Part shown: in pieces, positions 1-64,000 of the stretch
Layout: each line of letters starts with the position of its first letter
Position numbering within the stretch: the first letter of the stretch is position 1
Assembly: GCA_949317995.1 (NCBI GenBank)
Contig: OX439036.1
Location: forward strand, 27,239,854-27,303,853
From: Acholoe squamosa
Taxonomy: Eukaryota; Annelida; Polychaeta; Phyllodocida; Polynoidae
DNA length: 64,000 bases
Direction: 5' to 3'
The notes under the pieces: model-generated
What the model was told of the DNA's origin: nothing
Databases searched by the model: none
Seen by the model: only the letters and a program-made list of their open reading frames with translations
Program-made: the position numbers and the translations under genes

Positions 1-1016
1 AGATAGATATCACTCAGAAGGTTCATTAATATATAAAGCATATTCGCTTTTTCATATATTCACCTAATCTGAGAAAGAGGTTTTATAACCATTGGCATTG
101 CATGGTATTTGTCAATTTGCGTGTATTCTGAATAATGTAAGTTAAAGACATTGGTGAAGAAGTGCAACTTTTCATTTGCAGTGCATGGTCATAAGATACC
201 TCTACCAATCTATACACTAGAGATTGCAGTGTTTGAAATGGAACAAGCAAACATCCCAGGCGAATTAATGCCTCACTATTCAGTAATGTGGAAACAGTTT
301 TCTGGTGCAATATTGTGCATGTACTTGGGTGACAAATCGAAGATATGATTATCATGCTATGTATAAGATACACGGAGAAAAATTAACTGGTAGTATAAGG
401 CTCGAAGACTCAGGTCAATTGCTCTCTGTTCCCGCCTTGTGTATTTAGATTACCTAACTGGTTTCTAGGCGGCTTTGTGTCTAGCCCTGCAATATCCCAG
501 GACCGACTTTTACGGTTGTAAGTTGATGTGTAGGTGAGTGCTGGCGTGGGAAGGTAGGGGGTGTCATCGTCGACCCACCCTGGAGAGCGCCCCTGGAGAC
601 GGCAGGCAAACGCAGTGTCCTCCAGCCTCCCCACTGTGTACGGCGGTCCGACTCGACACGCCATCTAGTATTTAAGGCACGAACTAACTCGCAGACAGCC
701 TGCCTCCAAATGTCTGAGCTGGAGGACCGCTTGCGCCTCCTGGAGGTGAACACCTTAGGGAAAAGGGCATAGGGCTGTGCTGGTCCCCACATGGAGGACA
801 CCATCTTGTCCCCATCAAAATGGTACAGATCAGCGCAGCCCCTCCTCTCTGAGAATTCACGTATATTAAGACACGTGAGCAATCAGCGCACAGGGTATTA
901 GTATTAGATAACGTGTGGCAAACATTAAGGTTTAGTTCTTCTTTCTGACGCTGCTATTATCAACATGGCGCTGCTCTAAGTCGGATAAATCCTTACTTGA
1001 AACACAGACACAGTCC
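1..1016. other. Unassigned non-coding sequence
   Basis: No recognisable gene, repeat end or RNA gene. The part from about 490 to 880 is richer in G+C and CpG than its surroundings and gives short overlapping frames on the minus strand, none of which resembles a known family. It could be a small regulatory patch, but nothing specific supports that. Confidence 0.4.
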
Positions 1017-1060
1017 CACTCACTCACTCACTCACTCACTCACTCACTCACTCACTCACT
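1017..1060. repeat. (CACT)11 microsatellite
   Basis: Eleven uninterrupted CACT units. The purity suggests recent slippage. Confidence 0.95.
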
Positions 1061-1517
1061 ATGCGCACTCATGAAACTAACATTGCTGCGCGTAATACAA
1101 GTAATTTTAACTTGCCTTCTTCCTCAGCTTGGGCGCTGGAACTTCCTCGCTAATGATTTCAATTTATTTATATTGTAACATAAGCTTCATGACAAAAAAA
1201 GGAAGGAGCGGGTTGGCGGGTGGGGGGGGGGTTACCTATAAATTGAAAATGTTTAAACAGCGACGCTGTACACTAAAGTTTGATGGAGAGGCGAAAAACT
1301 AGGCAGATATGTTTTCTGAATAACACCACTTCGTCGCATATATCCCCGTAGTGATTCTTCCATATTTGCTTAAAATAACAAGTCCACATATCACAAGGTA
1401 AAATAGAAGGTTGGTATGATTATTATCCAAATGCTTTGGCCAGCTTCTGCATTGTTCAACGTAATAATATGGTGTTGGTTGTTCCATGTTTAACCTTTGC
1501 GATACATACAGTACAGA
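1061..1517. other. Unassigned non-coding sequence
   Basis: AT-rich sequence with a poly-G run near 1222-1231. No gene or repeat structure seen. Confidence 0.4.
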
Positions 1518-1777
1518 AGGCCATTTCTTAAGGTACTATGACTACATACCACCACTACGACTTGAGACCCCCGGGAATAGTGCAGGTGATCGTAGTCACT
1601 ACACTATGACTGCTCTGTACGATCACCACCTATGCAATAATTACATAAGTCTTGGTACAGCAGTCGTACTGGTGCAGACATTAGTACCCACTAATGCATG
1701 ATTCTGTAATGGCCTTATTTTAAGGTCTATCACTACGATTTGAAGTATGGCAGTCGTAGTGTGTTAAGAAATGGCCT
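1518..1777. mobile_element. MITE-like element with 14-bp terminal inverted repeats
   Basis: AGGCCATTTCTTAA at 1518-1531 is matched exactly by its reverse complement at 1764-1777. Beyond this core the similarity is partial: the ACTATGACTAC word just inside the left end faces the reverse complement of ACTACGACT on the right. The interior carries several further copies of the ACTACGACT/AGTCGTAGT word, like subterminal transposase sites. No transposase frame is present, so it would be a non-autonomous DNA element. No clear target duplication was found. Confidence 0.6.
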
Positions 1778-3359
1778 CCAGATCTATGGTCATGGTGATA
1801 CACATGCCACCAAGTGGTAGAATTACCAAGTTGTTGAGAGGATAGATAATATGGAACTGTAGACGGGATGACCCATGCTATCAGGTTATAACAGAGGTGG
1901 GGCATCAGTTAAACATGGAGTGCAAAGTAAACCAAAGCCCTTCTATTACATACCTGGTGGACATGGGTCGGATGGTTCTCAGTTGAGGCAGGTAGGGATC
2001 TCCAATATAACTCAGGTACATGGAGCCTGTGCCCACGTAATTGACCTGGCGTTCAAGGAAGTAGCAAACTTATGAGCAAGATCTGCTGAATATCAAAGAT
2101 GCTTTTAAGTTTCACTGCATTCGTAGATGTACATAAAGTCAATCGACGTGTTTCTGCATTGTATGAGATTTACGTTCTTGTAAAGTACACCAGTTCAAAG
2201 CAAATCCTTTTCAATGGTTGCAGGGGGATGGTTGGGTAGATTGAGAGGATAGACTCTCACCGAAGGCTCAGAGATAGTATTATGTACGACGCATTGCATG
2301 TACATATTTAAGGGGACGTGGGGATACTTCTAAGTGGAAAATATTTACAATACACCAAGGATGATTAGTTATTTTTTCAACGAACACAAAGTTCAGGTTT
2401 TAATGCTAATGTTCACCAACAACATCAACTGCTGAGAACCAGATATGGCGATGAAACCAAATTCATTACCGCTTTTCCGCATCATTTTTTATGCACTACA
2501 GAATGTGCAATATTGGGAGACATGTATAAGCAATCATATCACAGGAGTGTATACAATTTTTACTAAAATTCCTATTCTATAGGAGGCCAACCACTGAGCA
2601 GCTCCTCATGTAATTCAACACCTGCTGAGCTGCTCTTTAGTGGGATTCAACCTCCAATGCCTCCCGACCACTATTCAGACCTCATTTAGCTATCACCTAT
2701 TAGGTTAGGGCCGGGGAGGTCGTGGCTTCCTGTCTCAGCCCGGCCCACTGCCCAATGCCCGTGCCCCTGCTCATTCTCCTGTCCTTGCATGACCCTGGCC
2801 TTTCCACCCGACTCCCCACACCCCCAATACCAACCTCTGAGCACGAGGTAGCACTGTCGGCACCGGAAATGGATGGAATGTAGTTTGGTTCATGGCACAA
2901 AATCAATGAGGTTTCGGGCGAGATGGGGTCCTGGACTTTGGCGAGTGTTGGGTGAAAGTTGTTGACCCTTTTGCGGCATGGACTACATCGAGCAACAGGC
3001 AGGTCACCAAAGTGTCATGGTACTATGACGTCATGGCGTTAGAAACACGTCATTGTGGCTTAATAAACACGTCAGATGAGACCTTAATATTATTTTTCCT
3101 GGTGAAATGGTTTCCTTTAATTTCCACACGCGCTCAAAACATTCACGGGAAGCCACGGTCGGGATGCTAAAATATAATTGCTCCTGCATGGATCGGACTA
3201 CCCGCCATGTGTTTTAAAAGAGAATTTCACAGCCACACATGGTCACACTATCCAATAAAATTTTATGGGGATTAAAACGATGAAAATGGACGACAATGGG
3301 GGCTTGCTTTCAGGCTTACCTTTCTATAAACGAGATTTTACTTTTTGCATTTATACTTT
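1778..3359. other. Unassigned non-coding sequence
   Basis: No gene recognised. A G+C-richer patch lies at about 2700-2950. The short frames across it (68 and 72 codons) have no recognisable motif. Confidence 0.35.
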
Positions 3360-4108
3360 AAGGGGTCGTAAGGGGCAGCTCCCACAAAAACATTTTGACA
3401 CATAGAATAAGTGAAAACCTCAATAAACCTGGACATATTATAAATGGTTGGAAGTGTAATTAATGCCTTTATCAATTCCCTTCCATCCTGTAAATTTTGT
3501 TGTCTATGGAATGACAATGGAACAAAAACGTTCTTTTTTTTAGCTTCTTTTGCTTAGAACATCATAATAGGATAAAAATATGTCATCTATGTTACTTCTA
3601 ATGATTTCAGATGGATTTTGGAGGGATTTCTGAGGGCACTTTTTTTTCTTCTCTTGATACTACAATTATTAAGGTCTGCAGAGCTGTTCAAAGTTGGGTG
3701 GTCATTCAAAAAGTGTAATTTTCACCTATTTTCGCCCATTTTCCCTTGTAAATTACACTTTTTGAATGACAACCCAACTTTGAACGGCTCTGTAGACTTT
3801 AATAATTGGAGTATCATCAAAAGAAAAAAAAGTGCCCTCGGAAATCCCTCCGAGATTGTTCTCCACTCATCAAAATTGAAGATTATGACAATCTTCTACC
3901 CCCTAGTGCTGTTCTAAGCAAAATGAACTAAAAAAGAATGTTTTTGTTCCGTAAACATTCCATAGACAACAAAATATTACTTGCTGGAAGGAAATTGATA
4001 GAGGTATTGATTACGCTTCCAACCATGTATAATATGTACAGGTTTGATGTGTTTTACATTTATTTTACATGAAAATTTGTTTTTGTGGAATCTCCCCCTT
4101 ACGACAAC
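3360..4108. mobile_element. About 750-bp foldback (palindromic) element
   Basis: The left arm (about 3360-3722) and right arm (about 3750-4108) are imperfect inverted complements over their whole length. Matching landmarks are GGTTGGAAGTGTAATTA against TGATTACGCTTCCAACC, the GGAGGGATTTC pair and the AAAGTGTAATTT/AAATTACACTTT words that bracket a short loop near 3735. The 99-codon frame at 3618-3917 lies inside the palindrome and shows no protein family, so I do not treat it as a gene. Arms this long relative to the total mark a foldback-type non-autonomous DNA element. Confidence 0.8.
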
Positions 4109-4518
4109 GATAAACCATCTAAGTGTAGAATGATTGTGCAGGAGACATCACTTATCTGCTATTTGTATTGAGATGCCAGCGTCATCATTAGATAGCACAC
4201 TCACCTGGAAATGAAATAAGAGATAAACGTTAGGTGTTGAAAAAAAACCCACAAAAATCAATCTACACAGTTACATGCATTGGCGTGAAAGTGAAGAAAG
4301 TGAATAACCATAATATGGATATAGACTTTTTATGGGGGCAAGGATCTCGCATGAGAGAGGGGCGCTGTATGTATGCCTATGTATGCACTCACCCGGTGTC
4401 CTTTATGCTCTGCCTTTGTCAGTTTCTATCTTAGCATATCTATCTTTCTGTCTGATTGCCTTTGATTCCCTGTCTTTCTGTTTCAGGCTGCCCCTCTACC
4501 TACCTCTCCATCTGATTC
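4109..4518. other. Unassigned non-coding sequence
   Basis: Nothing recognisable; moderately AT-rich. Confidence 0.35.
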
Positions 4519-4660
4519 CCTGTGTCTGTCTGTCTGTCTGTCTGTCTCTGCCTGTATGTTTCTCTCTCTCCCCCCTCTCTCTCCTTTCTCTCTCTCTTTT
4601 CTCGCTCTTTTTGTCTCTCCTCTCTCTCATTTTTTTGTCATTTTCCATTCTGTCCACTCT
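4519..4660. repeat. Pyrimidine-rich (TGTC)n/(TC)n simple repeat
   Basis: A short TGTC run near 4522-4546 grades into impure TC-rich sequence. The 176-codon frame through this block (4332-4862) is Ser/Leu/Phe-rich because of the CT repeat and is not a credible gene. Confidence 0.85.
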
Positions 4661-5375
4661 CCTGCTTCAGCCACCAGCACCTCCTTTATTCACACACAGG
4701 GTAAATCAAGCACCATTAGAAAAGCAAACACATGCAAACTACCAATCAACCGTGTCACATCACGAGGAACGACACCGAGACGTGAACATTTGCAAGAGTA
4801 AAATCTGCACCGGGTGCTTTTTATTAGCCAGATGCCACGTACCTTTCAGGAGCGTGTTTTAAGCCTGGTCTCCTTATGCAGAGCACCAGGAGGGCTCTAT
4901 GCTTCATCATGGACGTACTTCCTCCTCCAGGGTCTGACCTAACAACCACCAGCTGACAACCTCACGTCGCCTTTGCACCTCATGGCCATGTTGCGTGTCC
5001 ATCCACATTGGGTTTGGAGCACTCTAAGCATGGTCAGTGCAGTCCAATTAATTCACTTCCCACACGCTAATGGTCACAGACCAGTCAGCACTGTAGGAAA
5101 GATGAGTACCTGGCAGATCTGTTTGGTTTTCTCCTGGGAAAACCGATTTATTGAAGGGGAAGTGCCTTTTGGGCGGAGACATGATCACTTCGTTCATATT
5201 GCACGACGAATGACTGCAGGTGAAAGCAGCAACCGGCAGATTTTACTTGCGGATCAAGTAGTCCCCGGAAGCTATGGGTGAAAAAATGCGACCCTGAGCT
5301 TTCGAGGAAAGTGACAGAAAAAGGATGTCACCGAGAAAATTGGAGACTGCATGAGAGAGATGGGGGAGGGGTTAG
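4661..5375. other. Unassigned non-coding sequence
   Basis: No gene or repeat recognised. The 102-codon frame at 4973-5281 has no identifiable domain. Confidence 0.35.
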
Positions 5376-5460
5376 GGACAGGGGGTGAAAGAGAGAGACA
5401 GAGAGAGACAGAGACAGACAGACAGACGGACAGACAGGCAGACAGACAGAGAAAGAGAAA
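5376..5460. repeat. Purine-rich (GACA)n/(GA)n simple repeat
   Basis: Imperfect AGAC/ACAG units between GA-rich flanks. Frames on both strands are repeat artefacts. Confidence 0.85.
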
Positions 5461-5934
5461 GGCGAAAATGGACAATATACAACATGTATTAAACTGCCAC
5501 ACTCGTCACCATAGCAACAGGGACGAAGGCAAAACATACAACTCATTTTCCGATAGAGTGTGTCTATACATTACACGATAGAATTGTAATTATGAGTTTC
5601 ACAACAGGTATAGGCCAGTGTTGTATTGTAAACCATGCTACACATGTTCACCGTCCCATTATTGAACCGTGGACCGTCCCCAAGGACCCTGCCTACATTA
5701 TAGTGATAACCACAAGAGAAGTTCTAGAAGAAGTGAGGTACCAGCAACACACACTGATAAGAACTGATAAGATGGGACCACCATGTCCCTGGAAGTGGGT
5801 GTTAACCAGGGACAAGGTACCCATCATGGTATGTGTTATCAGTGGGTTTTACCTCAACCAGCGAAATTCAAAATGGTGGCTCCACTAGGCCTCCATACTG
5901 AGTCCTATATAGACGGGGGGATGCCCAGGGAAGT
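5461..5934. other. Unassigned sequence with an X-box-like word
   Basis: GTCACCATAGCAAC at about 5507-5520 resembles an RFX X-box (GTNRCC, two-base spacer, RGYAAC). Otherwise nothing is recognisable. Confidence 0.25.
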
Positions 5935-6350
5935 ATATCAGGGCGGCCTTAGGGGGTTGTAGGCGGCGGGTGGCAGCAGGCCAGACACGATACTGTTATT
6001 TACGATCAGATAACCGCGACCAATAACCGGGAATCGGGGTCTCACCGCGACCCGGACGCCCGACCATCCGTCTTCAGTGCCGCTGGAGCCGCGACGCCTA
6101 AATTTCCGGCGCGGGTTTTGTCCCCAATCTGCCGCAGCGTGGACACGCTACAAGGGCGCGGGATTATCCGCGCTCATGTCGGGAATAAGGCCTGGCTGAT
6201 TTGTGGGGGTAATTGGAGGGGGCTGAATATTAAGTCCACGGCTACGCCAGCGGCTAAATCACCAATCGGCGCTGGACGCGGCGTAGTAACACACGCGCCA
6301 AGGAAGGGCACGCACCGCGACGCGGCCATCCAGCGTAAAAGTGGCCGGAA
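5935..6350. promoter_or_regulatory. CpG island
   Basis: I count about 45 CpG dinucleotides in roughly 410 bases, with runs such as ACCGCGACC, TTCCGGCGCGGG and CACCGCGACGCGG. Many flanking lines hold none to two CpGs per 60 bases. Such an island in a CpG-poor background often marks an unmethylated promoter or enhancer. No convincing coding exon lies beside it; the 85-codon frame at 6118-6375 has no recognisable domain and is probably a by-product of base composition. Confidence 0.55.
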
Positions 6351-6976
6351 GTGTCTGGCTGACCTTCAGAGCTGACCTTCCTGTTGATGGGACGCAGAGG
6401 TCAAGGCCATCCATCAGGGAGATGAGGGGTAAGAGAGATGTTTGAGTGAGGAGCTGGAGGGGTTGGTGGGAGGCGTTAGAGGATCAGGATAAGGGGTTAT
6501 AGGGACGGTTCGGTCAGTCATGATCGTCTTTCGCTTTTATAGGGTTGTTTGTATAATAGAAGTGAGTGTGAGGAGAGCACTGGAGTCGATGAGGGGGCGT
6601 GTGGACAACTTGCTGTGTGCATATCGCCGTGATAAACGTTTCCGCACACTGGCGGTGGTCTTTTACCACGGTAAATAAATGAATGAATAAATAAATAAAT
6701 AAACGGAACAAAAACGGCAGGCAGGCAGGATGCTCGGTCTTTACTGGCACGGCCCAACGAGCATTACAATGATCAACACATTAGTCAAGACCAATTTCAC
6801 GCCACGCCGAGTCTTGAGTTCAGGCAGAAACAGGCCTCACATTGCCTTGCTGACAGCTCCTACCTCCCTTTGCATACACTCACTCGATACCCTCTATCCA
6901 CTGATAGGTGGCAAATGGTAGGGTTGTCAGGTGTAAGCGTTTTGGTTCCAGCCACTGAATGTTACACGATGGGTAT
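6351..6976. other. Unassigned sequence with a short (AAAT)n run
   Basis: A short impure AAAT/GAAT tract lies at about 6674-6704. No gene seen. Confidence 0.4.
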
Positions 6977-7349
6977 AGGTCGAATCCCACTTGGCGAAAA
7001 ATGCCTCAAATATCTCAGCGATTTTGTCAGTTGTGTTTTATAGCCTCCCTGGTGCCCTAAATTGAAAGGAGAATAAAGGGAAAGATGTAATATCAAACTC
7101 CCACTGCAGACTGTGCTAATGCTTTATATCCTTGCGATTTTAGGATAGGAAACATGTCAGGCAGAGATATGCTCATTAACCAGGACAACATATCATAAAT
7201 GCTTTACAATAAAACACAACAGTGTCCTTGTGTTCTGTGTACCCTATTGTAGTTATAGCTCTCGCGAATTCGGGGTAGAACCCAAAATCGTAAGAGTTTC
7301 AAAATCGCTGAGATATTTAAGGCATTTTTCGCCATGTGGGATTCGACCT
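6977..7349. mobile_element. 373-bp MITE with about 50-bp terminal inverted repeats
   Basis: The left end begins AGGTCGAATCCCAC (6977) and the right end is the reverse complement, GTGGGATTCGACCT, ending at 7349. The inverted similarity extends inward about 50 bases through GCGAAAAATGCCT and ATCTCAGCGATTTTG. TAT flanks both ends (6974-6976 and 7350-7352), consistent with a 3-bp target duplication. No transposase frame. The outer bases resemble those of the element at 35139-35769, so the two may share a transposase. Confidence 0.8.
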
Positions 7350-8275
7350 TATACGAAATAGCAGACACCGTCCGATTCTTTAGAATACATGATCCCAATT
7401 TGCATTTGGTGTCATGCACATACATCCGAAACTATGCATGCTTTGTTTCGATTCCCACTTTTTTGGCAGGTAGAATATTGTGAAGCGGTATAAATTTTTT
7501 TCTTGATTATGTCTACAAGAACAAAGCCAATGATAAACTCCCTGAGAGGTTGCTGTAAGAAGAACATGACATCTTTGCAGGGACTTTTTACCCTGCCTGA
7601 AGTGTGCACAGTGATTACAAATACGCATAACAATATTTCTTTGACAGATATCGAAACAACTTTATTTCTGCGGTATACTGTACATTAGACCACATCTTGA
7701 GGCTCGCTTTCAGAACATGCTCCTGAGGCCCTGAGCACGTTGGATGTTTATAAAACTATGGATGTATTGAGATACATGTATAGATGTTTTCAGTATATAA
7801 TATGCGAAAAGCTTATCTAGCGTTGTTAAGCAGATTCCTAATACCATGGATGGAAGGCGAACAGGGTAATGTGAAGTTCAGGGTGCGGCCAACATGTAAT
7901 TGGAGTGCCACATAGAGGAGAACCGGGCTGTTAGCAGTTACAGCCGCGTTGATAATGAGCTGGTTGGCATTGGGATAGTTGAGGGATTTAAAACCCTGGA
8001 CAGATCCATTCCCCTTATACAGACTCATGGGCGTTATCAGAGCACTGGATTGTAAGGACTGTACCATGAACATTTCTCATTCACCAAAAGAACAGGGCGT
8101 GCCGCCTGCTGCAGACCCACAATCGCTATACTACTTATACATTGCGTATCAGTCAGTGTCAAGTCTGTGTAGATCAACACGTTTTCTCGGAGCTAGATTC
8201 AATGCACCGATTTGGACGCGATATTGACCACTACCAAGGGCCTGTGTCCAGGGGCCTGTTGCTCCGATACTTAGC
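7350..8275. other. Unassigned non-coding sequence
   Basis: No gene recognised. The short frames on both strands overlap and lack motifs. The words CCAGGGGCCTGTTGCTCC near 8248-8265 resemble the ends of the repeat at 9263-9870. Confidence 0.35.
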
Positions 8276-9262
8276 GTTTAATGTATGTTATGGGAACGCA
8301 CGAGTGGGTTTATGGGTTAATAATCCATGACCCTGGAGTGGATTATTAACCCATAAACCCACGAGTGCGATCCCATAACATACATTAAGGCGTTTATCGA
8401 ACATATTTCTCCATTTTATATAAATTTCTTACCTTATAACCCAAGATTTAATCCAGGAGAAGACATTTTGTAAGTGCATACGATCCGCTCGGTTTGCCAA
8501 GCCGTTGTGGCCATGTTGTCGTTCTGCCCGACATACCTCCACCTTTACACACATTTTTTTGGGTATAATCCAAGCATGTCAAGTTCTGTACTTATAGCAC
8601 CGCCAACTATACGATCTCTAGTTGGTGTTCGCCTTCATTTTGTCTCCATTTTCTTTGAAATAAATAAGAATCCATTGATTTTCCACAGCGATACGTTTCG
8701 CCACCCGCCTCCACCATGCTCGGCTTCGTGTTGACAGTGTGGGAAGGTCCCGTATGTAGGTTAGCTGGTCAGACGACGGGGCGGGTGCCGACACATATCT
8801 CTATGGAAAATCAATGGATTCTTATTTATTTCAAACAAAATGGAGGAATTAGGCATGGCATGTTCATATAGGATATCTAAGGATGGTTCTCTGTTAATAA
8901 CTCCACCAGGTTCGATGGATTCTAGGCTAATGAGGTGTGTAAACATCAGGTATGTCAGACAACTTTTTCAAATCCTTGATGTAGATTCATATCTACCACC
9001 GGTCGCCTTGGTATAGTGGACAGCAAGCTCGCCTCCTGCCACAGTGGCCGGTGAACGATTCCCCGTTGAACCATAAACGGTTTTAACTGGAAATGTATGG
9101 AGGAGTTGACTTTGTATACTTCTCCAATTTATTAACATGTCCGGATTGAAACCAGCAGCTTCTTGAAGACAAAGCAAAGGTATGAGAGTGCGTTATGGCT
9201 GGATAAGGAACTGGGGTTATGAGCAAAAAAGCACTGTCCAGCCCAAATAGTTAGATAACTAC
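8276..9262. mobile_element. Composite repeat, copy 1: hairpin end, two divergent exon-like units, tRNA-like head
   Basis: This about 1-kb unit recurs inverted at 32985-33966. In order it has a terminal hairpin (arms 8276-8333 and 8339-8391); an exon-like stretch on the minus strand ending in a donor-like AAG|GTAAG near 8431; a GC-rich centre near 8700-8800 flanked by inverted copies of TGGAAAATCAATGGATTC; an exon-like stretch on the plus strand ending in CAG|GTATGT at 8948; and a tRNA-like segment at 9000-9070 followed by an approximately 190-bp body. The minus-strand exon is broken here by stops, whereas it is mostly open in the other copy. Function is unknown; it behaves as a dispersed repeat. 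Confidence 0.7.
9000..9070 (+). repeat. tRNA-derived (SINE-like) head
   Basis: TGGTATAGTGGACAGC fits a pol III A box and D arm, and GGTGAACGATTCCCC is a degenerate B box/T arm. In the second copy (33179-33246, minus strand) the T arm is intact as CGGGG-ATCGATT-CCCCG. The acceptor stem does not pair fully, so this is a tRNA-derived promoter remnant and not a working tRNA. Confidence 0.55.
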
Positions 9263-9876
9263 TAGTATGAACTTGTGTTAATGTAAATAAATTGGAAATT
9301 ATCCATCACCAGGTGATTACCTTTTGAGACTGTTTCTCTGAACATACTTGCAACTTTTTTTCATACTTGCATTAACGCAAGTATGCAAACTTGCATTAAC
9401 ACAACTCTGAGATTAGAGACACAGTATAGTGAATGATAATAGGGGTAATCACCAAAAATGTGAGCAGGGCACAAAGTCCATCAATCATATAAGTAGTAGT
9501 ATGAGTTGGTGATTTTAATCTGGCTATTAGTACCATACTAGCAACTTTTAGCATACTTGCAAGTTTTGAACTAAACTTTTTTATATTCATAACAACAAGG
9601 TATGCATGTTATTTAATTGTCAATTAATGTAATGTTATTGATATCAAAGGGTATGGAGTGACTGGCTTCATCAATTATACATTTTCTTTGTAACTTTTAA
9701 TCAGAATGATTTCACACTTGCTAGTAGGGGAACTCAATTTGCAAGTATGAAAAAAGGAAATTGGCAAATAGCCTACTTGCAGCTTTTTCATACTCACAGA
9801 AACACAATAAATCTAATAACCACTAGTAACTATTGGAGCAACAGGCCCCAGGGGTCTGTTACTCCAATAGTTACTA
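9263..9876. repeat. Dispersed repeat, part 1 (ACTTGCATTAACGC family)
   Basis: Shares blocks with 10393-10835: the ACTTGC(A/G)TTAACGCAA word, GTATAGTGAATGATAATAGG, GTAATCACCAAAAAT, a TTTTTCATACTTGC motif and the terminal block TAACTATTGGAG(C/T)AACA. The right end is a palindrome around CCCCAGGGGTC (about 9833-9873). The repetition suggests a duplicated or nested non-autonomous element. No coding sequence. Confidence 0.55.
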
Positions 9877-10167
9877 CCGTAATCTCCCGCGTATAAGGCG
9901 CATCCCGCGTATAAGGCGCACCCAGAGTTTCAGAATATGGTCAAAAAAATAAAAAATTCATAACTTTTGTTCTAATGAATGGATTTTCAAAATTCAAAAA
10001 GCTATGTGCTGTTTGGACCCCCGTGACCCTCCTGGACCCCAAATACAGCAGATGAGCTTATATGGTAGTGTAACATATCAAAGGAAAGGTCTTGGTGTCC
10101 CCCTTGTGGATCCAATTAGAACTAAAACCCCCCGTATAAGACGCGCCTTATACGCGGGAGATTACGG
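9877..10167. mobile_element. CCGTAA-type MITE, copy 1 (TA-flanked)
   Basis: Termini are CCGTAATCTCCCGCG and its exact reverse complement, with GTATAAGGCGC just inside. The left flank is TA; the right flank is TG, shared with the next copy and probably a mutated TA. A second CGTATAAGGCGCACCC word lies inside the left end. A TA target duplication and no transposase frame fit a Tc1/mariner-type MITE. Confidence 0.8.
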
Positions 10168-10169
10168 TG

Positions 10170-10392
10170 CCGTAAACCCTCGCGTATAGGACGCCCCTTG
10201 CATATAGGACGCACCAAGAGTTCAAGGAAATGCTTTAAGGCATATCTGGGGTTATTTTTTGGTGATTTTAGTACTGATCTATAATAGAAAATCCTCGCAT
10301 ATAGGACGCACCCACAACTTCTGACCATCCTATAGGACGCCCCTGCGGTAGTTTTAGTGTATAAGACGCGTCCTATACGTGAGGATTTATGG
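10170..10392. mobile_element. CCGTAA-type MITE, copy 2 (abutting copy 1)
   Basis: Begins CCGTAAACCCTCGCG and ends CGTGAGGATTTATGG, followed by TA (10393-10394). It carries internal repeats of the ATATAGGACGCACC word. It abuts copy 1 through a single two-base junction, so one copy apparently used the TA at the edge of the other. Confidence 0.8.
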
Positions 10393-10835
10393 TAGTATGA
10401 AATTTGTGAGTAGCAGGCAAGCAGGAATCTAGGGTGTTGCACAGACAAAGTTGCTTTAATGCAAGTGTACAAACTTGCGTTAACGCAACTATGAGAATAG
10501 AGACAGAGTATAGTGAATGATAATAGGGGTAATCACCAAAAATTTGCAAAGATATGAGTACGGTACAAAGTTGCGTTAATGTAAGTCCAGGATTCATGTA
10601 AGTAGTACTAGAAATTGGTGGTTTGAATCAGGCAATAAGTCCCGTACTAGCAAGTTCAGTGCATACTTTCCAATTTCGTACTTGAAAGTTGGGCATACTC
10701 CCCAAAAAGTCTAGGACACCTTCCTGAGCTGTCCTAAATCTGAAAGTGGTAAGTACGGTACTTACAGCTTTTTCATACTTGCTGAAACACAATAAGCCTG
10801 CTTACTACCAGTAACTATTGGAGTAACACACCCCA
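10393..10835. repeat. Dispersed repeat, part 2 (ACTTGCATTAACGC family)
   Basis: Second set of the blocks described at 9263-9876, in the same order and orientation, ending CAGTAACTATTGGAGTAACA. The similarity starts only after about 60 bases, so the two parts are homologous copies and not one element merely split by the MITEs. Confidence 0.55.
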
Positions 10836-11098
10836 GGAAAATGAGCGTATTGTATACCCTCGAAACAAGACACGGGAAAATCCCGTGAACGACTGGTGAA
10901 TCTGTGAGCAGATATTCTCGGGAAGATCCTGGGAATAGTACCTACAATTCCGTAAAATTACCCTGATATTCCCCAGTTTTTAACAGGGCCCTCTAGTGAG
11001 ATTTATACACATAAGTCTGCTTCTTCAGCATAAAGTGAAGATGCCAGAGTCCACCAGGGGCCTCTGTGTGAGCATGGAATCCTGGTTTGGTCCAAAGA
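10836..11098. other. Unassigned sequence
   Basis: Contains imperfect inverted words around CGGGAAAATCCCGTG near 10874. Nothing else is recognised. Confidence 0.35.
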
Positions 11099-11173
11099 AC
11101 AGAGAGAGGGAGTGAGATGGAAAGAAATGAGAGGGCAAGAGAGGCACAGAGAGAGCAAGAGAGATAGATATAA

Positions 11174-11216
<43 letters not shown>

Positions 11217-11345
11217 AAGGAGAGAGAGAGAAAGGGAGAGGGAAACGGGAGAAAGAGAGGAAGGCAATAGAGGGAGGGAAGAGAGAGAAAGAGAGCAAAA
11301 TATAAGAGAGCGAGGCAGAAAAAAAAGAGGGAGAGCCTTGCCCCC
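11099..11345. repeat. GA-rich purine tract
   Basis: About 245 bases of impure (GA)n on the plus strand. The three overlapping minus-strand frames of 101-129 codons here are Ser/Leu/Phe-rich repeat artefacts. Confidence 0.9.
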
Positions 11346-11639
11346 CCCAAAAAAAAGGAAAATTGATTGACTTAAGCTACTGACAAAATTGATACATAAA
11401 GTTGATTGAATCATAATATTATGTGTCCCATTCTAATATGTGTGTGGTGCACATATGCATGGGCACTGACACATTCATCTGTGAAGATGTGTAATGTAGT
11501 TCTTGCCATGAATATGACCTCAGTTGTCGAAATGGTGTTAAACATTTATTACTCACTCACTCTCCCATTCTAATAATTATGACCCTTATTGATATCTCAC
11601 TAAATGTGCATGTCTGCTAGACATGTCTTGAACAGAGTT
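11346..11639. other. Unassigned sequence at the start of a CpG-poor block
   Basis: A homopolymer patch of C then A near 11341-11357 precedes ordinary AT-rich sequence. Nothing else is recognised. Confidence 0.35.
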
Positions 11640-11850
11640 AAACCCTTTAAGGGCTAACCCTAATGCATTTTGGTTGTCATGATGCATTAATGCAGCCAGG
11701 GCTACATTCAAACATCATGCTTACGCTTTGGGAAGATCAGCATGATGCCCCAATGAAGTGCTGGCAGGCAGACTCCCCAAGTCTTCATTGGTAAAACATG
11801 CCAGCCAATGGGCACGTTACACTACTGCATCAGCAGACCTTAAAGAGTTA
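11640..11850. repeat. Degenerate copy related to the CCCTTCAAGGG element
   Basis: AACCCTTTAAGGGCTAACC followed by ATGATGCATTAATGCA resembles the left end of the element at 20967-21657. A weak inverted end (CCTTAAAGAGTTAGG) lies near 11840. Confidence 0.4.
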
Positions 11851-13446
11851 GGTAGCATTCAGAGGCCTGGCAAATAGGCACTCAATGATTATAGGGCATG
11901 CTAAGTTGTTTATGGGCACTAAGTAAAGAGTCAGCTAAATTTAGACTGTCAAGGTTGTAGGGTGTAGGCAAACCACCTGTGGTACACACTTACAGAACAG
12001 GTCATTTTAGTCAGATGGGGAGGGGGATTTCTGGGGCATAAATGGGTGAATGTAAAAGCATATCTAAACTCAGCCTCCCATGAAAAATATACTGGCATCA
12101 TTTAACACTGTCTGTGCTGTCTACTTAACCGTGTAAAAGCGCCCAAAATCCCACTGTGCCTTATTCACTGTACTAAATAAATACCCAGACATTTGGTTTG
12201 GTCTTTACCCCTGGTCCATATCCAAGACAGGTACTTATGAAATTTTAGTGCTGAGGAGTTATTTTAACACCTTCCCACCCCCACTAACCACTGGTACTTA
12301 TATGAGACCAGCAATCATTGATGAGTGTCAAGAATTAATCTTCTCAAAAATGAGCATCAAGATACTCACATGGAAAACATTTCTGACTCTCTTTTGTGTC
12401 ATTTTTGGGGGAAAATATTTGGGGAAATCTCAAATTTACACCAGACTTCCTTCATATGGGATGCATGCCATAGTTCTATCCATTGAAAATAAACTGTAAC
12501 AGGTTTATGCCTAGGTCCATCACACCTCATGTATAGACTCACTATGAACTATGTGATATTTAATGGACTATAACTATGTGATATTTAATGGACTATTAAC
12601 ACATAAATACCATGTTATGACATGTGTCCGTCGAGAACATATTTGAGTATGATTTGAAAAATGAACATGACATATCAGATGGAAATAGAACCACCCCTGT
12701 GCCCCCTCACCCCCTGCTGATACCTACTGAGCACTCCCAAACACCAACAGGACCAACCAGTTTGGGCTACACTGCCCCACCTCAGCTGTCATTTCCACCT
12801 GGCTCACCTACACACAAGACCTGTCTCCAAAAACTGAGGGTAACAGTGGGTAAGCATAAATTTGCCATTTTTCACCATTTTCTATTCATTATGACATGCA
12901 AAGGTCACCATTTTCTTGCTGCTCTATTCATAAGGGCACTTACAATCCTAAATAGGAAATGGCACTAGTATCTCAATATTACCAATGCCATTGTACCTTG
13001 TTGTGTGCAATATTCATGAATGCTAATTCAAGCACTTTACCAGCATTTGCAATGATCCATAAAAGAAATCCTAAGTACTTGACTGGATCTTTATTTGCAA
13101 TAATATGTGATATTGTACGTCTGAAGGCATGATTGCAACCCTATACATGTAATTGTGTGGCCACTGGCTGTGTTCAGAAATAGCCCTCCTTATTGCAGCT
13201 GCATACTATTACTATACAACTAAGTGTGAGAGGCAGTCAGACCCTTTCCCAATCCAGGTCATAGTGGGCCCACCTTGTGTACTGATTACCTTACCTCTTA
13301 TACAGTGTACCCATTCCCAGCCAGCCTAATTTGGGTAACTCACACAAGCACCTAGCAGAAGGTGACTTTACTTGTATGCAGGGTTGTTGTAGATTGCAAC
13401 ACTCATGGTCAGATTCCCCTTCTGTCCCAGTATATTTACATGTCTG
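11851..13446. other. Unassigned CpG-poor sequence with a small tandem duplication
   Basis: Very few CpGs. Two adjacent copies of a 25-bp unit (AACTATGTGATATTTAATGG plus five bases) lie at 12547-12596. The 114-codon frame at 12624-12968 has no recognised domain. Confidence 0.4.
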
Positions 13447-13734
13447 TATATGTGTCCACACTCACATCCATCTATGTACATACATTCCCTTTTATCCACA
13501 TACACTCACATGCCTCATGTCCACATGCACCCCCTCACACATCCACATCCTCTCTATGTCCACATCCCCTCTAAGTGCACACACACCTCCCTCTATATAC
13601 ACACCCACCTCCCTCTGTGTCCACACCAACCTCCCTCTATGTCCACACCCCTCTCTCTCTGTGTCCACACTTAACTCCCTATATGTCCACACCCATCTAC
13701 CTCTGTGTCCACACACACCTACTACAGTGGCCCA
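13447..13734. repeat. 22-bp minisatellite A, left portion
   Basis: Imperfect units of the type CCACACCCACCTCCCTCTRT plus GT, in the same orientation as the much longer array at 17842-20012. The foldback element starting at 13735 separates the two portions, so they were probably one array before that insertion. Confidence 0.85.
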
Positions 13735-13964
13735 CAAGGGTCAAATTGAAGTTGAAGTAAAGAGTTGACTTTCACAAAAAAAGTTACAGTCCAAAACCAA
13801 TATTAATGTTCAAAGTCAATTTCATTTCATTGCTGTCAAACTGTCAAGGTGTCAACTCATGAAAACCTACTTGTGACAGGTATCTTTTAGCATTGCATGG
13901 TGCACTCTATGTCTTTCTATATGAACAAAGTTTATACCAGCAACAACCAGGTAGCTATCGGTTC

Positions 13965-14405
13965 CCTCACACAATAACTGATAGTTCCACACCAAGTAGT
14001 TGGTGGTTCCAGCATCCTGTAACTGGTGGTTCCCACCCACTGTAACTGCGGTTCCACACCTATCCGCTACTGGCACTGGATCCCATACCAAGTAGCTGCT
14101 GGTTCCCAAACCCAGCACTTGGTGGTTCCCATGCACATTAGTTGCTGTTTCCTGTACCCAGTACATGCTGGTTCCCACATCCAGTAGCTGCTGGTTCCCA
14201 TATAAAATGGTTCCTAACCCAAGTAGCTGCTGGATCCCACACCCTTGCTGGTTCTTGCACCCAGTACCTGCTGGCTTCCACATAGAGTAACTGGTAGTGG
14301 TTCCCACATCCATTAGGTGCTGGTTCCTGCACCCACTTCCTGCTGGTTCCCAAATAGAGTGCCTGCTGGTTCCAAATCAGGTAATTGCGAGTTCTTAAAA
14401 GAGTA
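13965..14405. repeat. 23-bp array B (left arm of the foldback)
   Basis: Diverged units of the type GGTTCCCACACCCAGTAGCT plus GCT. They recur as reverse complement at 17085-17650. Minus-strand frames here (91 and 148 codons) are repeat artefacts. Confidence 0.85.
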
Positions 14406-14409
14406 GCTG

Positions 14410-15282
14410 TCAAAATAAGTCAATTGGGTCAGGATAGGTCAAATTAGGTCAAATATGTTGAAAATAGGTAATATTGGTCAAAAGTATGTCTATTCGGGTA
14501 GCATAGGTCAAATTATGTCAAATATGGTGAAAATAGGCCAAATTGGTCAAAAGCAGGTCAATTAGGGTTGGTTAGGACGAATTAGAGTAAATATGGTGAA
14601 ATTAGGTCAAATTGGTCAAAAGTATGTCTATTTGGGTAGCATTGGTCAAATTATGTCAAATATGGTGAAAATAGGCCAAATTGGTCAAAAGCAGGTCAAT
14701 TAGGGTAGGATAGGACAAATTAGAGTAAATATGGTGAAAATAGGTCAAATTGGTCAAAAGTATGTCTATTCGGGTAGCATAGGTCAAATTATGTCAAATA
14801 TGGTGAAAATAGGCCAAATTGGTCAAAAGCAGGTCAATTAGGGTAGGATAGGACAAATTAGAGTAAATATGGTGAAAATAGGTCAAATTGGTCAAAAGTA
14901 GGTCAATAAGGTCAGGATAGGTGAAATTAAGTCAAATAGGGTGAAATTAGATCTAATTGATAAAAAGTAGGTCGATAAGGGTAGGATAGGTCAAATTAGG
15001 TCAAATATACTGGAAAAATATGTCAAATTGGTAAAAAACAGGTCAAATAGGGTAGGATAGGACAAATTAGAGTAAATATGGCTAGATTAGGTCAAATTGG
15101 TCAAAAGTAGATAAATAATGTCAGGATAGTTGAAATTAAGTCAAATAGGGTGAAATTAGGTCTAATTGATAAAAAGTAGGTCGATAAGGGTAGGATAGGT
15201 CAAATAAGGTCAAATATGCTGGAAAAATATGTCAAATTGGTGAAAAGCAGGTCAAATAGGGTAGGATAGGACAAATTAGAGT
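14410..15282. repeat. GGTCAAAT-type array C, with 138-bp higher-order units
   Basis: Short AGGTCAAATTGGTCAAAAG-type units. The phrase GGTCAAATTATGTCAAATAT starts at 14506, 14644 and 14782, giving a higher-order period of 138 bases for about three copies. The array then continues in more diverged form. Confidence 0.85.
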
Positions 15283-15286
15283 AAAT

Positions 15287-15764
15287 GGTCACAAATCATA
15301 GAAAGTGTGCATATGGGGCCTCACATGTCATTCGCCCAGACATGTGCCCAGAATCATGAAAAATATTTCTTATAAGTATGCTTCTTTTATGATAGCAAGG
15401 ACACATCTGACATAAATGATAATGTGATTTTCTTAATCTACAGGTCAAAATAGTCTGGACCTGAGATTTTCATGGAGGTATGATGATTGTTTCTGTAGGA
15501 AATGAAGCCCCCAACATGGCTTGTAAGTTAGGCCCCTAAATGTCATTCGCCCAGACACAATTTCGCCCAGACAATTTTAGGCCCATTTTACCCCCTGGAG
15601 CCCAAAATATTCATATGGGACCATCAAAACCCATATGTAACACAAAGATCTCATCCAGCCTGACACTTTGAGCCAAAAAAATAGAGGGGGAAACTAAAAT
15701 TCGAAGAGTAGGGGCTGGAATACCTCCAAATTCGTCATATGCAAACCTTCTATGATTTTCGACC
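15287..15764. mobile_element. 478-bp TIR element nested in array C, AAAT target duplication
   Basis: Imperfect inverted repeats of about 29 bases: GGTCACAAATCATAGAAAG at the left and the reverse complement of GGTCGAAAATCATAGAAGG at the right. AAAT occurs directly outside both ends (15283-15286 and 15765-15768). Joining the flanks with one AAAT gives GAGTAAATATGGTGAAA, the phrase found in neighbouring array units, so this is a clean insertion. The interior repeats TTCGCCCAGACA. No coding frame. A 4-bp duplication occurs in several superfamilies, so I do not assign one. Confidence 0.85.
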
Positions 15765-15768
15765 AAAT

Positions 15769-16205
15769 ATGGTGAAATTAGGTCAAATTGGTCAAAAAAA
15801 GATAAATAATGTCAGGATAGTTCAAATTAAGTCAAATAGGGTGAAAATAGGTCTAATTGGTAAAAATTAGGTCAATAAGGGTAAGATAGGTCAAATTAGG
15901 TCAAAAATGGTGAAAACCAGTCAAATTGGTCAGAAATAGGTCGATAAGGTCAAAGTAAATTAAATTAGGTCAAACATGGTGAAAATAGGTCGAATTGGTC
16001 AAAAGTAGGTCAATTAGGTCAGGATGGGTCAATTAAGGTCATATATTGTGAAAACAGGTCATATTGATCAAAAGTAGGTCAATTAGGTCCAATAAGGTCA
16101 GGATAGATCAAATATGGTTGAGATAGATCAAATTGGTCAAAAGTAGGTCAATTTTGTCAAAATGTAGGGTATGATAGGTGAAGTAAGGTCAAATATGCTG
16201 GAAAT
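15769..16205. repeat. Array C, continuation after the nested insertion
   Basis: More diverged GGTCAAAT units on the plus strand, running up to the MITE at the symmetry centre. Confidence 0.8.
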
Positions 16206-16225
16206 AGGTAAAAGTAGGTCATTTA

Positions 16226-16448
16226 CTGTAAATCCTCGCGTATAGGACGCCCCTCGTGTATAGGACGCACCCTGACTTTGGTAAAATCATATAGGACAGA
16301 TCTGGGGTAATATCTTGGTCCCTTTAGTATTGTTATATAGTGTAATATCCTCACATATAAGACGCACCCTGAGTTGGGATAAATCCCATAGGACACATGG
16401 GGTGTAATTTGGGTGCATAAGCCACGTCTTATACGCAAGGATTTACGG
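16226..16448. mobile_element. CCGTAA-type MITE, copy 3 (TA-flanked)
   Basis: Begins CTGTAAATCCTCGCG, ends CGCAAGGATTTACGG, and is flanked by TA on both sides (16224-16225 and 16449-16450). Internal TATAGGACGCACCCTGA words match copies 1 and 2. It lies close to the symmetry centre of the foldback element. Confidence 0.85.
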
Positions 16449-16454
16449 TATGTC

Positions 16455-17060
16455 AAATTATGTCGAAATTTGTCAAAATAAGGTCGACTATGACTATTTT
16501 TGACCAATCTGACCTACTTTGACTATATTTGACCTAATATGACCCATTCTAACCTACTTTGACCTAATCATGCTACTTTTGACTGATTTGACCTATTTTA
16601 AGATATTTGACCTAATTTGAACTATCCTTACCTAATTGACCTTCTTTTGAACAATTTTACCTATTTTCACCATTATTTTGCCTAATTTGACCTATCTTAG
16701 CCTGATTTGACCTATCTTAGCCTGATTTAACCTCCTTGACCCACCTTTAACCAAATTGACTTATTTTCGCAATATTTGACCTACCTTAGCCTACTTTGAC
16801 CTACTGGACCTAATTTTGACCAATGTGATCTATTCTTACCACCGTTGACCTAATTTGATAGAATTTGACCTGATTGACCCATTTTCAACCAATTTGACAT
16901 AATTTATCCTAGTCTGACCTAATTTCATTCAATTTTACCTACTTGGAACCAATTTGACCTATTTCGACAAACTATCTTATTTAACTATCTTGACTGCTTA
17001 TGACCTACTTTACCAATTTGCCCATTTTTGACTTATATGACCCTTTTCATCCAGAATTTA
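16455..17060. repeat. Array C, inverted arm
   Basis: TTTGACCTAATTTGACC-type units, the reverse complement of the array at 14410-16205. More diverged and without an obvious 138-bp order. Confidence 0.85.
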
Positions 17061-17084
17061 TCCAGATCACTCTTTTGCTACTAG

Positions 17085-17650
17085 GAATGGGAACCGGTAG
17101 CTATTCTATATCGGAACCAGCAGCTACTGGATATGGAAACAAGTAGCTACTGTATGGGAACCAACAGCTACTGTTTTCAGAACTAGCAGCTACCTGATGT
17201 GGGAACCAGCAGGCACTCCAATTGGGAACCAGCAGGTAGTGAGTGCAGGAACCAGCACCTAATGGATGTGGGAACCACTACCAGTTACTCTATGTGAAAG
17301 CCAGCAGGTATTGGGTACAAGAACCAGCAAGGGTGTGGGATCCAGCAACTACTTGGGTTAGGAACCAGTTTATATGGGAACCAGCAGCTACCTGATGTGG
17401 GAAGCAGTAGCTACTGTATGTGGGAACCAGTATGTACTGGGTACAGGAAACAGCAACTAATTTGTATGGGACTACCAAGTGCTGGGTGTGGGAAGCAGCA
17501 GCTACTTGGTATGGGATCCAGTATCAGTAGCTGATTGGTGTGGAAACACCAGTTACAGTGGGTGGGAACCACCAGTTATGGGATGCTGGAACCAGCAGCT
17601 ACTTGGTATGGAACCATCAGTTATTGTGTGAGGGAACCAATAGCTACCCA
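17085..17650. repeat. 23-bp array B, inverted arm
   Basis: GGAACCAGCAGCTACTGG-type units, the reverse complement of 13965-14405. The part from about 17467 to 17640 is nearly identical to 36970-37138. Confidence 0.85.
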
Positions 17651-17841
17651 GTAGTTGCTGGTATAGACATATAGAAAGACATAGAGTGTACCATGCTAAG
17701 CCAAAAGATACCTGTCACAAGTGGGTTTGCATTCATGAGTTGACACCTTGACAGCTTGACAGCAATGAAATGAAATTGACTTTGAACATTGATTTTGCTT
17801 TTGGACTTTAACTTTTTGTGTGAAAGTCAACTCCTTGCTCC

Positions 17842-20012
17842 ACCCACCTCCTTCTGTGTCCACACCCACCTCCCTCTATGTCCACACCCATTTTCCTCTG
17901 TGTCTACACCCACCTCCCTTTGTATCCACACCCATCTCCCTCTGTGTCCACACCTGCCCTCCCTCTATCTTCCTACCCATCCCCACTATGTCCACACCCA
18001 AAGCTCTCTGTGTCCACACCCACCTCCCTCTGTATCCACATTCATGTCCCTCTATGTTCACACCCACCTCCCTCTATGTTCACACCCACCTCCCTCTATG
18101 TCCACAGCCACCTCCTTCTATGTCCACACCCACTTACCTCTTTGTCCACACTCACTTACCTCTTTGTCCACAACCACTGACCTCTTTGTTCACACACACC
18201 TCACTCTTTGTACACACCAAACTCCCTCTATGTCAACACCCACCTCCCTCTATGTCCACACCCACCTCCTTCTGTGTCAACACCCCCACCTCCCTCTATG
18301 TCCACACCCATCTCCCTCTGTGTCCACTCTCACCTGCCTCTATGTCCACACCCACCTCCCTCTGTGTCCACACCCACTTACCTCTTTATCCACACCCCAC
18401 CTCCCTCTGTGTCAACACCCACCTCCCTCTGTGTCCACTCTCACATTTCTCTATGTTCACACCCACCTCCCTCTATGTTCACACCCACCTCCCTCTATGT
18501 CCACACCCACCTCCCTCTATGTCCACACCTACCTCCCTTTGTGTCCACTCTCACCCCCCTCTATGTCTACATAAACCTCCCTCTTTTTCCACACCAACTG
18601 CCTTCTGTGTCCACTCTCACCTCTCTCTATGGCCACATACACATCCCTCTTTGTCCACACCCATCTCCCTCTTTGTCCACTCTTACCTTCCTCTATGCCT
18701 ACACTCACATCCCTCTGTGTTCACACCCACCTCCCTCTATGTCCACACTCACATCCCTTTGTGTCCACTCTCATCCCCCTCTATTTCCACATACATCTCC
18801 CTCTCTGTCCACACCCACTGCCCTCTTTGTCCACTCTCCCCTCCCTCTATGTCCCCATCCATTTCCCTCTGTGTCCACACCCACCTCCTTCTATGTCCAC
18901 ACCCACCTCCCTCTATGTCCACACCCACTTACCTCTTTGTCCACACCCACTTTACCTTTTTGTCCACACCCACTCACCTCTATGTCCACACCCACCTCCC
19001 TCCATTTCCACAACCACCTCCCTCTTTGTCCACACCACCTCCATCTGTGTCCACTCTCACCTCCCTGAATGCCCACACTCACATCCCTCTGTGTTCACAC
19101 ATCCCTTTGTGTCCACTCTCATCTCCCTCTATGTCCACATCCATTTCCCTCTCTATCCACACCCACTGCCCTCTTTGTCCACTCTCCCCTCCCTTTATAT
19201 CCACATCCAATCCCCTCTATGTCAACACCCACCTCACGCTTTGTTCACATCCGCCTCCCTCTATGTCCACACTCACATCCCTTTGTGTCCACTCTCATCT
19301 CCCTCTATGTTCACATACACCTCCCTCTCTGTCCTCACCCACTGCCCTGTTTTTCCACTCTCCCCTCCCTCTATGTCCACATCCATTTCCCTCTGTGTCC
19401 ACACCACCTCCCTCTGTGTCCACACCACCTCACTCTTTCTCCACTCTCACCTCGCTCTATGCCCAACCTCACATCCCTCTGTGTTCACACTCACATCCCT
19501 TTGTGTCCACTCTCATCTCCCTCTATGTCCACATCCATTTGCCTCTTTGTCCACACCCACCTCCCTCTGTGTCCACATCCAGCTTCCTCTATGTCAGCAC
19601 CCACCTCACTCTGTGTTCACACCCACCTCCCCTATGTCCACGGCCACCTCCCTCATTATCCACACCCACCTCCCTCTATGTCAACACTCAATTCCCTCTT
19701 TGTTCACACCCACCTCCCTCTGTGTTTACACCCACCTCCCTCTGGGTCCACACCCACCTCCCTCTATGTCCACACCCGCCCTCCCTTTGGGTCTACCCAA
19801 ATCCCTCTATGTCCACATCCAAATCACTCTCTATCCACACCCACCTCCCTCCGTGTCCACACCCACCTCCCTCTATCTTCCTACACATCCCCATTATGTC
19901 CACAACCACCTCCCTCAGTGTCCACACCCACCTCCCCCTGTGTCCACTCTCACCTCCCTCTATGTCCACACCCAGCTCCCTCTATGTCCACACCTACCTC
20001 CTTCTGTTTGGT
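17842..20012. repeat. 22-bp minisatellite A, right portion (about 2.2 kb)
   Basis: Roughly a hundred diverged copies of a 22-bp unit (CCACACCCACCTCCCTCTRT plus GT), all in one orientation. Since 22 is not a multiple of three and the unit lacks stops in the forward frames, all three plus frames stay open for hundreds of codons (733, 465 and 336). Each reads the same 22-residue Ser/Thr/Pro/His-rich motif. That pattern, and the absence of any other exon evidence, mark a non-coding minisatellite. Confidence 0.9.
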
Positions 20013-20966
20013 TTGGCATAACCTAGTGAGTAATGGATATACCATTTGTCTTTATAGGTGCATGAAGTTGGACCAATGAAGACCTGGAGGCAACATCCTA
20101 CTAAGTGGTTCAAGAGGACAACACGTTCTACTCCATATGATTTTTTCCAAATTTTCAAAGGTTCTCTAAAATTGTTATTTGACGTGTATGCACATATTTG
20201 CCAATGATTTTTTTCTGATATCCCAAGCAGGAAATGAACATTTCTAACACCCACCAGTGAAAACCCAGCAAAGAATAATTGCTTTTCAGTGACCATGATC
20301 ACTGAATGGTTGATAGTATGGAGAAACATTGAATTTCTACAACATGCTTGGCAAAGTCCTAGATTTTTTTTTGGTTTTTGTGGCCCATAGCCTTTAACCA
20401 TTACAGCTATGTAATAATGCTATCCGTAGTATCAAGCACATCTAACAAACTGTGAACAGGTCAGCTTGACTCGTACACCTGGCCTTCAGAACTGGTCATG
20501 TGACCATAGCACTGAGACACACACAGAGGACCTGCCCTCCCCCCACTTGGCCCTTCATAGGATGTGTTACAGTTACTGATTGTTAATATTTATGGGTCTT
20601 ATGGGCAAACAAACCAATGCATTAAGTTGACCTTTGGGTAAGATGACTAGGATGCACTTACCTGAAAACTATACACACATTGCAATTAGATCTTAATCTC
20701 TTGTTGTACATGTTAAATCATGTAATTTACATACCAATCATAGGAGCATTCCATATAGTCATCAAACAATATCCTATCTGATATATTCTAATATATTGAG
20801 AAGCTTCTACTCATGGTGTAGTCACCTAACCATGTGTTGCCAATGTCTGCCTACAGCTAACCACCATGTGACATCACAGAGGCCTAACTGTAACACACCC
20901 TAATGGTCACGACTTTGACAGCTCTCATACCCCCTCCTCCACAGTAGGGCCGCACACACCTCTTAA
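20013..20966. other. Unassigned CpG-poor sequence
   Basis: No gene or element recognised. The minus-strand 135-codon frame at 19994-20401 has no family resemblance. Confidence 0.35.
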
Positions 20967-21657
20967 CCCTTCAAGGGCCTCTGATGCATTAATGCATCAT
21001 GTCCATTGGACATCATGATGCACCAATGTATGAAGTGCATATTAGGAGTACAAAGTGACATGGCATTGGTTAATTGGAGTCTTAGAATGGAAAACAAACA
21101 AGTCCTTCCCATATTAGGAGCCCAGTCACATAGTATTGTTATATTTGGAGCACTTACTGCTACAAATACACATGTTGCAGACTGGTAATACCTACACAGC
21201 CGTTGTTCTGTTTACTGGTGTCTATTTTTACACATCCCAGGTCACTTCAGGTACATACAGAGTGATTGGTGGTTTTGGGTTTTAGGTATTTAACACAAGG
21301 CGATCCTGGATAGTCATTGGTAGGTGTCACACACTGCTATTTTACAGGCTGGGTTTATATGTATACATGTTTATTTTAGTAATTGTTAATGTGGGTTAGA
21401 GTTTTAGCACAAGGTGATCCTGGACAGTCAGCATTACTGGGGTAGGCATCGCACACTGCTATGTACAGGCTGGTTCTATATTTTAGTGGTTGGTAAGGTG
21501 GGATTAGAGTCTGCATGCTCTCCAACACTTAATTGGAGCATTATGCCGACCCTTTTGCAGTGTGTGTATCAACTCATATGGTCGTCATGATGCATGAATG
21601 TAGCATCAGGATGACCGATGGACATGATGCATTAATGCATTAGTGGTCCTTCAAGGG
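20967..21657. mobile_element. About 690-bp element with CCCTTCAAGGG termini
   Basis: The left end reads CCCTTCAAGGGCC then GATGCATTAATGCATCATGT. The right end is its imperfect reverse complement, ACATGATGCATTAATGCATT then TCCTTCAAGGG. The inverted similarity is about 40 bases. The interior carries a direct repeat (AGGTGATCCTGGACAGTCA near 21412 and a variant near 21299). No transposase frame. Confidence 0.7.
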
Positions 21658-22075
21658 ATGTAATGGTTGGTGAGTTGGGATGTAGTGGTTCAGGTTGGTG
21701 AGTTGATGCATTTAATGCATGGCCATCAAAATTTATATGATGCCAAACTATAGTCCATCCCTGATTACTTGTCACTTGTACATATAATAACTGCAACATA
21801 TAGTCCATACTTAACACATGTAAACAGATTCATTTTCCTTGGACTATGGGCAGAAGGAGGGGTCAGCTAGTGCTGGAGGAATGGATAGGCTTGTAGCTTA
21901 CTGCCAATGGGGGACCCATTCATATTTTTGAGATACAGAACCTTTAATATTATATAGGATTATGCAGTAATTTGTCACATTATTCCCCATATTCATATCC
22001 AAAAGTTGACAGATTTTTTCATAACTTCCTGAGCACTTAGATTATAAGCATATCTTTGTAATGAATGAAGTATCA
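21658..22075. other. Unassigned sequence
   Basis: Contains another TGATGCATTTAATGCATGG word near 21703-21722, echoing the neighbouring element. Nothing else is recognised. Confidence 0.35.
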
Positions 22076-22146
22076 ACATATAGTCCAAGTGGTAACACAT
22101 TTGACTCTATATCAAGAGATCTTGGGTTTTATTTTATGCCAGGGAA
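22076..22146 (+). repeat. Degenerate tRNA-like (SINE-like) head
   Basis: TAGTCCAAGTGGTAACAC fits an A box/D arm, TTGA-CTCTATA-TCAA can form an anticodon-like arm, and CTTGGGTTTTATTTT is a decayed B box. Not a functional tRNA. Confidence 0.4.
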
Positions 22147-22189
22147 TGTAAGAACATCTGTGAGCCTGCAAGCAGAAATGAGGGTTCCT

Positions 22190-22450
22190 GCAGGATTTAG
22201 TACCTGTTTTAGCCACCAGGGGGGCACTACTATGGGCTAGAATAGGAAAAATATGCCTAAAACTGCTATAGGCTACTTTTTTATGGACAATCCAATGATT
22301 TTTTTTATAAAACATTCTATTTTTGGGGGAAAGGGTCCATATTTGGCATTAAAAAGAATGTTTTTGGGCCAAAATAGACATTTTTGTTGATTTCTGTTGC
22401 CATGGAAACATTATTTTCATTCTAAATAAGAAAATCGATGATCCCATTTG
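22190..22450 (+). repeat. Dispersed repeat with CTCF-like and X-box motifs, copy 1
   Basis: GCCACCAGGGGGGCACTA (22212-22229) resembles a CTCF core with one extra G. GTTGCCATGGAAAC (22396-22409) is a near-palindromic RFX X-box. The spacing and intervening words (CCATATTTGG, then an AAAA-rich stretch and GTTGCCATGG) recur inverted at 27150-27390. Confidence 0.5.
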
Positions 22451-23838
22451 AAGGAACATTTCATAAGGTCCACTATGGTGTAAACAGAATGAAAATACCA
22501 TTTCTACATCGGCAAGTTATGGGCAAAAGAATGAAAATTTATGCTTATTTAGCTAATTAGCATAAATTATGCTAATTACAGATGTATCTCATGACCAATG
22601 GGACTTATGGCTTATTGACACTCACAAAATGGTCATACCTACCCATATTTAGCAAGCCATTCCTCCAAAACTTACAGGAGTATCTTCTCATGCAATATAT
22701 CACTGTAAAGCTAGTGATCTGAATTTTAAAGTTGACTTCTAGCATGGAGCACCCTTTCTCCTTGCCTCTACACATCTATACAAATATTTTGGGAACATTT
22801 CGATTTTCTTTTTTTTAATTTGGCTACCATAAAACGTTTTTTAATGTTTGTCAACATTTTTTCATCATCCAATTGATGTTTCTGGGACAAACCCCCTCTC
22901 TATCAAACGGTTTTTACTAACCCTGTTATTATACTATACTATCATAGAATGTGTTTGTCTGAAATATAGACAGATTGCAACCCCTCTTTTCCCTCTCCTG
23001 CAAAACTTGAAATATGCAGATACAACCTTGTTGCACTGAGGCAACGACATATGGATGAAAATAAATATGAAAAGCAAATGCTGTCATTCACTGTTAGTAT
23101 CAAAGACACACAAAAACAATCTATTATCCAATAATTTGTAATACACTAATGAGGTTAATTATATAGAAGTCATTCTACCCAATTTACAAATTGATATTCA
23201 TGTAGTAGATTAATTTGTTATCATTCCATAATAAAACTGATTTAAACTAAAACTTTCCCAAAAATATTATTTAGATGACTTGTTTTAAGATAAGTGGAAT
23301 TTTTATCAGTGGTGTCATGCATTGGTCATTTGAATTTGTGTAGAAAAGTACTTTTTGTTTAATTTAAATTTATTTTGAATACTTTGCAAATTTTGAGGGG
23401 CCCAGATAAACTTCCTTTATAATTGAGGCTGGTGCCCCTTTTCCTATGCCCCTGATTCATGTTCCACTTGAAATAACTACTACCCACACATTCACTTTAA
23501 CTCACGGGCATGTACTTTTGTTTTCTTTATGCAGGTAGTCAATTGCAACACAGGAGCTTGATGAAATCTGCTAGATAGCACATATTAAGAGAGGTATTCC
23601 AGAGAAGAGGGCTGGCTGAAAAACAGCACAGTGGTGCCACCCATATGATATTTTTATTGCTGTCATAGATGTTCTGTCAGAAATAAGATACATTAAGTAT
23701 GGCTATTTAGGGAAACCAAACTTTGAGAGGCTTGCATTGTTGATTCCTGGATTCATCATGCCTTTTTTGGTAGATTTGAATAAAAAGATTCAGACATGCA
23801 GTCTTGAATTCTAAACAAAAGAAAATGTAGTTACAATA
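22451..23838. other. Unassigned AT-rich sequence
   Basis: Long AT-rich stretch, few CpGs, no gene or repeat ends recognised. Confidence 0.35.
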
Positions 23839-24231
23839 CCCTGTCTATAAGGTGCACCCCACATTTAAGGCACACCCAGACCTTTCTAATATGATAAAAG
23901 GATATGTAAATATTGTATATTTTCTTCTAATCAATGGATCTTCAAAATTCAAGAACCAATAGCCATCCCAGTGCTTCCTTCACCCACCTTTACCACTGAT
24001 TGTGGATGGGAGAATATTGCAGAGACTTTGGGGGAAGATTTATTCCCAGAGAGAAAATGTACTCCCAGTTTTGCTGCATCTAGAAGATGCATCAAAGGGC
24101 AATTCTTGCATATAAGACATGCCATATACATGGTGTATTACAGTATAATATTGCAAAGGCATTTTATGCTATGTTCCTGCCCCCCAGTGGCCAAGACTAG
24201 AACTTCAAATCCTCTATGTAAGAATGTATGG
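23839..24231. mobile_element. Degenerate CCGTAA-type MITE
   Basis: TA then CCCTGTCTATAAGGTGCACC at the left and GAATGTATGG then TA at the right match the MITE family after decay (CpG to TpG and similar changes). Internal AAGGCACACCCAGA and TGCATATAAGACATG are eroded forms of the family's GCGTATAAGGCGCACC words. Probably an old, formerly methylated copy. Confidence 0.55.
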
Positions 24232-25457
24232 TAGTAATAGCAGTGTAGATGTAAGGGTAAATGGTTTTCCATGTTAAAAATCAATTATCAAATTGAGATC
24301 ACACCTTTCAGTGTTATATTGCATAAGAAAATACTCCTGATAGTTTGAGAGAAATAGCTTGCTAGATATGAACCCATGAGTATTTATAACCATATCCCCA
24401 ATCTCAATATGTTCTAGCTCTATTTGGCCTTGAAATACATCCATTTATTTCATTATAACTTCTGGTGTAAGAATGGTATGTTCTTTCTGCCTTCACCATA
24501 GTAAACCATGGAACTTTCCCACAAATGGGTTCCTTGATTTTCTTTTGCTCCTTTGTGCTCCCTTGTGCTCCCTTGTGGCAAAATTAGGAAATAAATCTAG
24601 CACGGGCTAGGCACCAATCCTGTTTACCTGTTCGAGACTATATGTGCGATGAAAAACCTGAATATTTTCATTGCGGTGGAGCTTACTCTATTCAATATGC
24701 TGATGCTGGCTTTTTTAAGGTAGATGGCTCTAATGCCAATCATGTTCTCTGTGCAGGTTTCTGCACATGTGTACTTCTCTATAGCTAGTGAACGACTATA
24801 CAAAATGGCTGTGTGGGGGTTTATGAGCAGTATTTAGCCTGCATGATGTAATTCTATTATTTTCAGGAGATTTTCAATGTGAAAAAAAAGATTCAAAAGT
24901 GCATGGGACCACATGATGGTAATATATTTTCTGGGTACAGAAAGTTGATGAAAATATTCTGGGAAAGTAAGCCAAAAAAATAGCTACTCTTTAATGAGAT
25001 TCCATGCAAATTATGGCAAAACACTGTATAACCCTATGGTAGATTCATAGATAAATATCTCATAAACTAGCTTGGGACCCTATGCTAGTTTATAAGACTG
25101 CTTTCTTTGTACTATTAGAAAGAGAAAGTAATTACAAACATGGTAAAAATCTGGCGAAAATTTAGCTACTTTTAGCCTATGGGCGCCATCCACCTTTCCC
25201 ATTTATTGCCCCCATTCTAGATGTATTTATTACCCAAATAAAGGCTCAAATCAAAATATAAGTCAATGTGTCTAGTTTTGTGTGAATCTTTATATTGCTC
25301 AGAATCTATCAATCGAAATGATGGCATTCCAAGGCTAGATTTACATCAAAGACAAATACAATGAGGAAAGTCTCATCATAGGAATACAAACTATCGATTT
25401 CAAATCTTAAATTGAGGTAAGAAGTGGGGGTTATTTGCAAAAGTATTTTCAATATTC
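24232..25457. other. Unassigned AT-rich sequence
   Basis: Includes a short tandem of TTTGTGCTCCC-type units near 24551-24576. No gene seen. Confidence 0.35.
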
Positions 25458-25620
25458 CCGTGATATCACGTGAATTTACTGTCATTTCACGTGATCCCGT
25501 GATATCACGTGAATTTCTGCTCACAGAATCCCGTGAATTCACGTGTAAAATTCACGGGAATACACGGGAACGACACCAGTTCAACACGTGATTTTACAGG
25601 TGAATTCACGTGAATTTGTT
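25458..25620. promoter_or_regulatory. Cluster of six CACGTG palindromes
   Basis: CACGTG occurs at 25467, 25488, 25506, 25540, 25585 and 25607, mostly within TTCACGTGAATT-like contexts, plus related TTCACGGGAA words. Part of it is a 40-base tandem of GATATCACGTGAATTT. CACGTG is the canonical E-box bound by bHLH-ZIP factors (USF, Myc/Max, MITF type). It could be a regulatory cluster or just a small self-expanding repeat. Confidence 0.4.
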
Positions 25621-27149
25621 TCAAGGGTACTAAATTTTGAAAGGTTCAACACTCCTGAGGCAAGGTTATCTCTGTCCCTTACTCACAGTCCCCCATCTCT
25701 ATGTCAACATGGTGCAGTCCGGAAAACACATACATTTGTACATGTGCCTTATGAGTAGTGCAGAAGGCTGACGGAGTAATGCAAGGCTATTCTAACTTAT
25801 AGGCACACCTGAACTAGTTACTGCACAACTACACTGACTCCCATACAATGTTCTTATCCAGTGAGAGAAAATTGCATTTAATTCATAGAGGGTATATGTG
25901 TACCTAATGACACATAATATATTACTCTGACTATATCTATATTATTCAGTGTGACGCTCACAACAAATCACCGTGTGTTTTGACTTGATATAATGTGGGT
26001 GTATCGACTGATGATGCATCCCAATAGACAAAAGTCATTGACAGTTTCAGACAAAACATATTGCACATATTATTATATACATAATAGATTTGTGCATCCT
26101 GGGATAAGCCACTGGAAATTGGTTCATCAAAAGAATGGATGCAAGGGGGATTAACAAGGGAGTGCCACAGGCTTTGCCTGACCTGGCCTCTGGTCGTGTA
26201 GTGATGAGAGCAGCTCAGGGGAAGGTGGCAGGTGAGCAGGAAGGCCAGATTGCCCTAAGGGTCTGGGGCTGATGCTTGCGCTATGAATAATTAGAAAGGA
26301 GGCACTACAAGGGAGAAAATGTGTATAGAACGAAATCCCTATTCGAACCTTGGATTGATTACTTCTTATATTAGTGAGTGGTCCATATCTGCACAACTCA
26401 CACATTGAAGCCTGTTGAAATCTGCCATTCATATCCTCGCCCCTGGGGTCAGTCTCCAGTAGAAGGCCTGTATTCCCTGGCTCAGGCCCCAGGGTGTGCT
26501 GAAATCAACTCATCTAATGAGCCCCCATGGGGAGGAGCTGCTCTGGGCAGGGCGGATATTAAGGACAGGGATCTATCCTGAGTCAACCTTTACATGCGAC
26601 CTCCAGTATGGTCCTCAGGGGCAAGGGATGGGTGAGCGGGAGCAGGATGGAAGGGCTAGGGCGGTGAATGAATAGAGCTTGGTTATTCAACACAAGGATT
26701 GCATGTATCCCGCCCATGTACGGGGTACATGATACTAACAAACAAAAAGTGGCTAGGCATCTAATTATCACTTGTGAAATCTCGAGCTGCTGAGAAATTT
26801 GCATACGAGCGTTTGTGCAAACCTGAGTTAATTGGTGCGGGATATACACGACTATTTATCAGGATATACGTGACCATCTTAAGATCTTAAAAATGAGACA
26901 TAATTGGGGTAAAGGTTCCTAGTAGTTATGTCAGAACCTCTCCTTGAACATAGGTCGTTATTCATATCTGAAATCGATGATTAAGCCCTAAATACATTAT
27001 ACACCATAATAATGTTTAAAAACACAATAAATCAGCCTTTTTTTCATAAAAGATACATAAAAATATGGTGGTTTTTATCATAGATTTTTATCTAGAAGGA
27101 ATTTTCCATTTCTCTTTTCAGTTTTGGGTTTTTGGTGAGTATCCCCAAA
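25621..27149. other. Unassigned sequence
   Basis: A G+C-richer patch at 26160-26660 contains short frames on both strands without recognisable domains. The rest is AT-rich. Confidence 0.35.
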
Positions 27150-27390
27150 AATCGCATAAAGATCTGCAAATTTGGATTATTGGAATCATTGCCATGGCAA
27201 CAAGGAACAGGCATATAGGTTGATATCTTATGAAAAATGTTCATTTTGATATCCAAATATGGGTCATTTCTACCGAAAATAGTGCATTTTAAATGAAACC
27301 ATTGAATTCTGCATCAAAAATTAGCTGAATGTATCTATATAATGATTTTAGAGTAATTTTGCCCTCCAATGCCCCCTGGTGGCGGAGGGT
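27150..27390 (-). repeat. Dispersed repeat with CTCF-like and X-box motifs, copy 2
   Basis: On the minus strand, CCGCCACCAGGGGGCA (about 27370-27385) is a strong match to the CTCF core consensus. ATTGCCATGGCAAC (27188-27201) is an X-box-like palindrome. Order and spacing match copy 1 at 22190-22450, in opposite orientation. Confidence 0.5.
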
Positions 27391-28339
27391 TGTTCTCCCT
27401 TGATGGGTCACATATCGGCCTTGACATCTCATAGGCTAACACAACCTATTCTAAATACTATGAGAAAGGTAATTCATCTGATCTGTCTCAGGCCCTGTTG
27501 CCTGTCTCTCTGTCTGTGTCTCCGTACATAAATGTGTATGCCAGATAAAGAATTGCTCATCCTGACCATTCTAAATCTCGACCACAAGACAATGTTTAAC
27601 AATTAGTCCAATTAGAGTGGATTAGACTAAGCTGGCAGCATCTGCTTTCACTAATGGATTTCTCTGTTCGTCCCTGATGATACCTCACCAAGAGAAGGCA
27701 ACTGCTGTCGACACTTATTGTCTGACTCTGAACTGTTGCTGCGTGACTAGCTACAGTGGTAAATGCAGGGCTGTCACCCAAACAGCTATACCTTCACATG
27801 GCTTAGAGCACCGCTAGTTAGACAATATTCATATTGAGAACTATATAGTTTAAGTTGATACATATATGTACGCATGTATATACTATAGGAAGAGCACCTT
27901 TCCTATTTGACAATAATGTATAAATATCAACAATTCGCTGGCTCTAATAAAGATCAATTGAAAAAGACAAACTTGTATGTATTTACTGAGATAGATAGTG
28001 GGAAGACAGAGAGAAAGAGAGAGGTTGTGGGCAAATAAATAAAAGAAAGATGATTCTTCAATTTGGCCTTCGTGGAGACATAATCCAGATGACATGCATT
28101 GATCAGAAACACGTGTGGGTGATGTGGAAGCAGGTGCCAGTACCTAGATATCAGACGCAAAGCAATGGGTTTATCGGTTATTTGGCAGATGCCTTCGGAA
28201 AGCGTCAGAATTGGGGTATAGATCTAGGCCGGTCGTAGGGAAATGAGTGAGCAGGCACTATATTTTGTGGAGTGAAATAACCCATTTTTTCAATGTGCAC
28301 CATTGGAACCACACTTCCAGTTTCCCAATACCTCATTCA
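27391..28339. other. Unassigned sequence
   Basis: No gene or repeat end recognised. Confidence 0.35.
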
Positions 28340-28880
28340 TATGGCAGCGGCCGTTCCAGAAACTAAGAGAAACGCCAACGACAACATGAAGTTGGCGATG
28401 ATTGGGAGAATGCTTTGTCGGCGTCGGGGCGGCGCGTCGACAGTGCGGCAATGGTGGGGGATCCATCATTTCTCAGAGCGCCGGAAGTGTTAACGACACA
28501 CTAAACGCAGGGCACATACACTGACTGCTCCCTTGGGAGGGTCTCCAGCCGCCGGCCTCACGCTCTGCGCCCCCACCTTGTACCCCACCCCCAGGAGACC
28601 CGTGTCTATGTGTAAAGATGGCCTCCTTCACAAAACGCCTCCCGACGCCACGTCGCCGCTCCTAGCGCCATGCTGGGTTCCGCTTCCGCCTTCTCCAGTG
28701 GCTTGAATGGAGGGCGGTCCTTGGAGGTGCCTGCCGTCTTGCACCCATAATGAGCGCGCCTGGGGTATTTCCTGCTGTAGGTAATGAGCCCTTTTGAATT
28801 ATTGTGTTCTGGTGACAGACAGATATGATTACAACCCGGACGACGTCCTCCTCCGGTAACAGGAAGTCTCTGCCTGCACA
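28340..28880. promoter_or_regulatory. CpG-rich patch
   Basis: Several lines carry four to seven CpGs per 60 bases (for example TCGGCGTCGGGGCGGCGCG and CCCGACGCCACGTCGCCG), far above the block to its left. A candidate unmethylated regulatory region. The minus-strand frames of 94 and 105 codons show no domain. Confidence 0.4.
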
Positions 28881-29146
28881 TGCATAATAAGTCTTCCACG
28901 TACGGGAGGCATGGATAAAACAAAATAGAGAAAAATGTTCTTTCAATTAGGGATACAGAATTAGAAATGAAGGCAACTGTTAGAAAGGTTTAGAAAACTT
29001 TTTCAATTCAAAACCCTAAAGCGATTGGGCAAGTCAGGCACACGTTTAGATGGGGATGGGAGGGGAGTCAATCATAGATCCTTCAATTAGCTTATGATAT
29101 TCTGGACCATAACTATTTTGTTTTCACCTATATAGCTATTCTGACT
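28881..29146. other. Unassigned sequence
   Basis: Nothing recognised. Confidence 0.35.
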
Positions 29147-29283
29147 TAGCGGGATACATTATTGACCAATGAGAAAATTCCTTTCATTCACTGCCGACTT
29201 TTCAGGGTGCATTACGTAACATCTGGTACCCATCAGCTCGCTGTTATCAGTCCTTATCTCACAAGGTATCAGCTTCAGCAGGG
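29147..29283. repeat. Dispersed repeat related to 43080-43216
   Basis: Shared ordered blocks: AGCGGGAT(A/G)CATTA, ACCAATG(A/C)GA, ATTC(C/A)CTTTCATTCA-type bases, ACATCTGGTACCCAT against ACAGCTGGTCCCCAT, and a final AGGTA(T/C)CAG. Confidence 0.6.
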
Positions 29284-29317
29284 GTCGGCCCACTAAGGAA
29301 CACGCTAAGGCCATATA

Positions 29318-29410
29318 CCGTAATACCTCGCGTATAAGACGCATCCCGTGTGTAAGATGAACCTTGACTTCAGGAATATCCTATAGGCCGCACCCAACTG
29401 GAGTCAAATT
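29318..29410. mobile_element. One end of a CCGTAA-type MITE
   Basis: TACCGTAATACCTCGCGTAT followed by AAGACGCATCCC matches the family's left end. No matching right end is seen before the next element, so it is probably truncated. Confidence 0.65.
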
Positions 29411-29417
29411 TTGTTAA

Positions 29418-29549
29418 TACTAGGCAGGTTTAGCAACCACTACGTAGGCAATATAACCCAGACGTGCAGCATACCCACAACATTGGTGCGTCTGCGTTAA
29501 ATGAGCTATGGGTGATGTTTGTAGTAGTTCCTAAACCTGCCTATTAGTA
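29418..29549. mobile_element. 132-bp MITE with AGGCAGGTTTAG ends
   Basis: TACTAGGCAGGTTTAGCAAC at the left and the reverse complement of TACTAATAGGCAGGTTTAGG at the right, inverted similarity about 26 bases. No frame inside. Confidence 0.75.
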
Positions 29550-29659
29550 CTGTTACCACGGTTATCACATTTCAGAACGATTTTTTTCTATACTGTTCTT
29601 ACATGTGACAGCAGATATGACATAGCTTTGACAGTGGTTCATACTGAAAAAGCTCAGCA

Positions 29660-29728
29660 TGGACAGGGATCGATCCAGGGATCTTCTGATCCAAAGTGCT
29701 TCATCCTATCCATTAGGTCACAGGGCTG
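29660..29728 (-). repeat. tRNA-Arg-like SINE head or tRNA pseudogene
   Basis: On the minus strand, GACCTAATGGATAGGATG (A box), then TTTGGATCAGAAGATC (anticodon-arm region very like arginine tRNAs) and TGGATCGATCCC (B box). The acceptor stem is not conserved, so it is a tRNA-derived repeat and not a working tRNA. Confidence 0.55.
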
Positions 29729-29794
29729 GACAATGGTGCAGGGTTAGATGAGTCTTATGTCTGGGACCCTATGGATACCATATATATGTTTGTA

Positions 29795-29991
29795 TGTCAG
29801 TGAATGCAGAATGCATTCTGATGCATTCTAATGCATCCTAAAGGTGCAGACCGTGGTATAAATGCAATGTGTGATGATCATGCTTGCACGCATGCCTTTT
29901 AGGTACTTGATAGAGGCACTTGGCTCCACCTTGTGCCTCTGTCAGTACCTAAAAGGCACTAGTGCAAGCATAATCATCATATATTACATTC
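29795..29991. repeat. Hairpin element plus GAATGCATAATGC-type repeat
   Basis: 29795-29861 matches 42572-42635 (AGTGAATGCAGAATGC, TTCTGATGCAT, ATCCTAAAGGTG). It is followed by an imperfect hairpin whose arms are about 29862-29919 and 29932-29991 (CCTTTTAGGTACTTGATAGA against TCTGTCAGTACCTAAAAGG). Confidence 0.6.
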
Positions 29992-32692
29992 ATGGCAGTA
30001 ATACAGATTAGTTGGAGTAAGCTGTATTATAGAAATGTACTGGTAAATGCTTAAGGTCTAAACTACCGGTCAGTACCACCCATGCCGGTTTTGTATCCAA
30101 CCTCTTGGAGGCCTCACGCATCTATGGCTTTGGTTACAATATCCAATTTAGATACATAAACATGACTAAATGGGGACATGTATGCCGTATAAAAGAAGAG
30201 TGAACCTGAAAAGTATCAAAAATGTCTTTGGGACATGCTTGAGTCTTTGAAGTCACAGCGCTAAAACATTATAAAGGAGGGGACGGGGTACTCTCTGTGA
30301 TCCAATTATAGGATGAATTAGTAGGGATGGCCTGGACATAAAACATCAGAAGGAAAAACCATGCAGTCTGCTTCGAATCACTGGGTTACTGCATGACTTT
30401 GATGTTTTGCCAGGAAACAGAAGGCCCCCTCTTAGTAGGCACTACCTCCCCCCCTCAGGCCTTGAAGTAAAACGCATGCAGGGATGGACAGATTGAGTTG
30501 TATTTATTGAACGAAATCAGATTGGAGGGCTTGTGTGTCTTATGAAGGTAGGTACATGTATACGATGTATGCGGCACTTTTTAGCTATAAACATGAATGT
30601 ATTGACATACTGATAAGCTCTCTCAGCAAATAATCAGATATACCTGATAAATGGCTTAGCTGAACTGATGGTACTATGACAAGATTTTCTTCAGACTGTT
30701 TGATGTATCACGAGTACTATATTATGCAGACTTGCAATTTTCTTTTTTCTCGGTCAATATCTATGATCATTAGACATATCCATTTAGATCTAGGAAGCTC
30801 TCTTCGACAGAATGTACAGTAGATTGTATTGATTGTATTCTATATTGGCTCACCCAACCTTGGGCTAGTTGCTTGCAGACAGGTTACTATTTCTGGTAAC
30901 ACAATCAGTCGACATGCATGTATTATTATACTACAAGTTGGGGACAAGCCTGAATCTGTTGCACACGCCACAGGCAACAGGGAGCTGCTCTAATTCCTGT
31001 CCAGCACACCAGATGGCGACTGCCTCACGCAGCACGCTACAGGCACTGCAGCGATCCTGATGGCGACTTGAAGACAACAAAGGGGGTGGGGATACAGCTA
31101 GGCTGGAAATCTACCCCTGAATTCCGCTCCCTCTTCTCTCCCACTACATATGGGGCAGGTGGAAGCCTTGGCCAACTTGTTGGAAACTGTTGGATGTGCA
31201 TAAGTTAGCACACTCTCCCAGCAGATGTTATCACTGATAGGTTATCTGAATGTGTGTGGGGGAGTGTGAAATGAGACTGAGACAGACCTAGTGTAGAATA
31301 AACATCCACTTATCACCCTATATTAAGGGATTAGGATAAGAATTTCTTTGATATAACAAGAATATATATATCTATAATCCTCCCCCTCCCTATCTATGAG
31401 CTGACCTTCAGACAGGAGAAAGTAAGGGGAGAGGGGTTAGGGGGGTGGAGCTCTATGCCTACGGTAGTTATACAGACTGCAGACGCCAACCGTAGGATAC
31501 AGCACCTGTGGTCTACTGACAGCACTCCAGATGGACGTGCAATTATATCAGGAGGAGGAACATACGATCTGAATTAAGATATATCCTAATAGAACGAAAA
31601 TATTGATCCGGTTAACTGTGGCTATAAACTGCACCCACAAAGTTTACACCAACAGGTATACTATCATTGGGAGGCATCACTCTTATACCAAGTCTGATTT
31701 CAAAATCAGTGTGCAATACCATGAGTGAAGGATTCAGAACGGTATAAAGAAGAAGGGACATATGACAAGTCACTAAGCTGTCCCTTACAGGGGGTATAGT
31801 TTGTAGGAGGGTAAGTGGTGTTGTGCTTAACAAATTGTATTCCTATTACCCAAGAGTTGTTATAACATTTTCACAACTGTTTCACACTTCAGATTATCAA
31901 ATACACTCAATAAAGATATTTTTTGTAATTGTAAGTAACTTTTTTTTTTTAAATCAAGTGTCGAATGAAATACTTCACATGTGACATTTAGGCAATTGGA
32001 TTTCAATTGCATTCGCTATATTAAATACAAAATATCTTGCGCAAGCACTATTACATGTAATCAGAGAATTAAAATCTAAAGGATATTACTGTTTCATAAA
32101 CTTTAATTCACAATAACCAACTGTACTCTATTCCAAAATACCCATAGGGTCTCTCTAGAAATAGTTTCTAAAACCCCTTCTGACTTATGAAAAACAAATG
32201 TACGTAGCAGTAGTAAACTAAGCGTCAAACACAAAAATAATTATCAACTTATTTGAAAATCCCACGAGCAAGAGAAAAATATGTATTGAGGGAGTGTAAA
32301 TCCTCATTATTATCCGGGGGGGGGGGTGACATTTCTTCTTCGACAGCATCTACAAGATCATGGGCCCTATATAGCAGACAGAACGTCTTTCATTGCCAAA
32401 ACTAGGTGACAGGCCCAGGGTGACAGCTTCCCCATCCGCCAACTAGCATTCAGTCCAACTCAATCTTCCCAATTGCCTCGCAGACAACACCCTGCTGTCC
32501 TCTGCGAGCTCATATATGAATGAACGCCACACTTTCTCATCAGCACACGGGTCACGACGAGCCGGATTATAGGTCGGCCCATGAGAAGGTGGTGTAGGAT
32601 TGAGGAAAGCAGGATGAAGGAGCAGAAGAAGGAAAGGGTGTGGGTTGAATATAGGCATATAATGACGAGAAGTAGTAAACGTGTGTAACATT
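29992..32692. other. Unassigned sequence
   Basis: A weak hairpin (TAAAACATCAGAAGG and the reverse of TTTGATGTTTTGCCAG) lies at about 30331-30414 and may be a small MITE. A poly-G run lies near 32318-32327. No gene recognised. Confidence 0.35.
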
Positions 32693-32982
32693 ACATCGAT
32701 AGTCCACTTGGCCTCTGTCACACGATTGAGCCATACATTTCCTATATCAATTCCTGCGAAAGAGGCCTTAGTGGACTATCGATGTAAAGTTCATAGTCCA
32801 CTAGGCCTCTGTCGCCAGATTTTATATAGGGTTTGTATGGCTCATTCGGCCGACAGAGGCTAAGTGGACTATGGGTTTTAGCAATAGTAAAACCCAAAGT
32901 CCAGTTGCCTCTGTCGCGCGATTGGGCCATACATTTCCTATATAAATTTCTGTGACAGAGGCCTAGTGGACTATGGGTGTAA
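32693..32982. mobile_element. Three tandem palindromic MITEs (about 90 bp each)
   Basis: Units at about 32693-32788, 32791-32877 and 32887-32982. Each begins with AGTCCACTTGGCCTCTGTC or a close variant and ends with the reverse complement, around a loop containing GCCATACATTTCCTATAT. Each unit can fold into a hairpin with arms of about 22 bases. The same family occurs at 43327-43482 and 48484-48750. Confidence 0.8.
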
Positions 32983-32984
32983 TA

Positions 32985-33966
32985 CAGTTTATCTAACTAT
33001 CTGGGCCTCAACTGTGCTTTTTTGCTCATAACCCCAGTTCCTTATCCAGCCATAACGCACTCTGAGACCTTTTCTTCGGCTTCAAGAGGCTGCTGGTTTC
33101 AATCTGGACATGTTAATAAATTGAGGAATATACAAAGTCAACTCCTCCATAGTTTTCCAGTTAAAACCGTTTAGGTTCAACGGGGAATCGATCCCCGGCC
33201 GCTGGGGCAGGAGGCAAGCTCGCTGTCCACTATACCAAGCCGACCGGTGGTAGAAATGAATCTACATCAAGAATTTGAAAAAGTTGTCCAACATACCTAA
33301 TGTTTACACACCTCGTTAGCCTAGAATCCATGGAGCCTGGTGGAGTTATTAACAGAGAACCATCCTTAGATATCCTAGATGAACATGCCATGCCAAATTC
33401 CTCCATTTTCTTCGAAATAAATAAGAATCCATTGATTTTCCACATCGATACGAGTCGGGACCCGCCCCGTCCGGCCATTCCTTGCTCGACGCGTGGCTGA
33501 CCTAGTTTTTACATCCGGGCACCTCCCCGCTCTGTCAACAAGAAGCAATGGCCGTGTACCGGGCCGTGTGCGTTGGATCGTTATGGAAAATCAATGGATT
33601 CTTATTTATTTTAAAGAAAATGGATACAAAATGTATGCGAACACCAACTAGAGATCGTATATTTGGCGCTGCTAGAATTATGGGACTTGACACGCTTGGA
33701 TTATACATGAAAAGACGTTGGAAAGACGAGGGTATGACGGGTGGAGTAAAAACAATGGCTACGGTGGATTGGCAAACCGAGCGGATCGCATGCACTTACA
33801 AAATGTCTTCTCCTGGATTAATTCTTGGGTTATAAGGTAAGAAATTAATACAAAATGGAGGAATATGTTCGATAAACGCTTTAATGCATGTTATGGGTAC
33901 GCACTCATGGGTCGTGGATTATTAACCCATAAACCCACTCGTGCGTACCCATAACATACATTAAAC
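32985..33966. mobile_element. Composite repeat, copy 2 (inverted relative to copy 1)
   Basis: Same parts as 8276-9262 in reverse order. The tRNA-like head is at 33179-33246 (minus). A minus-strand exon-like unit (about 33450 down to 33310) ends in a TTAG|GTATGT donor. A GC-rich centre lies at about 33455-33575. A plus-strand exon-like unit is open from 33548 to a TAA at 33833-33835 and is followed by AAG|GTAAG. A terminal hairpin lies at 33880-33966. Both exon-like units contain the translated word WKINGFLF. The 95-residue plus product has no family I recognise. Confidence 0.7.
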
Positions 33967-35138
33967 ACTTAATAGTACCTGTAAGTATAACGCCGTTAGT
34001 GTTATAGTATGGTAGGCTTTTAGAAGTAAAAAGTCCTGAGCAGATAATAAATTATTCAATCCTCGCCTACCTATACCAACCATGACATACCATGTCTTTC
34101 TTTGCTTCCCATACATACAGGTATAGCTATATTCCACAATATAATACGAATGATAAAACATTAAACCAGATCCTTCGACCTGGTGCCCTATGGATAACTG
34201 GAAGCATCTTTATATTGCATTGAGCCAACATAGTAGGTTTTAGCTTGGGTTTAGCTATTTTCTTCGAATGACACAGAATATTAGATATCATATGCACACG
34301 ATTCACATCAGGGTTGCTGCACATGTAGTAATGATAAACCATAATAATTCTATGGAATAGTTGGGAAATGTACAACGGTTCAGAAGATAGGCAATCAGTC
34401 TCCATAGTGCACGGGAGTTCACAGAAAAAGGGCGACGGATATTGGAACACGCTTGTAACCTGACTCTTCTCCTGACATTCTGAGCACCTCTCCACCCCAT
34501 CACGACGCAGACTAATTTTTGAATTTCCAATAAAGCCAGGTGAAATAATGTGACAGCGATATGCCCGTCTGCAGTTTCATGATAATTTTAAAGACGAGTC
34601 TCCGTTTTCAAATTGATTTGCAAGACACTACCTATCTGTTCCATACTGGCTATCCGTTTGCAAGCTTCCCTTCTCCTTTTGAGTTTCCCCTCCGGACTAA
34701 TGTTTTGCATGTTCCTTTTAGTTTTTCTTTTCATGTGGACAAGCAAAGTCGATTTTGTCTGAGAGTGTTGGACCGTCAGAGCACGTTTTGTTTGACATGG
34801 GGTTAGTCCACTGGGCCGGGATGTGCAGGGTGGAGGCTGGACAGGTTGGGGTTTAGAAGGACAAACCCAATTTCCGATAATCCCTCAGCTGTGCTTTTGT
34901 CAACAGGTTCCTATGTCCTTGTATGGATCCATCCCTGGGGCAACGTTCCTATATTGTACTTGAGCCTTTGACACACAAAGAGTGCCGTATGTGGGTTGAA
35001 GCTAGCGTGCCGTTAGTATTGCCTAGCACTGGGTATTTGCCAGTGGGAAATGTTGTCATTGTGAGGAGACTTGCTGTTGGTATAGATATAATACAGGTAT
35101 GTTTCTATTTTCGTGTTCAGTGAACATAAATTTCGAAA
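33967..35138. other. Unassigned sequence
   Basis: No gene recognised. The 122-codon minus-strand frame at 34127-34495 shows no known domain. Confidence 0.35.
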
Positions 35139-35769
35139 AGGTCAAATCCCACGATGCAATTTTGGCTGAAAAGTTTCTGCAATTGAGTCATCTGTTGCAA
35201 TTTTTGGCTCTCTCCTTATATTGCAAGACCTATAATGGCTATGGGGGGCTTTAATGGCAAGGAATCCCTTGTAGATTTGCACTGAAGTTAAGATCTTTAT
35301 ATTTAGATATTTTCCCTTGCTTAAGTGAAAAGTTTCTGCAATTCAAAAAAATGTGCTTGCAATTTACAGAAATGTGGATAAAGTCATTGACAAATAGGGA
35401 TGTGTGTTCACTTCAACTTGCAACCCAAGTCCCACTATGCAATCTAAACTTGCCCCATACCCTGCAATTTGAATGCAAAATGTCTGTATGAATTACACAC
35501 AGAGTTCAATTTTAGTCTCATTCTGCACTGTGCTTACCTACAACAGCTTGCAAATTCAATATCAAGGAGAATGGCATTGCAATTTAATGCAGCTTACATA
35601 TCTACATTGCAAGGGTGAGGGGTCAGTTTAATTGCAACAGTTGGATTTGTAAAATGCAATGGCATGTTAGAAGCCTTGCAATTTGCAGTAAAGGCAAGTC
35701 CCTCTATCTGCAAGAGTTCCCAAATTGCAAGAACTTTCCAGGGTTAGATTGCATCGTGGGATTCGACCT
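35139..35769. mobile_element. 631-bp TIR element dense in TGCAA words
   Basis: Ends are AGGTCAAATCCCACGATGCA and the reverse complement of AGGTCGAATCCCACGATGCA. The interior holds many copies of TTGCAA, TGCAATT and related words, spaced every few tens of bases. No coding frame. Termini resemble those of 6977-7349. Confidence 0.75.
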
Positions 35770-36965
35770 ATAGAAAATCGCATTCAATTCGTTTAAGCTA
35801 TATTAAAACCCGATGTCTTTTCAAACCCGCGGGATACAAACACCTCAAATCTTGTACAAATATAAAAGTATAAGTATAAATGAAGCAAAGAGGGATAGGC
35901 CTATGTGATCATGCTTCCATACAAAATATAGACAATTGAAAACTCTTAAATTCTCATGCTGTTAAACTTAGGAAGGAACAACATGTATCAATTCCTAATC
36001 CTGATGATGGTTCCTGAAAGCAATGGTATTATCCAAGTAGCTGATCAATTATTAAGAATTTTGCAAAACTGTACTGAAGATAGTCTTCTAAGATATAAGG
36101 GACAGGCCATCTTGATAATAGTTATGATTAATCTTAAGATGAATATTAAACAGTGACCGAACCTTCCCACGCTATATTGTCGGGCTCTGTCAACAATGAA
36201 GCGTAGGAAAGGCCCTTAGGTCAACAGGACTAACGCAGTCGTTGTATCAGCGGAAGGGACTGACACGCAACAAACTATGTAAGCGTTTACACAGGACCTG
36301 ATAAATCAATAAACAAACTGAACTCAATACACCGCGCCATTTGCGACCAACTGTGGGACAGATACTTTCTACTTAAGGAAAAGCCACTCAAAGCTTGCAT
36401 AAGCTAAGACACCTAAACATTGAGTTAGTGCTGGCATTACCAATCTCAAACCCTTAAAACTGCCAAAAAGCCAATCCAATAACTGTGGTGAGAGCAATGC
36501 AAAAACTGATAATAGAATTGGCAGAAGAGAGGGCTCCAGGACTTGGGAGTCGGTATGTGGCTCCGTCTATCAGGTATTGAGGACACTATGCCATCATAAC
36601 CCCGTCTTTGAGCACTACACAAACTAACCTGGAGATGGATTCACGATCAGGCCGCTTCTCTAAGCCTAAATGAATCCAGTATTTAGAACAGAAGAAAATG
36701 GAAGTGATTAATATTCCAATCAACAGACGGGAATTTCCTGTAAATACAAATAAGCGTGATATGCCTGGACGTTATATGTCATGATGTCCAAGCTAAGACC
36801 ATTGATCTTATAGCATTTTATATAAGTTAAATGTTAGCACCCATCAATAGATATATCATACAAACTTTACAATACAGTATTCGCAGCTGGATGATTTCAT
36901 TTATATAACAAGCATGTAATACACACTGCCGCGTCTAATGGCAATATAGAAAGGCAATGAAATGT
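35770..36965. other. Unassigned sequence
   Basis: No gene or element recognised. Confidence 0.35.
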
Positions 36966-37589
36966 GTATGGGAACTACCAAGTGCTGGGTGTGGGAACCA
37001 GCAGCTACTTGGTATGGGATCCAGTACCAGTAGCTGATTGGTGTGGAACCACCAGTTACAGTGGGTGGGAACCACCAGTTATGGGATGCTGGAACCAGCA
37101 GCTACTTGGTGTGGAACCATCAGTTATTGTGTGAGGGAAGGGGACATCCATTAATTATGTACGCATCTAGGGGGGGTGGGGGGGGGTCTGGCCAAATGCA
37201 TACAGATGTTTACAGGGTGGGGGAGGGGGGTCAGAGGCTATGAGTATGTACACATAGGGCCTAATGAATTAGGAGAAATTGAGGCATTTTTTTTTTGGGG
37301 GGGGGGTAGAAAGAGGTTGATGGTGGGTCTCTTAGTACAAAATATGGTGACTGTAGGAGAACAACCCCTTAGTCAAGTATTCAATAAGGCTACAAAAATA
37401 AGGGGAATACTTACAAAGTATGCATACCATTTTACATTTACCAGAGGGTAAAGGAAATTTTCCTGCACCCAGTAAAGGGGGGGGGGCTCCATGTGGCTCG
37501 AGTATGTTTGGTTTTGGACTTTAACTTTTTTTGTGAAAGTCAACTCTTTGCTCCAACTTCAATTTGACCCTTGTGGGCCACTGTAGTTT
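36966..37589. mobile_element. Right-arm fragment of the foldback family, with a complete end
   Basis: 36970-37138 is nearly identical to inverted array B of the main element. 37505-37589 matches its terminal repeat and continues through CTTCAATTTGACCCTTGTGG to GGGCCACTG, the exact inverse of the main copy's left end. A G-rich patch with several poly-G runs lies between. This copy supplies the right end that is missing at 17841. Confidence 0.75.
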
Positions 37590-39185
37590 GGATAGGCCAG
37601 ACATGGCTTATAAGCAATGCGTTATTTGTTCCCAAGTCACGTCCCAGGAGAATGTACTGGAGAATAGAGAATGCAGTTGGTTGTACCAAAGTGGGTCATG
37701 CCCATAATGTGGATGTGTTCTGCTGTAGGTGTGGATTACCCTCCCCCACAGGGCTAACCTCTCTACCCCAACCCAGCCATCACCTCTGTGAACCTACCAA
37801 CGTGAGTAGATATGCCTAATCTAATAGAGCTAATACAAAATGCAGTGTTGGTCACAAGGGAGGATGGAACTGTGAAAGAAGAACTGAAGTACAGGAATTC
37901 TATTCTTATTTACAGTTTCTAGATGTGTGTTACTGACGTTTCGCATAGAATATAAGACAATGTTAAGTACTTATAATGATTTTAAAAGAGTAGAGAATGT
38001 TATGTTTGAATAATTCGGGTTAACTTAAAGTCTAATACAATGAAGATAGTAGCAGATATTGAGCATGGGATCTACTTCACATCGTAATAACTAAGCTATT
38101 TTCACCCAGACCACGTTTCATTCCAATCTACCAGAGGTAACCAATAATAGACACTCGAGAACTCACTCCTAGTGGAACCTTTCTCTCCTTCCAATATAAA
38201 GGCAGTGGTCTCATTTTGCAATTTGCTTAAGTGTCTACTTAGAATAATTGCCAGTGTGTAGATCAGAATTCAGGTCAGAGTATGGAGCAGCTCGAGGCTG
38301 ACTGAGAAATGCTGGGGAGCTGCTGAGAGCTGTTCACGCTGAGGAGGAGTCATCTAAAGGCTGCATGGCCTATGGGCGTGGTAGGGGGTCAGTCCCTGGT
38401 ACAAGGTGGGGTCACACAGCGTTACAGGTGGGGCATTTAGTCACAGGGGAATGAGAATAATAAATGACAGAACGATGTAGTTGGTAGAACAGGTGACCTG
38501 TGACTCAGTATTACAAGCAGAGGTCTCCAAGTGTCAACGCTGGATGTAAACTTTTCTGCACTAACATGTCAAATAGTCTAGTCCTAAATGTGTCTAGATT
38601 CATACACGGTATCCATCATTATTGCGAAATACTGTTATCCTCGTTATCTTACTGAGATTGATACATGGGGAATGTTATCAGCAAAACTTTATATTGGGTT
38701 ATGGCAACTCACGCTATTACCTACCCCCATAAGGTTTACAAGAAAGGTTTAAGTTATTTAAGTAGCCTGCCTTGAATGCAAGTTTAAGTTTCAGTCTAAC
38801 AGAACTGCGATGAGCTTGTGGCGTGCAACGATAAGCTTGTGGCGTGCAAGTCCCAGACGTTTTCACACTCTCACACATAAATACTGAGGACTGCTTGGTC
38901 AAGTGCCACCACCACCACCACCGCCACCACTACCAACATCACTGCCTTCACAACTATCACAGCGCCAAGAAGATTAGCATCCGTAGTCACTTTGGTCGGC
39001 GATATCCTTTTAAGCTGGTTCACTTTTGGAAAGGAAAAATAGCTCCATGTGCAATGTTTTGAGCAGCTCGACTGTGGGTCCCTGTTTTTCATCTGGCTGA
39101 TAAAAAGTCAATGAAAAACTTGTGTCCAGAACGGGTCACTGCTACCATGAATGCAAGAAAAAACTAAGCTAGAAGCGAATTCTGT
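37590..39185. other. Unassigned sequence with a short (CAC)n tract
   Basis: CACCACCACCACCACCGCC at about 38908-38926 is a trinucleotide run. A weak tRNA-like stretch (GTAGTTGGTAGAACAGG) lies near 38478. No gene seen. Confidence 0.35.
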
Positions 39186-39365
39186 ATACCCTCTAAGAAA
39201 CAATTGTTGAATTCTACCAGTGAACAGTGACCAATGTAATTGCATTGCAATGAAACAATGTAGTCCCTACAATGAAGCCCCAGATGGCAGAACAGTTAAG
39301 CACAGTGACACAAACCATTTTGGTGAAAATAGCGAGGAATCTCTAAAAAAATCTTGAGACAAGGA
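39186..39365. repeat. Dispersed repeat related to 41585-42095
   Basis: Blocks TTGTTGAATTCTACC, AATGAAGCCCCAGATG and AGTTAAGCACAGTG followed by GAGGAATCTC parallel the start and the unit of the 50-bp array, but only one unit is present here. Confidence 0.5.
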
Positions 39366-41584
39366 GTTAACTGTCATTTCGACAACAGTTTTTACAGTGT
39401 ACGGAAAAGGCCTGGCCCTCTTAGACACGCATTTGAGGAGATATTTTGTACAGAGAAACAACAGTAAGGGGAAGGGGACTCCCTTTTAGTGCCTGAGAAC
39501 GGATCTAAGATAAAGACTTGCCGTGGCAGCTTTAAGCTTGGTGTTTTATAAAGGATGCATTTTGTCCATATAGAAATGGCCTCGCTGTAGCATAGCCTTT
39601 GATCTGAAGGATATGGGTCTGTAACTGCAGCATTAACACATAACTTATTCATAGCGGATTTAGGCCACTCTCTTTACTGACCTGATCAGGTTGGACCATT
39701 CGGCTACAGAACGTTGTGCTTAGTGCCTACATGCATGATTCACACACCCCAGAGCAGCTCAGGACAATACAATGAACTGCTCGGTGCTGCTCATTGAACC
39801 TGGGACCTGCTCCTGGGACTAGGCATTACCAGATCAAGTGAATGGCTCACAACAGGAAGAGGAGTAGCTATTGGACATTCAACACTGATATCTGAAGTAA
39901 ATCCTAATTAATTATTTCTTCCCATTTCAGCTTAAATTACAACACCGCTTTCACCATTCCCAGTGTCAACTACAATTTCCCTTTTTTATCAATGAGATGC
40001 GAACGGAAGGGAACGTAAAAAAAGGTATCTTTGTTTTCATGAGGCATTGTCTGCTTAACACAGAGGCTTTATCGGGGGCATCGTATTCATCATCACACGG
40101 ATAAATTTATGATGCTAAAATGCAAGTCTCTTCACAAATGTTTTAACACTAGGGCGTGCTCTGTCTGCGAGGTATATCCCTGTATTGTTTTCCTGAACTC
40201 CGAAGTGTAGATTTGAATGAAGTCCTAGACAAATACAACCCCAAAGTAATGTCATGACAATAATAGTCGTGTATCCAGTGTATTTCTGTGCATGAATCGA
40301 CGAAATGGACTGAAATGGCAACTTGAGTTCCCTCCTGTTTATGTTCACACGTCCAATGTTTTCAGTTAAAATGGAAAAAAAAGAGAGAAAACAAAGCACC
40401 CATGGTGACAAGAGAAGGGTAGGGTGCCACATTTGATGCATGACTCATTTGATTTTCTTTTCGCAAATTTATCCCCTGGTCCCATGAACTATCGCCTTCT
40501 GACATATCCCGCCTACACATTACTTTTCTGAACCAAACCCACCTGCATTCCAAGCAACGAATGATTTTTCACACGCTAGGTCAAGCAGAAATAACTTTCA
40601 CTTTTCAATTTGCAGAGAAGCTTTTCTAGTGTAAGGTTAAGAACCACCACACTGCACTGAGTGCACATTATATCCTATTCATAAAATTGTTGACTGTGGA
40701 CATAACAAAAGGCAGCCTTGCGTTACATCACCACAGCCATACATACACTGATGATCTCACAAGGGGATAGGGGGCGTTAGTGTTTACAGGGCACTCCCGA
40801 TGTGGCAACAGCAGCCCATAGAGAGCCACCCCATCCCACAGCAGCAGAGCAAGGCCCTGGGGGAGGCAGAGCTTGGTATAGTGGTAGTGGGGATGCCTTT
40901 CGTCTCCGTGCGGTCCCACGCGTGATTACCACTGCTAACTACTCGTCGACTGCCGCCAAGACGACTGCTCTGAGACGTTTGGCTCCAGCCCAACACCCCC
41001 GTACCTCAGTTTAAGGCTTTCCTTTATTGCCTCCTGCACCACCCAAGTCTGCCTGACTGCGACTGGAGGCTGCTGGCTGCACGCCAGCCGGCTAAACGCA
41101 AATCACACCGACTATTAAGACAAAAAGCTTCTCTCTCCCCCCTCTCCTGCACAACCAGCTTGTTGCAATTTTCCGCCCATTGGAGGAGCTGGGGGTTAAA
41201 GAAGGGCGGTGGGAAGTCACGCATGATCGCTCCCTGCCTTTATTAAAGCCTAAAGAGCAAACAATCACAGTGGACGAAAAATACATAATGCGCACTGAAA
41301 TCGGTCATGGGTGAATGACAAGTCGACCTGTGTTGCCTGGAATAATGATGGTTCCATTTTGGGGACTCGTATTGAAGGAGAGCGAGGGGTGGAGAGGCAG
41401 TTATGGCGCCTATTTGCTCCATGTTATTGGTGCCTATCATGCATCGACGTCCCATGATCAACAGGTACTGCTATGTGTCTTTGGTCTGAGTCTAGAGAAA
41501 GGCTGCTTGAAGGTGGTCCCTACATGGGACTATAGTAGAGGGAATGGGGCTCGTATATTGGGGATGTAAGCTGGTGTTTAAAGC
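39366..41584. other. Unassigned sequence with a GC-richer patch
   Basis: The patch at about 40740-41220 has more CpG and overlapping frames on both strands with no recognisable domain. The 108-codon minus-strand frame at 40115-40441 contains hydrophobic stretches but no family match that I can see. Confidence 0.35.
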
Positions 41585-42095
41585 AGAACATTCTAAGAAC
41601 CAACTGTTGAATCCACCGGGCATCTTCGTAACATAAATGGTAAATCACCATTTGTTAAGCAATGAAGCGGTGTAGTTCTTCCAATGAAGCCCCAATGTCA
41701 GTACAGTAAAGCACTAGTGCATAAGGAATCTCCATGAAGGCCCGATGTCAGTACAGTAAAGCACTAGTGCATAAGGAATCTCCATGAAGGCCCGATGTCA
41801 GTACAGTAAAGCACTAGTGCATAAGGAATCTCCATGAAGCCCTGATGTCAGTACAGTAAAGTACTAGTGCATAAGGAATCTCCATGAAGGCCCGATGTCA
41901 GTACAGTAAAGCACTAGTGCATAAGGAATCTCCATGAAGTCCCAATGTCAGTACAGTAAAGTACTAGTGCATAAGGAATCTCCATGAAGCCCCAATGTCA
42001 GTACAGTAAAGTACTAGTGCATAAGGAATCTCCATGAAGGCCCGATGTCAGTACAATAAAGCACTAGTGCATAAGGAATCTCCATGAAAATAACG
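41585..42095. repeat. 50-bp tandem array, about eight units
   Basis: GCACTAGTGCATAAGGAATC or its one-base variant GTACTAGTGC begins at 41711 and recurs every 50 bases to 42061. Units differ mainly at AGGCCCGATG, AGCCCCAATG and similar positions. The 5' flank (from about 41585) matches the single-unit relative at 39186-39365, so the array grew from one unit of a dispersed repeat. Confidence 0.9.
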
Positions 42096-43079
42096 GCCAA
42101 GTCCTTGTCCCAAAGTTGCCAGAGATCAGTCATCAATTTGATATTAGTATCTTTACGGTGTAGGCTAAGATAAGAACCTAGGCAATAGGGCAGTAAGTCA
42201 GCCTGCAGGGTCTGGACGTGGAAAAATGTATGAAGATATGGGGCCGAATGACAGGGTCTAGAAAGAGGGCAAACGTGAGGAGACGGACCGGTCAGAAAGT
42301 CCGTTGTGTTTGATAGAGCGCTTCAAGGGGATGGCGGATATATGCAACTGAACCGGTTGGAAGACATGAACTATGGGCTCGAAAGGTATTATCAGGATAG
42401 ATATGGAGAATTAATAAGTAGTCGTTCACTATACAGTGTCATAATCGTGGACATAGGTCCATGTCTACTAGGGGGATTCCTGTCTTAGATATGGGACAAT
42501 TAAAAAAAAAAAAAACAGAACTGTACCAACACAGCCGAGTTCTTTGCTGGGTTTATTATTAGGACCTACATGCCAGCGAATGCATAATGCCTTCTGATGC
42601 ATCCTGAATGTGTGTTTCGTGGAATAAACGCTAGTGCTTTGCCTCGTGCGTTTATCTAGCCATAGAACTAACCTGTTTCTCCATAATCCTCATATATCCC
42701 CTCAATAGGGAATCTGAGTGACGTCCACAATAGCAATAGACACCTGCGCTAATGCAGGTGCTATGAATATCATCCTCACACTAGGCTGGTGTTTATATTA
42801 CCTACCATAATACTAGCGGTCCATCTAACCCTAGAGACGGCTCGCTGAAGCGCTGACCATGCTAGCATCAAAATCCCCTACTCACTCTACACGTACAAGA
42901 TGATGGACAAGGTGTTTTACTTAGGACGACCCACCCCCTCCCCATCGCACAGCTCTCCAGTACCCATATGGTTTCTACACGGCCACTGTACCGTGTCTTG
43001 TTTAGAACTGGTCTAGATCTACCCGTTAGGTCCGATTTGAGTCCCTGTTGCCTGTTGTATTGTAACCCTTTATACCGAC
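42096..43079. other. Unassigned sequence with one short repeat
   Basis: 42572-42635 (AGCGAATGCATAATGCC) belongs with 29795-29861. A poly-A run lies at 42502-42515. No gene seen. Confidence 0.35.
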
Positions 43080-43216
43080 ATAGCGGGATGCATTACTAAC
43101 CAATGCGATAATTCCCTTCATTCAGTGCAGACTCTTTATGGTTCATCACATAACAGCTGGTCCCCATGATGCTGGCCGTTCTCAGTGTCTATCTCTCCAG
43201 GTACCAGATCAAGCAA
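43080..43216. repeat. Dispersed repeat related to 29147-29283
   Basis: Same ordered blocks as described at 29147, in the same orientation. Confidence 0.6.
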
Positions 43217-43326
43217 TGGCGACCACTACTATGGAACCCGGGACCTCAGTATACGCCTACTGTATACATGATATCACCGGTACATGCAGTTTTGTTTCTA
43301 GACGCAGCGCATCCTTGCCATATAAC

Positions 43327-43355
43327 ACCCATAGTCCACTAGGCCTCTGTCGCAG

Positions 43356-43430
<75 letters not shown>

Positions 43431-43482
43431 AAATGTATGGCCCAATCGTGCGACAGAGGCCAAGTTGACTATCGACATAAGC
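43327..43482. mobile_element. Palindromic MITE expanded by a TA microsatellite
   Basis: CATAGTCCACTAGGCCTCTG at the left and GCGACAGAGGCCAAGT at the right identify the 90-bp palindromic family. The usual short TATATA in the loop has grown to a TA tract of about 71 bases (43357-43428). Frames reading Tyr/Ile repeats are artefacts. Confidence 0.85.
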
Positions 43483-45500
43483 TGTAAAGTATACCCGAAT
43501 ATTGCGGGTGATACATGTACTCATGCTTAGAAGGGTAAGAAGATTTAGAAGAGTAATATTAGACGGAGCTGTTTGGAATAAGGTGGGCTTCATTTGTCAT
43601 TTAAACGGTAGAAAACTTGCGACGAGTGTGTGTAAGTAGTATAGGGTTGATACTTTGCGCCAGGGAAGCTATGTAAGTAGTAGAGAAATGACACTTTACA
43701 CCAGGAACAGAGTAGAGAATGATAAAAAGCATAAGCAAAGGACGCTAAGTAGCAGAGAATCCTAACATTGAATTAGCGAACACATATGACATGTGGTGGG
43801 ACAGAGATATTTTAATGCAGCTGTAATGGAGCGCTGTCCTATTGTATTATAAGAGACGGGACGGAGCATTTAAGCATTAGGTAGTGCTTCAGTAATATAT
43901 AATTCTTTTTGGTTAATTAAACTACCTCTGGTTTTATCTAAATACACATCCGGCCTATGCATATAACACGTGAAGCCTTTACGTCGAATATGCTGTTCAG
44001 GCTTTGGTTTTGATGAATAGAAGGGAAACCATGAGGTGCTAGCAGACACCTACAACCCACCACACCTCTGATTATGCACCTTTCATGGGTGTGACATGAT
44101 CATTCTATCCAAGAGCAGATGATTAGGTGAGCATAGATAGAATGTCAGTTTATTCTGGAGGTCATGGGTTCATAGCAAACCAGAGAATTCCTGTCATGGG
44201 TTAGTCATATTCCAGTCGTCCTAATCAGCCCATTGGATCTGACTGTTCAAAATGTTTGAGAAAGTGGGATATTGTATTATGAGATTGATTCCAAGTCATT
44301 CCCAGCATCATCAAAACCTATGCATTGATGGATTCTTGCAGCGGTCTAACCGAGTGAGCACTCTTCCAGAAACAGCCCAGGTGCAATGCAGGGTTTACTC
44401 ATATTAATGGACGACAGGATAGATTCCTCGGCTAATTTGTTTCAGTCAGGGCCTGGAGGTGGGATTAGGGCCGGTCCCCTGCTTCCTGTGTGGGGTAGAG
44501 ATCCCTTCTGTGCCGAGGAGGTTTAAATCAGGAGGTATTGAGGTAGTGTGCAGCTGAGGACGGCAGTGTGCAGGGATGGCAGGCGGCCCCTCTCCCGTTG
44601 TAGGAAATGATCAGCGCTTATTCAGTGAGCCCGGAATTAGAGCATAATGCGAGAAGGGCCGGCGCCAAAGACGTAATTTAGAGCTGCTCATTTCCTGCAC
44701 CTGTCAATGGATAATCTGCAAGCGGGTCGGGGGGTCGGTGGAGAGGGGTTGGAGGGCAGCCCACCTCAAAGGGTCAGTTGCCAGGCCCACATCTAATCCC
44801 ACCGCCCCTTCCCGATACCCTACTCTCCCTCCCTACTCAGATCACCCTGCTGTCACCAACTACCCTGCCGACTCCACCCGACCCTATCATTATCATAGAT
44901 AACCCCTACCTCACACCCTCAGCACAACTCCACCCCAACGCAGACCCAGTTCTCTTCTCTGAGTTCCATCGGCCACGATGGGGGCGCTTCAGTCGCATCT
45001 CGTTAGCCCTTTCCCCAAGGCCCTCAGAATGCTATTACCTCTCTGCGCTCTATCTCTTTATCACCAAATCTGATCAGCACATGCGGGATTTTGGAACGAG
45101 ATGAATATCGAGCAGCTACCAGGAATATAAAGAAACATACAGCTGTTCTGGGCCCAGCGAAAACTTTATGTAGCCGCGGGCTATATCAAGTGCATGGATA
45201 CCCATAAAGGAAGACAAGTGAATCTATACCTGTGAATGTCACATCTGGATTTTTGGTCTGAGCATCGGTTAGATCTCTACCGGTATCTAGAACAAGAAAT
45301 GGTTACTATCTGATTTAGTATCATTTTAGTTTATTTCTAGAGATAATTTATAGGCATATCACTGTAGGCTGAGGGGCAATTATTATGACATTTTCCCACT
45401 TTCCACACCAACAAAGTTAGATAAGACAAAGTGTAAAGTACGGTCTGCTTAAACGAATTTAGTGTGGAGTGAGCGACATTAGAACCACCGCACTTGGATT
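43483..45500. other. Unassigned sequence with a GC-richer patch
   Basis: 44430-44800 is G+C-rich, with non-repetitive sequence of the kind seen in regulatory elements (CACCTGTCAATGGATAATC). The 108-codon frame at 44778-45104 is proline-rich without a domain. No gene is supported. Confidence 0.35.
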
Positions 45501-45840
45501 CAGCAGAAAGGCAAAAGGGAAATGCTCAGGTATAAAGTGATGACGTCACATCCGGTGCTCTCAGGTCTCATTACGGTAAATGCAATGTCGCCTGACGGGC
45601 CTGCTCCCACAGCGCCGTCACTATGGAAGCAATCACGTGAGGACGGCGAGAAATTATGAGTCTTAGCTGGTGGGGGTCTGGAAGGGAGCAACTCAGACGT
45701 CGTGCAAGGAGCAGCTCCTCACCTTTACAGCCTTCTACCTTCACCTGCCTTCTATACCGCCGCCATCTCCAGCCTCCATTTGTCCCCCGGTACCATATGG
45801 ATGTCGACCTCATTATACCAGGCTTCATGTAAATGGACTT
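45501..45840. promoter_or_regulatory. CRE-containing GC-richer patch
   Basis: A perfect CRE palindrome TGACGTCA lies at 45541-45548, directly after a TATAAAG word (45531-45537). The following 250 bases are moderately CpG-rich. CREB/ATF-type factors bind this palindrome. No associated transcript is visible. Confidence 0.3.
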
Positions 45841-46084
45841 GAAACACTTAAGTTGCAGAGAGCTGCTGAGAGCTTAACTCTAGCTATGTGTGTAATTACT
45901 TCATATCCTACATGACCTCCTGTAGATTTATAACATAGGAGGACTAATTATACTAGACTCATTCCCTCACTTGAGAAAATAGATGTACAGACATCACCTC
46001 CTAAAAAGTCTCTCTGTCGACAATATTATAAAAGATACTACAGGTGTTGGACGACGCAGTTCCGGGAGATGTTCAATGTTAGTT
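45841..46084. other. Unassigned sequence
   Basis: Nothing recognised. Confidence 0.35.
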
Positions 46085-46520
46085 GACTGGTGGCATCGTC
46101 GGGAGGTTTACTTCCTGGGGGAGGCAGCGTCAGAGGGCGCAACACACGACACGACTTAGGACCTGCCAGGGCCCTGACATGCAAATTAGCTGCTGTCCGC
46201 CACACGCGCATGTGCTATTTGCCCTTGTCCGGACGTTGCACGTCACCCAAGCCTCGCCAGACCTGGCGTCGGCCACTGTGGTGTAGGGTCTCTGGAGGAC
46301 TATAGCCGAACTAGAGGGAGAGAGGCTGGGGATGTAGGTGGGGGAGGGGGGGGGGGCTGTGATTGGCGGCCAGCGGTTCATGACATCCGGGAATTTGCTA
46401 ATGCAAAACGTTATTATAACGAGGCTGAGATCTTAATGACGTCAGCGTCACGTAATTCCGGCCGTCGGGCGTTCCCCCACACGTCACATAATTGAGGTTG
46501 GCGACGTATGGTTAAGACAT
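46085..46520. promoter_or_regulatory. CpG-rich patch with a second CRE
   Basis: Three to seven CpGs per 60 bases over most of the span. A perfect TGACGTCA at 46437-46444 is followed by GCGTCACGTAATTCCGGCCG. It may be a promoter or enhancer. The short frames on each strand are not recognisable proteins. Confidence 0.4.
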
Positions 46521-48483
46521 GGTGCCTGATTGGCAGGGCATGAAGGCAGGGGTGTTTAGCAGGGATTGAGAGTAGAAGTTGGGGTTGGGAGTAGGAATCA
46601 GGGGTGGACAGAGGCTTCATGTCTGTCTTAATATAACCAGTGCCAGTGACTCCTTGTCAATGCTGAAGGGAATTGCCGCGATGATTGCCCAGTTTTGGGT
46701 AGAACCCCTGTATGTGTCAGTATGAGAGAATAGAAATCCCTTAGACAGCGCTTCCGGAGATGCTATAAAAAATATAACTGAGCTTTACTGAGCAATTTTC
46801 CGATATATCACATTAATTTTTCTATGCGTACAAGTAGAAGCAAGCCTTACAAAACTTAGTGAAACATGATATCAATACATTCAAGTACAATGTATTCCCT
46901 TCAACGGTTAGTTTGCCATTCATATCATTATAGTTTTGGTTATTCTTTCTGCGCTCTATGTTTTATGGTGATATCTTTGAATGCTATGTCGTTTTGCTGC
47001 CAGAATAGAACTGTACTGGGTAACACTGCTTTATCTCAATAAGTGAAAGGAAATACAGAAGCAATGTGCTTTGCCGTGTATAAACAGACCGAAAATGCGT
47101 ATTTATAGTAGGAACGAGATGGATATGTGCCTTTGGAAGAGGACCTCTCCCTATAGGCAGTGGTTAAAAGGGGGTTGCAGGGTTTGGGATACATAATGGT
47201 CAGTGTCAATGGTTCAATAGATGCGTGTAGGGACTAGTTCCTGTACTGCCACTAGTAATGCTCCCCTGCCGGAGACAGCCCGCCATCCATAATGGATGAC
47301 CAGCCCATCTGAAACTTCCTCAGGAAGGCAAGCCATCGTGGGCCCAGCACCAGACCATGGCAGCTAGACTTACAGGCACATGGGTTAAGCACTGCACCTT
47401 TAATCACGTTTAGATTCTGTTTCTTCCAGCAGGGACAAAACCCAAACATGAGACACCTCATTTAATGGAAGGTCCAATGCTGACGTTTGACCTTTACGCC
47501 TTTTTGGAGCGGCGTCCCGTGCCTATTCAGTGGTCGAATCTCACCCCGTGCAAATTGGCAGATAATGGGGGAAAAACGATACTCGAGTTGCCTCTCAGAC
47601 GTGTATTCGCTTCTGCCTTCGGGTCTCCTGCACCGTAAAGACCCTCATTTTACATGGTGTATTTATTATATCAGTGGCCGTGTTGCATTTACGATGCCGC
47701 CTCAAACAAGATTTTAAATTGAAAGACAGGTTTGGGGAGACGAACTCATCAGTGCTACCTTTTTGTGTCTACCGAGACGTCGTAATTGTTTTCAGCCATA
47801 TAAAGCTAACACAGAGGCGATCTCAGAATGACATGTGACTCATCTTGCAAATTACAATTTCACCAGCAGACAGGAAAGCCATGGCATCAACACATCAGGC
47901 TCTAGCTGATCAGAGTAATTTGCAATTCACTCCATGGCAGGTATCCCTGTGCCTATCTTCGGAGTCCTGTCAATCATCTATGGGGTAGAAAACATGGGTT
48001 ACATCCTACGCATTGTGGATGTAATAGCTGATTTAATGATAGATAAAAACCGGCGTCGGATAACTAAAAATCATCTTTGTTTTTTTTTTATATTTGTAAA
48101 TAAACTGTATTTTACAGAGCATTGTGCATATTGAGCATCATTATCGTGGCAAAGTAAAGGTTTTCTGTATGATGTTATTTGTTTTAGCCTTAGTGAAAGC
48201 AGTTAAAGTCCTACAAGAAGGACATGGTACTTCTACAAATGGCCCTTGAAGGCAAACAGTCCACCACCTTCCTTTTTGTACAAAGGGTAGCCATATTTTA
48301 TATATGAAACTAATTCTAGTGTTACATCTTCTTGATTTTATCACTTTTCCTGAAGGAGAATGCCGAAGTGCATCTCATTTGTCCTACGCTTGCAAATAGG
48401 GAATATGTGTCGATTGGCTTCACACAGCGTTCTGTCCATGAACTATGACACCATACAAAGAATGTCACAGTTAGCTTTTCTAC
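46521..48483. other. Unassigned sequence
   Basis: No gene recognised. 47780-47945 is complex, non-repetitive sequence with several TAAT-type and CAATTACA-like words (a core such as TTGCAAATTACAATTTCA). It could be a conserved regulatory element, but only comparison with another species could show that. Confidence 0.3.
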
Positions 48484-48750
48484 CTTATGTCGATGGTCCA
48501 CTTGGCCTCTGTCGCACAATTGAGCCATACATTTCCTATATAAATTCCTGTGAAAGAGGCCAAGTGGACTCTCGATGTTACATTGAGAGTCCACTTGGCC
48601 TCTATCTCAGCAATTTACATAGGAAATGTATGGCTCATTTGCCGCCAAAAGGCCAAGTGGACTATGGGTCTTACATCGATAGTCCACTTGGCCTCTGTCA
48701 CAGAAATTTATATAGAGGCAACAGAGGCCAAGTGGGTTATGGATTTAATG
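48484..48750. mobile_element. Second triplet of palindromic MITEs
   Basis: Units at about 48484-48575, 48583-48672 and 48675-48748 belong to the AGTCCACTTGGCCTCTGTC family. The middle unit carries its loop inverted (ATAGGAAATGTATGGCTCAT) and the third has a shortened loop. The 141-codon frame at 48360-48785 runs through these hairpins and is not a gene. Confidence 0.8.
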
Positions 48751-51700
48751 AGAAAGGTCTGTGTGGTCTACACCCACCCAGATGATACTTGATCATATCA
48801 AGGAGTTTTGTCTACCGTTAGCATATCGAGGTACCCCATTAGCATCACCTGTTCTAGCCACGTGTCTCATCCAAATAATTCAGAAGGAGTCACAGATTAA
48901 AAGGAGTCACAGATTCTTTTTTATCAACCCATCTTGGTCCTTGGTGTGATCAGTGGATAACTCCCACAGTTTCTGTATACGTAACTAGCCGTCAGATGTT
49001 GCAGAATATTTTGCCCATCGAGGTGGTTGTTGATCCTATATCCCTTCTGAAGTAGAGAAGATTGGTGGTTCCCTGTCGTGCATGCCAAATATACGAAAAT
49101 CCCTTACTTTGAGAGATGGCAGGGAGTTTAGTGAGAGGTTCTGGTGTATCATACTGCAAATAGCAGTTTCTGTGTGCTGCTGTCAGCTTATATTAAAGAC
49201 GTGAGGTTGTGCTGCTGTTTGATGTGAACATTACTTTGATGTTTGTATGACTGCGCTATACTCGATTTATTCACAGTTTATTGGTTCAAAGGAATTGGCT
49301 GTCGAAAGGTCTTGCCGAATGGAGCAGGTATTTCACATATTCTCTCTGTTTTGTGCAAAGAGAAAGTCAGAGTATCACTAAGTGCTTTTGATTTTGAGAT
49401 ATTAGATGCTTCAATACAAAGTCACAGCCTTCGTCTGTACATCTCGAGATGCCATATAAAGTCATCAGACGTGACCGTGCATTGATCAGTATTGCGTGTG
49501 CTGCTATAGGGCACTAGCATATCAGGTCATGGAGGCCACCATCTTGCTTTGCATCATGGGTAGGCCCCTGACTCCACAGCAATGCATTCTGGGTAAATTT
49601 CTTATCAGCCACTGTTCACACCTCTGAACAATGGTGATTGATAACACTGATACGGATGACAACCTGCCCCCTGCCCCTATCTTAATCACAATAAGTACCT
49701 CCCTATTGTTTCAGGCGTAAGGGGACAGGATGAGCTTGATAGGGAGACAATGGCCTGGGTGTACTCAATCTGGGTGATATGTGGCCTCTTATTGAAATCT
49801 TAAAGTTTTATTTCTAATGTATTTGAATTATTAGGTTTCCACTAAGTTTATCTAGTTAAAGTTGAAGCTTTTTGCCATACATAGATATAAATTTTAGAAA
49901 ATAGCTACAGGTAGTTAATGAGGAAGAGATGATCAAAGTAAACCATACAAAGAGGCCAAATGTTGATCTAGCCCCCGACTACATGAGCCACCTAGCTGAT
50001 TCTCTCAGTACTAGCAATATGCTAGTGCTGTATAGAATAGACATAGAAAGAATGTCACCTGGGATTCACTGACCAGAGTCATATGGATGCAATGCCTCAC
50101 TCTCTTCTGTTACTGTAAGAAACAGCTGGTTCCTTTGGTCAATTTAAGCAATTCCCAAAACATTTTACATCAGCCTTATTATGGATAGAGAGTTCGGTAC
50201 AAAGCTACAATACAAATCTCTGTGCCAATGTCAACTCACAAATCAAGAGAAATGCTGTCTACACCTTACTTTCTGGTTGCTGTTGGGGGGGGGGGTTATG
50301 CCCTTTCTTCATTTAGGTAACCATACATGTATGGACATGTATTCCACTTTAAACTATTCAAATATTAGTTAGGAACAACTGTAAAATGCGTTCAAAATAA
50401 GACAGGGGAGGGCTGCATTGTTGGCAAGCATCACAATCCTACATTGTGTTCCTACCTGGTAGCACGGTTCAGGTTGTGACAAAGTCTGACTTAATCCTCT
50501 TTCTCGTTCCAGGGTCAGGTTGATTCAATAACTCAATCCACGTGGATAGGACACTTTGAAGGGGGTCAGTCTGACTCCGGCATGGTAGGGGAGTGCCAAA
50601 CTGACACTTTTTATGTACATCAGGTAATTCCAGACTCTTGGGGAGGTTCAAGCTGATTTACCTACCCTTCCCTCCTCTCTGTACTCCATTAGTTTCGTAT
50701 ACAGCAACCATTTAACCTGCTTTATAATTGATTCAAGCCTCAAATCCTCGAGGATGATGTATAACAGGATGTGTCAATATCAAATCACTGTCACAACTAC
50801 ATGGTAATTTATCAATGAGAATCAACACTTAGTAAACGAGTTCGTTAATTGGGACACAAGGTGTGGTGCTTAACAATCATTAAAGAATATCTTTAAAGAT
50901 ATATCACCAATGATACATACGTATGGTGTAAGGCAGTATATATTGACATTCTATTCCCTTATGGTGCACACCTGTTCTGCGAAACTAATCATCTGCCAAG
51001 AAGTAATCTTACTCAAGGGGAATAACCTGGGTTACTTGCATAATATCAAATAACCCATATCAATTCAAATCCTTACATTGTATTGAGGAGGGTAGGATTT
51101 ATCTATACCTATATAAAATGCTTGATTGGTTTAAAGACAGATGGGCATGTGTCAATGGTTATTTATGATTGAGACAGGTGTATATTTGTGGAGGGCAATC
51201 CCATCTGTTAGTTACCACAGCAATTATCGGCCATAGACATCTATATATGCCGCGTCCTCAGAGATTAAAGCAACCTGAGAAAGTACAGGTACACGTTGGC
51301 ACAGACAGGTAAGGTGACAGGTAAGAACCGAATGGATAAGGCAAGAAACTGATGATCATCATGATGCTTCCAATTAGTCTATTTCCATAATGTAAAGGTA
51401 TATATTGGATACGTGGTAGACCCTGTATTATAGTAAAGTATTCAGAGAGGAGCCTGGATAAGAACCAAACCCAGTCTAAGAGCAATTGATCTTTATAGAG
51501 ACACCCTGATTTGCCTTTCACATGAGGCCAGGTAAAATGTCTAGCTCTAGAAGATCATCGAATTACACCAACAAACTTAATGGAAGATGGTGTATTGAGC
51601 GCTGTGTATTTGATAAGTGTGGTAGGACGTCTGATCTAGCATCAGCTACCTTACATATGCAATCAGATTATTTGTACTAACTCTTTCAGTCTATAAAAAA

Positions 51701-54700
51701 GGTTACAGTCGAGAAAATTGAGACTGCACATACGTGACTTACGTGAGTATGGGAGGTACACATTCGTATTCTACCCAGTTCTGGGATCTATAGCATCGGC
51801 ATTTACATGGTAAGCCTGCTGCTTATTTTCAGTCAGTACCAACCCATGAATCCCTGCACATACAGTGCCTTGTACGTAGTGATTATGATGATGTAGTGCA
51901 TTAACTACCCTAAAATAATCACAGTACATTATATAGAAATACTTGTATATAATTTGGAGACTCCATTTATAGTTAAACCTAGTCACGGCATTTTAAGACT
52001 GTATACCTCAAAGACTTAATTCTAAGCGGACAACCTCTGGGGGAAACCAACAGCCAACATCTTTAACCCCACCGGTGGATCCCAATCCCGACTGTGGCAC
52101 TCGCCCAAATTTACCAGGACCATCCCTACACTTAATAGTTCTTCCTCTCCTCTTCCCTGGCTCTGCACGCTATTCTCCACCGAATGCTGATTTCTTGTAG
52201 GCCGCGTGCAGTTGTCAGGGTTAATTTTCCGCGGCCTGGCCCTGCTGATGCGGCCAACCAGAAGTAGGCGAGTTTGGTGGCCGGACGCGGAAACCCCACC
52301 GTCTCCCACGGGCCCCAATCAGTGGTGAGGGCCACCTCCTCCTGTGTCACGTTACCTGCCCGGAATAGGCTTCTCCCACCTGAGATCAGCTCAGCCATTT
52401 GCCCCACTCCCACTCCAAGCCTTCCCCCACATGTGGCCAGGTGAGGGAAAACATGCCTCCAGGGGGGAAATGGCTTTTTAAGGTTTATGTCATGGGCTTT
52501 AAAATGAGATATCTTGAGCTAAAATATCCCTGGTAGTTTTGCTGTAATTGCATGTCAAATCTAGGTTGGTGTGTACAACTGAAATGGGAAATAAGCTCTA
52601 AATGCATTATATCCTGTCATAAACACTAATAATGCAAAAAGAAATAATACAGTTTTGTTGAAAAATAACCAAAGAAAGGTGATGTTTTTATCATAAAATT
52701 GGTTCTAGATTGAATTTTTCAGCACTGTTTTTGGTTCTTGATTCCTGAAGGGATTTCAAAAAAGGTTTGTGGCAGAGATTTCCAATTTCCCCGGAAGCGC
52801 GTTCTCCCCCGTTGGCCCACACATGCAGTCTCTCTTTGTGCCCTTATCTGTTCCTCATTGCTACTAAATATCAGCTTCTTTACCACTGCACCACTTCAAT
52901 TTTGTGAGGTCAGGTTATTTCTACTCCGATATTCACTCTCCCATTAGTCCACATCAATCTCTTACTATCCATTTCTTTTTAAGAAAAAGAAATTTTATTT
53001 GCATACCTTACGATGTAGTAAGCATGCATTATTATGAATTTGCTTGCAAGGGAGAGGGCTGCTATCACTTCCTGCAGGCAGTCTCGACAGCAGCCTGAAA
53101 CCTTTCAGCTGTACACAAGTGCTTTATGTGGTTTCTAATTGAATTTAAGAGCATAGCTGCTCCTACATTTTTCAACCTCCTACTCCTTTTCGATCAGACT
53201 CGGGATTTCCTGACTTTTCTAGAGAGGTAATGGTATCACGACGTTCCCTACCAGCAGGACGTCGACCGCCTCTAGGTGGTACCACCCTAATTCAGCCACT
53301 TTCGGGTAGAATGGCCAAATAGTTCCTCAGAAATTTTGTTATTTCAAGGAATTCAGACCATTTGTGAGGAGAGAATGGCTTAAACCCATTGTTATTTGGT
53401 ATGAAAATAATCAGGAAGTGTTTTTCTTTAGTCCAGAGTTAATTTTTTATTGATATCAAGAAAACAGTTATGGGGGTGAAATGACCATATAGTGTATTCC
53501 TACACTAGTCAGATCTCACTGCTCAAAATCAGTGTGGTGGTTGCCATGGCGATTTAAAAAGAATCGGGCCTGACTTTTATATTCTGGACCTACTGCATAC
53601 TTTTCTCCATTTCAAAAGCTAAATTTTGGTGTATTGTGCTGTCAGGGAATTTTAAGTATTTCAAATGTTACATCCAAGGTCGCCAACACTGGTATTTTCC
53701 GGTCCGCACTGGGTATTTAGGGTGGTATACCACCTCTATAAGCTCGACAACTTACTGTAAGGGCCCCGACTCATTTAGTGGGCGTGGCGAGCGGCAATTC
53801 CCTGCTCGACCTGACGAATTAGGGTAAGAATTTGAACTGACTCTGTAATCAAGCTCTACTTACTGTATCCGACCTTTATTTTGCCAATTCGGGGAATCAG
53901 GATGGCCAGCCTACCACCTCAATGGGTACAGCGGCATTAGCTAGAATCCTACATTGGAGCCAATGGTCATCGTCATGTCAGATCCAATCGAACTGCCCCT
54001 GTCTATCAGTCAGATCCTTTTATCCGAACTACACTATCAGGTGCAACTGACTTACAGAATCCATTTATTTTTTTTTCATTTACAGTCAGATTGTCATGGT
54101 TGCTTTTCAATCAGCTAATTCCTGGTAGCTAAATCACTAGAACAATTCTGATTGAAATAGCTGAGATATTGGCAGAATCTATTATCGGCTGCAGTCCTGC
54201 TAGATTCAGCACTGAAATTCATAAACTTAAGAAGTATGGGTTTAGCGATGTAGAGTCTATAGATGAAGTGCATCTTTTTAACCCCAGAGGCCTAATTCCT
54301 GTCCTCGAGTGCACCTTTATGATTGCCATGCACCTACAGTCCTAAAACTCTTTGGATAATAATCTCTTCAGCTACTGTAGGTCTATCAGTTATGTTTCTG
54401 ACAGCTACCACTATTTCAGCTAAGGCTACATTAAGGTCATATCTAACTGAAATAATTCAAAACTACATCAAGTCTATAAGTACTGCAATTAAGTGAACAT
54501 TCTGAAATATGTGATAACATCAGTGCCTGCACCATTAGCTATCATCTTATTCAGCGAGATCGTCAGACCCACAGCTGGTAGCGTGTTCTCCTGAGATTGT
54601 CGTCTATTACCGCCTCACTCCCCACCAGAGATCACCAAGCAGATGGGCAAACATTGGCTTCCCCGGATGTAGCCTTCTCCATGGTTCTTTTTGGCCACAA

Positions 54701-55329
54701 TTAAACGATCGCAGCCACATTTGGCACGGGAAGACGGGTTGCTCTTTATCGCAATTTCTGGTTTTACGAAGGGAATAGTTTGTGCGGGATCTGGGATCCA
54801 ATTCCCATATCGGATATTATCAGGTACTGATACCGATTGGCCGACCTGCCCCTCGAGGTTTTCATCAAGCTATCTTGTTCTACCGTCTGAGGCGTCTGTC
54901 TCATCTTTCCCTTGTGTATAATGCTAATTGAAAATGGTAAGAGCAACGTCAAATGTATAGTGGATTGATGACTGTCAATGTCCACATTAAATTCCAATAG
55001 AAAGTTGACATAATTATTGTAAAGGAGAGACACTGCTTCACTTTGAAAGATTCAGTTCTTTTTAGTAAATGCCCTCTCTGATGTAAACCTCTATGCTACA
55101 TGTCATTTACTATTTATATATTTCCCATCCACATATGAATTGATTCCGGTTCTTCCTGACCTCAATATCAAAGTGGCCCTAGAGCAGCTTTAAAGCTGAC
55201 CAGGATTAAATCTCATTGGTGGAGTGCTTACCAATGCCAACCAATGAGAACGTGTGACAGTGTATTGCTGAAGCCATAGGTCTACACCTCAGTAGCCACA
55301 TACATTCCCGCCTTCTAAGTCATCAATCC
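48751..55329. other. Long unassigned stretch
   Basis: About 6.6 kb in which I find no convincing exon, RNA gene, paired transposon ends or tandem array. Notable words are a poly-G run near 50285-50294, a G+C-richer patch at 52020-52440 whose minus-strand frames (93 and 98 codons) show no domain, and GGTTGCCATGGCGA near 53538. It is probably intergenic or intronic. Confidence 0.35.
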
Positions 55330-55620
55330 TCGTTGTCCATCTGACCTGTGCTGACCTTTTCCCTAATTGGACGTTTCCGCACAGGTCTCGGCGCCATAAA
55401 TGGCAGTGGACGACGGGTGGGCACGACTGTTGGGGAAAAGAGGCTGGGCGGGTGGGTGCTGGGAGGGATGGCCTTAGTGGCCAGCGTCCGGTTAGCCAGG
55501 GTCGCCGCTGACTTGGCAGTGAGGGTGCTGGGGTTGGCTTTAGGTTTGGATTACCGTTCTCTCGTTGCTGACAGACTTAACGCTCCCTGAGTCGCTGTCA
55601 GTGGTCTAGAGCCTTTATTG
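55330..55620. other. GC-rich patch
   Basis: G+C-rich and moderately CpG-rich. The plus-strand 80-codon frame is Gly/Ala/Val/Arg-rich without a recognisable domain, probably reflecting composition. Possibly regulatory. Confidence 0.3.
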
Positions 55621-55839
55621 TGGGAGCAACTCCTTTCTCCAACCTTTCCCCCCAGTCAACACCCCACCCCAACACACAGCCATCACGCACACGACCTAGC
55701 CAGGGCGGTGGCTACTGAGACGACTCCTAATGATCGCGTGATGGGGTGAGGTCTCAGTAATAGGAGCACGCAGGGAATGACAATCCGGGTACAATCTCGC
55801 CCACAATAATAGATGGTGGGGACAGAGTGGGTAGGGGGC
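55621..55839. other. Unassigned sequence
   Basis: Nothing recognised. Confidence 0.35.
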
Positions 55840-56045
55840 GTGGAGAAGAGAGAGAGAAAGAAAGGAGAGAAGCAGATATAGTAATACAGGCAGATATTGA
55901 GATAAAGAAGGGGGGGTTACCAAGAGAGAGAGACAGAGACAGAGAGGGACAGAGAGAGAGACAGAGAGACAGGGATAGAGGCAGAGACAGAGAGACAGAG
56001 AGACACAGAGAGAGAGACGGACAGACAGACAGAGACAGAGAGAGA
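55840..56045. repeat. GA/CAGA-rich purine tract
   Basis: Impure (GA)n and (GACA)n repeats. The 118-codon Arg/Asp/Glu-rich frame through it is a repeat artefact. Confidence 0.9.
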
Positions 56046-56769
56046 TACTTTACTATTAAGACTTATCGATCATTGTTCTCCACATTAAATAAATACATGT
56101 ATATTAACAACGAGGGGATAGGGCATGGCCTTTTCTTTTTTTTATTTTTTTTATTAATGTTCACCTGTGCTGAGTTATGGTGAAATGGTCAAAAGAACGA
56201 TAATGGCTGTGATAAGAGCTAAGCAGTACACATGGTGGTAAATTACTTGTATGGAGGTCATGCTGAACAGGTGTGCCGAATACACGGCCGCCATATGGGC
56301 TATGTGTATTTCCTCTGGGACTCCGTAATGGAAATACATCACGATCTCTGGATATGTCCTATTCAGCTTGGCAAATGGCGCTTCAAGCAATGCACTGGAG
56401 AGTAGGCAACCTTTCAGCGGGCCTTTGTCCAATGAGCGACTGGAGCCCTAGGGAGGCTGGGGCGAGAGAGCTCTTAGCATGCTGCAAGTGCATGGTGGGT
56501 GGGTGATGCTACAGTAGAGAGGCTTACCCTGTAATCCAGCTAAAGGCCCTTACAATCATAAACCTATTGAAGCACCACTGATTACACGACCCATTGCGCC
56601 ACCCCTCCCCTTCCCACTGTATTGTGCCAAAAGGTGTCGCTGTCAAAGACAATCGTCCCCCCTCTGTAAAGAATACTCCCAGAACTATACTAGTGCCTGC
56701 TACACTGAACCATCAGACTATGTAGCGTATTGTGGTCATGCCTTAGGGTAAAGGAAGTTAACCGTTATC
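56046..56769. other. Unassigned sequence
   Basis: No gene recognised. 56400-56470 contains CCTTTGTCCAATGAG, which combines SOX-like and CCAAT-like words, but nothing further supports a regulatory call. Confidence 0.3.
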
Positions 56770-57352
56770 TAGAGAGACCCCGGGGGGGGCACTTGAAGCC
56801 ATGTGCGTACACAAACTAGCGGGAAATGGGGTACATTTTGAACCCTCGGAACGGATCCGCCCGGACCCGTTATAAGGGGTCCTTTTGGGCCCAATTTATG
56901 CCAAAAGGGGTACCCTTTTATAGGGCTTTCCAATGGCGAAAGAATTTTTAAAATATTCCAACTAGAACCAAAGTTATGTCGGTTTTTATGTGAAAGGGTG
57001 GTTATTTTTCTTAAATCCTTGACTTTTTTTCATACAAGTTTCTAAAATCTTGCCTGGGAAAGGGATACTTTTTTCAGCAAATTCTCAAATTTTGGCCGGG
57101 AAAGGGGTACTTTTTTCAGCAAATTCTCGATTTTTGACCGGGAAAGGGGTACTTTTCATGCATATATTCCGTTGATAGGGAGGGTTTGTCTTCTTGCATT
57201 CTAACAGCAGGGAAAGGGGTACTTTTTCAAGCTAAATCCCGTCCAAAGGGGTATGTTTTGGTGAAATCTTCCCCTGCCAAAAGGGGTATAAAATCAAGGC
57301 TCATGTATGCACATGGTTACTATAGAACATATATAGGGAGTGGCCCCCCTGG
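56770..57352. mobile_element. Repeat element rich in GGGAAAGGGGTACTTTT
   Basis: GGGAAAGG(G)GTAC units occur near 57057, 57099, 57139 and 57211, the first three in tandem units of about 40 bases that also share TTCAGCAAATTCTC. Other AAAGGGGTA words lie near 56905, 57244 and 57279. The outer ends are loosely inverted: GAGAGACCCCGGGGGGGGCA then CATGTGCGTACA, against GCACATGG then TGGCCCCCCTGGGAGAGAG. Probably a non-autonomous DNA element or fragment. Confidence 0.5.
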
Positions 57353-59113
57353 GAGAGAGACACAACCAGCAAAGCTCAAAGTAGCTTCATCAACGGTCAC
57401 ACAGATGGGATATGGGGAGGCAGTGTGAAAAGGGAAATCCTTTCTATTCACGGGGATGGGGTCAGAGAGGGGAGAAAGGCAGTGGCTGCATCTACACGAA
57501 TCTATTATGGCGAACCATATAGCGCCGATCCCCATCGGATATTACTTGGAATGACCAGCTCAGAGGGCGTTAATGAGGCTGCCTGGTTGGGGTCACCTGT
57601 CGCCAGGGGCCGCTTATTACCTATGGGTGTGGCACCTGGTTCCCATTTCCACTCCTACCCTATATACACGGACCTTTCACAGGTGGGGCGATCAGTCTGT
57701 CACCGGCCATGACGCCCTGGACCAGGGGTTTCACTTTCAGTGAGAAGTTTAGACTCGTAGCGCCCCCTTCGGCAGGTTGGCACACAACATATTATAAATG
57801 TGGGGGGCATTTGGGTGACCTTCTCCCGCTCCACTTTTTTTCTGTTCTGTATGCGCCAAATCCAACCTTTCCCATGTCGATTCCTTTGTCTCGGCCTTCC
57901 ACAGAAAACCTGCAATATTCGGCTATTTTAACAACCATTGCTTTCTGTTCCCCATTTCGTAAGATTATACACCCTAATATCACTCAGTACCGTGCGACCT
58001 TTCCACACAATAAAACTGTATTGTTCTACTCTTTTCCAATAATGAATCTGTAGCTCTATGTGCTTTTCCACATATATCATCGGCATAACCATGGTACGTA
58101 GGCCCTATGCGTACGACCTCTCGGCTAGTTCCTGCTCCACAAGGGTTAACCCCTAACATTATGAATCATACATCCCATAGGACTGGCTTTCCCCCTCCTT
58201 TGCTGCCTGAACTCCCCTCGCCATACTTTCTTTCGCCACTCAATGATACAATCTGCTCTCACGACGTTATCTCGTCTACGTACACCATGGGCGATAATGG
58301 AAGCAGAAAGCTGCCATGAGGCAGACGACATCTACGCCGCTGCCTGGCCATGAATCACTTTCCTCTCCGGGAACTAGACATTGACACTAGACCCGTTTGT
58401 TTGGAGGGAGTACTGTCCGCATACGTATCGTCAGTAAATAATTCATGATAGTCTGGCGGAAAGGGAAGACCTGAATTTAAAAGGGCCCTGACACTTGTAG
58501 TAAGGGCCAACATATTTTGATGTATGCCGTACTGGCTGTGCCAAAAAGAAAACTCAGTTCCGTTTTCAGAGCCAGCTGTCTGTTGACTGACAAAGTGGGA
58601 AAGCTCCAGGTGGGGCATAACTCGAAAATAAAATTACCAGGAGGCAATGGGGGGGAAACACGCTTGCAATGATAAAAGCACGTTTGCATTAGTAGTACTA
58701 CTGCCTGAAGACAAGGTTGAACATTAAAGGATTTGGCTCGTTTATGAGTTCAAATATGACTTCCTCTGAAGCCCAGTTGCAATTTGGCAAGTTGCGACTT
58801 TTCTTTTTACTCTTGGGGCGCTTTCTTTGTTCTTGGGGGAAAATTAAATCAGATTCATGGATTATGTAAAATAAGATCATCGTTGGGCGGCCTTCAGGGC
58901 AAATACATTAAGATGAAATAATTCGATTTCTCCTAGCTTGTAACGGCTCCTTCAAATATGGGGAGATGAAGTCACAAGCCTTCAGACACCTCTCCAAACA
59001 TGGATACTTGCCGTGTTGCTATTAACACCATATAAGTCTCACAGCTTCGCGGTCATTTAAACAATGCTGTAATTGTCTTTTCGCTTTTCCAATAGTTTAC
59101 TCGACTCCAAATT

Positions 59114-59116
<3 letters not shown>
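57353..59116. other. Unassigned sequence
   Basis: No gene recognised. The 114-codon frame at 57709-58053 and overlapping minus-strand frames have no domain. 58730-58990 is non-repetitive, complex AT-rich sequence (for example AAATCAGATTCATGGATTAT) that could be a regulatory element. Confidence 0.3.

Positions 59117-59188
<72 letters not shown>
59117..59188. repeat. (TA)36 microsatellite
   Basis: About 72 bases of uninterrupted TA. Unlike the tract at 43357, it is not inside a recognisable palindromic MITE. Confidence 0.95.
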
Positions 59189-59189
<1 letters not shown>

Positions 59190-60747
59190 GGTTACGCTAT
59201 GTAAACAGAGAGAAGAAACAACCTAACTCTGCCGTTATATATTTTTGCTTGTCCCATTACTTTACAATATATTTAAAATCCAAACCACTTATCCCTTTCT
59301 CCAGGTGGCACAATTATTATCTAATACAACGCATCGGATTCTCTTGGGAAATACCTACAGTGATGATAATTTACTGGTTATGCCGTGTCAATTTAATCAA
59401 AGCTGGGGAATGATGAAAATGATCTCTGATTTCATTCTAATGTGATTAGCTTATTGACCTGTGTATCTGAAGGACAATCTTGCGGCTTCTAATTAGAATT
59501 CCATGAAGCCTCCGGGTTTGAATCCTTCAAGTGGGCAGGGTCCAGCAGTCAGGAAGGCATTTCTCAAAACTTCTTTTTAATTTTAAACAACTTGACACAT
59601 ATATTTGAACTAAATGGTGGCACTAGAAGCGAAAGAATATGAAGGAGTGACATGTGGGAAGTCTTACAGAGGTAGTAATTGATAATTGGAGACGAGGTAC
59701 AGGCGTAAGCGTAGACTTAGGATTGCATGAGCAGTATTATAGAATGGAGAATAGGTATGGGAAAATGAGGCTCGATATTGAAACTCTTATCGCACTGTTT
59801 GCTTTTTAGGTGTATCACATCCAGTATAGTGTTGATAAGGGAATGAACACATCATAACATTGAATACCACTCCCAGGCAAACAAATGAACACCCATATCA
59901 TGACAGATTATTAGTCTTTTAGTCGTGGTTTCATACTGATACAAAGAGGACTCCGTTCATGGGATTAGAGATAAAATTATTAGAAGTATCAAGTAGTGAA
60001 GATTATCTTTAAACATACCATGTCTATTCTTTAATTAATTAATAGACACATGGGTAAATAGATAAATAGGAATGCCCGGGGAGAGACTGTTTTTGGTCAA
60101 GGGTTGCAAACCATGGACTATCCATAGAATAATGCAAAGGGCCATCCCCATATTACCAATAACCCCAAAGGCTCGGGGGCTGATAGTTCTGCTAATGGAA
60201 TGGTGAACGCTCCCATTGCCAACAGACGTGACACAGATTTCCATGAGATCCCCGCCTTTCTGATTCAATTAACAACAGAATGGGAGCGAGGAAAGAGGAG
60301 GGATTGGGGAGGGGGGCATAGAAAAAAAAAGAGAGAAGCAGGCTTTCCGTGGCACTTGTTTTGCTGGCGGTGAGACAATGGCCGCTGAGAGCAGAGTGGG
60401 ATCCCTGAATGAGCTGCTCCTGCTCCTGTGTCTTTTTCTCCTCACACCCATTTCTTTACTTTGAGGGAGGTGGCTTGGCAAGCTAATGCTATGGGTGGGA
60501 AAGCGGTTCATCTAGAACATGCGTGATCCCTTCACTTATGTTATGAATTCCTACCTAGACTTAAACATCTTTCTCATTTCAAGTCTGGCGAAAACAAGGT
60601 TCAGACACTTCATTTCCGTTCATCTTCTCTTGGAAGTTTACTATAATTTGTGGTAGTTATACTTCTGGTCAAGGAACTAGGTCATGGCGTCGATCGAGTA
60701 GCGCACGGCAATGCAGCTCCCCCATATTTCGGATTTATAGCTGTTTA
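59189..60747. other. Unassigned sequence
   Basis: No gene recognised. 60260-60480 is purine-rich with short minus-strand frames lacking domains. Confidence 0.35.
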
Positions 60748-61205
60748 AACTGACTGAATGATACTCTCTTGGGACTACCATACCATGAACACCCTTGGAA
60801 CCTATGGGTATGTAAAATTGAACTGATTTTGCTTTTGTTCAGCCACATTTTGTGATTGAAAGCAAGTCACCACTTCATGGTCCAGTGAGCAAGCTCAGGT
60901 GTGTTTATACTGCACCTACCCATACCTGTATATAGCAACTGGGTAAACACTCTAGTGTGTCAGTGCTGTAGTGTGTCAGTGTGTCAGTGCTGTGTTGGCC
61001 TAATATATACTGTGACTGAATGGTACTCTCTTCTACACACTGAAGGAGCTAAACACTCAGTGATCATTGATACTGCATAAACTGGGTATGTAAAGTGTGT
61101 TTTAGTACCTATTGGAGGAGATTCATTGTCTTAGTTCTACTGAAGTTAGACCCACACAGGTAGAGTCCCTAGTGACTGCTGCTAGGCCAAGGTAAAAATT
61201 CTACC
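60748..61205 (+). promoter_or_regulatory. Leader of the NADAR/ORF1-like locus with partial internal repeats
   Basis: TGACTGAATGATACTCTCTT near 60751 recurs as TGACTGAATGGTACTCTCTT near 61014. TGGGTATGTAAA follows each (near 60806 and 61084). Between them AGTGTGTCAGTGCTGT is repeated. Tandem leader units are common in promoters of non-LTR retrotransposons, but this is also compatible with an ordinary gene leader. No TATA box was assigned. Confidence 0.35.
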
Positions 61206-63581
61206 ATGCACTATAAGGGGGATAGTAGACGTGGGGGCAGGCAATTCAACCCTCACCACTCTCACAACATGTCTCACCGTAATGGATATCAGGACTTGGA
61301 GGAAGACCAGTGGCCTGCACCATTTATTAAGCCTGACATGAGACATAAGGTCAGTGATTCAAGGAAAAGGGAGAGGCAGTCAAGTGATGAGTCCTCACCA
61401 ACATCAGGTAGCTATGTTAGCTCATATAATGCACAGAAGCCGCTTCCTAAGAAAAGCTATTGCCCAAGTAATTCATTGTCAAATAACCCCAATCCAGATA
61501 GGCGATCTCTACCTACATCAGCGCAATCACATGACAAATCTAGCACAGTAGGTGAATCGGCAATGGAGAATCACTTAAAAGAGATAAAAGAAATGATCTC
61601 AAGGAGTGACGTGAATATTTCTGGTGAAATTCAAAATCTACGTCAACGTATGGACATTGAGAAGATGGGGTATGAACAGCGTTTTGATGACCTAGAAAGA
61701 AATCAAGACGAGGGAATTAGGGCTACAATGCGTGAAGTGGACAAACTGAGAAATCAATTTGCACAGAGTCAACAACAGGTAAATATACTTGAATCAGAGC
61801 TGAGAGAAACAATTAGGAAACTGTCATATGCTGGTGTTGCTGACCCTGATACTGATTCCCGTTTTCACTCACCTCGTCGATTTAATATAATTATCGATGG
61901 ACTCGATGAGGACATAGAAGGTGATGCATATGATCATGCACTCTACTTACTTATGGACATTGGTATTGAACTTGACCCTAGTGAATTAAAGTTCGTAACA
62001 CGCATGAACACATCATCTCCCAATCAGAAATGCAGACCTATACTAGTATGTTTCACCACTGCATGGAGGCGTGATGTTTGCCTAAAATACAAGTCTGAGC
62101 TTGACAGTATTGACAAGTATAAAAAGAAGGTGTTTATCAATGCTGATGAAGATCCCACCACCAGAAGGGTCAAAGGAATTGTGAGGAAGATAGGATGGTA
62201 TTGTAGAGAGGTGGTGAAGTGTGAGGTAACCATGAAAGGCACTCGCATATTGATTGAAGGAGTGCTTTATGATGGGCACAATCCACACAGGATCCCTGAC
62301 AGGTATAAACCCGATGATCTGCATTATGAGAATTTGGATAGGCAAGACTACAGAAGTGATGAGGTGAATCATCGTGGGAGAGACATCATTCGAGTGGGGG
62401 CTCGTAATAGATGGGATAACACAAGTGATGATAGAATGGTAAAGGATCTGACTAAAAGATACCGGCCACATGATTCACATGACAGACGACTTGATAAACA
62501 TGTATCCCATAATGGCAATGGCAGTAACGAAGTAAGAAGACCTCAAAAGCAACCGACTAGAGAGAAAAAAGGCGATCGCAATTCAAATAGTTATGTTCAC
62601 CGAGACCGCCCCCGTGACAACATTGGGCATAAGCCTTATACCCATTCAAGGGAACGCCATCAGCAAGACGGAAGCATCACACAGAGCCGCCACCTAGTGG
62701 ATAAGAAGAATACTAGCAGTCAGGAGAGAGGAAATCGTGACAAGTCGCCATCTGGAGGATCATCCGAGAATTGGTGGAGACTAAGCCCTAAGCCCGATAG
62801 TTATAGACACGCCCATGATGATGAAAATTCATCTCTAAAGCAGAAGGAAAATGAGAAGAGCCAACCTTCAGTGAAGTCAATCTTCAAAGAGAGATTAAAT
62901 ATAGCCATAGAACGAGCTGAAGGAGGTGAGTTATGTCAACGTCTGACGAATTCAGGAATGACATTCTGTGGCGCCAAATGCTTCCTAAGTAATCTCTACC
63001 CCTGCCATATTCATCACGATGGGGTAGATTTTCATAGTTCGGAGCAACTATACCAGTGGATAAAGTGCTGTGAGCATAATGACCCAACTCGAGCCGATCA
63101 AGTATTAGACACAATCACCGGCCTAGAGGCTAAAAGAGCCACGCATGGCATGAGAGAATCCGAAGAGTGGAAGAGCTCTACACGTCTAACTGCAATGAGA
63201 ATTGCTGTATCTAAAAAATTCGTCCAAGATAAAGAGTTAAAAAGACAGCTGATAACTCTGGGTGATGTCGATATAATCGAAGCCACGATGGAGGATTATT
63301 GGGGAGGCTTTGGACGTTATGGTGATCCAGTCTATGACACCGGATTATACACAGGCAAAAACAATCTGGGCAGACTGTTAACTGATCTTCGCATACGCCT
63401 CACCAACAAAGAACGAATGAAAGGCAGCGCTGGAAAGCATGCTAAAGATGCGATGGAGAGCGAGGCTGCCGCTGACGCGCTACTCGAAAGTGAGGACTCT
63501 GATATTCTAGCGGATGATACGGACAACGCTGAATCCTCCGTCGAGCATATCTATGAAGTTGACAAAGATCAACGACAGTAA
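61206..63581 (+). CDS. ORF1-like coiled-coil/RRM-like protein fused to a NADAR domain
   Basis: A single uninterrupted 791-codon frame; the first ATG has A at -3. What is seen: a polar Ser/Arg/His-rich N-terminus (about 1-119); a heptad-like coiled coil (about 120-206); an RRM-like or transposase-22-like block (about 226-353) starting FNIIIDGLDED with a central VFINADEDPTTRR; a charged Arg/His/Asp/Ser linker (about 365-560); a NADAR-type domain (about 585-731) with FLSNLY, SSEQLYQ (Glu613), KKFVQ, DYWGGFG (Trp699-Gly700) and GKNNLG (717-722); and an acidic tail. Known for these families: ORF1 proteins of non-LTR retroelements pair coiled coils with RRM-like modules to bind RNA. NADAR proteins are N-glycosidases, YbiA acting on riboflavin intermediates and others removing ADP-ribose from guanine in nucleic acid. 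Inferred: an RNA-binding retroelement protein, or a domesticated one, carrying a hydrolase. The usual SEH motif reads SEQ here, so activity is uncertain. No reverse transcriptase follows in the window. Confidence 0.85.
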   Translation: MHYKGDSRRGGRQFNPHHSHNMSHRNGYQDLEEDQWPAPFIKPDMRHKVSDSRKRERQSSDESSPTSGSYVSSYNAQKPLPKKSYCPSNSLSNNPNPDRRSLPTSAQSHDKSSTVGESAMENHLKEIKEMISRSDVNISGEIQNLRQRMDIEKMGYEQRFDDLERNQDEGIRATMREVDKLRNQFAQSQQQVNILESELRETIRKLSYAGVADPDTDSRFHSPRRFNIIIDGLDEDIEGDAYDHALYLLMDIGIELDPSELKFVTRMNTSSPNQKCRPILVCFTTAWRRDVCLKYKSELDSIDKYKKKVFINADEDPTTRRVKGIVRKIGWYCREVVKCEVTMKGTRILIEGVLYDGHNPHRIPDRYKPDDLHYENLDRQDYRSDEVNHRGRDIIRVGARNRWDNTSDDRMVKDLTKRYRPHDSHDRRLDKHVSHNGNGSNEVRRPQKQPTREKKGDRNSNSYVHRDRPRDNIGHKPYTHSRERHQQDGSITQSRHLVDKKNTSSQERGNRDKSPSGGSSENWWRLSPKPDSYRHAHDDENSSLKQKENEKSQPSVKSIFKERLNIAIERAEGGELCQRLTNSGMTFCGAKCFLSNLYPCHIHHDGVDFHSSEQLYQWIKCCEHNDPTRADQVLDTITGLEAKRATHGMRESEEWKSSTRLTAMRIAVSKKFVQDKELKRQLITLGDVDIIEATMEDYWGGFGRYGDPVYDTGLYTGKNNLGRLLTDLRIRLTNKERMKGSAGKHAKDAMESEAAADALLESEDSDILADDTDNAESSVEHIYEVDKDQRQ

Positions 63582-64000
63582 GTCTTATGACCTACTGCCA
63601 CCACTTGTGAATTCATATACAGTATGACAGTTGAGATCTACCATCATGATCTCTATCTTATGCATCATGTGTTGTGAATACATGACATACTATGGTGTCT
63701 CTTCATGGAAGTACGAGATGCTGTTTTTTGACCTATGTGACTATTACCTGTATCAATGTACTGGAGCTGTGAAAACAACTTTAAAATGGTTTCAGCCAAC
63801 CAAACAGAGTCCAGACAGCTAAGACATTTCCATTGTTCCGCACACTTCTTTAATTACAATACATCAGTTCTTCAAGTGATGTCATTAGATATCTAAGAAA
63901 CTATTTTATATCGTTATTGAATTTAAATTCCTAGCAACAGAATTCTTTGGAATTTCATCGAGAGTTAAATCATCACCCTGCTTATAGATACAGGACCCTA
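63582..64000. other. Sequence downstream of the NADAR/ORF1-like frame
   Basis: AT-rich. Reading all plus frames I see no endonuclease or reverse-transcriptase motif in the 419 bases available. The 63-codon frame at 63631-63822 is not recognisable. The stop codon overlaps a good splice-donor word (GTAAGT from 63578), so this could also be the start of an intron. Confidence 0.4.

Follow-up and report, generated by a model that had tools for sequence, protein, structure and literature searches.

The window analysed here, a 64,000-nt stretch of the Acholoe squamosa genome, contains the 5' part of what is almost certainly a young, multi-copy LINE (non-LTR retrotransposon) whose ORF1 protein is fused to a NADAR domain. 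Both assignments, LINE for the element and NADAR for the domain, are close to certain. The domain seems to have been retained by purifying selection during element replication, as judged from one comparison of two subfamilies. We propose that this young LINE encodes an ORF1 RNP protein whose NADAR would erase ADP-ribose from guanines of the element's RNA or cDNA; the chances that this joint claim holds in all its parts are evenly balanced.

The LINE is about 7.23 kb long, starts at position 60675 and runs some 3.9 kb past the window end. All of its features lie on the + strand. The 5' end and 5' UTR (60675-61205) were defined as a block common to the 5'-complete copies, from L106 529-534 (L106 is the window copy, C2:27300000-27309999). 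ORF1 (61206-63581, 791 aa) is composed of an N-terminus with a net charge of +5, a coiled coil, a conserved core, a charged linker, the NADAR domain and an acidic tail. The inter-ORF region of 1,137 nt occupies 63582-64000 of the window and continues to window-equivalent 64718. It is followed by the ORF2 open frame of 959 codons (window-equivalent 64719-67595) and by the 3' end at window-equivalent ~67905 with an (AAACTC)n tail, read in L106. ORF2 of the window copy matched the Pfam families RVT_1 (3.8e-39) and Exo_endo_phos (1.5e-5). It was collinear with human L1 ORF2p over ~720 residues (E 1.2e-15), and R2 proteins matched at 2e-12 or weaker; the LINE reverse transcriptases (RTs) matched in PDB were these L1 and R2 proteins. 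A 20-bp near-repeat was also seen in the 5' UTR (60751-60770 and 61013-61032), slightly above 30 shuffles, and is possibly a promoter module.

A search of the own genome (1.48 Gb, 63 contigs) detected at least 60 places matching the ORF1 protein, a lower bound based on 57 scored among 3,229 first-look candidates. At least 26 of these places, including that of the window, matched the protein with 97-100% identity and a coverage of at least 90%, and they were distributed over many contigs. Nineteen of the 26 lacked an internal stop, and the ORF1 of L107 was the same as the window ORF1 at every base. The copy search settled the mobile-element question. The first-pass annotation had read ORF1 as an ORF1-like protein of a retroelement or of a gene derived from one; the retroelement reading is borne out by its multiple copies and by the downstream ORF2 with endonuclease and RT. 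The at least 26 near-full-length places and the downstream frames exclude the case named there as refuting, a single-copy gene with introns.

Besides the window copy, 17 more places were examined as stretches of 10 kb, and 12 of all these belonged to the family of the window. All 12 family copies had a long frame downstream of ORF1. Ten displayed an 801-codon frame (ORF1) and a 959-codon frame (ORF2), while the second frame was shorter in L110 and L122 (877 and 802 codons, respectively). Nine shared the 5' end, which differed by a few bases from copy to copy, and a common block of 7.22-7.24 kb; in each of them its own flank preceded the common start at about window 60675. In L111, L113 and L122 the match to the family began further in. 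The 3' end was common to all 12 copies and consisted of CAATAAACTTGTTA followed by a variable number of AAACTC-type repeats. The flanks were distinct among the 12 copies. No long terminal repeats were found, nor any repeats of at least 20 nt within L106 1-9000. Target-site duplications in the 12 copies did not stand out from the control, the longest common flank word having a mean of 4.9 in own pairs versus 4.6 in mismatched pairs. The element encodes RT and endonuclease in ORF2, is present as dispersed copies with defined ends, has a 3' simple-repeat tail and lacks LTRs, and it is therefore a LINE.

In ORF1, the coiled coil covers residues 119-209 (61560-61832, + strand; AF2 helices 119-133 and 138-209). 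It contains one RhxxhE motif, at residue 159; when the coiled coil was shuffled, the motif turned up in 1105 of 10000 cases, and it therefore gives weak support for a trimer. The conserved core that follows (residues 216-366, 61851-62304, + strand) is 44-53% identical in three related ORF1s. The search with the ORF1 protein also matched six more distant ORF1 relatives at 37-49% identity. The core has an RRM/CTD-like order of elements; this strand and helix order would suit RRM plus CTD and was seen in a model at pLDDT ~50. For the core, neither a sequence match nor a fold match reached significance. It is the putative RRM/CTD part of the protein and probably binds RNA. The window ORF1 has a positive N-terminus and a coiled coil before a conserved core in common with human L1ORF1p (PMC5940361), from which it differs by the extra linker and NADAR and by a core without a significant match. 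A search of viral contigs detected no relatives of the ORF1 core and none of NADAR alone.

The NADAR domain comprises residues 581-740 (62946-63425, + strand). A profile match and a YbiA fold were both found for the window domain and place it in the NADAR superfamily, which confirms the ORF1-NADAR fusion suggested by the first-pass annotation. For comparison, four phage NADARs were aligned with the domain, and a search with this alignment retrieved 68 viral and 25 prokaryotic loci; 65 of these 93 were taken (28 were omitted by choice, mostly near-duplicates or partial matches) and two were dropped for a stop, leaving 63 prokaryotic and phage rows. Residues named for the Phytophthora NADAR (8bau) are E43, K50, R79, W89, R93, E125 and W133, together with D130, an Asp contacting ADP-ribose through water (PMC11543638). 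E613, K620, W655, R660, E692 and W699 of the window align with 8bau E43, K50, W89, R93, E125 and W133. The catalytic-type Glu of the last strand (E692) and the Glu and Lys seven apart (E613, K620) are present, the roles of these positions being taken from PMC11543638. Among the 63 rows, E613 was kept in 62, K620 in 62, W655 in 60, E692 in 61 and W699 in 61; the R660 column contained Arg in 18 rows and Lys in another 34. In 25 other NADARs of the same genome, with near-identical copies counted apart, E613, E692 and W655 were kept in all 25, the K620 column was K in 20 and R in five, and the W699 column held another residue in eight. The first-pass annotation had also suggested that the change of SEH to SEQ may alter activity. 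This was not upheld, since Gln is ordinary after the Glu613 column (21 of the 63 rows, with His in 26) and 8bau itself has SSEQ.

A somewhat unlikely alternative is that this NADAR is an ADP-ribose reader or an altered enzyme, in which D696E, the replacement of Arg by H647 and a shortened Glu-to-Trp loop disable or redirect hydrolysis. Column 696 was Asp in 63 of 63 prokaryotic and phage rows and in 24 of the 25 other NADARs of the genome, and the window has Glu; the Asp of the D-x-x-W motif is thus absent. His647 occupies the column of R79, an ADP-ribose-contacting residue of 8bau, which was Arg in 38 of the 63 rows. A Glu-to-Trp spacing of 7 is common to all 24 rows taken as LINE-type, the window among them and several of them near-identical copies, versus 8 (23 rows) or 9 (40 rows) among the 63 and 8 in the stand-alone NADARs L124 and L125. 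However, E613, K620, W655, E692 and W699 are retained, the charge is unchanged by D to E, and four of five related ORF1 NADARs combine Asp at column 696 with the same spacing of 7 (the fifth, L114, has Asn). NADAR subfamilies have been defined by the residue aligned with E692 and not by this Asp, therefore the filing as a YbiA-type NADAR stands despite E696. In the predicted structure, the block pLDDT falls to 59-89 at ~685-724, which holds E692 to G717, so that the pocket geometry is less certain there.

The 12 family copies formed two subfamilies of eight and four, and fixed differences were counted between them, which amounts to one comparison. ORF1 showed 18 synonymous and eight nonsynonymous fixed differences (dN/dS ~0.12). 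Those within the NADAR were six synonymous and none nonsynonymous (p 1e-4 versus the site ratio), and the core (210-370) had four and none. Synonymous and nonsynonymous differences were three and one in the coiled coil and three and two in the linker, with none in the tail. ORF2 displayed 22 synonymous and seven nonsynonymous differences among the 10 full-frame copies, of which eight and none were in the RT. Constraint was little or weaker in the N-terminus (two synonymous, five nonsynonymous) and in the EEP endonuclease (four and four). Changes confined to single copies of ORF1 (12 synonymous, 25 nonsynonymous) were near the expectation for little constraint after insertion. The selection on the NADAR is the strongest evidence that the domain serves the element.

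By analogy with characterised NADARs, the domain may act as a nucleic-acid eraser, for which we see about even chances or a little less. According to PMC3905857, ORF1 proteins are believed to join the RNA of their element in RNPs. The ORF1 protein would assemble on the RNA of its element, where coiled coil and core would place many NADAR domains. The tethered NADAR might then strip ADP-ribose from guanines of the element RNA or first-strand cDNA, which would keep host or stress ADP-ribosyltransferases from blocking reverse transcription. An eraser that would counter a host ADP-ribosyltransferase was also the hypothesis of the first-pass annotation. NADARs studied to date remove ADP-ribose from guanine in DNA (PMC11543638) and in RNA, and in a hydrolase panel they were the only family reversing guanosine ADP-ribosylation in RNA (PMC11833690). 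The NADAR protein SNA-3 is essential for nematode trans-splicing, and mutants in two of its NADAR domains were defective (PMC9303266); the triple change in a defective SNA-3 NADAR included the residue that apparently corresponds to E696 (PMC11543638, PMC9303266). The role of NADARs in animals has been called unclear (PMC11125620).

It is unlikely that the NADAR of this LINE acts instead on soluble NAD-derived molecules, such as ADP-ribose derivatives or cyclic ADP-ribose-like signals, or on nucleotide-damage metabolites. YbiA is an N-glycosidase on riboflavin intermediates (PMC9303266), and viral NADARs, above all those of phages, might prefer soluble ADP-ribose derivatives (PMC9503650). However, the same source proposes soluble targets for phages only and macromolecular ones where animal RNA viruses carry a NADAR, and the window domain is covalently joined to the rest of an ORF1-type protein that is expected on RNA.

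NADARs also occur in RNA and giant viruses, and structure matches in BFVD were to viral NADARs, one of them named RNA-dependent RNA polymerase [Ingleside virus]. A virus-derived insertion is nevertheless very improbable and was ruled out as the identity of the element by its LINE anatomy, namely the linked EEP endonuclease and RT, the 3' simple-repeat tail and the absence of long terminal repeats; a viral origin of the NADAR domain itself is possible. A host gene, either a domesticated ORF1 or an unrelated intronless gene, would suit the window alone, with no ORF2 in the 419 nt past the stop and no second copy in the 64 kb, but is virtually excluded at this locus by the near-full-length places on many contigs and the downstream frames in all 12 family copies.

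That retroelements carry NADARs is already published (PMC12477816). The NADAR was reported there in ORF1 of several Pacific oyster Tx1 LINEs, from Repbase hits, and in the Gypsy Pol of Ectocarpus, with RNA processing as a possible role. Like the window LINE, the oyster Tx1 elements have an ORF1 with a YbiA-family NADAR, a likeness taken from their published description (PMC12477816). The account of the oyster elements is short (PMC12477816), whereas copy number, selection and the coding stretches nearby were determined for the window LINE. The LTR retrotransposon is similar in having captured a NADAR and differs in carrying it in Pol rather than ORF1 (PMC12477816). No further link of NADARs with LINEs appeared among the matches listed, which were titles and abstract openings and had most subscription journals outside their coverage. 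New here are a complete young NADAR-LINE family in another genome with selection on the domain, the common spacing of 7 together with Glu696 and His647 in the window family, and the many NADAR candidates of the genome with their pairing with endonuclease or SGNH-like coding stretches. The element ZfL2-1, with an SGNH-esterase ORF1p, resembles the window LINE in encoding an enzyme besides endonuclease and RT (PMC3905857). Its esterase is an ORF1 domain, whereas the ORF1 enzyme of the window is a NADAR and four relatives have a separate, weakly SGNH-like ORF. None of the esterase-containing ORF1ps in RepBase was reported to have an RRM (PMC3905857), while the window ORF1 joins an enzyme domain to a putative RRM core. 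Phytophthora nicotianae NADAR (8bau) and E. coli YbiA share the fold and several active-site residues with the window domain; they are stand-alone, with Asp at column 696 and a Glu-to-Trp spacing of 8, while the window domain is fused to ORF1 and has Glu and 7.

The four relatives are L114, L115 and the near-identical pair L116/L117, in which an extra ORF of 225-237 codons follows ORF1. In L114, L116 and L117 this middle ORF lies in the frame of ORF1, past a single stop codon (TAA or TGA), and ORF2 of L116 matched RVT_1 (5.7e-44). Two of the extra ORFs were run against Pfam and came closest to an SGNH/GDSL-type hydrolase, at values that did not reach the cut-off (2.7e-4 and 1.5e-3); GDSR and GIND motifs were visible. 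The SGNH label is weak, all three Pfam values (2.7e-4, 1.5e-3 and 2.5e-3) being under the cut-off. No relic of the SGNH-like ORF was detected in the inter-ORF region of the window family by tblastn at E 1e-3.

The Pfam NADAR search of the genome gave 3,224 first-look candidates, of which 150 were scored; all 150 passed the curated cut-off, and the window family, at 68 bits, fell below the lowest of them. Loci of ~3.4 kb were examined for the best 20 NADARs, a sample biased to high scores. Two of them, L124 and L125, are possible host genes; each is a short NADAR frame standing alone (222 and 247 codons, spacing 8), and the tree placed both with a bacterial NADAR. Among the other 18, ten had an EEP coding stretch nearby, six had a stretch related to the weakly SGNH-like ORF of L136 and two had neither. 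Representatives of these neighbours matched Pfam EEP (2.9e-11 to 2.8e-16) and GDSL (2.5e-3). In L136 the usual Ser is missing (GDQR where others have GDSR), the downstream ORF of L129 matched no Pfam family at 0.01, and in L133, one of the ten EEP loci, the endonuclease match was broken and partly inverted. No RT was seen in the ~3.4 kb loci, except that L141 gave partial ORF2-like matches on its opposite strand. In the near-identical L132, L140, L141, L142 and L143, the NADAR ORF1 is followed by a single TAG and an endonuclease ORF in the same frame; stop-codon readthrough or reinitiation may be used at that TAG.

Judging by the further NADAR loci that have an endonuclease nearby, NADAR may recur as an accessory of LINEs in this genome. 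Phylogenetic analysis placed the 24 LINE-type NADARs in four well-supported clusters. A linked endonuclease was found for the cluster of the window and two others but not for the cluster with SGNH-like neighbours. The best tree split the LINE-type NADARs, its starred branches forcing at least two label changes, but one clade was not rejected (p-AU 0.27). A guild of LINEs from several divergent lineages, whose ORF1-borne NADARs would erase ADP-ribose on their own RNA or cDNA, is a tentative and rather doubtful extension, drawn from a parallel with animal RNA viruses and their macrodomains and NADARs. If it were true, the host would restrict retrotransposons by ADP-ribosylation and the elements would answer with their own erasers. 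That a recently active LINE keeps a NADAR under selection, in a genome rich in candidates for this domain, hints at a selective pressure acting on the nucleic acid of retrotransposons or on what surrounds it. Direct tests can now address whether parasitic RNA or DNA is ADP-ribosylated in animals, and whether retrotransposons and ADP-ribosylation are linked.

Elsewhere in the window, none of 30 other ORFs matched Pfam, and nine more gave one weak match, gag_pre-integrs (58358-58618, minus strand, E 0.0078, below the cut-off), which is perhaps a remnant of an LTR element. The sole tRNA call, Gly-CCC (37028-37106), runs into a tandem repeat of 23 bp (37040-37133) and is probably a false call. A 22-bp tandem array of 98.7 copies (17841-20005) contains several overlapping open frames of up to 742 codons, which are probably an artefact of the repeat. 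Tandem arrays of 69 bp with GGTCAAA-type units were located at 14409-15286 and 15764-16152.
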